This document shows positions 1 through 64,000 of a stretch of DNA of 64,000 nucleotides, piece by piece (the stretch's first letter is position 1; the number at the start of each line of letters is the position of its first letter). The notes below the pieces were generated by a model. It saw only the letters and a program-made list of their open reading frames with translations, did not search any database and was not told the DNA's origin. Source of the DNA: Verrucomicrobiaceae bacterium (GTDB taxonomy: Bacteria > Verrucomicrobiota > Verrucomicrobiia > Verrucomicrobiales > Verrucomicrobiaceae). Both the position numbers and the translations under genes were made by a program. The stretch spans positions 1 to 64,000 of the forward strand of contig JAEUHJ010000025.1 in NCBI GenBank assembly GCA_016795375.1, given 5' to 3'.

Positions 1-103
1 GGACGGCCAGCTCACCACCACCGGCGGCCATGAGACCATCATCCTCCAGGGGGAGGAGGCCACGCCGAAAAGCCGCGCCGGCATGGCGCCCGCACCGCAG
101 TGA
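1..103 (+). CDS. C-terminal end of an LptA/OstA-like protein (partial)
   Basis: The window opens inside a reading frame (frame 2) that runs about 33 codons to a TGA at 101-103 and ends in a low-complexity tail. The GTG start of lptB overlaps this stop by four bases (GTGA), which shows translational coupling. In LPS-export operons the gene directly before lptB is usually lptA/ostA, a periplasmic protein that bridges lipopolysaccharide from the inner to the outer membrane. Too little sequence is present to identify the family directly, so the name rests on position alone. Confidence 0.4.
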   Translation, partial: DGQLTTTGGHETIILQGEEATPKSRAGMAPAPQ

Positions 104-948
104 ACATGACCGCGCGAAAGAAAAAACAGAGGAGCGCCGACAGCCAGGAACCCATGCTTTCCCTGGCCGGTCCTGATGCTGAAGCGGAGGCGGCACCTTC
201 TGTCGCGGAAGGCGCCCGGGAAGGAAGCCTCCTGCTGCAAACGGAAGGGCTGAAAAAAATCTACGACGGCCGCGCGGTCGTCAACGGCGTCGATATCGAG
301 GTGAAAAGCGGCGAGATCGTCGGGCTGCTCGGGCCGAACGGGGCTGGCAAAACGACCACTTTCTACATGATCGTCGGCCTGGTGCGGCCGGACGGCGGCA
401 AAGTCATGTTTGACGGCAAGGACGCCACCCATGAGCCCATGTACATGCGCGCCAGACTTGGCATGGGCTATCTGCCGCAGGAGGAGTCCATCTTCCGCCG
501 CCTGACCGTGCGTGAGAACATCATGGGTGTCATGGAGACACAACCGTATAACAAAAAGGAGCGCGAGGAGCAGACGCAGGCGCTGATGGAGAAATTCGGC
601 ATCGACCATGTGGCTGACAATCTCGCCATCACCCTCTCCGGTGGCGAAAAACGCCGCCTCACCATCGCCCGCTCGCTCGTCACATCCCCGAAGCTCCTGA
701 TGCTTGACGAGCCCTTCAGCGGTGTCGACCCCATCGCGGTGAGCGAGATCCAGGACATCATCCGCATGCTCCGGCAGGCCGGCCTCGCCATCCTCATCAC
801 CGACCACAACGTGCGTGAGACGCTGAACATCGTGGACCGCGCCTACCTCATCTTCGAGGGCCGCGTGCGCCGCCACGGCTCGAAAGATTTCCTCGTCAAT
901 GACGATGAGGCCCGCCGCCTCTATCTCGGCGAGGGCTTCACCATGTGA
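100..948 (+). CDS. lptB: LPS export ABC transporter ATP-binding protein LptB
   Basis: This is the cytoplasmic ATPase that powers extraction of lipopolysaccharide from the inner membrane with LptF/G. The Walker A motif GPNGAGKTT lies near residues 78-86, the ABC signature LSGGE near 179-183, Walker B MLDEPF near 201-206, and the switch histidine (TDHN) near 236. The order and wording of these motifs match LptB closely. A charged, low-complexity extension of about 45 residues precedes the ABC domain and is not usual for LptB. The start is GTG at 100, overlapping the upstream stop; an ATG at 106 is an alternative. The gene ends 30 bases before hpf, as in many Gram-negative rpoN/lpt regions. Confidence 0.93.
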   Translation: MNMTARKKKQRSADSQEPMLSLAGPDAEAEAAPSVAEGAREGSLLLQTEGLKKIYDGRAVVNGVDIEVKSGEIVGLLGPNGAGKTTTFYMIVGLVRPDGGKVMFDGKDATHEPMYMRARLGMGYLPQEESIFRRLTVRENIMGVMETQPYNKKEREEQTQALMEKFGIDHVADNLAITLSGGEKRRLTIARSLVTSPKLLMLDEPFSGVDPIAVSEIQDIIRMLRQAGLAILITDHNVRETLNIVDRAYLIFEGRVRRHGSKDFLVNDDEARRLYLGEGFTM

Positions 949-962
949 TTTTAACCAACCCC

Positions 963-970
963 AGAAGGAG
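963..970 (+). promoter_or_regulatory. Ribosome binding site of hpf
   Basis: AGAAGGAG lies seven bases before the ATG at 978. It decides the start, since the same frame is open back to a GTG at 945 that has no such site and would overlap the end of lptB. It is one of the few clear Shine-Dalgarno sequences in the window. Confidence 0.7.
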
Positions 971-977
971 AAACACC

Positions 978-1583
978 ATGCAAAAACACAACGTCAACCT
1001 GCCAATCGTCGTCACCGCGCGTCACATGGACGTCACCGAGGCGATCCGTGACTACGCGCACAAAAAAGTCGAGAGCCTCCACCTCGACTACCCGCGCATC
1101 ATGGAGGCCAAGGTGGTCCTCGACGTGCAGAACCATCACCGCCATATCGCGGAGATCATTCTTTTCTGCGCCGACCACATCGTGATCGAGGTGAAGTCCG
1201 TCACCGAGGACATCTACGCCTCCATCGACGAGAGCGCCGCGAAGATCGCCCGCCGCATGCGCAAGTTCAAGACGCGCCTGCTGAAGAGCCACCGCCCGCG
1301 CAAGGACGGCTCCATCCGCCACATCGAGGAACATGTGTTCCACCAGGAGGCCGTCCACACCGAGGACGAGCACATCCAGCCCTCCTACGTCCACAACGAG
1401 AAGTACAAAATCCGCCCGCTCTACGCCGACGAGGCGATCGTGGACCTCGAGATCAGCGAACGCCCGTTCGTCCTCTTCCACAACCAGCAGACACACCGTC
1501 TCGCCATCATCTTCCGCCGCAAAGATGGCGATTACGGCCTCATCGAGCCGGAATTCTCCGGGACAAACGGCTCGTCGAAGTGA
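978..1583 (+). CDS. hpf: Ribosome hibernation promoting factor, long form
   Basis: The protein of about 201 residues has the N-terminal RaiA/HPF ribosome-binding domain (basic helices around VESLHLDYPRI and RRMRKFKTRLL) followed by a linker and a C-terminal dimerisation domain ending in the typical DAVVDLEI-like and FLVFHNQ-like strands (here EAIVDLEI and FVLFHNQQT). Long HPF makes 100S ribosome dimers in stationary phase and silences translation. It binds at the decoding centre of the 30S subunit. It sits directly behind lptB, an arrangement seen in many Gram-negative genomes next to rpoN. A clear intrinsic terminator follows. Confidence 0.92.
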   Translation: MQKHNVNLPIVVTARHMDVTEAIRDYAHKKVESLHLDYPRIMEAKVVLDVQNHHRHIAEIILFCADHIVIEVKSVTEDIYASIDESAAKIARRMRKFKTRLLKSHRPRKDGSIRHIEEHVFHQEAVHTEDEHIQPSYVHNEKYKIRPLYADEAIVDLEISERPFVLFHNQQTHRLAIIFRRKDGDYGLIEPEFSGTNGSSK

Positions 1584-1609
1584 CGGATGTCACCATCTCC
1601 TCCCCGCGG

Positions 1610-1640
1610 AGCGGCCTGGTTTTCAGGCCGCTTCTTTTTT
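1610..1640 (+). terminator. Rho-independent terminator of the lptB-hpf operon
   Basis: AGCGGCCTG at 1610-1618 pairs perfectly with CAGGCCGCT at 1624-1632 around a five-base loop, and is followed by a T-rich run to 1640. The hairpin covers the last codons and the stop of the convergent acyltransferase gene, whose final residues (KKEAA) are encoded by the right arm and T-tract. Confidence 0.85.
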
Positions 1641-3431
1641 GTGCAGCGCCAGGTATTCGCGGCAGTTCTCCTCGCCCATGTACTTCGCCAGCAGGCGCGC
1701 GTCCGTCTCTGTGAAATCGACCATGATGAGCCCGTCCACCACCGAGGAGAAATCCTTGTCCACATTGAAGCTCAGCAGTGTCGCGTTCAGCTTCAGATAG
1801 TGCTTCAGCAGCGTGGGGATGCCCTTGCCGTCCGTCTCCAGGCTGGAGACCAGGGCGGAGCAGTCATCCACGTTCTGCAGGTCGGCGCTGATGAACTCGC
1901 GCATCATCCGGCGCGTGCGCATGTAGCGGAAGGGATTGCGCGCCTTCACAAAGCTGGCCAGGTGCGGGTGCATGCGGTTGTCCTGCAAAAACTCCACGAT
2001 CATCTTTCGTGACAGGCTGCTGTAGTCCTTGCTGATGCTCACCGGGCCGAAGAGCTTCTTGTAGCGCGGGTTGCGCGCGATCCAGTGCGCGATGCCCTTC
2101 CAGAGCAGCGGCAGGCTGGCGAGGCTCCTCTGATACGCCTTGATGATGAAACTGCGCCCCATTTCCACCGCGTGTTCGAGATTCGCCAGGAACGGCTTCT
2201 CAAAGCGGAACAACGTGTTTGTATAGAGTCCTTTCGGTCCGTATTCGCGCAGGATCACATCCGCGCGGCCGATGCGGTAGGCTCCCACCACCTGCTCTTT
2301 CTCCTCGTCCCAAAGGATCAGGTGCTCGTAGTAGCGGTCGTATTTGTCGAGGTCGATGTCATTGCCCGTGCCCTCCCCGACCTCACGGAAGGTGACTTCC
2401 CGCAGACGTCCGATCTCCGGCAGCAGCGTGGGGATTTCATGCGAATGCGCCTGATAAACCGAGAGGCCGCCCTGGCCGACGAGCTTCCCTCCACGCGCCC
2501 GGATACGGTCGATCTCATCGACCATGCGCTCATGCTGCAGCTCCGAAGGCGGACGGCTGGTCACACTCTCCCCCGTCACAGTCAGCTTCGCGGCGGCCTC
2601 CTTCCCCCGCTGATGCAGCACGAAGGTGTGGATGCGCAGGTAGCGCGTCAGCGACTCGTCATCCTCGAATTTCTTCAGTCGCGAATAGGGGATGGGGTGC
2701 CCCACGCGCATCGGCACCGGCGTGTTCGCACGGTTGCAGAACTCACGCAGCAGCAGGCTCGTGCGCAGGCGCGGATGGATCAGCCCGGCCGCGTGAAACA
2801 GCGCGCTGTTTGAGCCGGGAAAATAAACCGGCAGCACCGTGGCCTGTGTGCGGCGCACCAGCGAACCGACGTGATCGCTCCATTTCGGCTCGTCAATGCC
2901 GCGGCCTGGTTTGTAAGAGGCCACCTCGCCAGCGGGGAAGATGACCAGTGTGCCGCCGCCGCGCAGAAGGCGGATCGCCTCCTTCATCGGCGCGAGGTTC
3001 TTCTTCGCCGCCGACCCGCCGCCGAAGGGATCCACTGGGATCACATGCCCTTCGAGCTCCTTCATCGCCAGCATGAGCGAGTTCGTCATCACCTTGAGGT
3101 CGGGGCGGAATTGCGCCGCCCAGCGCGCCAGCATCACAGGATCGATCACGCCGAAGGGATGGTTCGCCACGATGATCAGCGGCCCTTCCTTCGGGAACGC
3201 AAACTCCGGCGGCAGATCCACGTCCTCCTGCAGCTTCAGCGCATGCGCCACCGAGTCAAACCACGCGAAAACCTTCGGATGCTGCGGGTGCGCGCGGAAC
3301 AGCCGTGCCGACTCGCGGTAACATTCGTCGAAGCCGCGCAGCCCCAGCGCATTTTCCACGGCAGGGCCGAGCAGACGGTAAATCCGTCGCTGAAAGGGGG
3401 TTTTGAGATGCTCGCTGAGATCAAAGACCAT
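1623..3431 (-). CDS. OlsF-like bifunctional acyltransferase (PlsC domain plus hemolysin-like GNAT domain)
   Basis: Two acyltransferase modules are fused. The N-terminal half has the PlsC-type motifs NHPFGVID (His about 91, Asp about 97) and FPAGEVAS (about 165-172). The C-terminal half resembles the OlsB/hemolysin-type GNAT family, with a GAYRIGRAD strand, the VEMGRSFI motif (compare ELGRS in OlsB) and LFGPVSIS. This architecture matches OlsF, which makes phosphate-free ornithine-type aminolipids by N- and O-acylation; that role is inferred. The frame is open to 3479, but the extra 16 residues look non-coding, so the ATG at 3431 (MVFDLSEHL) is chosen. The protein then has about 602 residues. 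It lies downstream of pyrF on the same strand. Confidence 0.75.
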   Translation of the reverse strand: MVFDLSEHLKTPFQRRIYRLLGPAVENALGLRGFDECYRESARLFRAHPQHPKVFAWFDSVAHALKLQEDVDLPPEFAFPKEGPLIIVANHPFGVIDPVMLARWAAQFRPDLKVMTNSLMLAMKELEGHVIPVDPFGGGSAAKKNLAPMKEAIRLLRGGGTLVIFPAGEVASYKPGRGIDEPKWSDHVGSLVRRTQATVLPVYFPGSNSALFHAAGLIHPRLRTSLLLREFCNRANTPVPMRVGHPIPYSRLKKFEDDESLTRYLRIHTFVLHQRGKEAAAKLTVTGESVTSRPPSELQHERMVDEIDRIRARGGKLVGQGGLSVYQAHSHEIPTLLPEIGRLREVTFREVGEGTGNDIDLDKYDRYYEHLILWDEEKEQVVGAYRIGRADVILREYGPKGLYTNTLFRFEKPFLANLEHAVEMGRSFIIKAYQRSLASLPLLWKGIAHWIARNPRYKKLFGPVSISKDYSSLSRKMIVEFLQDNRMHPHLASFVKARNPFRYMRTRRMMREFISADLQNVDDCSALVSSLETDGKGIPTLLKHYLKLNATLLSFNVDKDFSSVVDGLIMVDFTETDARLLAKYMGEENCREYLALHKKEAA

Positions 3432-3544
3432 GGGGTGCGGCCGGTGAGTGGGGGGAATGTGGCGAACACCGCCATCCATCCGTACGAATACGGATCAAGC
3501 AAGCGCCTTCCGCGTGTCTAATTTGTCATTCGCAAAACCGAAAA

Positions 3545-4297
3545 TCACCCCAGCGCCAGTTGGATCTGCCGCATCCAGTGATCCGCCCGTTGCGCAAAGG
3601 TCAGGTCATCCTTTTGATACAGAACTCCCCGCGACACATTCACCAGCAGCGGCGCCTTCCTCCCGCTGCCTTTCAGCGCCGCCAGATCGCCGCCTTGCGC
3701 CCCGAGTCCCGGAATCAACAGCGGCACATCGGGTATGTGATCCAGCACATCCGGCGCGGCATTGGTCAAACCGACCACCAGACCGGCCTGCGGATGTCCC
3801 TTCGTCATCTCCGCCACAAGCTCATACACCTGACGATCCCCGGTCTTTTGCAGCTCGATGTCCTTCGCGCCCGGATTCGACGTCACGCCGAGCAGATACA
3901 GCCCTTTGCCGGTGTGTTTGAGAAACGGCTCCAACGTGTCGCGGCCCATGTAAGCGTTCAGCGTCACTGCATCCACGTTCATCACGTCAAAACAGGCCTT
4001 CGCGTAATAACCTTGCGTCTCGCCGATGTCCCCGCGCTTCACATCCAGCACGATTGGAATCTCCTTTGGAATCTCCCGCAAAATCTCCTCCAGCATCCTC
4101 ACCCCGCGCCAGCCCAGCGCCTCGAAGTAGGCCGAGTTCGGCTTGAACGCCGCCGCGAACGGCGCCGTCTGCTCGATCACATCGAGAATCCACCGCTTCG
4201 TCGCTTCTTCGGCGTTCTCCGCCCGCACATCGAGTCCCACGCACAGATTCGACCCGGTCTTGGCGATGCGTTGATTCAGCTTGTCGAGAAATGTCAT
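3545..4297 (-). CDS. pyrF: Orotidine 5'-phosphate decarboxylase
   Basis: This 250-residue enzyme decarboxylates OMP to UMP, the last step of de novo pyrimidine synthesis in the cytoplasm. The catalytic signature LDVKRGDIG is at about residues 84-92, the substrate-binding CVGLDVR at 19-25, and FKPNSAYFE at about 51-59. The VGLTNAAPD and PGLGAQGG segments near the C-terminus identify the type 2 (PyrF of the mycobacterial/deltaproteobacterial kind) subgroup. It starts at ATG 4297 with no obvious Shine-Dalgarno sequence. The 137 bases before it, up to the regulator gene, show no convincing gene. Confidence 0.93.
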   Translation of the reverse strand: MTFLDKLNQRIAKTGSNLCVGLDVRAENAEEATKRWILDVIEQTAPFAAAFKPNSAYFEALGWRGVRMLEEILREIPKEIPIVLDVKRGDIGETQGYYAKACFDVMNVDAVTLNAYMGRDTLEPFLKHTGKGLYLLGVTSNPGAKDIELQKTGDRQVYELVAEMTKGHPQAGLVVGLTNAAPDVLDHIPDVPLLIPGLGAQGGDLAALKGSGRKAPLLVNVSRGVLYQKDDLTFAQRADHWMRQIQLALG

Positions 4298-4434
4298 GCG
4301 TCATGTGCTTGGCACAGCCGGGCGCGGTGCGCAAGGCGCAGAAGGCTCGCCGCCTCCGCCTCCTGCACCAGCAGCCCGGAGAAGCCATGATCATCCGGCT
4401 GGAGCCGGAAGCGGCGGCGCAGAAAACCTGAGCC

Positions 4435-5586
4435 TCACCTCCCCTGCTTCTCCTTGCGATACTTCAGCGGCGTGGCGCCGGTCTGGTGTTTGAAGACGTG
4501 GATGAAATATTTCGCCTCGACGTAGCCGACGCGGCGGGCGATCTCGGCGATGCTCAGGTCGGTGTCCTCCAGCAATTCGCGGGCGCGGGTGATGCGCAGG
4601 CGCATCTGCTCCTGCTTCGGTGAGCGGCCGAGCTGCTGGCGGAAGCGGCGGTAGGCGGCGCTGCGGCTCAGTGGCACGCCGCGCAGCACTTCGTCCACGC
4701 TCTGCGCGGTGCAGGCGCCATCGCGGATGCGCCGTGCGGTGCTGGCGACGTGGTGATCCTCCACGGCGATGATGCTGGTGGACTGGCGCTCGATGATGCG
4801 GCGCGGCGGGAAGTAGCGCGGCTGACGCGGCGGCTTTTTCCCGTGCATGAGCTGGTCGAGCAGCGCGGCGGCCTCATGGCCGATCTGCACGGAGTCCACG
4901 TCAATGCTGCTCATCGGCGGCGTGGTGAGGTGGCAGAGGAACTCGTCGTTATCCACGCCGAGCACGGCGATTTCGTCCGGCACGGCAAACCCGGCCCGCA
5001 GGCAGGCGTCGAGCACCTGCTGGCCGCGATCATCATGGCAGGTCATCAGCGCGCAGGGGCGCGGCAGTTTTGCCAGCCATTGGGTGAGGTGTTTCAACTC
5101 TTGTTCGGCGCCGCGTTTTGTCTTCAGGTGCTGGTAAACATCACACTTAAAGCCACGCGCTTTCAATTCCGCACGAAAGCGGTCGGAGCGTTCGTCCTGA
5201 TACACATGCTGTCCATACGGCGTGCCGCAGAAGGCGAAATGACGGAAACCGCGCTCCATAAAGTGATCCACGGCCATGCGCACGACGAGGCGGTTCTCGA
5301 TGCCAACGGTGGGCAGGTTCAACCCTGGCACCGAGGTTCGCAGATCAATCAATGGCAACCTGAGTCGCATCAGTGCTTGGGCCGTGGTGCTGTCGTTGAT
5401 GCGGGCGATGATGCCATCCCCTTTCCAGGTGCGCAGCCAGGCGGGTGGTGGCTCGCCGAGACCATGCGGCTGAAAGGTGATGGACCAGGGGCCATGCTTG
5501 CGCTGGTAGCGGATGATGCCGCGCAGCAGTCCGCGCCCGTATTCACGGGAGGTTTCGACGAGAAGCGCGACGCGGAGGTTTTTCAT
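4435..5586 (-). CDS. XylR-type AraC-family transcriptional regulator
   Basis: The protein (about 383 residues from ATG 5586) combines a LacI/periplasmic-binding-like sugar sensor with a C-terminal AraC DNA-binding domain. The sensor begins VALLVETSREYGRGLLRG, typical of the XylR group, and contains VLGVDNDEFLC. The C-terminal part has two helix-turn-helix units (LSIAEIARRVGYVEAKYFIHVFK, shown here in part as the diagnostic second unit). It is divergent from the sugar isomerase/DUF6797/ThuA operon that starts at 5684, so it is likely that operon's sugar-responsive activator. The frame is open 40 codons further upstream to 5706, but that would run past the divergent start. Confidence 0.85.
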   Translation of the reverse strand: MKNLRVALLVETSREYGRGLLRGIIRYQRKHGPWSITFQPHGLGEPPPAWLRTWKGDGIIARINDSTTAQALMRLRLPLIDLRTSVPGLNLPTVGIENRLVVRMAVDHFMERGFRHFAFCGTPYGQHVYQDERSDRFRAELKARGFKCDVYQHLKTKRGAEQELKHLTQWLAKLPRPCALMTCHDDRGQQVLDACLRAGFAVPDEIAVLGVDNDEFLCHLTTPPMSSIDVDSVQIGHEAAALLDQLMHGKKPPRQPRYFPPRRIIERQSTSIIAVEDHHVASTARRIRDGACTAQSVDEVLRGVPLSRSAAYRRFRQQLGRSPKQEQMRLRITRARELLEDTDLSIAEIARRVGYVEAKYFIHVFKHQTGATPLKYRKEKQGR

Positions 5587-5683
5587 CAGGAAAGGCCGAA
5601 CGCCCAAAAAGTGGCATTTCTTTGGACGAAGTTGGGATGAGTTCCATGCTTGTGCCTTCGTATTCTGATCCGCTCCCACAGCC

Positions 5684-6580
5684 ATGACACCCTGCCTATT
5701 CTCCATCAGCTACGCCGGTTTCTGGGGCCAGTCGGCCCTGAAGCTGGCGGATTTCATTCCTCATGCCGCGAAGCTCGGTTTTGAATCCGTGATGATCGCG
5801 GGCAAGCGGCCGCATCTCTCGCCGCTCGATGCGGCGGAGCAAATCGAGCCGCTGAAGGCCGCGCTGGCCGCCACGAAGCTCCGCTGCGATGTGCTCGGTG
5901 CTTACACAAACCTCGCGCAGCCGGTGGGCGTGGGCTGTGAGGTGCCGCAGATCGAGTTTCAGATTGCTTATGTGGAGTCGTTGGCCCGCGTCGCGGCGCA
6001 GCTCGGCACGAAGATCATCCGCATCTTCGGCGCGTATGAGATCGAGGGCCAGGATCCGCAGACGCAGTGGAACCGTTGCGTCTCCGCCGTCCGCGAGATG
6101 TGCGACCGTACGGCGGCGCATGGCGTGACCATCGCGATCCAGAATCATCACGATGTCGGTCTGCACACCGACGCATTGCTCGAAATGCTCGCCGACATCG
6201 ACCGTGCGAATTGCAAACTCGGCTTCGATGCGTGGTCGCCCGCGTTGCGTGGCGAGGATGTCTATGAATCGGCGAAGAAGGCCGCGCCGCACACGGTCAT
6301 CACGACGAATGCCGACTACATCAAGGTGCCGCGTCATCGCTACCGGCCCGAGCTGGTGAACTACGCGCGCCAGCCGGTGGATTGGGTGCGCGCGGTGCCC
6401 TTTGGCACCGGGTTCATCGATTACGCCGCCTTCTTCAATGGCCTCAAAGAGGGCGGCTTCGACGGCATCGCCACCTTTGAAATGTGCTCGCCCCTGCGCG
6501 GCGGCGGCTCGCTCGAAAACCTGGACGCCTGCGCCATCACTTATCTGAACTGGATGAAAGTCCGCCGCCTGATCTCCTGA
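5684..6580 (+). CDS. Sugar phosphate isomerase/epimerase family protein (TIM barrel)
   Basis: The 298-residue protein belongs to the xylose-isomerase-like TIM barrel superfamily (AP_endonuc_2). Family-like strands are visible: FESVMIAG, IIRIFGAYE, VTIAIQNHHD with metal-ligand-like residues, and CKLGFDAWSPALRGED. It has no signal peptide, so it should act in the cytoplasm on a keto- or aldo-sugar or sugar acid. It is the first gene of an operon with the DUF6797-cytochrome and ThuA-like genes (13-base gap, then a four-base overlap) and is divergent from the XylR-type regulator, which supports a role in sugar breakdown. The exact substrate cannot be told. Confidence 0.8.
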   Translation: MTPCLFSISYAGFWGQSALKLADFIPHAAKLGFESVMIAGKRPHLSPLDAAEQIEPLKAALAATKLRCDVLGAYTNLAQPVGVGCEVPQIEFQIAYVESLARVAAQLGTKIIRIFGAYEIEGQDPQTQWNRCVSAVREMCDRTAAHGVTIAIQNHHDVGLHTDALLEMLADIDRANCKLGFDAWSPALRGEDVYESAKKAAPHTVITTNADYIKVPRHRYRPELVNYARQPVDWVRAVPFGTGFIDYAAFFNGLKEGGFDGIATFEMCSPLRGGGSLENLDACAITYLNWMKVRRLIS

Positions 6581-6593
6581 ACCTCCCGCTGAC

Positions 6594-9230
6594 ATGAAAC
6601 GCATCCTGCCTTTCCTCCTCGCCCCGCTCGCGGTTTTCGCGGCGAATCCGGCGAAGAAACCCGTCTATCCGCCGCAGCCGTGGGCCGCATGGGTGGAGCC
6701 GGGCTTTCCTTTCTTCTCCTCCATTCTCGATGCGCGACGCGAAGGCGTGGGCGAGCACAATCTCTCGCCGCGCGGCATCATCCTGAAGCTCGACCATGAT
6801 TGTTGGGCCTGCTTCGACCCCGATCTGCTGCGCGTGTCCGCCATCTGGCGCGGCAAAGGCGTCACGGCCAATGCGCTCGCGCCGGGATCGTATCTCGACG
6901 CGGGGCGCAAGACGCCCGGCGGCCAGTTCCCCGCGCCGCAGTTCGATGGCAAGCTCTGGCTCGGCAACGGACTCTTCCCCGGCTGGCAGAGCAGTGAAAA
7001 GGTGTCGATGAAAGACCCGCGCGAGCCTGCGCCGAGCGCCGAGGAGGTCGGACGCGGCCCGGTGCCGGAGGAAATCGGGCGTTTCAATGCCGTGCGTCTG
7101 GTGAAAAACGGCGTCGTGCTCGAATACAACGCGAGCGGCGCCGATGTCCGCGAATGGTGGCAGGCCAGCGAGCATGACGGCAGGCCCGTGGTGGAGCGTC
7201 ACATCAGCGTGAGTGCCGCGAAGCGGCCGCTGCTGCTCGTGCTCGGCGCGAAGATGAATGGCCCCTCGCAGGAGATCGAGGCGGGCGTGACGGTGACGGG
7301 CGGCGCGGAGCTGCTGGACGATGACGAGTTGTGGATCGCGAAAGTGCCCGCGCATGAAAAGACGGCGTCGTTTTGCATCACCTTCTGCGATGAACACGCC
7401 GCACCGGCGATCCAGCCACGCGAAATCTCCACCGAAGCCGCTGCGGTGCGCTGGCCGCAGCAGGCGGTGTCGAAGATCAAACCATCCACGAGCAAGGATG
7501 CGTATGTGATCGACCACATCGACCTGCCGAATGACAATCCGTGGAAGCGGGCCGTGCGCATCAGCGACATCCAATTTATGCAGGACGGCATCGGCGTCGG
7601 CGTCACGCTGGATGGCGATGTGTGGCTGATCCGCGCCCTCGATACCGCGAGCGGCCCGGTGACGTGGAAACGCTTCGCCTCCGGCCTGCACGAGCCGATG
7701 ACCTGCGCCATCCGCGACGAACAAATATTCGTCTTCGACCGCAATGGCATCTGGAAGCTGCGCGACACGAACGCCGACGGTGAGGCCGATGTGCATGAGC
7801 TTTTCAGCAACTGCTTCGCGCAGACGGCGGACATGCGCGAGTTCCCCAGCACGCTGCGGCTCGCGCCCGGCGGCGAGTTCGTCATCGCCAAGGGCGGGCA
7901 GGAGGCCACCACCATCGGCAAGCACAACGGCAGCGTGCTGCGCATCTCCGCCGACGGAAAAAAAGCAACTGTACTCGGCTACGGATTTCGCCAGCCAAGT
8001 ATCGGCGTGAACCTGCGCACCGGGCTCGTCACCTCCAGCGACCAGGAAGGGCAATACATCCCCAGCACGCCGCTGCACATCGTGCGCGACCATCAGTTCT
8101 ACGGCTTCCTCAGCGACAAGCTGCCGGTGGAGAAATACCCCGCGCCCATCGCCGATCCGGTGACGTGGATGCCGCACGCGGTGAACTCCTCCGCCATGTC
8201 GCAGGTGTGGCTCTTCGATGCGAAAATGGGACCGCTCAATGACACGATGGTGCAGATTTGCTTCAACAAGCCCGAGCTGCTCAGCATCCTTTGGAACGAA
8301 CGCGGCAAACGCCCGCAGGCCGCCGTCGTCAGCATCACCGACGAGTTCGATTTTCCGCCGCTCAATGGCAGCGTGAATCCTGCGGACGGCCAGCTCTACC
8401 TCGCCGGCTTCCAGGTTATCGGCTGGGGCAACACGCTCGACACCCTCGCCGGACTCTGCCGCGTGCGTTATACCGGTTCGCCAAGCTTGCTGCCGCGCGA
8501 GATCGTGCCGATGGACAAAGGCGTGCTGCTGCGCTTCGACGTGGCTCTCGATCCAAAAAAAGCCATCGATCCCGCCAGCTACTCACTCGGCACCTGGAGC
8601 TACAAACGCGCCCACACCTACGGCTCCGCGCAATACAAGGCCGATGGCAGCACCGGCATCGACTGGCTCACGCCGAGCAGCGCCTATCTCAGCAGCGATG
8701 GCAAGGGCGTCTTCATCGGCGTGCCCGGCATGAAGCCGGTGATGCAGCTCCGCATCGGCTGGTCCATCGCCAGCGCGGACGGCACCGCCATGGCTCAGAA
8801 CGCCTACACCACGCCGTATGAACTGCCCGCCTTTGACGCGAAGAAGGAAGGCTTTGGCGACATCCGCGTCGATCTCACCCCACGCGCCGCCGCCGCGCAG
8901 GTCGCGGGCCCTGTTTCCATCGAGGAAGGACTTCGCCTCTCGCAGATGCTCGGCTGCGTGGCCTGCCACAGCGTGAAGGATCAGGACCTCTTCAAGATCG
9001 GTCCGAAGTGGAACAAGCTCTTCGGCGCGAAGCGCGATTACCTCGACGAGAAGCGGAAAAAAGGCAGCGTCGTCGTCGATGACGCCTATATCCGCGAATC
9101 CATCCTCCAGCCCGCCGCCAAACGGCACGCCGACTTCGCGAAAAGCGAATACGCCATGCCCAGCTATGCCGGTGTGCTCACGGACTCACAGATCGAATCC
9201 CTCGTGCTTTACATCAAGTCATTGAAATGA
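6594..9230 (+). CDS. Secreted DUF6797-type protein with beta-propeller region and C-terminal cytochrome c domain
   Basis: An 878-residue exported protein with a signal peptide (about 1-16). The N-terminal region (PWAAWVEPGFPFFSSILDAR onward) matches the DUF6797 type found in Verrucomicrobiota and Planctomycetota. The middle carries propeller-like strands resembling sorbosone dehydrogenase-type proteins (GVTLDGDVWLI, FDRNGIWKLRDTNADGEAD). The C-terminus has a heme c site CVACH at about 788-792 and a plausible axial Met in AMPSYAGVLTDSQI. This suggests a periplasmic redox enzyme or electron acceptor for a sugar oxidation step. It overlaps the ThuA-like gene by ATGA. Confidence 0.75.
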   Translation: MKRILPFLLAPLAVFAANPAKKPVYPPQPWAAWVEPGFPFFSSILDARREGVGEHNLSPRGIILKLDHDCWACFDPDLLRVSAIWRGKGVTANALAPGSYLDAGRKTPGGQFPAPQFDGKLWLGNGLFPGWQSSEKVSMKDPREPAPSAEEVGRGPVPEEIGRFNAVRLVKNGVVLEYNASGADVREWWQASEHDGRPVVERHISVSAAKRPLLLVLGAKMNGPSQEIEAGVTVTGGAELLDDDELWIAKVPAHEKTASFCITFCDEHAAPAIQPREISTEAAAVRWPQQAVSKIKPSTSKDAYVIDHIDLPNDNPWKRAVRISDIQFMQDGIGVGVTLDGDVWLIRALDTASGPVTWKRFASGLHEPMTCAIRDEQIFVFDRNGIWKLRDTNADGEADVHELFSNCFAQTADMREFPSTLRLAPGGEFVIAKGGQEATTIGKHNGSVLRISADGKKATVLGYGFRQPSIGVNLRTGLVTSSDQEGQYIPSTPLHIVRDHQFYGFLSDKLPVEKYPAPIADPVTWMPHAVNSSAMSQVWLFDAKMGPLNDTMVQICFNKPELLSILWNERGKRPQAAVVSITDEFDFPPLNGSVNPADGQLYLAGFQVIGWGNTLDTLAGLCRVRYTGSPSLLPREIVPMDKGVLLRFDVALDPKKAIDPASYSLGTWSYKRAHTYGSAQYKADGSTGIDWLTPSSAYLSSDGKGVFIGVPGMKPVMQLRIGWSIASADGTAMAQNAYTTPYELPAFDAKKEGFGDIRVDLTPRAAAAQVAGPVSIEEGLRLSQMLGCVACHSVKDQDLFKIGPKWNKLFGAKRDYLDEKRKKGSVVVDDAYIRESILQPAAKRHADFAKSEYAMPSYAGVLTDSQIESLVLYIKSLK

Positions 9231-9991
9231 CCGCCATGCGCCCGCTTCGCCGCCTCGTCCTCGCTTTCATCATGCTGGCGCTGCCCGCGCAGGCGGCGAA
9301 TCTCGTCTTCATGATCGGCGAGGAGGAGTATTTCACCTGGGAGACGCTGCCCGCCTTCGCGAAAAGCGATGTCGATCCGATCGGGCACAAGGTCACCATC
9401 ATTCAGGCCGACGCGGCGGACAAAAACAATTTCCCAGGCCTTGTCGCCGCGCTCAAAGACGCCGACCTGCTGCTCGTCAGCGTGCGCCGCCGCACACCAT
9501 TGAAGGAGCAGCTCGATGCCGTGCGCGCTCATCTCGCCGCAGGCAAACCGCTCATCGGCATCCGCACCGCCAGCCACGCCTTCGCCCTGCGGCCCAAGGA
9601 CAAGCTCGTCGATGACAAGCACGCCAACTGGCAGGAATTCGATCCCGAAGTGCTCGGCGGCAACTACCATGACCACCATCGCGGCGAGGACAAAACGATC
9701 TGCACCGTGGCCGCAGGCGCGGAGTCACATCCCATCTTGAAAGGCATCACCCTCGGCGAACTCATCGGCAACGGCACGCTGTATAAGAACGCGCCGCTCG
9801 CCCAAACCGCCACGCCTTTGCTCATTGGCACCATCCCCGATCAACCTGCCGAGCCGGTGGCCTGGACACATCGCTTCGGCCCGCAGCAGGCAAAAATCTT
9901 CTACACCTCGCTCGGCCACCCCGACGACTTCAAACAGCCCGCCTTCCGTAAACTGCTGCTCAACGCCATCGCGTGGGCACTGGGGCGGTAG
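9227..9991 (+). CDS. Secreted ThuA-like domain protein
   Basis: The 254-residue protein starts with a signal peptide (MTAMRPLRRLVLAFIMLALP, cleavage after AQA). The rest is a class I glutamine-amidotransferase-like fold of the ThuA type: LLVSVRRRTPLK, a GKPLIGIRTASHAF nucleophile-elbow-like segment, GGNYHDHH, and the final HRFGPQQAKIFYTSLGHPDDF. ThuA in rhizobia takes part in trehalose utilisation; secreted relatives are common in Verrucomicrobiota next to sugar oxidation genes. It is coupled to the preceding gene through a four-base overlap. Its reaction is unknown. Confidence 0.8.
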   Translation: MTAMRPLRRLVLAFIMLALPAQAANLVFMIGEEEYFTWETLPAFAKSDVDPIGHKVTIIQADAADKNNFPGLVAALKDADLLLVSVRRRTPLKEQLDAVRAHLAAGKPLIGIRTASHAFALRPKDKLVDDKHANWQEFDPEVLGGNYHDHHRGEDKTICTVAAGAESHPILKGITLGELIGNGTLYKNAPLAQTATPLLIGTIPDQPAEPVAWTHRFGPQQAKIFYTSLGHPDDFKQPAFRKLLLNAIAWALGR

Positions 9992-10006
9992 TGCGAGTCC
10001 TAGCTT

Positions 10007-10030
10007 CACGGGTTGGAAAAACCGTGCTAC
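10007..10030 (-). repeat. REP-like palindrome with GTAG foot
   Basis: Read on the minus strand, GTAG is followed by CACGGTT, a five-base loop and AACCCGTG, an imperfect hairpin with one bulged base. The design and much of the sequence agree with the pair of palindromes at 61782-61837. A second imperfect palindrome follows at about 10031-10058. It lies in the 112-base gap between the ThuA-like gene and the antiporter. Confidence 0.5.
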
Positions 10031-10103
10031 GTCGGGAACTTCGGAAGCCGGAGTTATTCCGCCTTGAAAAGTTTACCGCTTCGCCAACTCTCGCTCTTTT
10101 TCG

Positions 10104-11507
10104 ATGCCGCACAGCCTGCCTCCGACCGTCTGGTCCATCGCGCCTCCCGTGGTGGCGGTGGTGCTGGCCTTCCTGCTGCGGGATGCCACGGTGGCGCTGC
10201 TGCTGGCGTGCGTGGCGGGGCTGTATGTGGCGGGGGCGGGCATCAGCGGGCTGCCGGGGCTGCTGACGCGGTCGCTGGCGACGCCGGATTTCATCTGGGT
10301 GCTGCTCATCGAGGTGTGCATCGGGATGTTGATTGCGTTTTTCATGGCCTCGGGCGCGACGCAGCATTTCGCGGAGCTTGCGCAGAAGCGCGTGCGCACG
10401 GGCCGGCAGGTGCAGACGATGGGCTGGTGCATGAGCGCGCTCATTTTCTTCAGCGATTACTTTTCACCGCTGCTCACGGGACAGATTTTGCGACCGCTGG
10501 CGGACAGGGCTCGCGTCTCGCGGGAGAAGCTGGCCTATCTCTGCGACTCCATGGCCGGGCCGGTGTGCATCCTCGTGCCGCTGAGCAGTTGGGGCGTGTT
10601 TGTCTCCGGGCTGCTGGTGGGGCATGGGCCGGTGAACGACAATGCGTCGGGCATGGCGCTTTTCATGAAATCCATCCCGCTGAATTTCTACGCGGTGGGC
10701 ACGGTGCTGATGGTGCTGCTGGTAGCCCGGGGAATCGTGCCTGATTTCGGCTCCATGGGCCGCGCGGAGAGAAGGGCGCGCGAGGAGGGGAAGCTGCTGG
10801 CGGACGGTGCGCGGCCGGTGATGGCCACGGAACTGGCGGAGCTGCGCACGGTGGACCACATCCACAGTCCGAACCTGTGGCTGAACTTTTTCCTGCCCAT
10901 CGCGCTGACGGTGGGCATCGCGCTGGGGAGTTTCATTCTCACGGGCAGGACGATGGTGCTGGAGGGTTTCATGGCGGCGGTGCTGGTGCAGGCGTTGTCG
11001 CTGCGTGCGCAGGGCGTGGCGTTGAGGGAGATCGTCACCATCGCCATGCAGGGGGTGAAGGGCATCGTGCCGGCGGTGATCCTCGTGGCGCTGGCCTATT
11101 CCATCAGCACGGTGACGAAGGAGCTGGGCACCGCGGCCTACATCGTGGAGGCGACGCGGGGCTGGCTTTCGGCGGCATGGCTGCCGGCGGCGGTGTTTGT
11201 CCTCGCCAGCGTGATTTCCTTCGCCACGGGCACTTCGTGGGGCACCTACGCCATCTTGTTTCCGGTGGCGCTGCCGCTGGCCTATCAGTTCAGCGGCGGC
11301 GATATCACGCCCGCAGTGCTGGCGACCATCGGCGCGGTGGCCAGCGGCGGATGCTTCGGCGACCACTGCTCCCCGCTCTCGGATACGACGATGCTGGCCT
11401 CCTTCGGCGCGGGCAGCGACCACATGGACCATGTGAAAACACAAATGACCTACGCGCTCGTGGTCGGAGCCATCGCTTTCATCCTTCACATCTTTCTCAG
11501 CCTATGA
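10104..11507 (+). CDS. NhaC-family Na+/H+ antiporter-like transporter
   Basis: A 467-residue polytopic membrane protein with about 11-12 hydrophobic segments. Features of the NhaC/ion transporter superfamily are visible: FFSDYFSPLLTGQILRPLADR, LAYLCDSMAGPVCILVPLSSWG, FATGTSWGTYAILFPVALP and ASGGCFGDHCSPLSDTTMLAS, the last a hallmark of this family. Members exchange Na+ for H+ or carry amino and carboxylic acids such as malate/lactate. Its stop overlaps the start of an opine-dehydrogenase-like gene (ATGA), so an organic anion substrate handled by that enzyme is possible. Confidence 0.85.
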   Translation: MPHSLPPTVWSIAPPVVAVVLAFLLRDATVALLLACVAGLYVAGAGISGLPGLLTRSLATPDFIWVLLIEVCIGMLIAFFMASGATQHFAELAQKRVRTGRQVQTMGWCMSALIFFSDYFSPLLTGQILRPLADRARVSREKLAYLCDSMAGPVCILVPLSSWGVFVSGLLVGHGPVNDNASGMALFMKSIPLNFYAVGTVLMVLLVARGIVPDFGSMGRAERRAREEGKLLADGARPVMATELAELRTVDHIHSPNLWLNFFLPIALTVGIALGSFILTGRTMVLEGFMAAVLVQALSLRAQGVALREIVTIAMQGVKGIVPAVILVALAYSISTVTKELGTAAYIVEATRGWLSAAWLPAAVFVLASVISFATGTSWGTYAILFPVALPLAYQFSGGDITPAVLATIGAVASGGCFGDHCSPLSDTTMLASFGAGSDHMDHVKTQMTYALVVGAIAFILHIFLSL

Positions 11508-12583
11508 CGATCGCTGTTCTCGGTTCTGGCAATGGGGGTCTCGCCGTGGCATTCGAATGCGCCGCCGCCGGCCACACGGTGCGGCTCTTCGACTTTCCGC
11601 AGTTCGGCGCCGCCGTCTCCGCCGTGGCCGCGCAGGGCGGCATCCATGCGGAGGGAGATCTGGAGGGCTTCGCGCCCATCGCCAGCGCGGGGTATGATCT
11701 GGAGGCCGCGCTGCGCGACGCTGAGCTTGTTTTCATCGTCGGCCCCGCCTACAGCACGCAGCCGTTCGGAGAGGCATGCCGCCCGTTTCTCAAAGCCGGA
11801 CAAAGCGTGATCGTCTGCCCTGGATCGTGCGGCGGAGCCATCATCTTCCAGCGCGCCATCGCCGGAGAGCGCGGCAGCGGCGGCGTCCTCGTCAGCGAGA
11901 CCTCCACGCTGCCCTACGCCGTGCGCAGCACCGCGCCGGGGCGCATCCGCGTCTTCCTGCGCCTGCGCGGCGGTGTCTTCCTCGCCACGCTGCCTTCCTC
12001 GGAGACCCGCCGGGTGCTCGCGCAGGTGCAGCCCGTTTATCCGATGATCACGGCGGCCAGGAACGTGCTCCAGACCGCGCTGCAAAATGGCAACCCCGTG
12101 ATCCATCCCGCCGTCACGCTGCTGAACGCGGCGCTGATCGAGCGCACCGGCGGCGATTTCCTTTTTTACGAACAAGGCGTCACGCCTGCGGTCGGGCGAC
12201 TCATGGAAGGCGTGGATCGCGAGCGCATCGCCCTCGGGGCCGCGCTCGGGCTGGAAATCCTCAGCGATCCCATGCTCGGCGTGCAGCAGGGCTACATGAC
12301 GCAGGCGGATTATCACGTCGGCTACACCGGTGCGCCGGGTTTTACGGGCATCCGCGCCCAGGGCACGCTGGATCACCGCTATTTTCACGAGGATGTCGGC
12401 TACGGGCTGGTCTTCGCCTCATCGTTGGCCCGTGCCGCCGCAATCCCCGTGCCGGTGACGGACGCGCTCATCGAAATCATTTCCGTGGTGATGCAGCGCG
12501 ATTACCGCCGTGAAAGCGCCCGCAGCATCGAAGCCCTCGGCTTTGCCGGTCTCGGCATCGAGGACATCCAGCGGATGGTGTGA
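11504..12583 (+). CDS. NAD/NADP octopine/nopaline dehydrogenase family protein
   Basis: The protein of 359 residues begins with a dinucleotide-binding fold, VLGSGNGGLA at about 5-14, and continues with the opine dehydrogenase pattern: VFIVGPAYSTQPFGE, VIVCPGSCGGAI, LVSETSTLPYAVR, and a C-terminal domain with NPVIHPAVTLLNAALIERTGGDFLFY. Opine dehydrogenases reductively join or oxidatively split an amino acid and a 2-oxo acid. The ATG at 11504 overlaps the stop of the antiporter gene; the frame is open far upstream but only in antisense-free shadow of that gene. Coupling suggests shared use of one metabolite. Confidence 0.82.
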   Translation: MTIAVLGSGNGGLAVAFECAAAGHTVRLFDFPQFGAAVSAVAAQGGIHAEGDLEGFAPIASAGYDLEAALRDAELVFIVGPAYSTQPFGEACRPFLKAGQSVIVCPGSCGGAIIFQRAIAGERGSGGVLVSETSTLPYAVRSTAPGRIRVFLRLRGGVFLATLPSSETRRVLAQVQPVYPMITAARNVLQTALQNGNPVIHPAVTLLNAALIERTGGDFLFYEQGVTPAVGRLMEGVDRERIALGAALGLEILSDPMLGVQQGYMTQADYHVGYTGAPGFTGIRAQGTLDHRYFHEDVGYGLVFASSLARAAAIPVPVTDALIEIISVVMQRDYRRESARSIEALGFAGLGIEDIQRMV

Positions 12584-12655
12584 AGAGGCTGAAGCCCGGA
12601 GCGCCGCCGTCTCACGCGGAAGGAATGCGTTTGCTGTGCGTGCTTCCAAGCGCTG

Positions 12656-14812
12656 TCACTTCGTCACCACATCCACGACGGTGATGCCACGACCGGGCAC
12701 GCGGAGGCTGAACTTCGAGTCATCGGGACGGATGGCCACGGAAGGGAAGCTGCTGCGCACCTCCACGGACTGAATTGGCTGGTGCATGTCGATCTGCGGG
12801 CGCGCATAGCTGGCCGTGCGGTTCTTGATGGCGAGGCGGATGCGGCCGTCCGAAACCTGCACTGGCATGAGCGCCACGGAATCGCCGCCGGAATCGACCG
12901 TGATCGTGGTTGAGATGGACTGAAGCGCCTGCGCGCATGCCTTGATGAAACCGGTGGAAACTTTGCGATACGGCAGGTGATCCCAGTAGCCGCGCGGGTC
13001 GGCGAGGCTCATCACATCGCCCGGCGACGGCTCTGCATCGTCTTGCGCGATCTTCGGGGGCGAGGCGGGTTTCGTGCCATACACGCCGCACCACAATACA
13101 TCCGGTGAATGGACATCGCAGAACTCCACGTTCGCCTTTGGCAGCATGCCGGTCTTCCTGCCGATTAGCATGATGGGGCCGCCCCGATACTCCATCACTG
13201 CGGCGAGTTCATCCGCCGGCAAGAGGTGGGCGTTGGGCACGAGCAGCGCGCCGCGCGCTTTCCCCACCGCGCTCACATCGACGGTGGACTGCACGGTGGC
13301 GCCCGCTGCCATGAGGTGGGCGAGCAGGCGATGCGTGTCCCAGGCGCGTGTCTTGGTGTAGTCGGCCATCTGGGCGCGAAAGGCCGCGTCCGACCACACG
13401 ACCGTGGCGCCGAGAGCGCGCTGCGGGAGTGGGGAGAACGCCAGCGCCCAGCGTTCCTCCAGCCAGCGCCATTCGTCGCGTTTCAGGCCGTCACCGAGGC
13501 AGGCGAGAAAGCCATCCGCGCTGGGTCGCAGCGTGCCGTCGGGCTTGGTGTGGAAGACATTCGCCAGCGAGTAGATCTCGCGTTCGAGCACGGTGGGAAT
13601 ATGCCGGATGGCATCCCACTGCTCCACCACGTCATGCACGTTGTGCAGGAAGATGAGGCGCGTGTCCGGCACGCAGGCGCGCAGCAACAGCAGCATGGAG
13701 AGGAAATCGTCATGCCTGTCCTCGTTCGCGAGGCGCGGGTCCATCGCCAGGCCGGCGGCCACCGTCTCCACGATGATGCCATCCACACCCGTGGCAGCGA
13801 TGCGCTGGTAGTCGATGCCGTAGCGATACAGCGACTCGAAAGGCGCGCGTCCCCAGGCTGAGTTCACCACCGCTTTCTTCTCCGCGCCATGCAGCGCCGT
13901 GACCATCGTTTTCCAAAAGCGCGCCCAGCGCCCGGCATAAAACTCGCTCCACTCCGCCCGCCGGTGTTTCAAAATCCAGTCCGCCCGCGCCGTCAGTTTC
14001 GCCACATCGAAAACACAGCGCCGCGTGACCACCTCCGGCAACCGCGCTCCGAGGGCGCTGCTGAATTGATCGATCATGTCATCGGAGAAAGAGACCTCGT
14101 GCAACGGACCCGACAGCGGACCCCAGCCGTCCGCGCCGTGCCAGCCGTCGAACTCAAAATCACGCAGCGTCTTCACCATCTGCCGCGCGAAGAAATCCTC
14201 GAAGTAGGAGCCATCGTTCAATCGGGACAGGCAGTTCAGCGCCCAGGCAAAGCCGCTGCTCTTCCGCACATGCAGCACCTCGCGGTGATCGCTGATCCAT
14301 TCGCGATGCGACTTGTCGCGCGTGTAGGTGGCGAACAGGCTCAGATACACCTGGACTCCGCGTCCATGCAGCCCCCGAACCAGGGAACGCAGTTGATGAT
14401 TCGTCCACACCTGACGTTTCCGTTCCTGGTTGAACTCGTGACCGTCGCGCGAGCAGTATTCCGGCGCCAGTTCACGCTCCGTCTCGATCCCTGGATGCGA
14501 CAGCACGAAATCCGGCGAGCCGATGAGCAGGCACGCGGCCGTCGGCACAAAACCCGCCGTGTCGAGATACTGCGCCACACCCAGATCAGGCTGCTGATTG
14601 TCAAAACCGATCAGCTCCGTCCAGATCCAACGCTCATGCGCACGAAGCGGAGCGGCGTCAACAACACCACCGAAGATCCACAGGAGCAAAACAGCAACGA
14701 GGCCAGGCCATGACGTCGAAAAACATCGTGGATGACAGGTGGACCTTTCCGGGACGCACTGCCGCGTTCGAGTGGCTGCTTGTGCTTCAGGTTTCGGTAC
14801 GAATGGATTCAT
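12656..14812 (-). CDS. Large secreted protein of unknown function, glycosidase-like barrel
   Basis: About 718 residues. A hydrophobic stretch near residues 35-52 (LVAVLLLWIFGGVVDA) looks like a signal peptide preceded by an unusually long N-region, so the true start may lie further in or use a non-ATG codon. The following 400 residues alternate beta-strands and helices in a way that suggests a TIM barrel acting on carbohydrate (GRGVQVYLSLFATYTRD, FDGWHGADGWGPLSG, GVDGIIVETVAAGLAMD, TRLIFLHNVHD), but no glycoside hydrolase family is recognised. A beta-sandwich-like tail follows (SDGRIRLAIKNRT). It is convergent with the opine-dehydrogenase gene and divergent from the serine hydrolase. Confidence 0.6.
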   Translation of the reverse strand: MNPFVPKPEAQAATRTRQCVPERSTCHPRCFSTSWPGLVAVLLLWIFGGVVDAAPLRAHERWIWTELIGFDNQQPDLGVAQYLDTAGFVPTAACLLIGSPDFVLSHPGIETERELAPEYCSRDGHEFNQERKRQVWTNHQLRSLVRGLHGRGVQVYLSLFATYTRDKSHREWISDHREVLHVRKSSGFAWALNCLSRLNDGSYFEDFFARQMVKTLRDFEFDGWHGADGWGPLSGPLHEVSFSDDMIDQFSSALGARLPEVVTRRCVFDVAKLTARADWILKHRRAEWSEFYAGRWARFWKTMVTALHGAEKKAVVNSAWGRAPFESLYRYGIDYQRIAATGVDGIIVETVAAGLAMDPRLANEDRHDDFLSMLLLLRACVPDTRLIFLHNVHDVVEQWDAIRHIPTVLEREIYSLANVFHTKPDGTLRPSADGFLACLGDGLKRDEWRWLEERWALAFSPLPQRALGATVVWSDAAFRAQMADYTKTRAWDTHRLLAHLMAAGATVQSTVDVSAVGKARGALLVPNAHLLPADELAAVMEYRGGPIMLIGRKTGMLPKANVEFCDVHSPDVLWCGVYGTKPASPPKIAQDDAEPSPGDVMSLADPRGYWDHLPYRKVSTGFIKACAQALQSISTTITVDSGGDSVALMPVQVSDGRIRLAIKNRTASYARPQIDMHQPIQSVEVRSSFPSVAIRPDDSKFSLRVPGRGITVVDVVTK

Positions 14813-14997
14813 CGGCTGCCAGGTGATCTGCGGTTTCAGGGGGTCTTGGAACCCTCAACCTGACAACTGATGAACGCAATCACCGACCCCGTTCCCCATT
14901 TTCGCAGGCATGCTCAGAGCCATTGCGTGGGCGTTTGCGGGCCGTTCTTGTTGGAAACAACCGTTTCAACGGCCCGTTCTGAACATCACTCACTGCA

Positions 14998-16167
14998 ATG
15001 CGTGTTCCCATCTTTTTCATGGTCTTTGCGCCGTTCGTCTTTGCGGACGCTCCGAAACTGCCGGGCATTGGCGAGGCGATGCAGGCGATGATCTCCCAAA
15101 ACGAGGTCGCAGGTGTGGTCACGATGGTGGCGGACAAGGTCGGCGTGCTGCATCTCGAAGCAAACGGCATGGCGGATGTCGAACAGCGGAAGCCCATGAC
15201 CGTGGACACGATGGGCTGGATCGCGTCGATGACAAAACCGATCACCGGCACGGCGGTGATGATGCTGCAGGACGAGGGAAAACTGAACATCGCGGATTCG
15301 GTGGCGAGATACCTTCCTGAGTTCGCCGCGCTGAAGACGCCTTCGGGCAAGCCGGCAAATCTCACGATCACGCAAATCCTCACGCACACCTCGGGCCTCG
15401 GCGAAGCGAGCGGGCCGAAGGCCCAGCAGGCCCGCACACTGGCCGATCTCGTGCCCGTCTGGCTCGCGGCACCGATGCAATTCGAACCGGGCTCGCAATG
15501 GAAATACTGCCAGTCCGGCATCAACGCGGCGGCGCGCATCGTCGAGGTGGTCAGCGGCATGGCCTTTGACGAATTTTTACAGAAGCGCCTTTTTGATCCG
15601 CTTGGCATGACGAACACGACGTTTTACCCCGCCGATGCGCAGCGGGCGCGGCTCGCCACCGGCTATGCGAAGAACAGGGAGTCCGGCAGGCTCGAAGCCG
15701 TGCCGCCGCGTGGCGACCTCGATAAACGCGGCCGTCCGCCGCTGGGCAACGGCGGCCTGTATTCCTGTACGAAGGATTACACGCGCTTCTGCCGGATGCT
15801 GCTCAATGGCGGCACGCTCGACGGCAGCCGCATCCTCAGCCCTGAGGCGGTACGGACTCTCTCATCCGTGCATACCGGCGACCTGTCCTGCGGCTTCTTT
15901 CAGAAGCAGGAGTTTGGCAGTCACGGCACGAACTACGGCTGGGGCATCGGCACCTGTGTGTTGAAGGAGCCGCATCCGGGTCTCGCGGAAATGCTTTCAC
16001 CCGGCACCTTCGGCCACGGCGGCGCATGGGGCACGCAGGCGTGGATCGATCCGAAGAAGGGTGTCATTTATGTGCTGATGGTCCAGCGCGCGAACTTCCC
16101 GAACAGCGACGCGAGTCCGGTGCGCGAGGCATTTCAAAAAGCCGCGGCGAAGGCGTTGTCGAAGTGA
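14998..16167 (+). CDS. Secreted serine hydrolase of the beta-lactamase/class C fold
   Basis: A 389-residue exported protein with a short signal peptide (about 1-16, MRVPIFFMVFAPFVFA). The catalytic SxxK motif is SMTK at about 77-80; the second motif position reads YCQ at about 170 instead of YxN; a KTG-like third motif is HGGAWG (GHGGAWGTQAWID). These mark the esterase/DD-peptidase-like branch (EstB, LpqH-type "serine hydrolase") rather than a true beta-lactamase. It stands alone between divergent and convergent neighbours. The substrate is unknown, possibly an ester or a peptidoglycan fragment. Confidence 0.85.
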   Translation: MRVPIFFMVFAPFVFADAPKLPGIGEAMQAMISQNEVAGVVTMVADKVGVLHLEANGMADVEQRKPMTVDTMGWIASMTKPITGTAVMMLQDEGKLNIADSVARYLPEFAALKTPSGKPANLTITQILTHTSGLGEASGPKAQQARTLADLVPVWLAAPMQFEPGSQWKYCQSGINAAARIVEVVSGMAFDEFLQKRLFDPLGMTNTTFYPADAQRARLATGYAKNRESGRLEAVPPRGDLDKRGRPPLGNGGLYSCTKDYTRFCRMLLNGGTLDGSRILSPEAVRTLSSVHTGDLSCGFFQKQEFGSHGTNYGWGIGTCVLKEPHPGLAEMLSPGTFGHGGAWGTQAWIDPKKGVIYVLMVQRANFPNSDASPVREAFQKAAAKALSK

Positions 16168-16204
16168 CGGGATGTTTACGGCTGCTTGACGCGACGAAGC
16201 TGCA

Positions 16205-17545
16205 TCAGTGTCCGTGGACGTCGCACTTCTCGGCCTCGGGCTCGGTTTCTTCGACGACGGCCTTGTCCTTGAGGAATTCCATGGCCTCCTGCAGCAGCAG
16301 GTCGCCGCGCACGTTGTCGATGAGGCCGTTCTTCTGCGCCTCGGCCATGAATTTCTTCGCGGGCATCCTCTGGCGCTCGGCGATCTGGGCGAGGGCCATG
16401 GCGACTTTCTGGCCGGGAACTTCGAGGGCTTCCTTCTTCGCGATTTGTTCGAGGATGAAGCTCACTTTGACGTTCTGACGCGCCTGGTTGGTGGCGCTGT
16501 TGAGAATCTCATCCTGCTGTTTCACCAGTTCGTCCTCGCTGATGCCCTGCTGCATGGCGCGCTGGGCGATCTCGTTGGTGCGGCGCTGGGCCTCGCGGTT
16601 CACGACTTCCTGCGGCAGCTCGAACTCGACCTTCTCAAACAGGTGGGCGATGACCTGGTTGGCCTTCGCGGCGTCGCGGGCCTGCTCCTTGCGGCGGCGG
16701 ATGGCGTCGCGCACCTCGTCACGCAGCGTTTCGAGCGTCATTTCCTCGCCACCGATCTTTTTGATGAATTCCTCGGTGAGTTCCGGCACGGCCTTGTTCT
16801 TCACGCCGTGGCATTTCGCGGCCAGCGTGAGCGTCTTGCCGCGCAGCGCTTCGTATTTGAAGTCGTCGGCGATGGTGAGGTTCAGCGTGCGCTCCTCGTC
16901 CTTGCTGATGCCGACGAGGCCGGCGTAGAAACCGGGGAGGAAATCGTCCTCTTCGGCGAGCAGGAACCAGTTTTCCTTCATCTCTTTCAAATGCGCTGGC
17001 GCGTCCTCGGCCAACGGCTGGCCGTCGAGGCTGCCGGCGGTGCTGAGGACGACGACATCGCCGATGGCCGCAGCGCGATCCACATCTTCGTAGGTGGACT
17101 GATTTTCACGCAGATGGAGCAGGTCGTGATCGACATCGGCGTCGGTGACTTCGATGCGCGGCAGCTTGACCGGGATGCCGGTGTATTCCGGCAGCTCAAA
17201 CTTCGGCGCGAGGCTCATCTCGATGGTGAAGCTGAAGCTCTTGTCGGTGTCGTGATACATCTTGTCGTTCACGGCGAGGACGTTGAGCAGTTCGAGTCCT
17301 TCGCTCTTCACGGCCTGGCGCAGACCGTCGCTGATGAGCTTCTTTTCCAGCTCGTCCTTCACTTCGTTCTCGTAGCGCTTGGCGACGATGGTCTTCGGCG
17401 TCTTGCCGGGGCGATAACCGGGAAGGCGCACCATGCTGGCGAAGTAGGTGATGATCGCGTCGCGTTCCTTGCCGACCTGGTCGGCGGGAACGCGGACGTG
17501 GGCGACGGCGCGGCAGTTGGGCTGGTGTTCGACGTTGATGTTCAT
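16205..17545 (-). CDS. tig: Trigger factor
   Basis: The 446-residue ribosome-bound chaperone that receives nascent chains at the exit tunnel. The N-terminal ribosome-binding domain holds RLPGYRPGKTPKTIVAKRY, the equivalent of the GFRxGKxP signature, at about 38-56. The middle FKBP-type prolyl isomerase domain spans about 155-245 (AIGDVVVLSTAGSLDG), followed by the long helical C-terminal arm. The start is ATG 17545 (MNINVEHQ); the frame is open 97 codons upstream, but that part is non-coding-like and crosses the divergent gene. No clpP/clpX follow, unlike in many bacteria. Confidence 0.93.
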   Translation of the reverse strand: MNINVEHQPNCRAVAHVRVPADQVGKERDAIITYFASMVRLPGYRPGKTPKTIVAKRYENEVKDELEKKLISDGLRQAVKSEGLELLNVLAVNDKMYHDTDKSFSFTIEMSLAPKFELPEYTGIPVKLPRIEVTDADVDHDLLHLRENQSTYEDVDRAAAIGDVVVLSTAGSLDGQPLAEDAPAHLKEMKENWFLLAEEDDFLPGFYAGLVGISKDEERTLNLTIADDFKYEALRGKTLTLAAKCHGVKNKAVPELTEEFIKKIGGEEMTLETLRDEVRDAIRRRKEQARDAAKANQVIAHLFEKVEFELPQEVVNREAQRRTNEIAQRAMQQGISEDELVKQQDEILNSATNQARQNVKVSFILEQIAKKEALEVPGQKVAMALAQIAERQRMPAKKFMAEAQKNGLIDNVRGDLLLQEAMEFLKDKAVVEETEPEAEKCDVHGH

Positions 17546-17666
17546 GAAGGGAAAAGGAGGGGGTGGGGAGCGGCGGCGCTGCAAAGCGGCCCGCCGGGGC
17601 TGGGGGGCGTCCATGCTAGGACAACTTCCCGGTTTGACAACCCCGGAAAACCCGGTTCTTCCCCCC

Positions 17667-18161
17667 ATGCACATGTTCAAACGATTCGAGGTCTGGCTGC
17701 TGCTCATCGCGGGCGGCATCGCTGTGTGGTGGTCTCTCCAATCTGACACTCCTGTCGATGACGGCCCCGTTGCCGAAATGAAGGCAGACGTGCCGCTCCA
17801 GCTCCGCCGTTGCACGCTGGAGCGTGATTTCGGCAACGCCCGGCTCGATCTGGAAATTCGCTATAAGAATGTCAGCCCGCGCCCGCTCCACATGCAACCG
17901 CCGGACGTGCGCCTCATCAATGCAGCCGGGAAAGACGTGCCGCCTTTCATCCTGCCCGTCGAGCGTCCCGCCAGCATCGAGGCGCAGACCACCTCCGACC
18001 TTCGCCTGCGCTTCTGGCTGGAGAAGGCCGACCTCGCAGGTCCGCTGACACTCGACATCCGCGGTCAGAAGCTGGGGGTGAAGAACGGCACGCCGCTCGA
18101 CTTGGAGAAGCTGGAGAACAAGAAGCCGAAGGTGTGGACGAGTGCGGCCTGGGGGCTGTAG
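17667..18161 (+). CDS. Small membrane-anchored protein of unknown function
   Basis: The ATG at 17667 gives 164 residues (a second ATG is at 17673). One N-terminal transmembrane segment (FEVWLLLIAGGIAVWW, about 6-21) anchors a domain with beta-sandwich character outside the membrane: LDLEIRYKNVSPRPLHMQPPDV, VERPASIEAQTTSDLRLRFW. Such strand patterns are seen in proteins that bind metals or assist assembly, but no family is recognised. It diverges from tig and converges on the Smr gene with a six-base gap. Confidence 0.6.
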   Translation: MHMFKRFEVWLLLIAGGIAVWWSLQSDTPVDDGPVAEMKADVPLQLRRCTLERDFGNARLDLEIRYKNVSPRPLHMQPPDVRLINAAGKDVPPFILPVERPASIEAQTTSDLRLRFWLEKADLAGPLTLDIRGQKLGVKNGTPLDLEKLENKKPKVWTSAAWGL

Positions 18162-18167
18162 GCCAGT

Positions 18168-18464
18168 TCAAGCTTTCAAAATCACCCACGTCGCTCCCCA
18201 CGAGCCGCTCGTCTCATCGGCGGGCCAGATGAATTCGCTTACCTCGGGCAGTTTCGCGAGCAACTGATGCACACCGGTTCTCAACGTCCCGCTGCCTTTG
18301 CCGTGGATGATGCGCACGCGCCGAATGCCGCGCTTCCGGCATTCGGCGAGGTATTCGGGAATGAGACTGCTGATCTCGTCCGGCCGGAAGGTGTGCAGGT
18401 CGAGCTCCGGGCCGACGGGGTGCTCCACCACGTCAGGAATCATGTCGTCATCGGTTGTGGACAT
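18168..18464 (-). CDS. Smr domain protein
   Basis: A stand-alone Smr (small MutS-related) domain of about 98 residues. The two signature motifs are present: LDLHTFRPDEI at the N-terminal side and IIHGKGSGTLR in the middle. Smr domains act as nucleases or nucleic acid binders, in the C-terminus of MutS2 or alone. The ATG at 18464 (MSTTDDDM) is chosen; the frame is open to 18539 but the added 25 residues resemble promoter DNA for the divergent SulP gene. Confidence 0.85.
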   Translation of the reverse strand: MSTTDDDMIPDVVEHPVGPELDLHTFRPDEISSLIPEYLAECRKRGIRRVRIIHGKGSGTLRTGVHQLLAKLPEVSEFIWPADETSGSWGATWVILKA

Positions 18465-18562
18465 GCGGCGAGTGTGTCCGGCGCGCGCAGGAACGTCCAG
18501 CAGCAATCGGGTTGTGCTCAAAACGTCCGCGTCTAGCATGAGCGGAGCGTTTCACTGAGGAG

Positions 18563-20428
18563 ATGGCCTTGCTTCCCCACCTACGATCCTGGTTCCAGCG
18601 GCTGCGCGGCCTTGTCCACGAAGGCCGTTCGCAATTGCAAAGCGTCGTGGCTGAGAGCGCGTTGGATCCCTTTCCGCTGAAGCGCTCGCTGCTCGGTTAC
18701 GGAAAGCGCGGTTTTTCCTCGGACCTGCGTGCGGGCATCAGCGTGGCGCTGCTCGATATCCCGCAGGGCATGGCCTACGCGCTGATCGCCGGGCTGCCGC
18801 TGCAATACGGCATCACCTGCTCTGCCATCGCCGCGCTGGTGGGGCCGCTGTTGTCCTCCTCACGGCACACCATCTTCGGGCCGACGAATGCGACGGCGTT
18901 CATGGTGTTCTCCTATTTCGCGGCTTATCCGCAGATGGACCGCCTCGGCATGATGCCGCTGCTGGTGTTCATGACGGCGGCGCTGCTCATCATGGGTGCT
19001 TTTTTGCGTGTGGCGGATCTCACTCAGTTCATCAGCCGCACGGTGGTGGTGGCGTATGTGACGGGTGCCTCGATCCTCATCTTTGTGAACCAGCTCCCGG
19101 TGCTCCTGGGCATTCCGGCGGAGGCGTTGCAGGAGGGCGGCAGGCTGGTCATCACCCTTCCCGGCCATGTCCATCGCATCCTCACGCATCTGGGCCACGC
19201 GGGCTGGCCCAGTGTCACTTTTTCCGTGCTGACATTCGGCTGTTTTTTCAGCATCAAACGCTGGCTGCCGCGCTGGCCGGCTTTCGCGGCGACGATCATC
19301 GTGGTCTCCCTGCTCGCGCTCATCCCGGCGGCGTTCGGGCTGCATGTGCCGACGTTCCGCAACGCCACCTTCGCCTGGGGGGATCTGCTTCCGCCTTTTC
19401 CTGATTTTGTCAGCGGTGGAGCACTGGCGGACGCCAGCCGGCTGTTCGGACTCGCTCTCGCGCTGGCCTTCCTCGCGACCTTGGAGAACAGCGCCATGTC
19501 CAAGACGCTCGCCAGCCGCTCCAATCTACGCGTGGACCCGAACCAGGACATGCTGGCGCTCGGCGCGGCGAACCTGGCCTGCTCCTACCTCAGCGGCATG
19601 CCGGCCTCGTGCTCGCTCACGCGCTCCGCATTGAATTTCGCCTCGGGAGCGCGCACGGGCGTCGCCAGCATGTGGAACGGCTTTTTCTGCCTCGCCGGGG
19701 CGCTGACTCTCGGCGGCGCGGTGGCCTACATCCCGCGCGCGGCGCTGGCCGCGCTGGTGGTGTGCGTGGCCGCCTCGCTTATCAACAAACGGCACATCCT
19801 CATCTCCATCAATGCCACGCGCTCGGACGCGCTGGTGTTTGTCGTCACGTTGCTCGCCGCGCTCATGCTGCCGCTGCATGTCGCCATTTTTGTCGGCATC
19901 GGTGTCTCCATCGTGCTCTATCTGCGCAAAGCGAGCCGTCCCTCGCTCGTCGAATACGAATTCAACGAGGAGGGCCACCTCACCGAGGCAAAACAGGGCG
20001 GACGCCAGCATCCGGCGATCTCCATCGTGCATGTCGAGGGCGAGCTGTTCTTCGCGTCCGCCGATCTTTTCCGCACGCAGATCCTGCGCTCCTGCGCCGC
20101 CGACCCGAATCTGCGCATCATTGTCCTGCGGCTCAAAAACGCCCGCCATCTCGACGCCACATGCGCCATGGCCATCGAGGATCTGGTGCGCGCGCTGCGC
20201 AAGGACGGGCGCGACCTCATCATCAGCGGTGTGGTGAAGGACCTCTACCGCGTGTTGCGCGACTCCGGTCTCGTGGAAGTCATCGGCAAGGACAACATCT
20301 TCCCCGCCAGCCCGACGAACCCGAACCTCGCCACGCGCAACGCCCTGCGCCGCGCCCAGGAGATCCTCGGCATCAAGGACGTCGAGGTGCGCATTTACTT
20401 CGACCCGTCGAAGCAGCACAAAACGTAA
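18563..20428 (+). CDS. SulP family inorganic anion transporter with STAS domain
   Basis: A 621-residue membrane transporter. The N-terminal transmembrane domain shows the SulP sequence SVALLDIPQGMAYALIAGLP, LVGPLLSSSRHTIFGPTNATA and LENSAMSKTLASRS. The C-terminal 150 residues form a cytoplasmic STAS domain (ISIVHVEGELFFASADLF, IIVLRLKNARHLDATCAMAIEDL). Family members move sulfate, bicarbonate or other anions, often with Na+ or H+. Given the sulfatases nearby a sulfate role is possible, though no sulfur genes adjoin it. Followed after ten bases by an M50 protease gene. Confidence 0.9.
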   Translation: MALLPHLRSWFQRLRGLVHEGRSQLQSVVAESALDPFPLKRSLLGYGKRGFSSDLRAGISVALLDIPQGMAYALIAGLPLQYGITCSAIAALVGPLLSSSRHTIFGPTNATAFMVFSYFAAYPQMDRLGMMPLLVFMTAALLIMGAFLRVADLTQFISRTVVVAYVTGASILIFVNQLPVLLGIPAEALQEGGRLVITLPGHVHRILTHLGHAGWPSVTFSVLTFGCFFSIKRWLPRWPAFAATIIVVSLLALIPAAFGLHVPTFRNATFAWGDLLPPFPDFVSGGALADASRLFGLALALAFLATLENSAMSKTLASRSNLRVDPNQDMLALGAANLACSYLSGMPASCSLTRSALNFASGARTGVASMWNGFFCLAGALTLGGAVAYIPRAALAALVVCVAASLINKRHILISINATRSDALVFVVTLLAALMLPLHVAIFVGIGVSIVLYLRKASRPSLVEYEFNEEGHLTEAKQGGRQHPAISIVHVEGELFFASADLFRTQILRSCAADPNLRIIVLRLKNARHLDATCAMAIEDLVRALRKDGRDLIISGVVKDLYRVLRDSGLVEVIGKDNIFPASPTNPNLATRNALRRAQEILGIKDVEVRIYFDPSKQHKT

Positions 20429-20438
20429 TCCTGTCGTC

Positions 20439-21542
20439 ATGAAATGGTCGTTTCGCATTTTCACCTTCGTCGGCACCGAGGTGCGCATCCACGCCACCTT
20501 CTTCCTGCTGCTGCTGTTTGTCGCCAGCCAGGAGCTGATGGGAGGTGAAGGCGTGGCTGCGGCGGTGGAATCCATGCTCTTCATCGTCGCGATGTTCGCC
20601 TGCGTCGTGCTGCATGAGTTCGGACATGTGCTGGCCGCGCGCGGCTATGGCATCAAAACGCCGGACATCACGCTGCTGCCCATCGGCGGTGTTGCGCGGC
20701 TGGAGCGCATGCCGCGCAAGCCCTCGCAGGAGTTCGTCGTGGCCGTGTGCGGGCCGCTGGTGAATGTGATCATCGCAGCGGTCATCTGGCTGGGCCTGGG
20801 CGTCACCGCCAGAATCCATCCCGGTTACGATCTGCTGCAACCCGGGCATTTCCTCCAGAAACTCATGGTCTGGAATGTCTTCATGGTGGTCTTCAACCTG
20901 ATCCCGGCCTTCCCGATGGACGGCGGGCGCGTGCTGCGCGCGCTGCTGGCGCTGTTCCTCGATTACGGCAGGGCTACGCGCCTCGCCGCCGCCATCGGGC
21001 AAGGCATCGCGATGCTGGTGGCCATCATCATGCTGCTGACATCCACCTTCCATCCGATGTTGCTGCTGATCGCCTTTTTCATCTTCATGGCTGCAGGACA
21101 GGAGGCCGCCGCCGTCACCCAGCAGGAGGCCACGCGGAACCTGCGTGTGAAAGACGCCATGCTCACCGATTTCCGCGCGTTGCCGCCGCATGCCACGCTA
21201 CGCGATGGCGTGGAACTGCTGCTCGCCGGTGCACAGCAGGACTTTCCGGTGCTCGATGCGCAAGGAGGGATGCAGGGCATGCTCACACGGCGCGACCTCA
21301 TCTCCGCGCTCGCGGAAAAAGGCCCCGCACATCCCGTCAGAGATGTCATGCGCCGCTGCCCGGAGGCCACGCAGCCAGGAATGGACCTCACCCGGGCGCT
21401 CGACGCGCTGAACGCGGACGGATGCCCCGCGCTGCCGGTCATCGACCCGCTCAGCGGCGCGCTGGTCGGCCTCCTCACCGCTGAAAACGCCGGCGAGGCG
21501 CTCATGGTGCGCGCGGCGCTGGCGAGGCTGCGCGCATCGTGA
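20439..21542 (+). CDS. M50-family site-2 protease with CBS domain pair
   Basis: A 367-residue intramembrane zinc metalloprotease. The zinc-binding HEFGH is at about 59-63 and the third ligand lies in NLIPAFPMDGGRVLRA at about 145-160. Six hydrophobic segments surround them. The C-terminal part (about 225-360) has two CBS repeats (VKDAMLTDFRALPPHATLRD, VRDVMRRCPEATQ), which usually bind adenine nucleotides and regulate the protease. Relatives include Rv2625-type and SpoIVFB-like enzymes. It probably forms an operon with the SulP gene and ends at a strong inverted repeat. Confidence 0.88.
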   Translation: MKWSFRIFTFVGTEVRIHATFFLLLLFVASQELMGGEGVAAAVESMLFIVAMFACVVLHEFGHVLAARGYGIKTPDITLLPIGGVARLERMPRKPSQEFVVAVCGPLVNVIIAAVIWLGLGVTARIHPGYDLLQPGHFLQKLMVWNVFMVVFNLIPAFPMDGGRVLRALLALFLDYGRATRLAAAIGQGIAMLVAIIMLLTSTFHPMLLLIAFFIFMAAGQEAAAVTQQEATRNLRVKDAMLTDFRALPPHATLRDGVELLLAGAQQDFPVLDAQGGMQGMLTRRDLISALAEKGPAHPVRDVMRRCPEATQPGMDLTRALDALNADGCPALPVIDPLSGALVGLLTAENAGEALMVRAALARLRAS

Positions 21543-21555
21543 TCCCAAGCGGCAC

Positions 21556-21606
21556 GTTGTTCGCGCTTCAGCGTGAGGCGCGCTGACACGCCGAAGCGTG
21601 AACAAC
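21556..21606. terminator. Bidirectional terminator hairpin
   Basis: A 19-base inverted repeat (left arm 21556-21574, right arm 21588-21606) with two wobble-type mismatches and a 13-base loop lies between two convergent genes, the M50 protease (ends 21542) and the YhaM-like gene (ends 21615). There is no strong T-tract on either side. Confidence 0.65.
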
Positions 21607-21614
21607 ATGCGAAG

Positions 21615-22676
21615 TCATTCGGAATGCGTCAGATTCACCGCCGGCAGCGGCGCGACGATGTTCACCGGCCACGGCACGAATTTTTCGATGATGCCTGGCC
21701 CGAGCTCCTTGCCGGTTTCATACGCACGACGGAACATCTCCAGCTTTGCGTCGATGTTATCGACATGGTGCAGCGCGACCGCCTCCGGCGTCTTTGGCAG
21801 CACGGGGGAGCCGAACTCATGCGTGCCGTGATGCGCGGCGATGAGATGCAGCAGATGCAGGCGCACGGTCTCTGATGCGGGTTCGAGCTGCGACCACTCC
21901 GCCGCCGCAGGCGTGTCCATCATCTCCCGCCACAGCTTATTCACCAGCTCCAAACCAAGAGGAATGTGGCCCAGCATCTCCGCAGTGAGGTTATAAGGCA
22001 TGGTGAAGCCGGATTCGGCATACACGTTCTCCCATAGCTTGCCGCAATCATGAAACAGTACGCCCGCGATCATCAGATCGCGGTTCAGGTTCGGATAAAC
22101 ACCTGCCACCGCCGCCGCACAGCGCATCATCTGCGCCACATGCTCCACCAGGCCGCCACGACGTGCGTGATGGTGCTTCCGCGCCGCGCCTGTCCGGCGA
22201 AGCCGCTCGCCATGACGCTCCAGGAACATGGAGCAGAGCTTCGAGAGCCGCGGATCGCGGATCGAAGCAATGAAGGCGATGATCTCATCGTGATCGGCCT
22301 TCTGCCGTGCGGCGAGATCCGGATCGCCGTGCAGCAAAGTTGTCGTTTCATCGTCGGAAAGGGCACGCATCTGCGTCTGGCGCGGTTCCAGGCCGTATTT
22401 GCCATCCGTCCACTGACCGGCGATCTGGACGAACGCATTGCGCGAAAGCTGCGCTACGTCGTGAAACTGTGGGTTGTTGTCGAACACGCGCCACAGTACT
22501 GAATCCCCCGCATCGACGAGCTTCACCTCGTAGAAAGGGCTTCCAGAGCTCGTCGTCTTCTCCAACCGCGATTCCACCTGCACATGGATGCGATACGGTT
22601 GCGGCGATTGATTCGCGATCTGCCGGAGCTGCGTGATCGTGATCAGATCGAGGTCGTCGGCGAGTGCGTCATCCAT
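21615..22676 (-). CDS. YhaM-like 3'-5' exoribonuclease (OB fold plus HD domain)
   Basis: About 353 residues from the ATG at 22676. The N-terminal OB-fold nucleic-acid-binding segment (PFYEVKLVDAGDSVLWRVFD, FVQIAGQW) is followed by an HD phosphohydrolase domain with HHARRGGLVEHV, FHDCGK, and HHGTHEFGSPVLPKTPEAVAL, the last a signature of YhaM/CBF1. YhaM trims RNA or single-stranded DNA 3' ends in the cytoplasm. The frame extends 16 codons to an ATG at 22724 adjoining the upstream stop, but codon choice there is unlike the rest. Last gene of the avtA operon. Confidence 0.85.
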   Translation of the reverse strand: MDDALADDLDLITITQLRQIANQSPQPYRIHVQVESRLEKTTSSGSPFYEVKLVDAGDSVLWRVFDNNPQFHDVAQLSRNAFVQIAGQWTDGKYGLEPRQTQMRALSDDETTTLLHGDPDLAARQKADHDEIIAFIASIRDPRLSKLCSMFLERHGERLRRTGAARKHHHARRGGLVEHVAQMMRCAAAVAGVYPNLNRDLMIAGVLFHDCGKLWENVYAESGFTMPYNLTAEMLGHIPLGLELVNKLWREMMDTPAAAEWSQLEPASETVRLHLLHLIAAHHGTHEFGSPVLPKTPEAVALHHVDNIDAKLEMFRRAYETGKELGPGIIEKFVPWPVNIVAPLPAVNLTHSE

Positions 22677-22724
22677 GCCGTCAGCTTGACCGCTAATCAC
22701 GCACACCGTCAAGAAAGAAGCCAT

Positions 22725-24143
22725 TCACATCACCGGCTGCGCGATCTCGCGCCACGGTCCCTGCTTGAGTACAATGTCCGGCACATACGACTGCCATTGG
22801 GGGTCGCGTGTGAAGATCATGTTGCGCACTTCGGCGCTGGTGTGGAAGAGAAGCTCCCGGTTCGGCTCATCGAGCGCGCGTACGCATTTGGTTTCGACGA
22901 GGTAGCGCAGCAGATTTCGCTGCTCCGGTGTGACACTGGCGTCATTCACACCCCGCACTTTGCCGGTCATCGGATCACCCATGGGATAGACATAGACGCG
23001 CACTTGGTTCTTGAAGAGGCGGCCGAAGGCTTCGAGCAGGCCGCCTTCGAGGTCGGCGCACCAGCGTTCGTTGAACAGCTCCTGGAACAACGGCAGGCCG
23101 AGCGCGATGCCGACGGGGCACTGCGTGTGGCGGGAGAGATAGGCGCTGACGCGGTGGAACTCGGGATATTTTGAGATGAGCACGTTTTTGCCCAGCGCCT
23201 GCAGCACATCGGCGCGCGCAAGGAATTCGCTGTCCGGCACTTCGGCGCCGCCGGCGAGGAGGTTGTGCATCGTGATCTCGAGGATTTCGAGGTTGTCGCG
23301 CACCTCATCTCCGAAGTCGGCGTGAAACGCGGCCTGACCGCGCTCGATCATGTCGAGATTGAGCTTCGTGATGGGATCAAAGCTGCCGCGCTTGAGGAAG
23401 ACGGGTTTTTTATAGAAGGCATCGGAGGCCTGCCAGATTTCCCCGTTCGCGCCGAAGAGGGCGGCGTCCGCCAGGCCGTGACGCACGAGCTGGAGCGCGA
23501 CGAGCCGGTCCTGAAACTCCGGCGAGGTAAACGCCGGGCCGCTGAAATCCACCATGTCGATCTCGACGCGCTTGCGTGTGAGGTCGTCCATGAGGCTCTG
23601 AAGAAATGTGGTCAGGTGCTCGCGCAGATGGAAGGCGGCGTAGAGCAGGTTGACGCCGAGCCTGCCGAGCGCGTCTGACTGGCGCGCGTTCGAGTCGTCA
23701 AAGAGACGGGCATGGAGCTGGATGTCATTGCAGGGTCCGCCGGGATCGGTTTGAAACCGCAGGCCGAGCCAGCCGTGGCATTCTTCGTTCGTGTCACGAT
23801 ACGATTTCGCGCGCACGGTGTCGGCGAGTGTGAAGAATGTCGTGGTGCTGCCGCGTTTTGCGTTCAGCCGCTGGATGAGCATGGGATACTCGTGCTCCAG
23901 CATGGCGCACATGCGCTGGCGGGAGACGTAGCGTGTGGCCTTGCCGTAAATCTCGTCGCTGATGATCATGTCGTAGGCGGACATGGTCTTCGCCACGGTG
24001 CCGGACGCGCCGCCGGCGCGGAAGAACCAGTTCGCAATCTCCTGGCCGGCGCCGATTTCCGCAAAGGTGCCGTAGATGGTATGGGCGAGATTGATCTTGA
24101 GCGCTTTTTCAAGCGTGCCGGGGCGGTCGGTGATCGGATTCAT
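22725..24143 (-). CDS. Conserved cytoplasmic protein of unknown function
   Basis: About 472 residues from ATG 24143, seven bases after the MidA-like gene. No signal peptide or membrane segment is seen. The strongly conserved-looking opening (AHTIYGTFAEIGAGQEIANWFFRAGG) and ISDEIYGKATRYV recall a large family found in Bacteroidota, Cyanobacteria and Verrucomicrobiota that is often misnamed in databases (as TonB-dependent receptor or nicotinate-nucleotide adenylyltransferase). Nothing in it supports those names. The operon joins it to a transaminase, a methyltransferase and a nuclease. A function cannot be given. Starts up to 24206 are possible but would overlap the upstream gene. Confidence 0.7.
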   Translation of the reverse strand: MNPITDRPGTLEKALKINLAHTIYGTFAEIGAGQEIANWFFRAGGASGTVAKTMSAYDMIISDEIYGKATRYVSRQRMCAMLEHEYPMLIQRLNAKRGSTTTFFTLADTVRAKSYRDTNEECHGWLGLRFQTDPGGPCNDIQLHARLFDDSNARQSDALGRLGVNLLYAAFHLREHLTTFLQSLMDDLTRKRVEIDMVDFSGPAFTSPEFQDRLVALQLVRHGLADAALFGANGEIWQASDAFYKKPVFLKRGSFDPITKLNLDMIERGQAAFHADFGDEVRDNLEILEITMHNLLAGGAEVPDSEFLARADVLQALGKNVLISKYPEFHRVSAYLSRHTQCPVGIALGLPLFQELFNERWCADLEGGLLEAFGRLFKNQVRVYVYPMGDPMTGKVRGVNDASVTPEQRNLLRYLVETKCVRALDEPNRELLFHTSAEVRNMIFTRDPQWQSYVPDIVLKQGPWREIAQPVM

Positions 24144-24150
24144 GCGCGTG

Positions 24151-25116
24151 TCAAGATGCGCAGGCAGTGCGGCGATGCACGAGGCATTTGAAGGCGGTTC
24201 CCGCACCGTCGGGATCGAGAAGCTGGGCTGGCGCGCCCTGCGGGCGGAGAAATTCGGCGAGAGTGACGCGCGATGTTTGCTCGATGCCTAGTTCAGACAG
24301 CCAGACGCGGTAGTCGGTGAAGTTGATGTCGGCGGTGATGTCCTGGCGGCCGGGATTGGCATAGACATCGACTCCCGTGAGCCGCTGATGCAGGAGATAG
24401 GCCCGCAGGGTGCCGTGCGGACGACGATGGTAGAGCTGCGGGAAGTCCTCACCGTAGTCGATGGTGAGCATGGCACCGCTGTTCCACCGCGGTGTCCAGT
24501 TTCGCAGCCAGTCGCGAATGCTGGGATGCAGTTCGCAACGCTGGCGATCAGGAAAGGCGGTGTGACGCAATGCGCTGAAGTGCGCGGCATCAAGATGAAG
24601 CGGATGAAGCGACTCCGGCACCCAAACTTCCTGCCAGCAGCGTTCCTGCGCGTTCCATTGCACAAGCGTGGCGGGGAAGGCGTCGAGCAGCTCGTTGTGG
24701 TAGATGAAGGCGTGGCCTTGGGCGTGGGCGAGCGCGGATTCGATGTCGGTGTGCCAGCGCACTTTGTTGCCGAGGTTCTTTTGCTGCTGTTCCCGAAGCA
24801 CGGGCGAGCTTTCGACGATGTGGAAGGTGAAGCGACGACGTGTCCACCAGCCGAGCGATTGGCGCACGACCTGCATGAGCGATCCGTCACCTGCGCCGAC
24901 TTCAATGACGTGACGGACGTGCGGTTGAATTCGCGATTCCGATTTGAGCCAAGCCGCGGCAGCGCCCCCGAGGCAGGGCGAAAGCGTGGTGGAGGTGGAG
25001 AAGTCGCCGCGTGTGCCGACGGTGCGGATGTGGCGTGTGTAATAGCCGCGTTCAGGATCGAACAACGCCCGGGCCATGAAGACGGAGAACGGCTCAGAAG
25101 CTGCGGATGATTTCAT
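24151..25116 (-). CDS. MidA/NDUFAF7-like class I SAM-dependent methyltransferase
   Basis: About 321 residues from ATG 25116. The opening PFSVFMARALFDPERGYYTR is typical of the DUF185/MidA family, as are the SAM site VIEVGAGDGSLM, IESALAHAQGHAFIYHNELLDAFP and LTIDYGE. Eukaryotic NDUFAF7 methylates an arginine of NDUFS2 (the NuoD homologue) in complex I assembly; bacterial members have a less certain target. A nuoD gene lies 7 kb away in this window, which makes the link worth noting but is not proof. The start overlaps avtA by 23 bases. Confidence 0.82.
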   Translation of the reverse strand: MKSSAASEPFSVFMARALFDPERGYYTRHIRTVGTRGDFSTSTTLSPCLGGAAAAWLKSESRIQPHVRHVIEVGAGDGSLMQVVRQSLGWWTRRRFTFHIVESSPVLREQQQKNLGNKVRWHTDIESALAHAQGHAFIYHNELLDAFPATLVQWNAQERCWQEVWVPESLHPLHLDAAHFSALRHTAFPDRQRCELHPSIRDWLRNWTPRWNSGAMLTIDYGEDFPQLYHRRPHGTLRAYLLHQRLTGVDVYANPGRQDITADINFTDYRVWLSELGIEQTSRVTLAEFLRPQGAPAQLLDPDGAGTAFKCLVHRRTACAS

Positions 25117-26341
25117 CGGCGATGATCTCCAGTCCTTCCTGCACGGTGTTCCGGGGCTGCGAGTAGGTGAGACGCAGGCATTCATGCGGATGACGCCATT
25201 CGTTTTCGAGCCCGAAGGCGAAGTAGTGGCCGGGGATGACGAGGACTTTGCGCTCCTTGAGCCGGTCGTAGAGTTCCTTCGCGGTGATGGGCAGGCCGTT
25301 GGCCCAGAGCCAGAGGAAGAACGCGCCCTCCTGCGCATGCAAGGCCCACGGGACTTTGTCTCCCAGCGCGCTGGCGAGCACGGATTTGGCGAAGTCGGAG
25401 CGCTCGCGGTAGAACGGGCGGATGACCTGCGGGCCGAGTTTGATGAGCGTGTCGTCTTTGAGCAGCGGCAGCAGGAGCGCCTGGCCTAGGTTGCCATTCG
25501 CGAGGGAAACGATGGCGTTCATGTTCGACAACGCCTTCACGATGGGGGCGTCGGCGACGATCATGGCGGTGCGCGCGCCGGGGAGGCCGACCTTGCTCAT
25601 GCTGATGCTGAAGATCATGCCGGGACGCCATTGCGGTTGGAAGCCGTTGTGGATGACACCGGGGAAGGGATGGCCGTAGGCGTTGTCGATGATGAGCGGG
25701 ATGCCGTGCGTGTCGGCGAGCGCGTGGAGGCTGTCGAACTCGTTTTGTGCGAGGACGTTGCCGGTGGGGTTCGTCGGGCACGAGACGCACATCGCGGCGA
25801 TGTCAGGCGTGATGCGCAGGCGGTCGAAATCGACGTGGTATTTGATCTCGTGCGGCGCGGTTTCGGCGATGCGCGGCAGACAGGCGGTGAACTGGCCTTC
25901 GCTGAGCGCTTGATTGGCGTAGCCGATGTAGTCGGGCAGCAATGGGAAGAGGATGCGGCGTTTTTTGCCCGCCGTGTCGCCCGCGAGGAGATTGAAGAGC
26001 AGGAAGCAGGCGCTCTGTGAGCTGGGCATGACGGCGACGTTTTCCGCCGTGACCTTCCAGCCGCATTCACGTTTTAGAAACGCGGCGAAGTGTTCGCGGA
26101 AGACGGGATTGCCGCCGGGCGGGTCGTAATTCAGCAGTGTTTTGTCGATGCTGCCGTCATCGAGCATGACCTGCATGCGTTCACGCCAGAGTTTTTGCAC
26201 CGCCGGAATCGCAGCGGGTTGGCCGCCGCCGAGCATGCGCATGTCGGGATGCGTGGTGAGCGCGCTCCCCGTGTCATCCATGAGTTCCTGGATGCCACTG
26301 GGGCCGGCGAGACGGGAACCGATGTCTGAATAGAGGGGCAT
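25094..26341 (-). CDS. avtA: Valine--pyruvate aminotransferase
   Basis: A 415-residue class I PLP aminotransferase that matches E. coli AvtA along its length: LYSDIGSRLAGPSGIQELMDD, RMLGGGQPAAIP, NYDPPGG, PTNPTGNV, IDNAYGHPFPG and the PLP-lysine segment SMSKVGLPGARTA. The enzyme interconverts valine plus pyruvate with 2-oxoisovalerate plus alanine. The start is ATG 26341 (MPLYSDIG), where homology begins; the frame is open to 26386. It is the first gene of a four-gene operon that runs to 21615. Confidence 0.9.
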   Translation of the reverse strand: MPLYSDIGSRLAGPSGIQELMDDTGSALTTHPDMRMLGGGQPAAIPAVQKLWRERMQVMLDDGSIDKTLLNYDPPGGNPVFREHFAAFLKRECGWKVTAENVAVMPSSQSACFLLFNLLAGDTAGKKRRILFPLLPDYIGYANQALSEGQFTACLPRIAETAPHEIKYHVDFDRLRITPDIAAMCVSCPTNPTGNVLAQNEFDSLHALADTHGIPLIIDNAYGHPFPGVIHNGFQPQWRPGMIFSISMSKVGLPGARTAMIVADAPIVKALSNMNAIVSLANGNLGQALLLPLLKDDTLIKLGPQVIRPFYRERSDFAKSVLASALGDKVPWALHAQEGAFFLWLWANGLPITAKELYDRLKERKVLVIPGHYFAFGLENEWRHPHECLRLTYSQPRNTVQEGLEIIADEIIRSF

Positions 26342-26470
26342 GAGCGGGGCGGGTGGTGACGGAACGATCCGGTGGCCGCTGATCATACGAGCTTCGGACT
26401 TGTCCCGCCATCCGATTCAGGGAGGGTTCATGCGGGCATGCATAGTCCCTGGCGGCGGGCGTGCTTTGAA

Positions 26471-26497
26471 TTGAAATGACGGGACGGTTGTCATAAT
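26471..26497 (+). promoter_or_regulatory. Possible promoter of the 26508 lipoprotein gene
   Basis: TTGAAA (26471-26476) and CATAAT (26492-26497) are spaced by 15 bases, just before the ATG at 26508. The spacing is short and the leader would be nearly absent, so this is tentative. Confidence 0.3.
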
Positions 26498-26507
26498 TTA
26501 CATCCCC

Positions 26508-27062
26508 ATGAAGACCGTCCCCCGCTTTTTCACCGCCGCGCTGTTCTCCGCGCTGCTGGCTTCCTGCGCCTCGACCACGATGGACAGCATCCCCACCGTG
26601 GCGGAGTTGAGCGCTTACGAGAGGGTGATCCGCGCCCGATTACAGCCGGAATATGACGCATTGGAAAAACAGCGGGCGAGCGGGAAGATCAATCAGGCTA
26701 CCTATGCGGAGCACAAGCGGCGGCTGGACGCCAAAGTCTCGGAGGATGTGAACAACGCCGCTTGGCAGAAGCATTTCCTGGCCGAGTCAGAACGCAAATC
26801 GGACGGGGTGCCCACGCCGGATGCGCCCGTGGCGCTGCATGCTTCAACCAGCGGAGGCGAGTCTTTTTACCGTCCCTCCAATCAAAACTTCGGCCAGGTG
26901 ACCGGTCAGGCGGGATCGGCGGGCTTTGGCAGTTTGAGCGGCGCGCGGGAGCAGCTCAGCGGCCAGCTTAACAGTGTGCGGAATGACGCGATGTCCGCCG
27001 GAGGCATTTATCTTTCCGCGCCGCCGCCCGGATCGGTTTATGACGGCGAGGTGAAGCGCTGA
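26508..27062 (+). CDS. Lipoprotein of unknown function
   Basis: A 184-residue protein with a lipoprotein signal peptide: the lipobox LASC places the lipidated Cys at about 20. A helical segment follows (ERVIRARLQPEYDALEKQ, about 47-95), with short-hydrophilic helix character, then a Gly/Ser-rich region. Diacylation and outer membrane anchoring are inferred from the lipobox. It diverges from avtA and ends before a strong hairpin. No family recognised. Confidence 0.7.
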   Translation: MKTVPRFFTAALFSALLASCASTTMDSIPTVAELSAYERVIRARLQPEYDALEKQRASGKINQATYAEHKRRLDAKVSEDVNNAAWQKHFLAESERKSDGVPTPDAPVALHASTSGGESFYRPSNQNFGQVTGQAGSAGFGSLSGAREQLSGQLNSVRNDAMSAGGIYLSAPPPGSVYDGEVKR

Positions 27063-27114
27063 TCCAGCGGATAAACAGGCGCTCGACGGCGCATGAGGCA
27101 TGGCAAAACAAGAA

Positions 27115-27144
27115 AGCCCTGTGAGGAGGATTCCCCACAGGGCT
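27115..27144. terminator. Bidirectional terminator hairpin
   Basis: AGCCCTGTG (27115-27123) pairs perfectly with CACAGGGCT (27136-27144) around a 12-base loop. It lies between the lipoprotein gene and the convergent ppdK gene. AAGAA precedes it and TTCTGTT follows, giving weak T-tracts in both directions. Confidence 0.7.
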
Positions 27145-27194
27145 TCTGTTGACGGATTACTCCGCCACATTGACCTCACATGGAGGCCAACGCG

Positions 27195-27278
27195 TTACTT
27201 CTTCTTCTTGGCGGCCTTCTTGGCGGCTTTCTTGGCGGGGGCCTTCTTGGCGGCTTTCTTTGCAGCTTTCTTAGCCAT
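27195..27278 (-). CDS. Possible nested small lysine-rich (histone H1-like) protein
   Basis: In the ppdK frame an ATG at 27278 is preceded on the minus strand by GAGGACAAACACC, nearly the same layout as the hpf start (GGAGAAACACC). From there 27 codons encode Met followed by repeats of AKK/AAKK with one Pro, the composition of histone H1-like nucleoid proteins. It may be translated separately, only as the tail of PPDK, or both. The sequence between the end of the normal PPDK core and this ATG ([18 protein letters not shown]) looks like intergenic DNA read through, which favours a lost ppdK stop codon joining two genes. Confidence 0.5.
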
Positions 27279-30113
27279 GGTGTTTGTCCTCTGTTTGTTG
27301 TTGGTTGCGTTTTGTTTTGCCGAGGGGGCGGATTTGCCTCCACGGACATTTTTTCCTGCGACCGCCTGGTCGGCGGCGCGCTTCTCTTCGATCGCGGCCT
27401 GCGCGGCGGCAAGGCGTGCGACTGGAACACGGAAAGGACTGCAGCTCACATAAGTGAGGCCCACACGATGGCAGAATTTGACGCTGTCAGGATCACCGCC
27501 GTGCTCGCCGCAGATGCCGAGCTTGATGTCCGGCTTGGTCTTGCGGCCTTTTTCGATGGCGATCTTGATGAGCTGACCCACACCGGTCTGATCCAGCGTG
27601 GCAAAGGGGTTCTTCTTGAAGATCTCGTTCTCGGTGTAGGGCATGAGGAAGCTGCCCATGTCGTCACGGCTGATGCCGAGCGCGGTCTGCGTGAGGTCGT
27701 TGGTGCCGAAGCTGAAGAACTGCGCCGTCTCGGCGATTTCGTCAGCCGTGAGCGCTCCACGCGGCACCTCAATCATGGTGCCGACGAGATAATCGAGCTT
27801 CACTTTTTTCTCGCTCATCACTTCTTTCGCCACTTTATGCACGATTTCGACTTGAAGGTCGAGTTCTTTTTTGAAGCCGACGAGAGGGATCATCACTTCC
27901 GGCTTCACTTTGATCTTCTTCTTCGCGACATCAGCCGCAGCTTCGAAGATCGCACGCGCCTGCATCTCGGTGATCTCAGGATACGCGATGCCGAGACGGC
28001 AGCCGCGATGGCCGAGCATCGGATTGAATTCGTGAAGCGCTTGCACACGCGAAGCGACTTTCTCGACGGACACGCCCATCTTCTTCGCGAGCTCGGCCTG
28101 CGCTTTTTCGTCGTGAGGAACGAATTCGTGCAGCGGCGGGTCGAGAAGACGGATGGTGGCAGGGAGTCCTTTGAGGGATTCGAAGATGCCGGTGAAGTCC
28201 TCACGCTGATATGGGAGCAGCTTGGCGAGCGCCTTCTTGCGATCGGCGACGTTGTCGGCGAGGATCATCTCACGCACGGCGTCGATGCGGTCGCCCTCAA
28301 AGAACATGTGCTCCGTGCGGGTGAGGCCGATGCCCTGCGCGCCGAACGCGATGGCGTTCTGCGTCTGCTCGGGATTGTCGGCGTTCGTGCGGACCTGGAG
28401 GCGGGTGGCCTTGGAGCACCAGCTCATGAGCTGCTGGAAGCTCTTGAATTTCTCAGTGGCCTGCGCGGCTTTGTCGCCGTTGAGCATGCCGGTGATGATT
28501 TCGGAAGGAGCGGTCTTGAGCTGGCCTGCGTACACCACACCGCTGGTGCCGTCGATGGAGAGATAGTCGCCTTCATTGAAGGTCTGGCCGGCGACGGTGA
28601 CGGTCTTCGCGTCATAGTCGATCTCCAGTGCGGCGGCACCGCAGATGCAGACCTTGCCCATCTGACGGGCAACAAGCGCCGCATGAGATGAAACACCGCC
28701 GCGAGCGGTGAGGATGCCTTCCGCGGCGATCATGCCGCGAAGATCCTCGGGACTGGTCTCATTGCGGACGAGGAGCACTTTCTCGCCTTTTTGCTCGGCG
28801 ACGACGGCGCGGTCGGCATTGAGGTAAATCTTGCCGGAAGCAGCGCCAGGGCCGGCGGGAAGACCGGAGGCGATGGCCTTGGCCTTCTTGACATCTGCGA
28901 GGTCGAAAATCGGCGCGAGCAGTTGCTCGAGCTGGTCGGCGGGGTTGCGCAGCACGGCGGTTTCCCAGTCGATGAGCTTTTCCTTCACCATGTCGATGGA
29001 AAACTTCAACGCCGCAGCGGCGGTGCGTTTGCCGTTGCGGGTCTGCAACATGAACAGCTTGCCTTCCTGGATGGTGAACTCGACGTCCTGCACATCTTTG
29101 AAGTGTTTTTCCAGTGTCTGCCGGACCTTGAGCAGCTCGGCGTACGACTTCGGCATCTCCTTCGCAAGCTGGGCCACTGGCTCGGGCGTGCGCACACCGG
29201 CGACGACGTCCTCGCCCTGCGCGTTGATGAGGAACTCGCCGTAGAACTCATTCACGCCGTTGGCGGGATTGCGGGTGAAGGCCACGCCGGAGCCGGATGT
29301 CGGCCCGGTGTTGCCGAACACCATCGCCTGCACGTTCACCGCGGTGCCCCACTCGGCGGGGATGTTGTATTTGCGGCGGTAAACGATCGCGCGGTCGTTC
29401 ATCCAGGAGCCGAACACGGCACCTGCGGCACCGCGAAGCTGGTCCCACGGATCGGCGGGGAAGCTCTTGCCGGTGCGCTCTTTAACGAGCTGCTTGAAGC
29501 GCTTCACCAGCTCCTTCTGATCAGCGGCGGTGAGGTCGCTGTCGAGGATGTCCTTGTGATAGGTCTCGTGCTTGAATTCTTCGATGACGACTTCGAAAGG
29601 CTCGTGGTCCTCACCTTCACGCTTCTGCACGCCGAGAACGACGTCGCCATACATCTGGATGAAACGGCGGTAGCAGTCCCAGGCGAAGCGCTCGTTGTTC
29701 GTGGCGGCGACGAGGGAGAGAACCGTCTGGTCATTGAGGCCGAGATTCAAGATGGTGTCCATCATGCCGGGCATGGAGTCACGCGCGCCGGAACGCACGG
29801 CGACGAGGAGCGGGAAACCTTTGGCATCACCGAACTTGTAGCCCATGATTTTTTCCATGCTCCTGACCGCGGTCTCCATCTGCGCCTGAAGGGCGGACGG
29901 ATAGGTCTTCTTGTTCTGGTAGAAATAAGTGCAGACTTCCGTGCTGATGGTGAATCCGGGAGGCACGGGAAGACCGATGCGGCTCATCTCCGCGAGGTTG
30001 GCGCCTTTGCCGCCGAGGAGCGCTTTCATGGAGCCGTCACCGTCTGCTTTTCCTGCTCCGAAGGAATAAACGTACTTCTTTTTGTCTGCGCTGCCGATTG
30101 CTTTCTTGGCCAT
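27195..30113 (-). CDS. ppdK: Pyruvate, phosphate dikinase with lysine/alanine-rich C-terminal tail
   Basis: PPDK converts pyruvate, ATP and phosphate to phosphoenolpyruvate, AMP and pyrophosphate. About 972 residues from ATG 30113. The N-terminal ATP-grasp part has [20 protein letters not shown]; the phosphohistidine domain has [19 protein letters not shown]; the PEP-binding barrel has GHRGCRLG and ICGEHGGDP with its catalytic Cys. PPDK normally ends shortly after [10 protein letters not shown]. Here the frame continues about 60 residues, first through an Asn/Lys/Ser-rich linker and then 27 residues made almost only of Lys and Ala. The tail holds an internal ATG with a good ribosome binding site (see 27195-27278). 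The frame is open upstream to 30221, but that part is leader-like. Confidence 0.93.
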
Positions 30114-30193
30114 AGATGTGTCGGTCCGTCTGTTGCGGACCGTGGTTGATGTGTGTTCTGGGGGTGGATTGAGGCGCGGATTTATAGCGATTG

Positions 30194-30221
30194 AAGATAT
30201 GATGCAAGCATTTGTTGACAA
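30194..30221 (-). promoter_or_regulatory. Possible ppdK promoter
   Basis: On the minus strand TTGTCA (30221-30216) and TATCTT (30199-30194) are spaced by 16 bases. A further TATAAA (30186-30181) lies downstream and could be an alternative -10. Both lead toward the ppdK ATG at 30113. Confidence 0.4.
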
Positions 30222-30256
30222 TCAAAAGTCCCTTGGCTCCGCAGCGTGATGGCGCG

Positions 30257-30278
30257 GCGACGCATGTTCATGCGCCGC
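30257..30278. repeat. Hairpin in the ppdK/pseudopilin intergenic region
   Basis: CGCATG and CATGCG (30261-30274) flank a two-base loop and extend by three more pairs after one mismatch. It sits between the divergent promoters of the 299-base spacer 30114-30412. That spacer otherwise holds only the promoter candidates listed and no gene. Confidence 0.4.
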
Positions 30279-30306
30279 GTGCATGGCACCATGTGGATGA
30301 CAGGTA

Positions 30307-30335
30307 TTGACGCGCAGATTCAAAAGCGATTTAAT
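30307..30335 (+). promoter_or_regulatory. Sigma-70-like promoter of the pseudopilin gene
   Basis: TTGACG (30307-30312), a 17-base spacer and TTTAAT (30330-30335) give a near-consensus housekeeping promoter, with a leader of about 70 bases before the ATG at 30413. Confidence 0.5.
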
Positions 30336-30412
30336 CGCGTCATGAAAAAGCACGAGGCATCCGGTTCATGGATGCGCCGGGCGCTGACTCTCCCCACACA
30401 CAACTCAAAAAC

Positions 30413-31084
30413 ATGAAAAACAAATCCTTCGTCAACACGAGATCCCGTCAGGGCTTCACCCTCATCGAGCTGCTGGTGGTCATCGTGATCATCGCCATTC
30501 TAGCGGGTCTGGTGATGAGCCAGGCAAACAAAATCATGGAGGATGGGCGCAGGCTGCAGGTGCAGACCGTGATCAAAGACATCCGCATCGCCATCGGGGC
30601 TTATCAAGTGGAGTACAACCGGTACCCGGTGGATCCCGCCCTGCTGAGCTCATCCGGCGGACAGGACGCGCCGGAGATGCAGACAAACGAGCAAAGCGGC
30701 ATCGTGACGGCCTTGACCGCGATCACGCCCAGCTCCGGCGGCGGCGGTTCCGGCGGCGGTTCGGGCGGAGGGGTGAATCTCAATCCCAAGAGCATCAAGT
30801 TCATCGACCTGCCCATGGCGAAGAATGGCAAATTTGGCCTGGTCAACGCCACCCCGCCTTACAAGCTGGTCGATCTTTGGGGGCAGCCTTACCGCGTGCT
30901 GCTCGACACCAATGGCGACAGGCAGGTGCCAAATCCTGACCTCAAGAATGCCGACCCGAAGATTTCCGCCAATCCAAACAGCCCCGCTCCGCAGAACCTT
31001 CCCACCGAGATCGCCATTTACAGCTGGGGATTCGACCAGCGGCCTTACACCAAGGATGACCTTGCCTCCTGGCGTCAGAAGTGA
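30413..31084 (+). CDS. GspG-like type II secretion pseudopilin
   Basis: A 223-residue protein with a class III prepilin leader. The cleavage site RSRQG|FTLIELLVV puts F15 as mature residue 1 and Glu at +5, then a 20-residue hydrophobic helix. The following helix (VQTVIKDIRIAIGAYQVEYNRYPVDP) matches the GspG major pseudopilin. A Gly/Ser-rich insertion at about 118-130 and the C-terminal YSWGFDQRPYTKDDLASW resemble the calcium-binding GspG end seen in Verrucomicrobiota. The gene stands alone. The ATG at 30413 is chosen over an in-frame ATG at 30368 because the short leader is standard. Confidence 0.85.
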   Translation: MKNKSFVNTRSRQGFTLIELLVVIVIIAILAGLVMSQANKIMEDGRRLQVQTVIKDIRIAIGAYQVEYNRYPVDPALLSSSGGQDAPEMQTNEQSGIVTALTAITPSSGGGGSGGGSGGGVNLNPKSIKFIDLPMAKNGKFGLVNATPPYKLVDLWGQPYRVLLDTNGDRQVPNPDLKNADPKISANPNSPAPQNLPTEIAIYSWGFDQRPYTKDDLASWRQK

Positions 31085-31154
31085 GCGACACAGCCCCTTC
31101 CGCATGAAGCGCGTCGATGCCTCTCATTGACGCGTTTTTTGCTGGTCTGAAAGC

Positions 31155-31655
31155 TCAGGTGTATTTGCCCAGCAACTCCGCCGCCTTCTTGGGATCGACC
31201 TTCTCGTGGAAGTCGTCCTCCACCATGCACACGGGGCCGAAGCCGCAGCTCGCGAGACATTCGGCGAACTCGATGCTGTATCTGCCGTCAGGGCTCACCG
31301 CGACCGGGTGATGATGATCGCAGTGCGAGCGGTCGATGTTCGCCGTCTTGCACAGCGCGTCCATCAGTTCATGACTGCCGGCCATCGCGCAGGAAAGCGT
31401 GCGGCAGACACGGATGTGGTATCTGCCGGGGGCCGTCTGGCGGAAGCCGGGGTAAAAGGTGACGACCTCCAGCACCTGGATCGGCTCCAGCCCGAGCTTC
31501 GCCGCCACCCAGGCCACGGCTTCATCGCCGATGAAACGGAAGTGATGCTGCATCAGGTGCAGCAACGGCAGCACGGCGCTGCGCTTCGACACCGGATAAT
31601 GCGAGATGGCCTCATCCATCTGCTTTTCCAACTCGGCTGGGACTTCAAAGGCCAT
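31155..31655 (-). CDS. nuoE: NADH-quinone oxidoreductase subunit E
   Basis: The 166-residue thioredoxin-fold [2Fe-2S] subunit of the complex I NADH dehydrogenase module. Cluster ligands are visible as CRTLSC and ECLASCGFGPVC. The N-terminal helical region (HYPVSKRSAVLPLLHLMQHHF, about 19-39) is typical. It follows nuoD after 35 bases. Its normal partner nuoF is not present here, since a convergent pseudopilin gene follows. Confidence 0.93.
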   Translation of the reverse strand: MAFEVPAELEKQMDEAISHYPVSKRSAVLPLLHLMQHHFRFIGDEAVAWVAAKLGLEPIQVLEVVTFYPGFRQTAPGRYHIRVCRTLSCAMAGSHELMDALCKTANIDRSHCDHHHPVAVSPDGRYSIEFAECLASCGFGPVCMVEDDFHEKVDPKKAAELLGKYT

Positions 31656-31690
31656 GCGTGCGTGTCTCGGATGAAAAGGTTGCGGGTGGA

Positions 31691-32950
31691 TCAGCGGTCA
31701 CATTCGCCCATGACGAAATCCAGGCTGCCAAGGACGGCAGGTATGTCACTGACCATGTGTCCGGGCAGCAGCTTCGACAGGATGCAGAGGTTCAGGAACG
31801 AGGGACTGCGGATTTTCAGGCGGTGCGGCACGCCGCCGCCGGCGCTGTTGATGTAAAAGCCCAGCTCGCCTTTCGGATTCTCGGCGGAGAAATAAACCTC
31901 GCCCGCAGGCGCGTCGATGCCTTGGGTGGCGATGATGAAGTGATGGATCAACTCCTCCATCTTCATCAAAACCTTCTCCTTCTTCGGCAGCAGGCCTTTT
32001 GCATCGGCCACGTTGATCGGACCCGAAGGCAGAGTGGCGAACACCTGGCGCAGGATGCGCACGCTCTGTCGCATCTCTTCCATGCGAACGAGGTAACGAT
32101 CATAGCAATCACCCTTCGTGCCCACGGGCACGTCGAACTCATACTTGTCGTAATCGAGGTAAGGATGCGCCTTGCGCACGTCGAATTCGACACCTGAGCC
32201 GCGCAGATTCGGGCCCGTGATGCCATAAGCGATGGCCTCCTCCTTCGTGATCACGCCGATGTCCTGCGTACGGTCGATGAAAATGCGGTTCCGCGACAAC
32301 AGCTTGTCGATCTCGTCGATCACCGGCTCCAGCTCATCAAGGAACTGCTTCACCGCGCCGACAAATCCGTTCGGTAAATCGCGAATCTGGCCGCCGACAC
32401 GCGTGTAGCTCGTCGTGAAACGCGCACCCGTGAGCTGCTCGCACAAATTGTAGATCTTCTCGCGTTCCGTGAAGGTGTAGAGGAAGACGGTCATCGCCCC
32501 CACGTCCATGGCAAACACCCCGACTCCGAGCATGTGCGCCGAGATGCGGGCCAGCTCGCAGCAGATCACGCGGATGGCCTTGCCGCGGTCGGGCAGTTCC
32601 CAGCCCATCAGCTTTTCCACCGCCAGCGCATAGGCCACGTTGTTTGCCAGCGGAGCCAGATAGTCCAGCCGGTCCGTGTATGGCACGAACTGGTTGTAGT
32701 GCATGTTCTCGGCGATCTTTTCATCGCCACGATGCAGAAAGCCGACATCCGGGTCGGCCTTGGTGATGATCTCGCCGTCCAGCTCCAGCACGAGGCGCAG
32801 CACGCCGTGCGTCGCCGGATGGCTGGGCCCCATGTTCAGTACCAGCTTCTCACCCACGATGTCCGTGGTCGTCTCTTCCACGGACTCGAGGTGGCGGGCC
32901 GCTTTGGCGGCGGTGTCCGGAGCCTCGTATTCTCGGGTGACGGTTGGCAT
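31691..32950 (-). CDS. nuoD: NADH-quinone oxidoreductase subunit D
   Basis: The 419-residue 49-kDa-type subunit that lines the quinone site of complex I. Signature segments include LNMGPSHPATHGVLRLVLELDGE, DVGFLHRGDEKIAE, YTRVGGQIRDLP, GPNLRGSGVEFDVRK and the C-terminal DIPAVLGSLDFVMGECDR. An N-terminal extension of about 38 residues precedes the conserved core. nuoA-C are absent upstream; a divergent gene lies there instead, so this is a detached nuoDE pair. A CRP-like palindrome sits 66 bases upstream of its start. Confidence 0.94.
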   Translation of the reverse strand: MPTVTREYEAPDTAAKAARHLESVEETTTDIVGEKLVLNMGPSHPATHGVLRLVLELDGEIITKADPDVGFLHRGDEKIAENMHYNQFVPYTDRLDYLAPLANNVAYALAVEKLMGWELPDRGKAIRVICCELARISAHMLGVGVFAMDVGAMTVFLYTFTEREKIYNLCEQLTGARFTTSYTRVGGQIRDLPNGFVGAVKQFLDELEPVIDEIDKLLSRNRIFIDRTQDIGVITKEEAIAYGITGPNLRGSGVEFDVRKAHPYLDYDKYEFDVPVGTKGDCYDRYLVRMEEMRQSVRILRQVFATLPSGPINVADAKGLLPKKEKVLMKMEELIHHFIIATQGIDAPAGEVYFSAENPKGELGFYINSAGGGVPHRLKIRSPSFLNLCILSKLLPGHMVSDIPAVLGSLDFVMGECDR

Positions 32951-33015
32951 GAAAAACAGGGATTCTGGCGTGGGAGGCTATCTATCTACGCTGCTCCAAG
33001 AGCGGCAAGGCGATT

Positions 33016-33033
33016 TTGTGAAAAATTTCACAA
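33016..33033. promoter_or_regulatory. CRP/FNR-type operator palindrome
   Basis: TTGTGAAA-AA-TTTCACAA is a perfect 8+2+8 inverted repeat. It contains TGTGA-N6-TCACA, the consensus of CRP-family operators. It lies between nuoD (start 32950, minus) and the TPM-like gene (start 33152, plus) and could control either or both. Confidence 0.55.
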
Positions 33034-33151
33034 GCGAAGCCAAAGGCGATCTTCCCGGAGATTCAAAAGCCGGGTGTGCCCTATATTTATTAAGGACTCC
33101 GAATCGCGGTGGTTGCCCATGCACGGAGCCTGCGGCAAATTCCCGCCGACC

Positions 33152-33868
33152 ATGCGCACCGGCTCCTTCCAGAAACTGTGCCTGCTCCTGCTGCACACGG
33201 CAGGCGGGATGGTCCTGGCCGTGCCACCGCCGGCGGATGGCATCGCGGATGAAACACGGGCGCTCACTGCCGAGACCCATCATCAGCTTGCCCGCGAACT
33301 GAAACTCTTCCGGGAAGATTTGAAATGCGACGCCTGGCTCACCGCCTCCAGTTTCACCGCCAGCGGCGTCACCTTGCGGCGGCAGGCGCAGTCCAACCGC
33401 AGTGAGTGGAGCAAGAACCGCCCCGCCGTGCTCATGGCCTACGACCGTGCCACCAACAGCAGCGCCATGTCCTTCGCGCCTGGGCTTTGGGAGCGCTATC
33501 CGTCCGCCGAGCTCGTCGAGCTCATGCAGGATGTCAGGCGCATGCTCACCGACACGAAACTCACCCTCGATGAGCGTCTCGCCGTCGCCACACGTCACTG
33601 GATCGACCGCCTGCGTGTCATGGAAAGCGTGAGCCTGAAGCAATCCCTCTGGATTCAACGCGGCGAGAAACGCCTTACGCTCGTGCTCGTCATCGCGCTC
33701 GCCGGAGCGTGCTTGCTTGCCGCCCTTCTCGGCCTCGCATCACGCGCCTGTGACGGGCATGCCGGCCGCCGCTTCCGCTTCCCTGACGTTCAAGTCGGCA
33801 TGCGCTTCGGCGCGGCCTACGGCGGTGGCGTCACGGCGGAGATCAAGGCCCACGCCAATGCGCGGTGA
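33152..33868 (+). CDS. Secreted TPM-domain-like protein with C-terminal membrane segment
   Basis: About 238 residues from ATG 33152, with a signal peptide (MRTGSFQKLCLLLLHTAGGMVLA). The central region (LKLFREDLKCDAWLTAS, AVLMAYDRATNSSAMSFAPGLWERYP, LTLDERLAVATRHWIDRL) recalls the TPM fold of YgcG-type proteins. A transmembrane helix follows (LTLVLVIALAGACLLAALLGLAS shortened here as residues about 180-200) and a short cytoplasmic tail. The family call is tentative. An ATG at 33119 and a longer open frame upstream exist but lack a signal peptide. Confidence 0.55.
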   Translation: MRTGSFQKLCLLLLHTAGGMVLAVPPPADGIADETRALTAETHHQLARELKLFREDLKCDAWLTASSFTASGVTLRRQAQSNRSEWSKNRPAVLMAYDRATNSSAMSFAPGLWERYPSAELVELMQDVRRMLTDTKLTLDERLAVATRHWIDRLRVMESVSLKQSLWIQRGEKRLTLVLVIALAGACLLAALLGLASRACDGHAGRRFRFPDVQVGMRFGAAYGGGVTAEIKAHANAR

Positions 33869-33877
33869 TGGAATCCG

Positions 33878-34162
33878 TCATTTCTCACCGGTCGCATCAT
33901 CCGGCTTGATCCCCAACTTCTCCAACTGCTTGTCGAGGTGCTCCACATACTTCCACGGCAGCTTTTTGCGCTGATACTTGCGGAACAGCAGATCACGCAG
34001 CTCCAGCCAGCGTTCCTGCGTCGGCTCCATCGGCATCCACTTCTCACCATCCGGATGCGCGAGCTGAAACTCCCACGCCCGCGAATTCCAATACGCGCGG
34101 ATGTACTGCTTGCGGCCGTCCTCAATTCGTTCGTGCCATTCGTGGATTTGGTTTTTGGTCAT
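33878..34162 (-). CDS. Small hypothetical protein
   Basis: A 94-residue, highly charged, Trp-rich protein starting MTKNQIHEWHERIEDG at ATG 34162. Composition and codon use fit a real gene, unlike the long open stretch above the ATG, which is antisense to the CPBP protease gene. No family recognised. It is convergent with the TPM-like gene, leaving nine bases, and divergent from the protease with 33 bases. Confidence 0.6.
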   Translation of the reverse strand: MTKNQIHEWHERIEDGRKQYIRAYWNSRAWEFQLAHPDGEKWMPMEPTQERWLELRDLLFRKYQRKKLPWKYVEHLDKQLEKLGIKPDDATGEK

Positions 34163-34195
34163 TGAGCGTGCGCAGGATGCGCTAGTATCGCCCCC

Positions 34196-35134
34196 ATGCA
34201 AGCCGCCAGCCCCGGCAGTTCCCCTGCCCTGCCGAAACTCCTGCTCTACCTCCTTGCCGTCATGCTCGGCGGCGCCCTGCTGGCCGTGCCGCTCTTTCAT
34301 CTGGGCAAAGCCGCGCACGGCTGGCTCTCCACTCCCGCGTGGCAGGAGGTCGGAGCCGCAAAATGGCTGTTGAAGGAAATCGAACGCGCCCACTTCACAC
34401 GCTACTTCAACCGCGCCGTGCTCGTCTGCGCCATCGCGCTCATCTGGCCCTTTCTGCGCTGGGTACGGCTCGACCGCTCTCTGCTGCCCGCATGGAGGCC
34501 ATTTCGTGACGGTATCCAGCAATGGGTTCTCTGCTTTCTCCTCGCCAGCGGCCTGCTCCTCGCGCTCGGTTTCATCTTTTTCAAGCTCGGCGCGTATCAG
34601 CTCCATCCGCGCCCGCCCTGGTTCAAATTCGGCGAGCCCCTCACCGCCGCGCTCGGCGCCGGCATTGTGGAGGAGTTTTTTTTCCGCAGCCTGCTGCTTG
34701 GCCTGCTGCTGCGCACCATGTCCACGCGTTCCGCGTTGATCGCCTGCACATTCGTTTTCGCACTCGTCCACTTCCTCAAGCCGCCCGAAGGCTGGCAGAT
34801 CGACGATGCCGCCGTCACCTGGAACAGCGGCTTCCTCGTGCTCATGCAAATCGCCGCCGGTTTTGGCGACGTGCAGTTCCTCCTCGCCGAATTCGCCACG
34901 CTCTTCGCCGTCGGCTGGGTGCTCGCGCAGGTGCGCATGCAAACCGGCGCGCTGTGGGCCGGCATCGGCCTGCACGGCGGCTGGGTCTTCGGTCTCAAAT
35001 ACTTCAGCGCCCTCACCAACTACAACAGCGGCTGGCTGCCATGGATCGGCCCGAATCTCAAAATCGGTCTCGCCCCGCTGCTCATGGTGATCTTCACCGG
35101 CTGGATCGTCGCTCGTCTGCTACGCGCCCGATAA
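34196..35134 (+). CDS. CPBP-family intramembrane metalloprotease
   Basis: A 312-residue protein with about eight membrane segments. The CPBP (Abi, CAAX-protease-like) catalytic motifs are present: GIVEEFFFR with Glu-Glu at about 159-160 and Arg 164, a His in FALVHFLKP at about 192, and GLHGGWVF near 262. Bacterial members cleave membrane proteins or give self-immunity to bacteriocins; the substrate here is unknown. It ends 53 bases before tRNA-Leu. Confidence 0.85.
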   Translation: MQAASPGSSPALPKLLLYLLAVMLGGALLAVPLFHLGKAAHGWLSTPAWQEVGAAKWLLKEIERAHFTRYFNRAVLVCAIALIWPFLRWVRLDRSLLPAWRPFRDGIQQWVLCFLLASGLLLALGFIFFKLGAYQLHPRPPWFKFGEPLTAALGAGIVEEFFFRSLLLGLLLRTMSTRSALIACTFVFALVHFLKPPEGWQIDDAAVTWNSGFLVLMQIAAGFGDVQFLLAEFATLFAVGWVLAQVRMQTGALWAGIGLHGGWVFGLKYFSALTNYNSGWLPWIGPNLKIGLAPLLMVIFTGWIVARLLRAR

Positions 35135-35187
35135 TTCATTTGCAGCCGCCGTGCTGGCACGGAATCGTGGACGCGCAGCAGCCCCTC

Positions 35188-35272
35188 GCCCGAGTGGCGG
35201 AATTGGCAGACGCGCCAGACTTAGGATCTGGTTTGGCAACAAGTGCAGGTTCGAGTCCTGTCTCGGGCACCA
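35188..35272 (+). tRNA. tRNA-Leu (anticodon UAG)
   Basis: Acceptor arms GCCCGAG (35188-35194) and CTCGGGC (35262-35268) pair perfectly, followed by discriminator A and an encoded CCA. The anticodon stem CCAGA/TCTGG holds the loop CTTAGGA (anticodon TAG). A long variable arm and the T-loop TTCGAGT complete a class II tRNA of 85 bases. Confidence 0.96.
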
Positions 35273-35347
35273 ACACCCGGCGTCGGCGCGCCGCTTCCGC
35301 TGATTCTCCGCTTGGAATCACGCGCGCCAGACGTGTAGTCTCCACGC

Positions 35348-36241
35348 ATGAATCCAACACCTCTTTCCCGCCGCCAGTTCGGCACCCTCAGCGTCAGCGC
35401 CGTCGCCGCGATGCTGCAAACGCAGCTCGAAGCCGCTGACAAGGCCGCGGGTGGCAAGGTGCGCCACTCCGTCTGCAAATGGTGCTACAAGGACATCCCG
35501 CTGGAGGATCTGTGCGCCGCCGCGAAGGACATCGGCCTCGAATCCATCGAGCTGCTCGACCCGAAGGATTTCGCCACGGTTAAAAAACACGGCCTGCACT
35601 GCGCCATGGTCAGCTTTCCCACCATCGAAGGTCCCGGCGGCGTGAAGATCGGCCCCATCCCGAAAGGCTTCAACCGCGTCGAGCATCACGACCTGCTCGT
35701 GCAGGCCTACGAACCGCTGCTGAAGGAATCCGCCGGTGTCGGATTCAAGCAAGTCATCTGCTTCAGCGGCAATCGCGACGGCATGAGCGATGAGCAGGGT
35801 CTCGAAAACTGCGCCAAGGGCCTTCAGCGCCTGCTTCCGCTCTGCGAAAAGCTCGGCGTCACGCTCGTCATGGAGCTGCTCAACAGCAAGGTGAACCACC
35901 CCGACTACATGTGCGACCACAGCGCCTGGGGCGTGGCCTTGGTGAAGAAACTCAGCTCCCCGCGCTTCAAGATGCTCTACGACATCTACCACATGCAGAT
36001 CATGGAGGGCGACGTCATCGCCACCATCCGCCGCGATCACGCATCCTTCGCCCACTACCACACCGGCGGCGTCCCTGGCCGCGCCGAGATCGACGACACG
36101 CAGGAGCTGAACTACCCCGCCATCATCAAGGCCATCCAGGAGACCGGTTACACCGGCTATCTCGGCCAGGAATTCATCCCCAAACGTCCCGACAAACTCG
36201 CATCACTCAAACAAGGCGTGCAGATCTGCACGGTGGGATGA
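35348..36241 (+). CDS. Hydroxypyruvate-isomerase-like TIM barrel protein, Tat-exported
   Basis: A 297-residue xylose-isomerase-like barrel. The N-terminus has a twin-arginine type signal (SRRQFGTLSVSAVAAM, about 7-22), common for this family in Verrucomicrobiota. Barrel strands and metal ligands look like Hyi: GLESIELLD, GVTLVMELLNSKVNH, FKMLYDIYHMQIMEGD, and YTGYLGQEF. Hyi interconverts hydroxypyruvate and tartronate semialdehyde; secreted relatives probably act on other keto-sugars. It starts 75 bases after tRNA-Leu and stands alone, ending before a REP-like hairpin. Confidence 0.82.
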   Translation: MNPTPLSRRQFGTLSVSAVAAMLQTQLEAADKAAGGKVRHSVCKWCYKDIPLEDLCAAAKDIGLESIELLDPKDFATVKKHGLHCAMVSFPTIEGPGGVKIGPIPKGFNRVEHHDLLVQAYEPLLKESAGVGFKQVICFSGNRDGMSDEQGLENCAKGLQRLLPLCEKLGVTLVMELLNSKVNHPDYMCDHSAWGVALVKKLSSPRFKMLYDIYHMQIMEGDVIATIRRDHASFAHYHTGGVPGRAEIDDTQELNYPAIIKAIQETGYTGYLGQEFIPKRPDKLASLKQGVQICTVG

Positions 36242-36300
36242 GTCCCCCCCCCGGGTGCCATCCACGACCCGCGAGTCTCGCAACACAAAGCAGGCCGCCA

Positions 36301-36328
36301 GCTCATCTCGACGGAGCGAGATGGCTAC
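36301..36328 (-). repeat. REP-like palindrome with GTAG foot at the 3' end of the alpha/beta hydrolase gene
   Basis: On the minus strand GTAG (36328-36325) is followed by CATCTCG, a six-base loop and CGAGATG (seven perfect pairs, with two more after a bulge). The TAG stop codon of the hydrolase gene lies within the GTAG. The hairpin also follows the convergent isomerase gene and may act as a terminator for both. Confidence 0.5.
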
Positions 36329-38340
36329 TTTGCTGACGCACGGTCGATGATCCTCGTGACATCCTCATCGAGCAGAAAACCCTCCGCTTGGAGCTTCTTT
36401 GCGGCTTCGGTGAGACGCGCCAGATACTCCGCACGCGTCGGATAGCGTTCTTCGAGGGAGAGACGCGGGTCGCCGGTCATTTGGCGCTCGGCCTTGGTTT
36501 GGGCGAAGGGTATGAACATGCCGTCGAGCGGCGAGAGCATCGTTTCGGCACCAACTTGAGGGGAGCGGAGGTTCCAGCCGGTGTAGGTGCCGAGAGGCGC
36601 GGCGACTTCGGGCAGCACGATGCCGCTGGTTTCATTGCCATCGGCGTTCACGGCGGGCAGGAGTGTCTGGAAGGGCTTGCCGGCCTTTGGCGGGATGATG
36701 TCGGCGATGCCTTCGCGGTGGAAACGCGGGCCGAAATCGAGCCGCGGAGGCTGGTAGGCATGCGTGGGCAGTTTGTGGCCCGGAATCTTCGGAAACTGCG
36801 ATTTCCATGTGTCGAAAGTCACGAGCGTTTGATCTTCGAGACGCGGATGACGGCTCGGTGGCGGTGTTTGGCCATTTTTGACCCAATTGACGAGATGCAT
36901 GAGCATCGCCCGCAGCACGGGGCCGCGATCATCAAGCGTGTTGCGCGGCTGCTGGCAGATGCCGGGTGTGCCGTCGCTCTTGCCGAGATGTTGTGCGCCG
37001 GCGATGAGATACACGCGGATGTCGTCGGGCAGGGTGAGGTCGGTTTTGCCCTCCACATCGGTGTGCAGCAGTGATGCGGCGCGGCTCCAGTATTCGGTGG
37101 AGGTTTGCGTGAAGAGGATGCGCGGCGTGTGGCCGGTTTTGCGCGAGCGGGCGAGCGAGTCGCCCGATTCACCGGTGATGGGATCGGTCTGCGGCAGCGG
37201 CGCGAGCGGGAAGAACTCGCTTCCGGAGAGATGCCCCTCGTGCTGCGTGCCATACTCCGTGCTCATGCGGAAGCGCTGGTTGAACATGCCTTTGCCGGAG
37301 CCTGCGACATGGATAAAGGCACCGTCGAAGACGATGCGGCCCTGTTCATCGCCGTTCAGGTCTTCATAGAGGAAGTGATGAATCACACGACCAGACTGCG
37401 AGATGCCGAAGACGCAGGCTTTCTGCACGCTTCCAGCCAGCGGATTCAACTTGGCATCACCATGACGAAAGAATGCCACGCAATCCCGCAGCGCGGTGAG
37501 GCCGAGACCGGTCACGCGAGGCTCCTTCGCGGTATAAACGAGGTCGTAGAGCCAGCCGGGGCGCAAACCGGACCTCACATGGAGATGCGTGGCATCGGGA
37601 ATGAGCTTTTCATTTTCCCAGCGGCCAAAGGCCCACGCATCACGCGGCACTTCCATGCCATCCGCGTCGCGATGCGGCCGCATCGTGAGCGTGGCGTCGG
37701 TGTTGTCGAGGCTCACGGAGGGAAAGGCGGCGCCGATGCCCCACGGACTCCATGAGAAGGCGCGGCTGAGGACTTTTTCCGTGCTGCTGATCTCCAGATG
37801 CGCGCGTCCGGTGATGGTCCGGCCGTTCTCGGTCGCGATGGGCAGTCCGCAGAGCAGGCGTTGCGTGTCATCGACCTGCACTTCGCCATTCCAGCCGCAC
37901 CACAGCATGGAGAAGCCATGCTTCATGAGAAAGCCATGCCCCGCATGCGCCTCCGTCTTCGGATCGTTCGTGCGCTCGCCATCGTTGAAGGTCCACAGTG
38001 CGAGCATGTTGCCGCGATTGTTCACGTCGTAGAGCAGCATGCCGTTGCCTTTGTTTGATTCGACGGGTTTCAGCAGGAAGAAATCCGTCCAGCTCTCGAC
38101 TTTGCCGCGTGCATTGCGCGGTGCACGCTGGAGGTCGCAGACGCGGGCATTGGCCTCGTTCGCGGGATCGGTTTCGATGAAGAGGCGGCCCTTGATGCGC
38201 TCGTAGGCTCCGGCGGAGCCGAATGCCTTGCCATCGGCGAAGGATGAGCGCTCGGCGATCTCGATGCGCGTGATCTCGGCGTGCAATGAGGCGAAGCAAA
38301 GGCAGGCGAGCAGAAGGATGACGTGCGGGTGGGATTTCAT
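36325..38340 (-). CDS. Secreted alpha/beta hydrolase-domain protein (Abhydrolase_10 type)
   Basis: A 671-residue exported protein with a signal peptide (MKSHPHVILLLACLCFASLHA). The N-terminal domain starts ITRIEIAERSSFADGKAFGSAGAYERIKGR, typical of the large "alpha/beta hydrolase domain-containing" family. The nucleophile elbow may be FGISQSGRVIHHF, near residue 310. The C-terminal part ends in TKAERQMTGDPRLSLEERYPTRAEYLARLTEA, a conserved close of the family. Members hydrolyse esters outside the cytoplasm; the substrate is unknown. It lies 16 bases downstream of the next gene on the same strand, so the two form an operon. Confidence 0.8.
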   Translation of the reverse strand: MKSHPHVILLLACLCFASLHAEITRIEIAERSSFADGKAFGSAGAYERIKGRLFIETDPANEANARVCDLQRAPRNARGKVESWTDFFLLKPVESNKGNGMLLYDVNNRGNMLALWTFNDGERTNDPKTEAHAGHGFLMKHGFSMLWCGWNGEVQVDDTQRLLCGLPIATENGRTITGRAHLEISSTEKVLSRAFSWSPWGIGAAFPSVSLDNTDATLTMRPHRDADGMEVPRDAWAFGRWENEKLIPDATHLHVRSGLRPGWLYDLVYTAKEPRVTGLGLTALRDCVAFFRHGDAKLNPLAGSVQKACVFGISQSGRVIHHFLYEDLNGDEQGRIVFDGAFIHVAGSGKGMFNQRFRMSTEYGTQHEGHLSGSEFFPLAPLPQTDPITGESGDSLARSRKTGHTPRILFTQTSTEYWSRAASLLHTDVEGKTDLTLPDDIRVYLIAGAQHLGKSDGTPGICQQPRNTLDDRGPVLRAMLMHLVNWVKNGQTPPPSRHPRLEDQTLVTFDTWKSQFPKIPGHKLPTHAYQPPRLDFGPRFHREGIADIIPPKAGKPFQTLLPAVNADGNETSGIVLPEVAAPLGTYTGWNLRSPQVGAETMLSPLDGMFIPFAQTKAERQMTGDPRLSLEERYPTRAEYLARLTEAAKKLQAEGFLLDEDVTRIIDRASAK

Positions 38341-38356
38341 CGGGAATTGAGCTGGA

Positions 38357-39214
38357 TCAAGGAGCGGGCGTTTTGGTTTCCGCAGCCAGTGCGCGTGTCT
38401 TGTCCTTCCACGTCGCGGTGTCGGTCTCGAAGCAGCGCAGGATGACCGCGGCGTCGAATTTGGCGCCGGCGGTGAGTGGTGCGTTGGAGTGGAGCTGGTT
38501 GTAGAGCTTGTGATAGACCGTCTTGTCCCAGTAAAAGGTCTTCAATCCCTGGCCAATGAGCGGCTTTGGATACCAGACCAGGGTCGCGCGATTGGATTTT
38601 GGATCGTGAATGGCAGTCCATTTCACATCCGTGCGCAGGGCATGCCCACCCTTGCTGTCGAAGGCGCCTTCCACGGCAGTGCCGTCCGCTTTTTCCGCGA
38701 TCCACTCCGTCGTGGTGGGCAGGAAGGGATGCATGAAGGCGTAGAGGATGCCGATCTTCACCTCCGCCGTGGTCTCGTAGCGATGCCGCTCGATCACGCG
38801 ATCCTCCATGACGGTGTAAATGGCCTCCAGCTTGATGCTGCCCATCATGGATTGTTTCCGCAGCTCCGCGTGCTGGCCGCGATAGACAGCCTTGTCCTTC
38901 ATCTCGCAGGTTTTGCCATCCACGGTCAGCACGGCGGCCTCCACTTTTTCCACGCCGCCTTCGTTGTGGCCGGTGCCGATCCATTTCCCGCCCACGGGTG
39001 AAAAAACGGTGCCGTAGAAGCCGGTGCGTTCGGTGATGACTGCCCCTTTGTGCAGGATGCGGCTGATGGTCCATGCACGATCCCCGGCGAACTCGATGGT
39101 CATGTCCCGCGTCTCGACGGTGACATGGGCCGCCGGTCCAGGCTTTTCGCCGGCGGCGTGTGCGACGCATGAGACGAGACTCGGAAGGATGACGAGAAAC
39201 AGAGGGCGGAGCAT
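38357..39214 (-). CDS. Secreted protein of unknown function
   Basis: About 285 residues from ATG 39214, with a signal peptide (MLRPLFLVILPSLVSCVAHA). The mature part is rich in beta strands (VTVETRDMTIEFAG, TERTGFYGTVFSPVGG, IERHRYETTAEVKIGILYAFMHPF), which suggests a beta-sandwich or galactose-mutarotase-like fold. No known family. It precedes the alpha/beta hydrolase in a two-gene operon and diverges from the ceramidase-like gene with 80 bases between starts. Confidence 0.6.
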   Translation of the reverse strand: MLRPLFLVILPSLVSCVAHAAGEKPGPAAHVTVETRDMTIEFAGDRAWTISRILHKGAVITERTGFYGTVFSPVGGKWIGTGHNEGGVEKVEAAVLTVDGKTCEMKDKAVYRGQHAELRKQSMMGSIKLEAIYTVMEDRVIERHRYETTAEVKIGILYAFMHPFLPTTTEWIAEKADGTAVEGAFDSKGGHALRTDVKWTAIHDPKSNRATLVWYPKPLIGQGLKTFYWDKTVYHKLYNQLHSNAPLTAGAKFDAAVILRCFETDTATWKDKTRALAAETKTPAP

Positions 39215-39294
39215 GGGAAACAAACGCGCGATGATCTGCGGATGTATGTTCTTTCTCCGCGTCGCCGTTTTTTGGCACATCACTCTGCCACCGC

Positions 39295-40749
39295 ATGACA
39301 TCACCTCTCCGCCATCCATTTCAACCTGCTCTGTTCGCCTCCCTGCTCCTGAGCCTGGCTTCCATCTCATCGGGCTCGGATCTGCACATGGGCGCGGCCA
39401 CGGTGGACATCACACCGGATCGTCCGGTGCCGCTGGATGGGCAGATGCACACCCGCATCTCCGCGAAGGCCGAGACGTCCATCTTTGCCACCGCGCTGGC
39501 CCTGGAAAGCCGTGAAGGCGGACAGGTGCTGGACCAGGCCATCACGGTCTCCTGCGATCTCGTGGCCATCCGCAAAGGCGTGATCGAGATGGTGCGCGAG
39601 AAGGCGAAGGACAAGCTGCCCGGCTTTGACCTCGACAAGCTCTTTCTCAACGCCACCCACACGCATACCGCGCCGGTGACGGCGGGCGGCGAGAGCTATC
39701 GACTCATCGGCAGCGACGTGATGAAGCCGGAGGAATACACTGGCTTCATGGCGGAGCGCATCGTGCAGGCTGCGGCGCGGAGCTGGGCGCAGCGGCAGCC
39801 CGCGAAGGCCGGTTGGGGGCAGGGGCAGGCGGTGATCGCGCAGAACCGCCGCGCCACCTACGCGGACGGCAGCGCGAAGATGTATGGAGCCACGAATGTG
39901 CCGGAGTTTCGCGGCATCGAAGGTTACGAAGATCACAATCTCGATGCGCTGTTTTTTTGGGACATGCAGGACCGGCTCATTGCCACGGTGGTGAATGTCC
40001 CCTGCCCGTCGCAGGAGGTGGAGGGGCTGCGGGTCATCCATGCGGACTTCTGGGATCCGGTGCGGCGTCAGTTGCGCGAGCGGCACGGCAAGGGGCTGCA
40101 CATCCTCGCCTGGACCGGAGCGGGAGGCGACCAGGTGCCGCGCCCGATGTATGGCAAGGCGGCGGACGAACGCATGCGCCGCCTGCGCGGCCTCACCCGG
40201 CTGGAGGAGGTGGCCCGCCGTGTCGTTCGCGGCTGGGAGGAGGCTTATGAAGGTGCCAAACTCGAACCCGTGACCGGCGCGGTGCTGAAGCATCAGGTGG
40301 AAAAGATCGCCCTGCCCTGGCGCAAGGTCACTGAGAAGGAACTGGCCGATGCGCAGAAAGCAGCCGCGCAATACAAGGACGATCCGAAGGAGCAGTGGAA
40401 ATATCTTTGGAATCAAAGCGTGGTGGACCGCCATGAAGCGGAGAAGGCCGGGACACACGGTGCTTTCCAGATGGAGCTGCACACACTGCGCCTCGGTGAT
40501 GTGGCCATCGCCACGAACGAGTTCGAGCTTTACACCGATTACGGCGTGCAGATGAAGGCGCGCAGTCCGGCGGTGCAGACCTTTCTCATCCAGCTCACAG
40601 GCTCCGCCGGCTACCTGCCCACGCCGCGCGCCGTCGCCGGCGGCAGCTACAGCGCCATCATCCAAAGCAGCCGCGTCGGCCCTGAAGGCGGCCAAGTGCT
40701 GGTGGAGCGCACGGTGGAAGGCATGAAGCGACTGTGGGAGAAAAAGTAG
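39295..40749 (+). CDS. Neutral/alkaline ceramidase-like secreted protein (first copy)
   Basis: A 484-residue protein with a signal peptide (cleavage near residue 28). It carries the N-terminal domain of the neutral non-lysosomal ceramidase family: GAATVDITPDRPVPLDG, the metal-binding NATHTHTAP (two His), and CPSQEVEGLRVIHADFWDP. The full-length ceramidase C-terminal domain is absent, as in many Verrucomicrobiota homologues. True ceramidases split ceramide to sphingosine and fatty acid; here the substrate may be another amide. It is followed by a hairpin at 40764-40777. Confidence 0.8.
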   Translation: MTSPLRHPFQPALFASLLLSLASISSGSDLHMGAATVDITPDRPVPLDGQMHTRISAKAETSIFATALALESREGGQVLDQAITVSCDLVAIRKGVIEMVREKAKDKLPGFDLDKLFLNATHTHTAPVTAGGESYRLIGSDVMKPEEYTGFMAERIVQAAARSWAQRQPAKAGWGQGQAVIAQNRRATYADGSAKMYGATNVPEFRGIEGYEDHNLDALFFWDMQDRLIATVVNVPCPSQEVEGLRVIHADFWDPVRRQLRERHGKGLHILAWTGAGGDQVPRPMYGKAADERMRRLRGLTRLEEVARRVVRGWEEAYEGAKLEPVTGAVLKHQVEKIALPWRKVTEKELADAQKAAAQYKDDPKEQWKYLWNQSVVDRHEAEKAGTHGAFQMELHTLRLGDVAIATNEFELYTDYGVQMKARSPAVQTFLIQLTGSAGYLPTPRAVAGGSYSAIIQSSRVGPEGGQVLVERTVEGMKRLWEKK

Positions 40750-40763
40750 GCCGCTGCGTTGGT

Positions 40764-40777
40764 GCACCCACGGGTGC
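40764..40777. repeat. Short hairpin after the ceramidase-like gene
   Basis: GCACCC and GGGTGC pair around a two-base loop, 15 bases after the ceramidase stop. There is no T-tract, so a role as terminator is uncertain. The stop codon region also reads GTAG, as at the REP-like sites. The rest of the gap 40750-41002 has no supported gene. Confidence 0.35.
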
Positions 40778-41002
40778 TGGGCCTTTACTGAGTCCTGCGA
40801 TGGGCCTGAAATCCAGGCCGACTTCGCCGCAAAGGTCGAGGCGCAGTTTGGGGAAATGACCGTCACCGCCCTTCAGTCTGCTGCCGTGAAATGAACGAAA
40901 ATGAAGATTTTCGTCAAGGGGCGGCTCCAAATTGCAGTTTCGTGCAGTGTTTTCAAACAATGAACAAAATTTTTGGCACCTCTGGATAGAGGGTGCATTT
41001 TT

Positions 41003-41647
41003 TCAAGCGCCTTGGAGGGTCAAAAATGGCGTTACTCCCGCTTTCTTCTGCGTGTCATTGAGCGGGAACTGCCCTTCAGCGGGCTTTGGTGCGGGATTTC
41101 GGGGACGTCTTTGCTTCGGTTGCTTCGCTTTGCCCCCCGCGGCGTATTCCGAAGGCTTTGCGGTGTTGAAACTGATGAAGCCGGGTAGATTTTGATTTTC
41201 CGTGCCCAGTCCATACGCCACCCACGCGCCCATGCTCGGGCAGGGCCTCAGGCGGTCGCCCGTGTGCAGTTGCAGCATCGATTGCGCGTGAATGCTCGTG
41301 TCTGCGGTCATGGATTTGATGACGCAGAGCTTGTCCGCATGCCGCGCGATGTTTGGCAGCAAATCCGAAACCCACAGCCCGCTGCTGCCGCGCTGTTTGA
41401 AGCTCGCAATCGACTCCGCATGCGGCTTCTGGCCGGTCTGCGGCTTGAAATCGAAGGAGTCGAGCTGCGCCGGGCCGCCCGACATGTTGAGAAAAATCAC
41501 GCGCTGGGTCCTCGCACGCAAGCGAGGCGGCCTCGATTCCAAGCCCATGGTCTTCGCTCCGACAAGCCCGGACATCGCCAAATAGCCAAAGCCACACGAA
41601 GCCGTGTGGAGCATCTGGCGGCGGGATTGGCTGCGAGGTCGGTTCAC
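41003..41647 (-). pseudogene. DUF1501 protein gene, truncated
   Basis: The first about 165 codons are a clear DUF1501 N-terminus: a Tat-like signal ([18 protein letters not shown]), [43 protein letters not shown] and [18 protein letters not shown]. Normal members have about 450-480 residues. Here the homology stops after NLPGF and is replaced by about 50 residues of Lys/Pro-rich, unrelated sequence. The DUF1549/DUF1553 partner gene that usually accompanies it is missing. It lies 24 bases downstream of the sulfatase gene and was probably once part of that operon. Confidence 0.75.
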
Positions 41648-41671
41648 CCGGCTATCTGCGCTTTCTCCAGC

Positions 41672-43186
41672 TCATTTCTGCCACGCCTCAAGGGCTTTCA
41701 CCATCGTGGCGACGCGTTCGGGTTGTTCGGAGGCTAAATCGCGCGTTTCAGCGCGATCCTGGCTCAAATCGTAAAGCTGCCATTTTTCCTTCGGCGCGGC
41801 GACGAGCTTCCAATTCGCGATTCGCACGGCTTTATGGCCGCTGGTGGCCCAGCAGAGGTTTTCGTGGCCGTTTCGCGGCTTGCCTTCCAAAATCCGTCGC
41901 AGCGATTTTCCATCCATCGGGGCTACGACGCGGTTGTCGAAGCTTTGAGGGTAGCTTTGGCCGGAAACATCGAAGACCGTCGCGGTGATGTCGGTGATGT
42001 GGCTGAGTTCAGTGGTGATCTGGCCTGCTTTCACAACACCGGGCCACCACGCGATGAGCGGCGAGGAGATGCCGCCTTCGTAGTTGGTTTGCTTGTGAGC
42101 GCGGAATGGCGTGTTCGACAAGCTGGCCCACGCAGGCCCTGCGGTGACGAAGGTATCGCCGGGGCCTGGCGTGATGTCGGGCTTGTTGCCCACGCGAGTG
42201 CGTGTGCCGTCGCTGCGCCAGGTTTGGCCGCCTTTGTCGAGCTGGCCGACGGACTTGTCGGATGCGCCGTTGTCGCTGAGGAAGAATACCAGCGTGTTCG
42301 TGCCTCGAACGGCCTCCATCACACGGCCCACGCTTTGATCGAGGCAATCAATCTGCGCCGCGAAGACCGCCATGCGCTCCGCCTCCCAGTCGATATTTTT
42401 TGCGTCGCTCCACGGCTTCGCGGCAGCATCTCGCGGAGCCAGTTTCGTGTTTGCTGGCAGGATGCCTTTTCCAATGAGTCGCTGCAGCCGCTGCTCGCGT
42501 GCCTTGTCCCAGCCGAGTTCGCGATAAAGCTTCCGATACTTCGCGATGTCGACCTCCTTCGCGTGCAGCGGCCAGTGCGGCGCGTAGTGTGCCATGTAGA
42601 GCAGGAAGGGCTTCGCCTTGTCGCGCTGCTGGAGGAATTCGAGGGTGAACTCGGTGATCAAATCGGTCTTGTAGCCGCCTTCGGGGATCGAAAAAGGCTT
42701 CCCATCGCGGTAGAAGGCCGAGTTGCGCACATCGGCGAAGTAATTGCCCGGCCCAAGATGCCCGGTGGTGCCAAAGTAGCGTCCCACATGCCGCGAGAGG
42801 CTTTCCGGCTCATGCCAGTTCTCCGCCGTGAGCATGTCGAGCCGGCCCACCGCGCAGGTTTCGTAGCCCGCGCGGTTCAGCACCTCGAACATCGTCACGC
42901 AGTTGCCCTTCAAAAGCCCCGTCCACGCCGTCATGCCGACACGATGCGGATGCTGCCCGGTCATCAGCGCCGCCCGTGATGGGCCGCAAAGCGCGCAGTT
43001 GTAGAACTGCGTGAAGCGCATGCCTTCAGCGGCAAGCTTGTCGAGATTCGGCGTCTGGATTTCGCCGCCATAACAACCGAGATCCGAGAAGCCCATGTCA
43101 TCCGCCAGGATGATGACGATGTTGGGTGGCGTCTCGGCACGCACGCACGAGGCCGCGATGAAAAGAAGGAAGGCCAGTGCTCTCAT
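41672..43186 (-). CDS. Type I (formylglycine) sulfatase, secreted
   Basis: A 504-residue exported enzyme with a signal peptide (MRALAFLLFIAASCVRA). The metal ligands ADDMGFSDLGCYG lie at about 28-40 and the formylglycine site CGPSR at about 67-71, the CxPSR core needed for activation. It probably removes sulfate esters from a carbohydrate. The ATG at 43186 overlaps the stop of the MFS transporter gene (ATGA), which implies coupled expression with uptake of the desulfated product or substrate. No sulfatase-maturing enzyme is seen in the window. Confidence 0.92.
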   Translation of the reverse strand: MRALAFLLFIAASCVRAETPPNIVIILADDMGFSDLGCYGGEIQTPNLDKLAAEGMRFTQFYNCALCGPSRAALMTGQHPHRVGMTAWTGLLKGNCVTMFEVLNRAGYETCAVGRLDMLTAENWHEPESLSRHVGRYFGTTGHLGPGNYFADVRNSAFYRDGKPFSIPEGGYKTDLITEFTLEFLQQRDKAKPFLLYMAHYAPHWPLHAKEVDIAKYRKLYRELGWDKAREQRLQRLIGKGILPANTKLAPRDAAAKPWSDAKNIDWEAERMAVFAAQIDCLDQSVGRVMEAVRGTNTLVFFLSDNGASDKSVGQLDKGGQTWRSDGTRTRVGNKPDITPGPGDTFVTAGPAWASLSNTPFRAHKQTNYEGGISSPLIAWWPGVVKAGQITTELSHITDITATVFDVSGQSYPQSFDNRVVAPMDGKSLRRILEGKPRNGHENLCWATSGHKAVRIANWKLVAAPKEKWQLYDLSQDRAETRDLASEQPERVATMVKALEAWQK

Positions 43187-44391
43187 TTGGATTGGGGTTT
43201 CACACACGTCATCAAAACGCCGCACACAAGCATTCCTGCCGCCGCAGCCATGAAAAGAGTGCTCACATTGAGGTGTGCATCGCGCAGCACACCGCCGAGA
43301 TAAACGGTGACTCCGCCGACGAGGCAGGAAAACATGTTCAGGACGCCGTAGCCGGTGGCGCGGTAGCGGCTGTCGGCCACCTGGCATAGGATGGGCATGA
43401 GGTTTGCATCCGAAAACACGCGCGTGAAGCCATAGACGCACAGCCCGGCAATGGCGACGGCGAGCACGCTTGTGTTTGCCAGCATCAGCGTGGCCGGTGC
43501 CGCGATGAAAAGGCCGATGGCAGGCATGAGGATGCGCGCGCGATCATTCACGCGGCTCCAGCGATCCGCCCACGCGCCACCGAAGAGCTTTCCTGCGAAC
43601 ATCGCCACCGCGAGGAAGCTGGTGGCCGAGATGCCCGCCGCGCCTTGGTCGAGTTTGAACTGCTCTTTGAAAAAGGTGGGCATCCAGCCCATCACCGCCC
43701 ATCCAGCGAGCGCCAGCAAGCCCCAGAACGTGAGCAGGAGCCAGAACGAGCCGCTGGAGAACAGGCTGGCGAGTGCCTTGCCGAGTCGCGGCGGCTGAGA
43801 CTCCGTTTGTGTGCCCTGCCTCTCCGCCGGGTCACGCAGCACAAACCACAGCACCACGGCATACGCGATGCCGAAGATGCCAAACACATCGAACGCCGCC
43901 GACCAGCCGTGCCTCTGTGCCACCCAGCCACCGATGCCTGCGAGGCCGGTGCCGACGCTCAGGCCGGTCATGTGAATGCCCGTGGCGAGCGAACGTGTGC
44001 TGCCACGATGATAATCGGCGATCAAGGCGAGCGCCGCGGGCAGATACGCGGCCTCGCTCAGCCCCATGAGCGCCCGCACGACGATCAGCTCCTCAAAACT
44101 CCGCGCATGGCCCGTGAGCCACGTCAGCACCGACCACACGAGCAGGCTGAACACGATGAGGCGGCTGCGATTGAAGCGATCTGCGAGGAATCCGGCGAAC
44201 GGGCTGAGCAAACCATACACCCACAGGAAAACCGAGGTCAGCAGGCCAAACTGCGCGTCCGTCATCGGCACCGCCTGCGTGAGTGAGTCCCGCATCGTGG
44301 TGATCATGATGCGATCCAGGTAGTTCAGCGCCGCCACGACCCACAGCACGCCGACGATCAGCCAGGCGCGAGGAAGCCGATCCTCGTTCAT
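43183..44391 (-). CDS. MFS transporter
   Basis: A 402-residue transporter with 12 predicted helices. Family motifs are visible: LFSPFAGFLADRFNRSRL (written as GFLADRFNRSR in the loop 2-3 position, about 60-70), DAQFGLLTSVFLWVYG near helix 2, and AWADRWSRVNDRARI in the second half. The pattern suits the anion:cation symporter/hexuronate (ExuT-like) group. It is the first gene of the operon with the sulfatase, so its cargo is likely a sugar acid or the product of that enzyme. Only 21 bases separate its start from the divergent gene at 44413. Confidence 0.85.
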   Translation of the reverse strand: MNEDRLPRAWLIVGVLWVVAALNYLDRIMITTMRDSLTQAVPMTDAQFGLLTSVFLWVYGLLSPFAGFLADRFNRSRLIVFSLLVWSVLTWLTGHARSFEELIVVRALMGLSEAAYLPAALALIADYHRGSTRSLATGIHMTGLSVGTGLAGIGGWVAQRHGWSAAFDVFGIFGIAYAVVLWFVLRDPAERQGTQTESQPPRLGKALASLFSSGSFWLLLTFWGLLALAGWAVMGWMPTFFKEQFKLDQGAAGISATSFLAVAMFAGKLFGGAWADRWSRVNDRARILMPAIGLFIAAPATLMLANTSVLAVAIAGLCVYGFTRVFSDANLMPILCQVADSRYRATGYGVLNMFSCLVGGVTVYLGGVLRDAHLNVSTLFMAAAAGMLVCGVLMTCVKPQSK

Positions 44392-44412
44392 CGCGCCTCC
44401 TCTCGCTTAGAA

Positions 44413-44733
44413 ATGAAGCCCAGGATAATTGGACTTGGGCTGAATGAATACGACATGATTTGCGACAAGGTAAGACAGTGGATGGAACGCCTTGAATGCT
44501 ACGGAACTACGGCAAACTATCTGACGATGAAGGACCGCATTCCCAACAACTCCGATGCCTGGAGCCTGACGCTCAAACGTCTCGGCCCGGCAGGGAAGCT
44601 GCGTGCCGCTCAGCGCCTCTACTTTTCCGCTCGACGTCTCAAAGAAGCGTCCATCCGTGCCAAGCATCACACCTGGAGCGACTCGCAGGTCAAACAAGCC
44701 CTCAACGAAGCCTTCTGGAATGCCCGAGACTGA
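44413..44733 (+). CDS. Small protein of unknown function paired with a nucleotidyltransferase
   Basis: A 106-residue basic protein (RLGPAGKLRAAQRLYFSARRLKEAS) predicted to be mostly helical. No family is recognised. It overlaps the nucleotidyltransferase-like gene by 14 bases (44720-44733), and the two resemble toxin-antitoxin or HEPN-MNT-like pairs in size and layout, though no clear HEPN motif (R-x4-6-H) is seen. The start may be the ATG at 44413 or the one at 44455; the first leaves just 21 bases to the divergent MFS gene. Confidence 0.6.
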   Translation: MKPRIIGLGLNEYDMICDKVRQWMERLECYGTTANYLTMKDRIPNNSDAWSLTLKRLGPAGKLRAAQRLYFSARRLKEASIRAKHHTWSDSQVKQALNEAFWNARD

Positions 44734-45289
44734 TCTGGTGCTGCTTTTCACCCGTCCGCTGGATCGTGCCGGACTGAGATACTTCATCACCGGCAGCATT
44801 GCCGGGATGATCTATGGCGAGCCGCGCCTGACGATGGATGTCGATCTCGTGCTCGTTTTGCCCCAGGCAGGCATCAAGAAACTGATCGAGTCGTTTGACG
44901 AGACGCAGTTCTACTGTCCGCCAAGTGAGGTGATCTTTGAGGAAGCTGGCCGGAGCGAGAAAGGGCACTTCAATCTCATTCATCACGACAGCGGCTTCAA
45001 AGCGGATGTCTATCTTGCCGGCAACGATCCGCTGCACGCCTGGGCGTTCACACGAAGGCGAGAGATCAAAATGGATGATGACTCCATCTGGGTCGCACCG
45101 CCTGAATACGTCATCCTGCGAAAACTCCAGTTCTACCAGGAAGGTCGCTCCGAGAAGCACCTGCGCGACATTGATGCGATGATCGATCGCTCGGCTGATG
45201 ACATCGACGAGCCCCTGCTGATGAAAATGATTTCTGAACTTGGCCTGGATGAAGTATGGAAAGGCTTTCACGCCTGGCGCTCTTTTTGA
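44720..45289 (+). CDS. Nucleotidyltransferase-fold protein (MNT/AbiEii-like)
   Basis: A 189-residue protein with the nucleotidyltransferase core: ITGSIAGMIYGEPRLTMDVDLVL carries the GS and the DxD metal ligands (about 24-45), and FKADVYLAG gives a third Asp. The middle part reads VAPPEYVILRKLQFYQEG and RDIDAMID, similar to AbiEii and DUF6036-type proteins, which transfer nucleotides to tRNA or protein. The start ATG 44720 lies inside the upstream gene. The pair may be a toxin-antitoxin module; that is inference from layout and fold only. Confidence 0.65.
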   Translation: MPETDLVLLFTRPLDRAGLRYFITGSIAGMIYGEPRLTMDVDLVLVLPQAGIKKLIESFDETQFYCPPSEVIFEEAGRSEKGHFNLIHHDSGFKADVYLAGNDPLHAWAFTRRREIKMDDDSIWVAPPEYVILRKLQFYQEGRSEKHLRDIDAMIDRSADDIDEPLLMKMISELGLDEVWKGFHAWRSF

Positions 45290-45319
45290 GGGTCAGGGAG
45301 TCGGCTTTGCCTGTCCACC

Positions 45320-46387
45320 TCAGCGCACACCATCCCAATCCAGCTCAAGTCTCACAATGGACGTGTTCTTCACCGTGCCGCGCTTGTAGGTGATGACGTG
45401 AAGACGCCGGTTGTTCTCCGTCCAATACGGTTGCGCGTAGTAGCCGTCGGCCACGCTCTGCTTGTTGGCGTTGTCGAGCACGGTGTGCTTCGTGATGGTG
45501 AGCGTCTCGGGATCATATTTGAAGAGCGCGAGCTGCATCACGCCTTTCTCGATCCAGTTGCGCCCGAGCAGGTAGCAGCCGCCATCGCGCGCAAAAAGCC
45601 GCGGGCGGCCGATGTGCGAGGTGATGAAATCGTGCGCGGCATTCAGATCGACTTTCTGGAGCACTTGGAACGCCGCATCCGTGCGCAGGAGCCACTGGCG
45701 GTCATCGTAACCGCGTGCGGTAACGATGAATCCCTCCCCATGCGGCATGAAGGCGCTTTCATTGATCGGCGCACCGCCGAGTTCATTCGTGATGCTGCGC
45801 ACGAAGCGCCAGGTGAGGCCGTTGTCGTCGCTGCGGATCACATCCACGGAGCCGGGCTGGCTTGCCTTCTTAAAGACGAGCTTTCCGCCGGTGAGGTTCG
45901 CGAAGGTCATGGCCAGCATCCACGTCGTCGCGTCGTGCGTGATCGAATCAAAGGCATAGCCATACTCCACGCCGTCGATCACGCCCAGGCGCTGCACCGG
46001 CCCGAAGGTCTTGCCGCCATCGTTGGACCTCACCACCGCCAGTCCGGTGCGCAGCGAGCCCTTTGCGGTCTGCGCGTCGATGTAGTTTGCCACATCGCCA
46101 TTCGCAAACCGCACCCACTCACCCATCTGCATGATTTCATTCTCCACCGCCGCCAAGGCACCTGTGGCGAGCACCTTGCCCGTGACCTTGTCCAGCCTCA
46201 TCAACTCCAGCGTGGCCCCCACGTCCGCTCCATGCGACTTCCCACGTTTGTAGCTCACGAGCACTTCATCGCCCAGCTCGATCACCGCCGGAAAGGCCAG
46301 ATAGTCTTCGCCTGATGCCAAGGTGTGAATTTCCTGCGCGGAGAGCATTCCGGTGAACAAGATCGAAAGCAGCAGGTGGAGTTTCAT
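45320..46387 (-). CDS. Sialidase-like secreted beta-propeller protein
   Basis: A 355-residue protein with a signal peptide (MKLHLLLSILFTGMLSA). Two Asp boxes typical of sialidases are present, SNDGGKTF and SDDNGLTW, in a fold expected to have six blades. Exo-alpha-sialidase activity is possible but not certain, since many Asp-box proteins in this phylum act on other glycans. The catalytic Arg triad cannot be assigned by eye. It is the last gene of the operon that starts at 52527, overlapping the FAD oxidoreductase gene by ATGA. Confidence 0.78.
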   Translation of the reverse strand: MKLHLLLSILFTGMLSAQEIHTLASGEDYLAFPAVIELGDEVLVSYKRGKSHGADVGATLELMRLDKVTGKVLATGALAAVENEIMQMGEWVRFANGDVANYIDAQTAKGSLRTGLAVVRSNDGGKTFGPVQRLGVIDGVEYGYAFDSITHDATTWMLAMTFANLTGGKLVFKKASQPGSVDVIRSDDNGLTWRFVRSITNELGGAPINESAFMPHGEGFIVTARGYDDRQWLLRTDAAFQVLQKVDLNAAHDFITSHIGRPRLFARDGGCYLLGRNWIEKGVMQLALFKYDPETLTITKHTVLDNANKQSVADGYYAQPYWTENNRRLHVITYKRGTVKNTSIVRLELDWDGVR

Positions 46388-48219
46388 GAGACAGAACCAT
46401 ACGCCCGCACCTCGACGACTCGCGCGTGGGCGAGGCCGTTGGTGGCGGTGATGTGGAGGCGCAGGGCCGTTGTGGGGACAGATTCGGGCAAAAGGTGCCT
46501 GCGCAGGCGCTGGTGGTTGTTTTGGATGGTTTCGACGGTTTGCCAGCCAGCGGGCGTTTCGACGCTCAACTCGTAATCGCGGACCGTTTCGGGCTGCGGG
46601 CGTCCCCAGAGCATTTTTTGCGTGTAGCCGTCGGCTTGCGACAAGGTGAGAAGACGATGCAAACCGGTGTCGAAGACCAAAACGACCTCACGAAGCGAGA
46701 CGGGCTCGTTCCAGCGGATTTCGAGCGTGGCGGGCAGCTCGCGGCTCATCCAGCGATGCAGGCCGGGAGACTGGCGGTTCGGCGGCAGCTTTGTGACGAT
46801 GCGCGTGTGGCCGCTGCAGATGTTTTCAGGCTCGTTTTGCGATGAGGAGGCGCTGATCTGCGCGGCGGTGCGCACGAGATCATGCGGGTCTTCATTCGAG
46901 ATGTCTATCAAGTAACAATCATCGCGCAGAAGCCGCTGCTGGATGTCGCGGACGAGCTTTGCATCGGTGGCGATGTCGGTGGGAAGCACGTTTTGCTTCA
47001 AAGCGAGCGCTGCGGCGGTGCCGACGCCTTGACCAACGACGGCGCAAGTGGCCATGACGCGCGTGGAGGCAAAGGCGATGTGCGTGGCGGAGATGTTGCG
47101 GCCTGCGAACATCAGATTGCGCGGTCCGGCAGAGACGCAGCAGCGCAGCGGGATGTCGTAGATGAGGGGCAGATGATGCTGCGTGCAGGGCGGCAGCTCA
47201 GGCGCATCGACACCCTCGGGCGGATGCGTGTCGATGGGCCAGCCGCCATACGCGATGGCATCGGCAAAAGCACGCGACGTTAGCAGATCGCTCTCCGTGA
47301 GGATGTGCTGGCCGATAAAGCGGCGACTTTCGCGCTTACCAGGCACGAAGCCGACCCACTCCAGCGCCCAGTGCGAGGCGTCGATGTCCGAATGGTTTTT
47401 GACGAAGTCCCACACACCGAGCGTGATGGCGAGCAGCTCATCGCGAATGTGCTCGTTGTCCTTCAGCGTGTCGAGACAGCCGCCCCACTCGATCCACCAG
47501 TAGCCATATTCGAGACCGAGGTCGAAGCCGCTCTGACCGTAGGGCCGCAGTTTGAAATCATCCGCGTTGAAGCGTCTCGCCCACGGTGGAGCCTCAAAAG
47601 GCATCTCGCGCTCATGTTTGCGCGCCTGGAACATGATCGATGAGCCGAGCGTCCTCGTGTCCGCCTCGTCTTGCGCGAGCGATTCGCCAAACTGCGCCTT
47701 GCTCTCGCGTCCGCGCATGAATGGAGCACCCGCCTCGATGCCGAGACGGCCATCGCCGGTGCAATCGACGAAGGTTTTCGCGCGAATGATGAAGCTGTCC
47801 TCCGTGGACGGCCTTTCAGCCCGCACTTCGCGAATGATCCCGTCCTCCACCACAGCGCTGACGACAGTCGTATTCAAATAGAGCGCGAGATTCGGCTCAC
47901 GGCGGCATTTGTCATAAAGCAGCAAGTCCATCAGCGCTGGCGAGCGCTGCGGATTCTGCACGGCGAGGTCGAGTCGCAGTTCCTCGATGATGCCGCCCTC
48001 GCGCAGCTCGTTTTGCAGTTCCTCGCCAGCGCTGAGGCCCGTGGCGCCGACGATGTGCATGCGCACCTCGCTGCTCGCATTGCCGCCGAGCACGCTGCGG
48101 TCCTGGCAAAGAATGACGCGCGCTCCGAGCCGTGCCGCCGTGAGCGCGCAGCACACGCCCGCGATGCCGCCACCGGCCACGAGAAGGTCCGTTTCGAGCG
48201 TGTGCGTGGTCACGGGCAT
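46384..48219 (-). CDS. FAD-dependent oxidoreductase (pfam12831 type)
   Basis: A 611-residue flavoprotein without a signal peptide. The Rossmann FAD site is DLLVAGGGIAGVCCALTAARLG at about 11-32 (GxGxxG), followed by GGNASSEVRMHIVGA, a hallmark of the pfam12831 group. The second FAD segment reads ARNLMFAGRNISATHIAFASTRVMAT near 370-395. A C-terminal beta-sandwich-like domain follows. Such proteins in Planctomycetota and Verrucomicrobiota lie in glycan clusters and may oxidise sugar derivatives. It is six bases from the aldolase gene upstream. Confidence 0.85.
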   Translation of the reverse strand: MPVTTHTLETDLLVAGGGIAGVCCALTAARLGARVILCQDRSVLGGNASSEVRMHIVGATGLSAGEELQNELREGGIIEELRLDLAVQNPQRSPALMDLLLYDKCRREPNLALYLNTTVVSAVVEDGIIREVRAERPSTEDSFIIRAKTFVDCTGDGRLGIEAGAPFMRGRESKAQFGESLAQDEADTRTLGSSIMFQARKHEREMPFEAPPWARRFNADDFKLRPYGQSGFDLGLEYGYWWIEWGGCLDTLKDNEHIRDELLAITLGVWDFVKNHSDIDASHWALEWVGFVPGKRESRRFIGQHILTESDLLTSRAFADAIAYGGWPIDTHPPEGVDAPELPPCTQHHLPLIYDIPLRCCVSAGPRNLMFAGRNISATHIAFASTRVMATCAVVGQGVGTAAALALKQNVLPTDIATDAKLVRDIQQRLLRDDCYLIDISNEDPHDLVRTAAQISASSSQNEPENICSGHTRIVTKLPPNRQSPGLHRWMSRELPATLEIRWNEPVSLREVVLVFDTGLHRLLTLSQADGYTQKMLWGRPQPETVRDYELSVETPAGWQTVETIQNNHQRLRRHLLPESVPTTALRLHITATNGLAHARVVEVRAYGSVS

Positions 48220-48225
48220 GGCGCG

Positions 48226-48987
48226 TCAGAGTTCCACCGCCGCGCGGGCTGCCTTCATGCCGGTGGAGACACAGCGGAAGTCGCTGATCACATTGAAGAA
48301 GCGGAAGCCCATCGCGTGATAGCTTTTCACCTGCTCCGGTGCGCACGGAATCGCCGCGACCTTGCCGTGTCGCTGGCACGCGGTCACGACCTTCTCCAAA
48401 ATGGCCCGCACCTCGGGATCGTCGGTCTTGCCGAACTTGCCAAGACCGAGCGTGAGGTCCGCTGGACCGACAAACAGCACATCCACGCCTGGAATCGCCG
48501 CGATCTCATCGATGTGCGGCACCACCTCCGGCTCCTCGATCTGCACCGCGAGGAAGTTTTCGTCATTCGCCTTCGCCAGATACTCCGCAGGCGGGATGCG
48601 GCCAAAATCCGCTTCCGCATGAATGCCATCAAAGCCACGCGCCCCGAGCGGCGGGAACTTCATCGCCCGCACCACCTCGCGTGCCTCATCGGGATGCCGC
48701 ACGCGCGGCAGCATGATGCCCCGCGCACCGGCCTCGATGAGTTGCAGCACCTCCGTGTAGTTCGAGGGCCGCACGCGGATCAGCGCATCCGCACCACCGA
48801 GCCGGCATGCCTGGATCAATGAATAAAGCGTCGCCGCATCGACACGCTTGTGCTCCAGGCAGATCCACGCGGCATCAAAACCAGACGAGGCGATCATTTC
48901 GACCAGTTCGGGATCGGTGTAGCACGCCTTCGCCGTGATGACGGTCTGGCCGGCGCGGATTTTTTGAAGGACGATGGAGGGCTGCAT
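48226..48987 (-). CDS. HpcH/HpaI aldolase family protein
   Basis: A 253-residue class II pyruvate aldolase of the HpcH/HpaI family. Matches are AAWICLEHKRVD (catalytic His about 46), ARGIMLPRVRHPDEAREVV, EEPEVVPHIDEIAAIPGVDVLFVGPADLTLGLG. The enzymes split 4-hydroxy-2-oxo acids to pyruvate (or oxaloacetate) and an aldehyde, as in 2-keto-3-deoxy sugar acid breakdown. Here it likely handles the final sugar acid produced by the operon. It is three bases after the ceramidase-like gene. Confidence 0.88.
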   Translation of the reverse strand: MQPSIVLQKIRAGQTVITAKACYTDPELVEMIASSGFDAAWICLEHKRVDAATLYSLIQACRLGGADALIRVRPSNYTEVLQLIEAGARGIMLPRVRHPDEAREVVRAMKFPPLGARGFDGIHAEADFGRIPPAEYLAKANDENFLAVQIEEPEVVPHIDEIAAIPGVDVLFVGPADLTLGLGKFGKTDDPEVRAILEKVVTACQRHGKVAAIPCAPEQVKSYHAMGFRFFNVISDFRCVSTGMKAARAAVEL

Positions 48988-48990
48988 GGG

Positions 48991-50400
48991 TCACTCAGAT
49001 TTATGTAGCTCCGCTAGCATCTCCATCACCCGCGCTGTGATTTTCACGGAGGCCTCGCGCTCGACGCGGTTGGTGCCGAGCCAGGTTTCGTAGCCGCCGA
49101 GGTCGTGATGTTTCGGCGTGGGGAGATAACCGTGGCTGCCGTTGGCGAGTTCGATGGTGAAGGTATCTGCAAAGGGGCTGCGGGCTTTGATGTCGAGACC
49201 GATCTCCGTGAAGACCTCGAACGGGATGGAGGCGATGCCGAGGTCGCCGATGCGGAAGGCTTGGATGACGGCCTGGATGTTGCCCGGCTTTGCATCGCGT
49301 GCGGAGAGTGTGCGCTCGGCGTAGGGCTGCTCCAGGCGATGCACGGGCGTGGCGTCCTTCGGTTTGGCGAGCACGCCTTCGGCCCATTTCACCATCTCCG
49401 GCGTGGGACGACGCACGGCGAGCTCCAGATCGCTCGCGGCGGCTTTCAGCGGCACCCAATCCTGGTGTTTGAGTGTTTTGTGAACACGCAGCACCTCCTG
49501 CGCGAGATCGCCCGCGACGAGCTTGATCTTCTCATACGGCTCGCGTTTCACGGCGGGAGTTTTGCCGCTGTAGTCGTTGTTGTTCACGTCGCCGCAGGGG
49601 CCGTTGGCGAGGATGCCGACGCAGGGCGCGCCGACGCTTTCTTCAATGCGGCGGCAGAATTCGCCGAAGTAGTCCGCTGACAAATCCTCCCTGTTCACAC
49701 CGCCGACATAATGCAGCCAGTAGTTCGCCATCAGCGCGATCTGGCGTCCGTCGGCGGCCTGCACGGAAAGGCAATAGACCTCGGGGTTTGTCGGCCCGGC
49801 AGGTCCGGCGAGGCGCGGGCGCAGGAGGCTGCTCGGGTTCATCACCGCGCGATCTTTACCACCAAACGGGTTGTCGTTCGTCAGGCCATCCTTGAGCAGG
49901 TAACGGCGGTTGAAAACATGCTGAGGCAGGTTGCCCGTGCCCCATGCAATGCGTGCAGGCTCCAGATTGTTCAGCGCGCGCCGCACGCCGTCCACCACGC
50001 GGGAGATGATGAAGCTGCGGTAGTCGAGCGAGGGATCCTTGTTCGTGATCGCCGACACGCTGGAGTGCGTGTGCGTGCCGGAGAACATCATGTTTGCCGC
50101 CGGGATGCCCGTGGCGGCTTCGATCCTCTTTTTCGCCTCGTCCCAAACATCGCGCGCGAGCGAAATCGTGTCCGCCACGGCAAAGGCGAGCTTTGTGGTG
50201 CCATCATCGAGGACGAGGCAGCGCACATGCAGCTCATCATGCACATGCTTCGCGATGGGGCGCGGGGCGAAGTTCCCCACGATCTCCATGCCGAGTGGCG
50301 GCGTGATGTTGCTGGTGGCCGCGCCGGCTTTGAAGACGGGCTGGCCGTGGGCGTTGCTGATCCAAGACAGCGTGAAGAGGAAGAGGAGCAGGGATTTCAT
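48991..50400 (-). CDS. Neutral/alkaline ceramidase-like secreted protein (second copy)
   Basis: A 469-residue exported protein from ATG 50400 (signal peptide MKSLLLFLFTLSWISNAHG). The ceramidase N-domain features are FKAGAATSNITPPLGMEIVG, MMFSGTHTHSSVSAI (metal His pair) and GPCGDVNNNDYSG. It is a paralogue of the protein at 39295 but differs in much of its length. It belongs to the operon 45320-52527, between the glycosidase-like and aldolase genes. The frame is open to 50601 but lacks coding character above the ATG. Confidence 0.8.
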   Translation of the reverse strand: MKSLLLFLFTLSWISNAHGQPVFKAGAATSNITPPLGMEIVGNFAPRPIAKHVHDELHVRCLVLDDGTTKLAFAVADTISLARDVWDEAKKRIEAATGIPAANMMFSGTHTHSSVSAITNKDPSLDYRSFIISRVVDGVRRALNNLEPARIAWGTGNLPQHVFNRRYLLKDGLTNDNPFGGKDRAVMNPSSLLRPRLAGPAGPTNPEVYCLSVQAADGRQIALMANYWLHYVGGVNREDLSADYFGEFCRRIEESVGAPCVGILANGPCGDVNNNDYSGKTPAVKREPYEKIKLVAGDLAQEVLRVHKTLKHQDWVPLKAAASDLELAVRRPTPEMVKWAEGVLAKPKDATPVHRLEQPYAERTLSARDAKPGNIQAVIQAFRIGDLGIASIPFEVFTEIGLDIKARSPFADTFTIELANGSHGYLPTPKHHDLGGYETWLGTNRVEREASVKITARVMEMLAELHKSE

Positions 50401-50420
50401 GGGGAGGTAGGAAAGGCGCA

Positions 50421-51473
50421 TCACCCGACCGGCTCCGCCAGCGCGGTGCCGATGCCGGTTTTGCCGTAGCCGTTGCCGCAGTAGAAAAGACGCAGCTTGC
50501 CGCCTTCGCGGATGACATTGGGGTAGGAGGTCATTTGATTCTCCCATTTGGCTTTGCCGGGCGGCAGGGAGAGATTTTCCCCCGGAGCGCCGCGCTGCCA
50601 CACGAGTCCGTCCGCGCTCGTCGCCTCACAGATGGAGTAGGCGCCAAACTGCGTGCCGATGGCGGCATAAATCGCCCGCCAGCCGCCCGCCACGGGCCAC
50701 ACATTCAGCGCCACGGTGGCGGCGTTTTCATACGCGGCGTCACGGCGCGGGCTGAGCACCACATGGCGGTCCGTCCAGGTGATGCCGTCATACGAATGCG
50801 CGATGACGCTGTGCTTCTCCTGATGGATGAGGAGGTCCTTGCTCGGGGTGCCGTTGGCGATGGTGTAGTGCATGCGGTAGAGCACGCGGCCGTCCGCCTG
50901 CGGCAGCTCGAGGATGCGCCCCGCGCCGGCGACGCCTTTGTTGCTCGGCCACTGCGGGAAGCCATCGCCCAGCAGCACGGGATCAGCGCTGTGACGTGTC
51001 CAGTTTTTCAAATCCATGCTGGTGAGCAGGCCGATGCCGCCAAAGGCTTGCAGGCCCTCTCCCTTCATCGCACGACCCGTGTAATAGAGGTGCCATTTCC
51101 CGCCGATGCGATGCACGCAGGGCAGCACGCACCACCGCTCGTCGAAGGCGCCCTTTCCTCCCAGATCGAACAGCGGCCCGTGGCGCTCCCACTGCGTCAC
51201 ATCCTCCACCGGGCAGGTGGCGAGGCAGACACGGCGCAGGTTCTTCGCATCCCCGCCGCCGTAAAACAGCCAGTAGCGGCCCTCATGCGTGATGACGTGC
51301 GGGTTCATGCAGCAGGTTTCGTCAAACCAGCCGCCATTGATGCGGAAGACCGGATTGCGCGGATCACGCACCCACTGATGCACGCGAAAAGGCCCATCAG
51401 CGCCCTGTGCGAACGATGGAAGGGCGAGAGCAGAGGAGGAGGCGCGGAGGAAGGAGCGGCGGTTCATGCACAT
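50421..51473 (-). CDS. Secreted glycosidase-like five-bladed propeller protein (GH43/GH130-like)
   Basis: A 350-residue protein with a Tat-type signal (NRRSFLRASSSALALP). It shows repeated blades characteristic of GH43/GH32/GH130 propellers: VRDPRNPVFRINGGWFDE, NPHVITHEGRYWLFYGGGD, RIGGKWHLYYTGRA, AHSYDGITWTDR and KLRLFYCGNG. A glycan-cleaving role is inferred; catalytic acids are not assigned. It ends 20 bases before the ceramidase-like start and probably shares its transcript. A second start two codons in (MNRRSF) is equally likely. Confidence 0.72.
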   Translation of the reverse strand: MCMNRRSFLRASSSALALPSFAQGADGPFRVHQWVRDPRNPVFRINGGWFDETCCMNPHVITHEGRYWLFYGGGDAKNLRRVCLATCPVEDVTQWERHGPLFDLGGKGAFDERWCVLPCVHRIGGKWHLYYTGRAMKGEGLQAFGGIGLLTSMDLKNWTRHSADPVLLGDGFPQWPSNKGVAGAGRILELPQADGRVLYRMHYTIANGTPSKDLLIHQEKHSVIAHSYDGITWTDRHVVLSPRRDAAYENAATVALNVWPVAGGWRAIYAAIGTQFGAYSICEATSADGLVWQRGAPGENLSLPPGKAKWENQMTSYPNVIREGGKLRLFYCGNGYGKTGIGTALAEPVG

Positions 51474-51514
51474 TGCCAGACGACACCTTCAACGGTCGAG
51501 AGGCACGGAAGTGT

Positions 51515-52291
51515 TCACGGCTCCTCGATCACGAGACCGGTCTTTTCATCCACGCGGGCGATGACGAGCTTCGCTTGGTTGTCTTTGCCCTTCATTGCTT
51601 TGTTTTGGGCGATGAGAAAACGGCCGCGATCCAGCGGCGCGATGCCGAAGGAGGCATCGAACTCCCATTTGCCGGTGAGCTGGAATTTTTCATCCGTGCG
51701 CAGCAGCTTCGGCTTCCCGTAGCAGCCGAACCACCACGCGCCATCGGCATATGCGACGGTCTGGATGCCCATGAGCGTGTAACCGCTGGCCAGGACGTGA
51801 CGCTTCTGAAAACGGAAGCTCTCGTCATACTCATAGGCATAGTTTTCCTCCACGCCGGGCGGCAAGCCGCCGATGATGATGAACCTGCCATCGTGCCACG
51901 CCATGCCACCCGCGCCATGCACGAGTTCCGGCACACGGTGCTTCGCGAGTTCGGTCAGGCTCTCGCCATCATAGACATAGACCCACGAATCGGCCTCGCC
52001 CGCCGGCCGGTTGAACTCGCCGAGGTTCGTGGCGACATAGACGCGCCCCGCGTGAAAGCACAGATCGCCATGATGATCGGCAACAGGCACTTTTTTGAGG
52101 ATGCGGCCCTCCGTGTCGGTTTTCACGAGCACATCCGTCCAGCACCAGTAGATGGCGCTTTTGCCATCTGTGCAGATGCCCTGGACATGGCGAGGGTAGA
52201 AGCCCTCGCAGGCCGTTGGATGAAAAGCAGGCTCGCTCGCGCCTGCGAGCATGTGGAAACCGATGGTGAGAAGGCTGGCGATCCGTTTCAT
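51515..52291 (-). CDS. Secreted beta-propeller protein of unknown function
   Basis: A 258-residue protein with a signal peptide (MKRIASLLTIGFHMLAGAS). Repeated strand pairs such as HVQGICTDGKSAIYWCWTD, DLCFHAGRVYVATNLGEF and GAGGMAWHDGRFIIIGG suggest a six-bladed propeller like YncE or SGL. It may act as a lactonase or a sugar binder, but no catalytic site is visible. It overlaps the preceding fragment (ATGA at 52288-52291) and sits 41 bases ahead of the glycosidase-like gene. Confidence 0.65.
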   Translation of the reverse strand: MKRIASLLTIGFHMLAGASEPAFHPTACEGFYPRHVQGICTDGKSAIYWCWTDVLVKTDTEGRILKKVPVADHHGDLCFHAGRVYVATNLGEFNRPAGEADSWVYVYDGESLTELAKHRVPELVHGAGGMAWHDGRFIIIGGLPPGVEENYAYEYDESFRFQKRHVLASGYTLMGIQTVAYADGAWWFGCYGKPKLLRTDEKFQLTGKWEFDASFGIAPLDRGRFLIAQNKAMKGKDNQAKLVIARVDEKTGLVIEEP

Positions 52292-52527
52292 GGCCGTGAT
52301 TTGAGGTGTTTGTCGAAGAAACCGAGCACAAGCGGTCGGAGATCGCGCTGTTTTGGCCGAAGGTGGAAACTATGCGCCGCGTCGGGGATGATATCGAGCG
52401 GGTGGCTGGCTCCGGCGGCTTTCATCGCGGTGGCTGATGCCATGTCCTCTCCCGTCAAGACAGGGGGAAAATGCGCATCCGGCACACGGGCGGCATGGAC
52501 CGGGCTTGTCATCAGAAGCGGCAGCAA
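52288..52527 (-). pseudogene. Remnant of a secreted alpha/beta hydrolase
   Basis: The frame of 79 codons starts at TTG 52527. A signal-like stretch (LPLLMTSPVHA) leads directly into a piece resembling the C-terminus of an esterase, with the active-site His in IPDAAHSFHL and a final helix LVLGFFDKHLK. The nucleophile part is absent, so an internal deletion is likely. Its TGA overlaps the start of the propeller gene, which suggests that it was the first gene of the operon. It might still be translated. Confidence 0.45.
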
Positions 52528-52748
52528 CGTGAGGTGGAGCCAGAGGTGGTCTGGCGTGTGATTCGGCCTGATTGAGGTGGTTGAAGCATGCTGTTTCGTG
52601 GCGTAAGCAGGAAATCCACTTTTTCAATCACGCCATCATCTCGCCACGACCCCCGGTCATTATCAAAATTTGAAAACCACTTTCAGTCTGCGCTCCGCGA
52701 ACTTGCGGCGCTCCATCAACCCCGGCCACCATCCCCAACCCTGCTTTC

Positions 52749-53651
52749 ATGACCGCTCGTGACCTGCTGCTCCTGACGAAGTTCCGCCTCAGCGCACTCG
52801 TCATTGTCACGACGTTCGTGGGCTTCTGGCTGCGCGCGCCGGAGGGGTTCGATCCCTGGCTGCTGGTTCACACCATCATTGGCAGTTCGCTCGCCGCTTT
52901 CGGCGCGGCGGTCTTCAACCAGCTCATGGAAATCGAGCCCGATTCGCGCATGACGCGCACGGCGGACCGCCCGCTGCCCTCCGGCCGCGTGAGTCCATCC
53001 GCTGCGTTCGGCATCGGCTGGTTGTTGAGCGCATGGGCGCTGATTCATCTGACCATCCGTGTGAACATGGAGGCTGCGGTGCTCACGGCGGCCACGCTGG
53101 CCGTTTATCTTTTCATCTACACGCCGTTGAAGCGACAAAGCGCCACGAACACGCTCGTCGGGGCGGTTTCGGGCGCATTGCCGCCGCTGATCGGCTGGGC
53201 CGGTGCCGCAGGCCCGCCGTCGGCAAACGTAACGCCGCGCTTCCGCTGGGATTTGATGCTCGAACCGGGCGCCATCTACCTTTTCCTGCTGCTCTTCCTC
53301 TGGCAGTTGCCGCATTTCCTCGCCATCAACTGGATGTATCGCGACGAATATCGCAAAGGCGGCTTCGTCATGCTCGCAAACGATGACGAGCAGGGCGCGC
53401 GCACCTCGCGTCATGCGCTGGCGTATTCGATCAGCACGGTACTGCTGATGTTTTATCCGGTTTACGCCGGTGCGGCGCATGCATGGTGGTTCCTGCCGCC
53501 CGCGCTGCTGCTCAGCGGCTGGCTGTGCCATCTCGCCTTGCGGTTCAACCGGCAGCCGGAGCGCGCCGCTGCGCGCAAGCTCTTCTTCTGCACGCTGATG
53601 TATCTCCCGGCCATCCTGATCGTGTCCATCCTCGCCTGGAAACGTGCTTGA
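52749..53651 (+). CDS. ctaB: Protoheme IX farnesyltransferase (heme o synthase)
   Basis: A 300-residue UbiA-family prenyltransferase that converts heme b to heme o for terminal oxidases. The polyprenyl-diphosphate site is NQLMEIEPDSRMTRTADRP at about 57-75, matching CtaB/CyoE; the second site reads WQLPHFLAINWMYRDEYRKGG near 192-210. Eight or nine membrane helices. It leads an operon with sco and a DUF420 gene, which fits cytochrome c oxidase maturation. The 221 bases upstream show no gene. Confidence 0.93.
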   Translation: MTARDLLLLTKFRLSALVIVTTFVGFWLRAPEGFDPWLLVHTIIGSSLAAFGAAVFNQLMEIEPDSRMTRTADRPLPSGRVSPSAAFGIGWLLSAWALIHLTIRVNMEAAVLTAATLAVYLFIYTPLKRQSATNTLVGAVSGALPPLIGWAGAAGPPSANVTPRFRWDLMLEPGAIYLFLLLFLWQLPHFLAINWMYRDEYRKGGFVMLANDDEQGARTSRHALAYSISTVLLMFYPVYAGAAHAWWFLPPALLLSGWLCHLALRFNRQPERAAARKLFFCTLMYLPAILIVSILAWKRA

Positions 53652-53662
53652 CCACCACTGCC

Positions 53663-54361
53663 ATGAACGAACCTCCCGTCAAAGCTCCGCTGCATCCCCT
53701 CTCGATCTGGGCGCCCATCATCGTCGCCGTGCTCGGCATCGTGGTCTTTTACAACTACCTCATCTACCGCGCCCGCAGCGACAATGACGTGAACCGCCCG
53801 CCCGTCCTCGGCCGTCTTGAGAAAGACCTCGAACTCACCGAACGCAGTGGCAAAAAAGTGCGTCTTGAGGAGTTGAAGGGCAAGGTGCTCGTCATCTCAT
53901 GGGTCTTCACCCGCTGCCCGCGCGGCTGCGCCGCGGTGATCGGAAAACTGAAGAAACTGCACGAGGAATTCGCCAACGAGCCCGGCCTGCAGTTCGTCAG
54001 TTTCACGCTCGACGCCGATGACACGCCGGAGATGATGAAAAAATTCGCCGGCGGCCTCGGCATCAAGGACGACGCCAACTGGTGGTTCGTGAACGGCGAA
54101 AAAGAAGCCGTGCGCAAGTTCATGACCAGCCAGGTGCAGTTCCGCCCCGTGCAGGACATGCCGGAGAAGGACCGCCTCTCGCCCGATGACAAATACATTC
54201 ATGATCTGCGCGTCGCCGTCATCGACCATCGCGGCCATGTGCGCGGCCTGGAGGACATCCTGAACCCCGATCCCGAGTTCGCGAAGTTCTGGGATGAAAA
54301 ACTGCGCAAAGACCTGCGCTACCTGCTCGACGATCAGAAAAAGAACCCCTACAAACCGTGA
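53663..54361 (+). CDS. SCO1/SenC family copper chaperone
   Basis: About 232 residues from ATG 53663, eleven bases after ctaB. An N-terminal membrane anchor (SIWAPIIVAVLGIVVFYNYL, about 14-33) is followed by a thioredoxin fold. The copper-binding CxxxC motif is CPRGC at about 85-89, and the distal His lies in DKYIHDLRVAVID. SCO proteins deliver copper to the CuA centre of cytochrome oxidase subunit II, outside the inner membrane. Its stop overlaps the GTG start of the next gene. Confidence 0.92.
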   Translation: MNEPPVKAPLHPLSIWAPIIVAVLGIVVFYNYLIYRARSDNDVNRPPVLGRLEKDLELTERSGKKVRLEELKGKVLVISWVFTRCPRGCAAVIGKLKKLHEEFANEPGLQFVSFTLDADDTPEMMKKFAGGLGIKDDANWWFVNGEKEAVRKFMTSQVQFRPVQDMPEKDRLSPDDKYIHDLRVAVIDHRGHVRGLEDILNPDPEFAKFWDEKLRKDLRYLLDDQKKNPYKP

Positions 54362-54804
54362 ACCAGGTCATGGAAGTCACCGAACTGCCGAAGCTCTACA
54401 CGCTTTTCAACGCCGCCGCGCTGCTGCACATCATCCTCGGCCTGGCGATGATCAAGATCGGCCAGAGAAAGCCGCACATCGCCAGCATGGTCATCGCGCT
54501 GATCTTCTCCGCCGCGTTCCTCGCCTGCTACCTCTATTACCACCGCCATGCCGGGCATGTGAAGTTCGCCGGCGCCGGCCTCTCACGCCCGGTCTATTTC
54601 ACCATCCTGTTCACGCACATCCCGCTGGCGGCGCTGAATCTGCCGATGATCCTCCTGACCGTCGTCCCCGCGCTGCGAAACCGTTTCGACAAACACAAGC
54701 GCATGGCGAGGTGGACCCTGCCCGTCTGGATCTACGTCTCCCTCAGCGGCATCATCATCTACCTGATGTGCTACGTCTGGTACGGCCCGCCCGTCCGCGC
54801 CTGA
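54358..54804 (+). CDS. DUF420 membrane protein
   Basis: A 148-residue protein with four membrane helices and family-like His residues: YTLFNAAALLHIILGLAMIKIGQRKPH, ACYLYYHRHAGH, ILFTHIPLAALNLPMI and HKRMARWTLPVWIYVSLSGI (segments shortened to their cores). DUF420 proteins are found with cytochrome oxidase assembly genes and are related in layout to CtaM/YozB. It starts at GTG 54358, overlapping the sco stop (GTGA); ATG 54370 is an alternative. Only one base separates its stop from that of the convergent gene. Confidence 0.82.
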   Translation: MNQVMEVTELPKLYTLFNAAALLHIILGLAMIKIGQRKPHIASMVIALIFSAAFLACYLYYHRHAGHVKFAGAGLSRPVYFTILFTHIPLAALNLPMILLTVVPALRNRFDKHKRMARWTLPVWIYVSLSGIIIYLMCYVWYGPPVRA

Positions 54805-54805
54805 A

Positions 54806-55117
54806 TCACTCCGTGAAGTCCCAGGACTTCCGTTTCTCCGGCCTCAGCTCCGTCCTGCCGCCGTTCTTCTTCCGAAACGGATCAAACACGACATCGGAGC
54901 CATCCACTTTCATCTGGTAAACCATGCGCAGCAGCTCGCCGAGCCTTCCCTTGGGAAAACCGGCCCTGTTCGCGAACCAGCCGAGGTATTCCGCCGGGAT
55001 GTCATAGATCGGCGCGCCCTTCGGCGGAAAATGTGCGGGGCCGAACTTCCCGAACGGCATGAACGTGCGCCCGATCTCCTCGAGATCGTGTCGCATGCGT
55101 TCGGCGAGGTCGTTCAT
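54806..55117 (-). CDS. DUF3820 family protein
   Basis: A 103-residue protein whose centre has the DUF3820 pattern: FMPFGKFGPAHFPPKG, IYDIPAEYLGWFANRAGFPKG and GELLRMVYQMKVDG. The family has been described as a putative quorum-sensing-regulated virulence factor in Pseudomonas, but the fold is related to exonuclease-associated domains and the role here is unknown. Its start overlaps the stop of the DAHP synthase gene (ATGA), so they share a transcript. Confidence 0.82.
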   Translation of the reverse strand: MNDLAERMRHDLEEIGRTFMPFGKFGPAHFPPKGAPIYDIPAEYLGWFANRAGFPKGRLGELLRMVYQMKVDGSDVVFDPFRKKNGGRTELRPEKRKSWDFTE

Positions 55118-56160
55118 GGCTTCAAAACCGCATGCGCCTCACGCAGCAGTTTCTCCGTCGTGTCCCAGTCGATGCACGCGTCGGTGATGGACTGGCCGCG
55201 CACGAGCTGATCGAGCGGCTGCGGGAATTTCTGGTTTCCGCCGACTAGATTGCTCTCCAGCATCGCGCCGATGATGGCTTTCTGGCCTGCCACGCGCTGG
55301 CGCACGATCTCACGGAAGACATCGGGCATGCGGCGGTGATCCTTCGCGCAGTTGCCGTGGCTGGCGTCGATCATGATCGTGGGCTTGAGCTTTGCGGCTT
55401 CGAGGCCGTCGATGGTTTCGATGACGTTGTCCGCGCCGTAATTCGGACCACTTTCACCGCCGCGCAGGATGATGTGGCAGTCGGGATTGCCGCTCGTCGT
55501 CACGGCGGAGGCGATGCCGTCCTCGCTCACGCCGAGGAAGGTCTGCGGCTGCATTGCCGCCTTGATCGCGTTGATGGCGGGGGTGATGTGTCCATAGGTG
55601 CCGTTCTTGAACCCGAGCGGCATCGACAGGCCGGAGGCCATCTGGCGGTGCGTTTGCGATTCTGTCGTGCGTGCGCCGACGGCGCTCCAGGAGATCAAAT
55701 CGGCGATGTACTGCGGCGTGATGGGATCGAGCAGCTCCGTGGCCGTGGGCAGGCGGAGATCGAGCACCTCGCGCAGGATTTTCCGCGCTTGTCGCAGCCC
55801 GTCCGGGATGTTGCAGGTGCCGTCGAGGTCCGGGTCCATGATGAGGCCCTTCCAGCCAACCGTGGTACGCGGCTTTTCAAAATACACGCGCATGACGATG
55901 CACAGCCGGTCTTTCAATTTCTGCGCCAGCGCGGCGAGCTTCCGCGCATACTCCAAACCCGCCTCCGGATCGTGAATCGAGCACGGGCCGGCGACCACGA
56001 GAAAACGTGGGTCGTTGCCGAAGATGATTTCACGGATTTCACGACGCGATTCGGTCATGAAGGCCGTCTGCGCCCCGGTGGGCGTGATTTCAGCCACCAT
56101 CGAGCGTGGCGATGGCAGCGCGATGTTGGAGGCGATGTGGAGGTTGGCGGTCTGGCTCAT
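55114..56160 (-). CDS. aroG: 3-deoxy-7-phosphoheptulonate synthase, class I
   Basis: The 348-residue enzyme condenses phosphoenolpyruvate and erythrose 4-phosphate in the first step of aromatic amino acid synthesis. AroF/G/H-type signatures are VVAGPCSIHDPEAGLEYA, MRVYFEKPRTTVGWKGL, DPDLDGTCNI, ISWSAVGARTTESQTHR, GFKNGT and IDASHGNC. Which of aroF, aroG or aroH it matches in feedback control cannot be told by eye. It leads the small operon with DUF3820. The start ATG 56160 is the only good one. Confidence 0.92.
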   Translation of the reverse strand: MSQTANLHIASNIALPSPRSMVAEITPTGAQTAFMTESRREIREIIFGNDPRFLVVAGPCSIHDPEAGLEYARKLAALAQKLKDRLCIVMRVYFEKPRTTVGWKGLIMDPDLDGTCNIPDGLRQARKILREVLDLRLPTATELLDPITPQYIADLISWSAVGARTTESQTHRQMASGLSMPLGFKNGTYGHITPAINAIKAAMQPQTFLGVSEDGIASAVTTSGNPDCHIILRGGESGPNYGADNVIETIDGLEAAKLKPTIMIDASHGNCAKDHRRMPDVFREIVRQRVAGQKAIIGAMLESNLVGGNQKFPQPLDQLVRGQSITDACIDWDTTEKLLREAHAVLKP

Positions 56161-56257
56161 GGTGGGGGGGAATGGTCACAGGCAGAGCCACGGCAACGCC
56201 GTGACCTGCGGGTGAAGCCGCATGGGGGTGAGCAGCGGCAGATAATGTATCATACGG

Positions 56258-56356
56258 AGCTTTCGCGCCTTGTTCCTGGAGAAATTTGCGGAGGTGCCGC
56301 GCATCTCTCAGCGACGGATTGTCCGTCCACTTCACCTCAATGGGCGTCACCTGGCC
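56258..56356 (-). pseudogene. Remnant of a DUF4143-type AAA ATPase
   Basis: In the 317-base gap between aroG and the NlpC gene, the minus strand reads VTPIEVKWTDNPSLRDARHL and then RKFLQEQGAKA. This is the nuclease-like C-terminal segment of DUF4143 ATPases (consensus IEVKSGDNPSLRDARGL). No more of the gene remains, and no start belongs to it. The rest of the gap has no supported gene. Confidence 0.6.
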
Positions 56357-56477
56357 GCGCGCTCGGTGATGAGTTCGGGCGGCGATATGGGAGAGCGAGA
56401 CCTGGCGTCCAATCTGTGGCGGCGACGACCGCAAGGCTCCGCCCATGTTCGGTGTCCGTGGCACCCCGGCGTCGATG

Positions 56478-57581
56478 TCAGTTCCGGAAAAACCGCCGGA
56501 TGGAATTCACGGCTTGATCGACCTTTTGCTCGATGGTGCTCTTCGGTGGTGGCGCGGGCGCGCGGCGTTTGACCGTCGTAGATGCGGCGGTGGTGGTTTT
56601 CTTTTTCGGGGGCGTCGCCTTGGGCTTGGTGGTCTTCGGCGGCGCATCGGCCACGGTGGTTTTTTTGACTTCGACTTTCTCCATGGACTTGGAGCCGGGA
56701 GTGCTTGCGGTGGTGCCGGGCTTTGATTCCGGTTTCGCCACGGAGACGATGGCGACGGCCTTGCGTACTTCTTCCTTGGGTGGCGCTGGCTTGGGTTCGG
56801 GCATGGGCTTTACGACTGCGGCGGGCTTCGTTTCTTCCGCAGGTTTGGAGGTGGCGGCGATGTCGGCGGGCTTCGGTTCCTCCGGCATGAGACCGGGGGC
56901 ATGGCCGTAGCCGTGGAAATGAGACGGGCCTCCGGCTTTGGGCAGGTTGAAGTCGAAAACGCTCACGCCGCTGCGGCGTTCGCCGTGAAAGCTGCGGCCG
57001 TCGCTGGCACCAAAGACGACGCGCTTGCCGGTCTTCTTGAGTTTGCCGAGGTAGATCATCACATGCGTGACGGGCAGCTCGCGCTTTGTCTCGGTGGTAT
57101 TCGTCCAGAAGAGGAGGTCGCCGGGCATGAGGCCGGCGAATTCGGGGCTGTCAAAGGCGGCGGCGGTGGGCGTGAGGTGGAGCTGTGTTTTCTTTTCCAC
57201 CCACCGGCACATGTCGTCGGACTGGCGCGGCACGTCCTTCAAACCCTGGAAATGCAGCGTGTGATAGACCGTGCCGGAGCAGTCCATGCCGCCCTTCGCA
57301 GGATCGTGGGAGCCGTAGAGATAACCGAGTTCGAGGCGGGTGAGCGCCAGGGCGCTCTGCACGAGGCTTTGCACCCGCTTCGGGTAGCGATCGAAGTCCT
57401 GGAGGTCCTCGATGCTGATGGTGGAGACGGCGGCCTTGGTGGGCGCCGCAGGTTTCTCATCGGCACCGGCGGCCGGCGCCGTTTTTTTCTCCACCGCCTT
57501 GGTCGTGGTGTCCGCACGACAGATGAGACCGCCGAAAGCCGCAAAGATCATGATCGTCGCAAATCGCGGGGTTGGGTGCAT
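56478..57581 (-). CDS. Secreted NlpC/P60 family cysteine peptidase with Lys/Pro-rich tail
   Basis: A 367-residue exported protein (signal peptide about 1-23). The NlpC/P60 domain spans about 70-235, with the catalytic Cys in DCSGTVYH (about 101) and His in VTHVMIYLG (about 173). Such enzymes cut the D-Glu-mDAP bond in peptidoglycan stems. From about 245 on, a Pro/Lys/Thr/Ala-rich tail extends to the end (repeats like KPAEETKPA), finishing in a short amphipathic helix (SIRRFF). The tail may bind the cell wall or envelope. Confidence 0.82.
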   Translation of the reverse strand: MHPTPRFATIMIFAAFGGLICRADTTTKAVEKKTAPAAGADEKPAAPTKAAVSTISIEDLQDFDRYPKRVQSLVQSALALTRLELGYLYGSHDPAKGGMDCSGTVYHTLHFQGLKDVPRQSDDMCRWVEKKTQLHLTPTAAAFDSPEFAGLMPGDLLFWTNTTETKRELPVTHVMIYLGKLKKTGKRVVFGASDGRSFHGERRSGVSVFDFNLPKAGGPSHFHGYGHAPGLMPEEPKPADIAATSKPAEETKPAAVVKPMPEPKPAPPKEEVRKAVAIVSVAKPESKPGTTASTPGSKSMEKVEVKKTTVADAPPKTTKPKATPPKKKTTTAASTTVKRRAPAPPPKSTIEQKVDQAVNSIRRFFRN

Positions 57582-57680
57582 GGCGAGTCGGTGGTGGGAG
57601 GTTCGCTGGCCTTCGTTTGGACGCCTTCGTGCGCGAATTTGATCAAATCAAATCCGCATTCGCGTGGCCATGCGCCAAGT

Positions 57681-58628
57681 TCATGCGCCGACGAGCCGCA
57701 GCCCCCACGCGATGACGACCGGCGTGGTGACGCAGCTCACGACCGTGGTGGCGATGACGACCTGCACCGCCGTGGGCGCATGGCCGCCATACATGCGCGC
57801 GATCATGATGTTGAACACGGCGGAGGGCATCGCCGCCTGCACGATGAGGATGCGCTTCAGCTCGGTCGTCACGGGCAGATAATACGCCGCCGCCACGAAG
57901 GCGAGCGGAAGCACGCCGAGCCGCAGCACCGGGCTGAGCAGCGCCACCTTCCACTGCGTGCGCTCCTGGCCGATGAGGTCCGCGATGGACGCGCCGATGA
58001 GCAGCACCGCCAGCGGCACCGCGCACGCGCCGAGCATCTCGAAGGTGTTGTGCGCCACCCGTGGAATCCAGGCATGCAGCCCGGTGAAGTTCAGTGCCAG
58101 CGAAAGGAGGATGGTGATGACCGGCGCGTTCAAGGCATGACGCCACGGCGCCTTGTCAAAACCCGTCAGCATGCCGACGCCGGCGGTCCAGCAGGCGATC
58201 TCGACACCGAGGGTGAAGGTGAACAGCACGCCGAGCGTGCCTTCATCCGGAAACAACGCCGTGACGATGGGGATGGCCACGAAACCGTAATTTTGCAGCC
58301 CGCAGGCCACGCTGAAGGTGCGGCGGCCCTCACCCTTTCGCAAACCGATGAGCGGCGCGACAAAATATGTGAACGCGATGCCCAGCGCGACCAGCGCAAA
58401 GCCCAGGCCGGCCGCGATCACCACGGGCGCGGGCTTCATCACCGATGGGTTGCCCGCCACACGCTCGATGATCAGCGCCGGCGTCAGCAGCATCACGCAG
58501 AGCTTCATCAGGCTCGCGTCGGCCTCCGGCTTCAGCAGGCCGGTGCGCCGCGCCGCCGCCCCGGCGGCCATCGTGAGATACACCGGCAGGGCGACGGAAA
58601 GGATGCTGAGGAAGTCGAGGCTCGACAT
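57681..58628 (-). CDS. AEC family transporter
   Basis: A 315-residue protein with ten hydrophobic helices in two inverted halves, of the auxin efflux carrier type. Characteristic positions are LMKLCVMLLTPALIIERVA near the start, GLQNYGFVAIPIVTALFP with the helix break at about 117-132, and LIVQAAMPSAVFNIMIARMYG in the second half. Bacterial members export organic acids such as malate or malonate. It precedes the NlpC gene on the same strand after a 99-base gap; they are not clearly linked. Confidence 0.85.
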   Translation of the reverse strand: MSSLDFLSILSVALPVYLTMAAGAAARRTGLLKPEADASLMKLCVMLLTPALIIERVAGNPSVMKPAPVVIAAGLGFALVALGIAFTYFVAPLIGLRKGEGRRTFSVACGLQNYGFVAIPIVTALFPDEGTLGVLFTFTLGVEIACWTAGVGMLTGFDKAPWRHALNAPVITILLSLALNFTGLHAWIPRVAHNTFEMLGACAVPLAVLLIGASIADLIGQERTQWKVALLSPVLRLGVLPLAFVAAAYYLPVTTELKRILIVQAAMPSAVFNIMIARMYGGHAPTAVQVVIATTVVSCVTTPVVIAWGLRLVGA

Positions 58629-58711
58629 GGACGCGTGCAGCTAGGCGGTGTCATGAGGGAGCGCAAGCGATGCCGTGCGTGCATTGCTCATGGTTCTGTG
58701 TATCAAAATGC

Positions 58712-59308
58712 TCACCCACGTTTCCAGACCACCCACAGCTCCGGAGGCGAGGCCGCGCGGTTCACGGGCCGCAGGTGCTGCACCTCAAAACGCCGCGAAT
58801 CGAGCGTCGCGGCCCACTCCGCCATGCTGCGGCCTTCATCCGCGCCGCCTTCGTGGCCGGGATAAACCACCACGGTGAGCACGCCGGCCGGTTTGAGCAG
58901 CTCCAGCGCCTCCCTCACGGCGATCATCGTCGTTTCGGTGCGTGTGATCAGCGTCTTGTCCGTGCCAGGCAGGTAGCCGAGGTTGAACATGACCGCGCTG
59001 GTCTTTCCATGCAGCTCCGCCGGCAGATGTGCGCGCATCGCCTCATGTCCCGCATGAATCAGCGTCGTCATTTCGTCTGGAACACGCTTTCGCGTCTCGA
59101 TCAACGCCGCCTCCTGCACGTCGAACGCGAACACATGTCCGCCCGGCGTCACGCACTCCGTCAAAAATAACGTGTCATGTCCGTTCCCCATCGTCGCATC
59201 GACCGCGACGTCTCCGGGCCGCAGGCGATCCTTCAAGATCAACTGCGCCCACAACACCGACGATGGCAGGCCGCCGTTCGGACTGGCGAGATGTGGCGGA
59301 GGGTTCAT
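58712..59308 (-). CDS. YtqB-like class I SAM-dependent methyltransferase (rRNA_methylase family)
   Basis: About 198 residues from ATG 59308. The order of motifs matches the YtqB/pfam06962 family: AVDATMGNGHDTLFL (SAM site, about 36-50), VFAFDVQEAALIETRKR, VMFNLGYLPGTDKTLITR and VVYPGHEGGADE. YtqB binds SAM and probably methylates RNA, with no fully known target. The frame is open upstream to 59764, but this part is antisense to the AraC gene and is excluded. Confidence 0.85.
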   Translation of the reverse strand: MNPPPHLASPNGGLPSSVLWAQLILKDRLRPGDVAVDATMGNGHDTLFLTECVTPGGHVFAFDVQEAALIETRKRVPDEMTTLIHAGHEAMRAHLPAELHGKTSAVMFNLGYLPGTDKTLITRTETTMIAVREALELLKPAGVLTVVVYPGHEGGADEGRSMAEWAATLDSRRFEVQHLRPVNRAASPPELWVVWKRG

Positions 59309-59364
59309 GAGAGTGAGGCTGTTAGCCGCTGGCGCGTGTTTCGTCGAGAAAAACCGCCGCCGCG

Positions 59365-60234
59365 TCACGCCGCCTCCAACCCACCCGCCCGATACGCCGA
59401 CGGCGACACGCCCACCTGCCGCCGAAACCACGCCGTGAAGTGCGAGGCGTGGCGGAAACCCAGCTCGAACGCGATTTCCTTCAGTGTGCCGCTTCCCGCC
59501 AGCACACGCTCCCGCGCCGCGTCGAGCCGACGCTTCTCCAAATAGCGGCGCAAGCTGGTGCCGAGGCGCTGCTGGAGCAGTTGATCGGCACGGTGCAGGC
59601 CCAGGCCGAAGCCTGGCGGCAAACTCGGTGTCGTTTGATCGAGCGGACGCGTGTCCAGCCACGCGATGAGTTGCTCCACGCGACCTCGACGCCCTTTCGC
59701 AGTCACTCGGGGCTCCGTCTCGATGCCGTTTTGATGCAGCACCGCGCTCCAAACCGCGAACCACTCCAAAAACGCCGCCTCACGCGCCGACCACGCCGCG
59801 AATGAGTGTGTCGCAGGCTTCACTGCCTCGCGATACGTCACCGCCTTGCGACCGCGATGCACGCGGCGGAAGAGTTCCAGCGTTGCCGTGCGCAGCGCGG
59901 CCGACTTCGCGGCAAAATTCAGCTCACGGCGGAACACCGCCCGCTCATCCGGCCACTGGCAGCGAAACCCGACCGACAGCAGCCGCGTCCCCGGCGCGAA
60001 CCAATGCTGCCTCGGCCCCGGAGCCGAGAAAAACGCCGCGCCACGTCTAACGACGAACTCTTTCCCCTCCGCCCGGATGCGCCCGCTGCCCTGCTCGACG
60101 AAAAACACGCCCGCCGGCACCGGAATCTCCGCCGACCACACCCCGCACACCGGTACCGCCCCGCGATACACCCACAGCCACTCCCAGCGCAGGCTGCGCC
60201 AGGCATCGGCAGTGAATTCAGGTGGTCGGGGCAT
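59365..60234 (-). CDS. AraC family transcriptional regulator
   Basis: About 289 residues from ATG 60234 (MPRPPEFT). The N-terminal cupin-like sensor includes GVFFVEQGSGRIRAEGKEFVV and PGTRLLSVGFRCQWP. The C-terminal DNA-binding domain has two helix-turn-helix units, with the conserved second one GTLKEIAFELGFRHASHFTAWFRRQVGVSPSAYR (positions about 240-280). It diverges from the small lipoprotein gene at 60309 with 74 bases between, and may regulate that gene or itself. A 16-codon longer start exists. Confidence 0.85.
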   Translation of the reverse strand: MPRPPEFTADAWRSLRWEWLWVYRGAVPVCGVWSAEIPVPAGVFFVEQGSGRIRAEGKEFVVRRGAAFFSAPGPRQHWFAPGTRLLSVGFRCQWPDERAVFRRELNFAAKSAALRTATLELFRRVHRGRKAVTYREAVKPATHSFAAWSAREAAFLEWFAVWSAVLHQNGIETEPRVTAKGRRGRVEQLIAWLDTRPLDQTTPSLPPGFGLGLHRADQLLQQRLGTSLRRYLEKRRLDAARERVLAGSGTLKEIAFELGFRHASHFTAWFRRQVGVSPSAYRAGGLEAA

Positions 60235-60308
60235 GTGTGAATGTGCTCTCAGATGTTGCAGCAGCAAACCTGTTGTGCGCACACTTCAAATAGCTCCTAA
60301 CATAGGCT

Positions 60309-60866
60309 ATGTCCTTCATTCGTCTTCTTGCCTCCCACTTCATTCTCTGCGGCCTCATTTCATGTGTGAGCATCTCGTCGCCTCCGTGGCAGGAAGTAAT
60401 CTCGCCCAAGGTCGAGGAAGCCCCGAGCTTGGTCGGACGCTGGAAGTCGGATACTTGTCCCACGGGATATTGGATCATCGACCGGTATTCGGATGGCCGT
60501 TATGCGAGCAAGTTATACCTCTGCCACGACATCAGCCAGCCTCATGAAGTTGCCCTCGAGTGGGGGCGGTGGAAGCTGGAGAGGGGGTCCTACCAACATG
60601 TGATGGATGGAACGAACTCGGAGCCGCTGAAACGCGTCCAAGGCAAATGGCGCGACTGGCCCGTGACAAGCCAAACCCATGATCGCTTTGTCTTCGAAGT
60701 GAATGACGGCAGTCGCGAAGAAACCCGAGTTTCGATCACGGCGCCACTGCCGACACTCAAGCTGCCTTACCCCCAGGACAGCAAGTATGGCTGGATTCCG
60801 ACAAAAGAGGGATTCATTGAGCGACCGTCCGACGGAATTCCCGCCTGGCTCTACCAGACGCCGTAG
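60309..60866 (+). CDS. Putative lipoprotein of unknown function
   Basis: A 185-residue protein whose N-terminus carries a lipobox-like LISC (Cys about 19). The mature part is Trp- and Tyr-rich and likely a small beta-barrel (LVGRWKSDTCPTGYWIIDRY, ALEWGRWKLERGSYQHV), a pattern of calycin- or META-like domains. No family is recognised. It is followed after 84 bases by a gene for a large secreted protein. Confidence 0.6.
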   Translation: MSFIRLLASHFILCGLISCVSISSPPWQEVISPKVEEAPSLVGRWKSDTCPTGYWIIDRYSDGRYASKLYLCHDISQPHEVALEWGRWKLERGSYQHVMDGTNSEPLKRVQGKWRDWPVTSQTHDRFVFEVNDGSREETRVSITAPLPTLKLPYPQDSKYGWIPTKEGFIERPSDGIPAWLYQTP

Positions 60867-60950
60867 CTGCACATCGCCCCGCATAAGCGATTTCCGTTTA
60901 GCATAACACACGACGGTTGTCTGTCCTGCCGGCTCTGCTTTCCTGCCCGG

Positions 60951-63338
60951 ATGAAGCCCAACCTTCTGCTTTCCGTATATTTCGTGTGTTCCGTGGTCAA
61001 TGCCTTGGCCCAGGAGCCGCGCAACATCAGCGGCATCTATCCATCGCTCGCCATGTTCAACAACGAGGGCGAGTGCGGCACGGGTGCCGTCGTGCCTTGG
61101 GCGGACCGGCTGTGGGTCATCACGTATGGGCCGCATCTGCCCTTCGGTTCGAGCGACAAGCTCTACGAGATCACGCCGGAGCTGAAACAAGTCGTGCGCC
61201 CCGAAAGCGTCGGCGGCACGCCAGCGAACCGCATGATCCACGACGAGTCGCAGCAGCTTTTCATCGGGCCGTATGTCATCGACGCAGAGCGCAAAGTGCG
61301 CGTCATCCCGCCGAGCATCATGCCGGGCCGACTCACCGGCAATGCGCGGCACCTGACCGATCCCGCAGGCAAAATCTACTACGCCACGATGGAAGAAGGC
61401 CTCTACGAGGTTGATGTGAAGACGCTTGGGGCCAAAAACCTCATACGTGACGGCAATCCTCACCGAAAAGGCTTCAAGATCGAATCGCCGCTCTCCAAGC
61501 TCGACTCCCAACTCCCCGGCTACCACGGCAAAGGCCTCTACACCTCCCAAGGCCGCGTCATCTACGCGAACAACGGCGACCGTGATCCGCGTGTCAAAAC
61601 GGACCCCACCACGCCCAGCGGCGCGCTCGGCGAATGGACCGGCAGCGGCGACTGGCGGCTCGTGCGGCGGAATCAATTCACCGAGGTCACCGGCCCCGGC
61701 GGCATCCACGGCAGCGATCCGAACGCGCCCGTGTGGAGCATCGGCTGGGATGCGAAGTCGCTCATCCTCATGCTGCTCGACCGTAGCGCGGGTTTTCAAC
61801 CCGCGTCAGAGGGGAACGAGTTGAAAACTCGTTCTACATGGCAGTCCTTCCGCCTCCCCAAAGTCAGTCACAGCTACGACGGCGCACACGGTTGGAACAC
61901 CGAATGGCCGCGCATCCGCGACATCGGTGAAAAAGACCTGCTCATGACCATGCACGGCGCGTTCTGGAGCTTTCCGAAGACCTTTTCCGCATCGAACACG
62001 AACGGCATTCGCGCCCGCAGCGCCTACTTGAAGGTCATCGGCGACTTCACGCGCTGGAACGACCGCCTCGTCTTCGGCTGCGATGACTCGGCGAAGTCGG
62101 AGTTCCTCAACAAACGCAAAGTCAAAGGCGGCATCGACAGCGTCGGCCAGTCACAGAGCAATCTGTGGTTCACCACGCCCGACATGCCCGGGAAGCTCGG
62201 CCCCGCGCACGCGAGCGGCGCGGTGTGGCTGCACGAGAGCGTGAAGAAGGGCGACAAAGGCGATTTGTTTCTCGTGGCGGGTTGGAAGCACCGCAGCCTC
62301 TGGATCGTCAATCACGCCACCGGCGAATCCACACGCACAGACATCACCAGTGACGATGACTGGCTGCGGACCGAGGCCGGAGCCAACTCCAAGGACTTCA
62401 GCGCCATCATCACGCTCTCGAACGGCGACTCACGCTCCACCGAACCCGACGCCATTTTCGACGGCATCGCCCGAATCGGCGATGGAAACGCCCAAACCGG
62501 CCTTTTCCGCCCGCGCGGCGAGAACAAGCGCACGCTGAGTTTTGCGACAAAAGACGGCTACTACGAGATGGGAGCCGATCTGGCCCTCAAACGCGTCGAA
62601 GACGCCAAAGCGAAGGCCTTCGTCGAAAAAGCCGTCGCGCTGCCGAAGAACGTCATCACGCTCGATGCCGCCAGCGTGCTCGTCGTCGATGATCGCGGCC
62701 GCCGCTGGCGCTTGCCGCGTGCCTCGAAGGCCTACGATGCCGCCACGAAGATCGGCGAGCTGCGCATCTGCCGCGAAGTCGCTACCGAGCGCGACATGCT
62801 CAGCGCCTGCGGCACCTTCTTCGAGCTGCCCGCCGAAAACGCCGATGGCTTCGCGAAGATCCGCCCCATCTGCTCGCACAACTTGCGCGTCACCGACTTC
62901 GGCGGCTACCGCGGCCTCTTCATCATGAGCGGCATCAAACCGGACGCCAAAGCCAGCGACCACATCCTCCGCAGCGACGACGGCAAGGCCGCCCTTTGGG
63001 CCGGTGCCATCGACGACCTCTGGAAGCTCGGCAAACCCTGCGGCGAAGGCGGCCCATGGAAGGCCACGAAGGTCAAAGCCGCTCAAAAGAGCGATCCTTA
63101 TCTGATGTGGGCCTACGATCAGCGCACGCTCACGCTCAGCCATGATCAGAACGAGCCGGTGAACTTTCACATCGAGCTCGACCTCACCGGCACCGGCCTC
63201 TGGGTCACCCACAAACACCACGAAGTCTCCCCCGGCGAAGAAACCGCCCTCGCCTTCGACCCCGCCGTGCAGGCCCGCTGGCTGCGCCTCACGGCCGACA
63301 AAGCCTGCGCCGCGACGGCGCAGCTCAAATACGAGTAA
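60951..63338 (+). CDS. Large secreted protein of unknown function, interrupted in frame by a REP pair
   Basis: A 795-residue exported protein (signal peptide MKPNLLLSVYFVCSVVNALA). The N-terminal half has propeller-like strands (TGAVVPWADRLWVITYG, SSDKLYEITPEL, KIYYATMEEGLYEVDV) and the C-terminal end a beta-sandwich (NFHIELDLTGTGLWVTHKH). It may bind or cleave a glycan, but no known family is clear. Residues about 278-295 (RSAGFQPASEGNELKTRS) are encoded by a pair of palindromic repeats and are likely an insertion that the fold tolerates. A sulfatase gene follows after 37 bases, so they probably work together. Confidence 0.65.
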   Translation: MKPNLLLSVYFVCSVVNALAQEPRNISGIYPSLAMFNNEGECGTGAVVPWADRLWVITYGPHLPFGSSDKLYEITPELKQVVRPESVGGTPANRMIHDESQQLFIGPYVIDAERKVRVIPPSIMPGRLTGNARHLTDPAGKIYYATMEEGLYEVDVKTLGAKNLIRDGNPHRKGFKIESPLSKLDSQLPGYHGKGLYTSQGRVIYANNGDRDPRVKTDPTTPSGALGEWTGSGDWRLVRRNQFTEVTGPGGIHGSDPNAPVWSIGWDAKSLILMLLDRSAGFQPASEGNELKTRSTWQSFRLPKVSHSYDGAHGWNTEWPRIRDIGEKDLLMTMHGAFWSFPKTFSASNTNGIRARSAYLKVIGDFTRWNDRLVFGCDDSAKSEFLNKRKVKGGIDSVGQSQSNLWFTTPDMPGKLGPAHASGAVWLHESVKKGDKGDLFLVAGWKHRSLWIVNHATGESTRTDITSDDDWLRTEAGANSKDFSAIITLSNGDSRSTEPDAIFDGIARIGDGNAQTGLFRPRGENKRTLSFATKDGYYEMGADLALKRVEDAKAKAFVEKAVALPKNVITLDAASVLVVDDRGRRWRLPRASKAYDAATKIGELRICREVATERDMLSACGTFFELPAENADGFAKIRPICSHNLRVTDFGGYRGLFIMSGIKPDAKASDHILRSDDGKAALWAGAIDDLWKLGKPCGEGGPWKATKVKAAQKSDPYLMWAYDQRTLTLSHDQNEPVNFHIELDLTGTGLWVTHKHHEVSPGEETALAFDPAVQARWLRLTADKACAATAQLKYE
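61782..61837. repeat. Two inverted GTAG-footed REP-like palindromes (BIME-like) inside a CDS
   Basis: The first unit is GTAG then CGCGGGTT-TTC-AACCCGCG (hairpin arms 61787-61794 and 61798-61805). The second, in opposite orientation, is AACGAGTT-GAA-AACTCGTT (arms 61815-61822 and 61826-61833) followed by CTAC. The whole element of about 55 bases is read in frame through the gene at 60951. Its layout matches REP doublets mobilised by RAYT transposases, which recognise a GTAG foot. Confidence 0.75.
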
Positions 63339-63375
63339 GCGAAAGATGAGCGCGCTTCATGCGGTTCATCAAGGC

Positions 63376-64000
63376 ATGAAGCACGCTGCTTTTGTCCTCC
63401 TGCTCGCTCTTTGCCCCGTCTTTGCCGCCGAAAAACCCAACATCATCGTCATCATGGCGGATGATCTCGGTTACGGCGATCTGGGCTGCTACGGCGCGAA
63501 GGCGGCACCGACGCCGAACATTGACAGGCTGGCGGCGGAGGGGCTGCGCTTCACCAGCGGCTACAGCAGCGCGGCGACCTGCACGCCGACGCGTTTTTCA
63601 TTGCTGACCGGGACGTATGCGTTCCGCCAGAAAGGCACCGGCGTGGCTCCTCCGAACGGGCCGGCGCTCATCAAACCCGGCACGGAGACGATGGCGTCGC
63701 TCTTGAAGAAGGCGGGCTATGCCACGGCGGTGATCGGCAAATGGCACCTCGGTCTCGGCGACCCGAAGCCGGACTGGAATGGTGAGCTGAAACCGGGGCC
63801 GCTCGAAATCGGCTTCGACCACTGCTTCCTCCTTCCTACGACGAACGACCGTGTGCCGCAGGTCCATGTGGATGATCATCGCGTGCGGAATCTCGACCCC
63901 AAGGATCCGCTGTGGGTCGATGACAAGGCGCCGGATGAAAATCATCCCACCGGCATCACGCATCGCGGCACGTTGCGCATGGACTGGACGCACGGCCACA
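63376..64000 (+). CDS. Secreted sulfatase, N-terminal part (runs off the window)
   Basis: About 208 codons of a type I sulfatase are present. A signal peptide (MKHAAFVLLLALCPVFA) precedes the metal-binding IIVIMADDLGYGDLGCYG at about 23-40. The formylglycine site is CTPTR at about 69-73 (CxPxR core), and the KWHLG motif with the second metal-site Lys/His follows near 120. The start is ATG 63376; an in-frame ATG at 63346 adds ten residues before the signal peptide. It differs in the active-site consensus (CTPTR) from the sulfatase at 41672 (CGPSR), so they probably act on different esters. Confidence 0.9.
   Translation, partial: MKHAAFVLLLALCPVFAAEKPNIIVIMADDLGYGDLGCYGAKAAPTPNIDRLAAEGLRFTSGYSSAATCTPTRFSLLTGTYAFRQKGTGVAPPNGPALIKPGTETMASLLKKAGYATAVIGKWHLGLGDPKPDWNGELKPGPLEIGFDHCFLLPTTNDRVPQVHVDDHRVRNLDPKDPLWVDDKAPDENHPTGITHRGTLRMDWTHGH

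Follow-up and report, generated by a model that had tools for sequence, protein, structure and literature searches.

Three described systems come closest to the element examined here. Rickettsia palindromic elements (RPEs) are in-frame palindromic repeats in proteins (PMC2229807), and REPs with a GTAG foot have been found in open reading frames of several bacteria, of which Opitutus terrae, a verrucomicrobium, is the richest in them (PMC3733652). Extragenic siting of REPs is therefore usual and not absolute. The third system is the REPINs of Pseudomonas fluorescens SBW25, where the commonest REP 16-mers occur 1,067 times and 14 of these overlap genes (PMC3116915). REPs are thought to be mobilised by tyrosine transposases of the HUH class, which cleave DNA in its single-stranded form, and TnpA_REP is reported to cleave at CT/CA with GTAG as a guide (PMC8266576). 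An earlier note on a 64,000-nucleotide stretch of a Verrucomicrobiaceae contig, called here the window, had proposed that a REP doublet has entered a protein-coding gene. The evidence at this locus supports that, but elements entering genes have been published before (PMC2229807, PMC3733652), and intragenic, in-frame REPs are already known as a kind.

The doublet and its host protein

Two inverted GTAG-footed hairpins had been described, and they are found at 61783-61805 and 61814-61837, 8 nt apart, forming a GTAG-tagged doublet of 55 nt (61783-61837) with the feet outward. The proposed span of 61782-61837 was nearly right, with the coding cassette now corrected to 61782-61838 (Table 1). It encodes 19 residues, 278-296, RSAGFQPASEGNELKTRST, in frame with the host protein; the frame is kept as claimed, whereas the size of about 18 residues gives way to 19. 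Each exact hairpin pattern occurs once in the window and not in shuffles, and a general scan of the 64 kb for foot-outward GTAG hairpin doublets returns this one only, with no pair for any of ten control tags in the same scan. Folded as single-stranded DNA, the region forms two stem-loops at -18.5 kcal/mol, z = -4.9 against shuffles (0/200).

Table 1. Coordinates of the host gene and of the parts of the insert in the window.
Feature	Position	Strand	Remarks
Host gene	60951..63338	+	795-aa protein; N-terminal signal-like segment; beta-propeller-like fold
Coding cassette, 57 nt (C + doublet + A)	61782..61838	+	residues 278-296; relatives have 9 nt (GGCGGCAAA, Gly-Gly-Lys)
REP hairpin 1, GTAGCGCGGGTTTTCAACCCGCG	61783..61805	+	GTAG foot at 5' end
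Spacer, 8 nt, TCAGAGGG	61806..61813	+	unlike Brevifollis copy
REP hairpin 2, inverted, GAACGAGTTGAAAACTCGTTCTAC	61814..61837	-	GTAG foot (CTAC on +) at outer end

The reading-frame check finds the host gene stop-free across the doublet. Its product is probably exported. A Pfam and NCBIfam search with the protein matched no family, and a structure search of the PDB gave no close relative and just weak beta-propeller matches, so the idea of a close structural relative was dropped. The best AlphaFold model, run with 35 aligned sequences, has a mean pLDDT of 87.5 and a pTM of 0.89. The sole internal segment with pLDDT below 50 is residues 281-292, within the insert, and because this segment falls between strands 271-277 and 296-302, the insert, as modeled, makes the turn of a beta-hairpin larger within a beta-propeller-like fold.

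The empty site in relatives

Homologues of the host gene were fetched by sequence and aligned, as had been recommended, and a segment of the 18-residue type is absent from nearly all of them; Gly-Gly-Lys, in LDGGKWQSF or something near it, stands at the insert position instead. Relatives at 84-93% identity read LDGGKWQSF where the window reads LDRSAGFQPASEGNELKTRSTWQSF, and the closest (L030/L111, 93% identical in the multiple alignment) has the empty Gly-Gly-Lys site. The same segment in distant homologues had been named as a sign against insertion; the more distant Brevifollis does have a similar doublet at the site, while closer relatives are empty. At the DNA level the boundaries are exact, GA[CT]-cassette-TGG, with 9 nt in relatives (GGCGGCAAA and variants) against 57 nt in the window, hence a net gain of 16 residues. 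These boundaries indicate that the element arrived with loss of the short native turn, and on alignment evidence the change is a replacement of a short turn rather than a clean insertion. The length of most doublets is not divisible by three, so that clean insertion alone would break the frame.

Distribution of the GTAG family

The window's genome is a 4.7 Mb metagenome-assembled genome (MAG), 87% complete, in 240 contigs. Searches that the earlier note had suggested turn up further copies of the repeat (17 exact family matches) and RSAGFQPA / NELKTRST-type peptides in other proteins. Allowing one mismatch gives 11 places; at 9 of these the codon usage of both flanks marks the site as genic, and the other two are a genic copy cut short at a contig end and one degenerate copy. 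All 8 of the complete doublets are genic and in frame, with coding-like codon usage in both flanks, the codon scorer being partly trained on genes that contain elements. The note had held that REPs normally lie between genes; in this genome genic siting is the rule for the GTAG family, not the exception. The same classifier calls doublets genic in Brevifollis gellanilyticus (G005; 5/5), G028 (3/3) and G103 (2/2), and two doublets elsewhere (L154, at a contig end, and L160) were uncallable by it. An order-level scan of 190 genomes shows the exact pattern in 12, and 9 of those 12 belong to the window's genus. As a REP family the repeat is low in copy number and belongs to this Prosthecobacter-like genus.

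Host genes include valS, mutS, hsdM, sulfatases, a GDSL hydrolase, FAD oxidoreductases, an AcrB-type pump and a helicase, and Pfam/NCBIfam models span the insert in the MutS, ValS, AcrB-type, DEAD helicase and GDSL proteins. One side of the doublet is read as VERVFNSF or RTGFQPV and the other as ERVENSFY or NELKTRST, and all four combinations occur. Brevifollis, at 99% completeness, has a single gene above the ValS cut-off, and the element sits in that gene, so this ValS presumably functions with the insert. A host-derived spacer in the cytD copy was ruled out, its peptide being absent from empty orthologues. At contig ends of the window's genome (C47, C218, C220), loci L173, L180 and L181 belong to a coiled-coil-like gene family with the same doublet and spacer; at least 2 copies of that doublet lie at contig breaks, which suggests duplication after insertion. 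A recurring, apparently intergenic hairpin, CGAGTTGAAAACTCGCGCTCC, with a GGAG foot instead of GTAG and similar flanks in several genomes (L147, L166, L169, L172), may be a terminator-like relative of the REP.

The genic bias has limits. Genus member G149 is genic in 3 of 10 places and has intergenic REP clusters, and G134, a genome from another bacterial family, has nothing but intergenic clusters; the clusters in both genomes reject an exclusively genic family. Tolerance alone predicts about half or fewer genic doublets by a rough calculation with assumed acceptance rates and non-independent sites, and because of that non-independence the significance of the bias is only sketched under those rates. 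The bias probably has mixed causes, with selection for frame and tolerant loops on one side and, on the other, intergenic copies that particular lineages lose, avoid or let decay faster; such copies may also become unrecognisable sooner.

The same loops in other genus members

Orthologues were compared at ten insertion sites, and at most of them other genus members have a short native loop. In other species the window loop is occupied by AGTG-type AGTGATGCGGGCACTCCTGCCCGC elements (L031, L112, L058), and different palindromic elements are found at the same position in valS (L192, L193), GDSL (L225), cytJ (L211) and mutS (L244). The AGTG family also occupies the cytJ loop (L309). A scan of 623 kb of loci around homologues of the window gene found a single GTAG doublet and a single AGTG doublet, each lying precisely in the window loop, with one pair in total for the six other tags.

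This second family, AGTGATGCGGGCACTCCTGCCCGC, read as the peptide SDAGTPAR, occurs in frame in many genus proteins (L265-L326), with up to 25 matches per genome, and no exact copy in the window's genome. It is present in 22 of 39 genus genomes, and is genic and in frame at 14-15 of 17 places in G016 but at only 3-5 of 16 in G018. In the AGTG-filled alleles L031, L058, L112 and L063, one of them from a deep clade, the insert is followed directly by TGGAAA in place of the TGGCA of most empty alleles, and this could be a transferred tract or an extended element. At the cytD loop some palindrome-less orthologues (L227-L235) have short imperfect repeats instead, for example TCCGATTCGTCCGATCAGACCGAT.

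Possible mobilisation

On the gene-side flank a C or an A precedes GTAG in 25 of the 26 copies, a count that includes orthologous sites and so not all independent ones, and the base on the opposite flank is mostly C or T. A search for a RAYT gene, also proposed at the outset, finds three strong Y1_Tnp genes in the 87%-complete assembly, none of them beside this REP. Among 30 tyrosine-transposase loci in eight genomes, no GTAG-tagged copy of this REP lies nearby at up to three mismatches, and a cognate RAYT was not found among these loci, so mobilisation by a RAYT is something that we infer. Tyrosine-transposase genes with other GTAG hairpins nearby, for example GTAGCCCCGTCTTTCAAGACGGGG, are seen at L327, L328 and L349, which are possible REPtrons of different families.

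Origin of the insert

We consider it likely that a low-copy GTAG REP doublet integrated into a turn of a probably exported protein and survives as an in-frame, tolerated loop. The doublet, the low-copy GTAG family, the empty site, the kept frame, the loop position in the model and the recurrent use of loops can all be read from the sequences. By this account the REPIN-like doublet would have been mobilised as single-stranded hairpin DNA by an HUH enzyme of the RAYT/TnpA_REP type and would have integrated into the beta-hairpin turn, replacing Gly-Gly-Lys. It would survive because the cassette is stop-free, the frame is kept and the surface loop is tolerant, and for the same reasons its likeliest fate is translation into a neutral loop of 19 residues. 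That the insert is a chance quasi-palindrome or a native loop expansion unrelated to REPs is hardly credible: a turn is a site where length variation is common, but the same 21-mers lie in unrelated genes of the genome and the genus, a backwards control pattern has no match in the window's genome, and the fold energy stands far from that of shuffles (z -4.9). The copies in unrelated genes and the shuffles exclude a chance palindrome.

How the integrated doublet came to this particular allele is a further matter. The loop might have been gained by homologous recombination of a filled allele from a Brevifollis-like relative rather than by fresh transposition, which we hold to be possible though on the unlikely side. 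The window and Brevifollis have the same kind of doublet, of equal length, at the same site, with the rest of the window gene nearest an empty allele; the two genomes also have cytD and valS insertions in common, and the Brevifollis copy reaches 92% and 88% identity near the insert, where the gene as a whole averages 78-80%. However, the 50-nt stretches beside the insert are conserved in all relatives, the informative bases there match Brevifollis in some cases and the empty allele of G011/L030 in others, and the spacer and first stem differ between window and Brevifollis. Wide lateral transfer of the window allele was discarded, as sliding identity gave no clear tract. The protein tree for the window loop needs at least 2 changes for the GTAG-filled alleles, which disfavors a single inherited insertion, and at least 2 for the AGTG-filled ones. 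Both insertion in parallel and the exchange of short alleles that were already filled fit these data, and sliding identity favors neither. A broader proposal is that such protein loops are exchangeable cassette sites, where unrelated palindrome families (GTAG, AGTG and others) have time and again taken the exact place of the same few residues, via an active process with a preference for coding DNA or one by which filled loops pass from species to species; this we find doubtful. Still more improbable in our judgment is that the insert is positively selected, for instance as an mRNA hairpin with a regulatory role or as a linker of use to the protein, and that this explains the genic bias. The bias does exceed the tolerance-only prediction of the rough calculation under assumed rates, and the unrelated second family is similarly genic in G016, but the host proteins are unrelated, all four arm-reading combinations are used, and copies are mostly intergenic in G149 for the GTAG family and in G018 for the second.

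Comparison with known systems

A literature search for Prosthecobacter with palindromic repeats returned nothing relevant among the papers searched. Filled and empty alleles in close relatives allow the REP insertion rule, both target and lost target bases, to be read directly, and a loop that several unrelated elements have entered shows a place at which a protein can take up an insertion. The family repeatedly supplies core enzymes with new peptide loops, and it parallels the Rickettsia elements in bacteria that are not intracellular.

As in the RPEs, the palindromic insert is read in frame inside conserved proteins, and an RPE is reported to be tolerated in the working enzyme Gmk (PMC2229807). 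RPEs are 105-146 bp and belong to obligate intracellular bacteria (PMC2229807), whereas the elements here are 49-93 bp, GTAG-tagged, and from a Prosthecobacter-like genus. The REP-like elements of R. conorii are tagged CGTC (PMC3733652) and the window element GTAG, and at 55 nt it also falls outside the Rickettsia family in size. The window element resembles an RPE in how it works without being one. With GTAG REP doublets, or REPINs, it shares the conserved GTAG-footed short palindrome, the pairing of two inverted REPs as one unit (foot-outward pairs of 49-93 nt) and repetition in the genome, where about 10 places are low for a REP family; extragenic siting is the trait that it lacks. The inverted doublet is likewise the apparent unit of the SBW25 REPINs (PMC3116915), which are high-copy and extragenic, whereas the family here is low-copy and genic, with no RAYT found beside the element. 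With the GTAG REPs in open reading frames (PMC3733652) the element shares the GTAG foot, the short stem, opposed dimers and a place inside conserved genes; the likeness of the O. terrae elements to this one is of foot and layout. Most REPs described there are intergenic, whereas the complete low-copy doublets here are almost all genic, in loops shared with unrelated palindromes. What is new is this genic dominance in a low-copy family, together with the way in which unrelated palindromes come back to the same loops and occupy them exactly.
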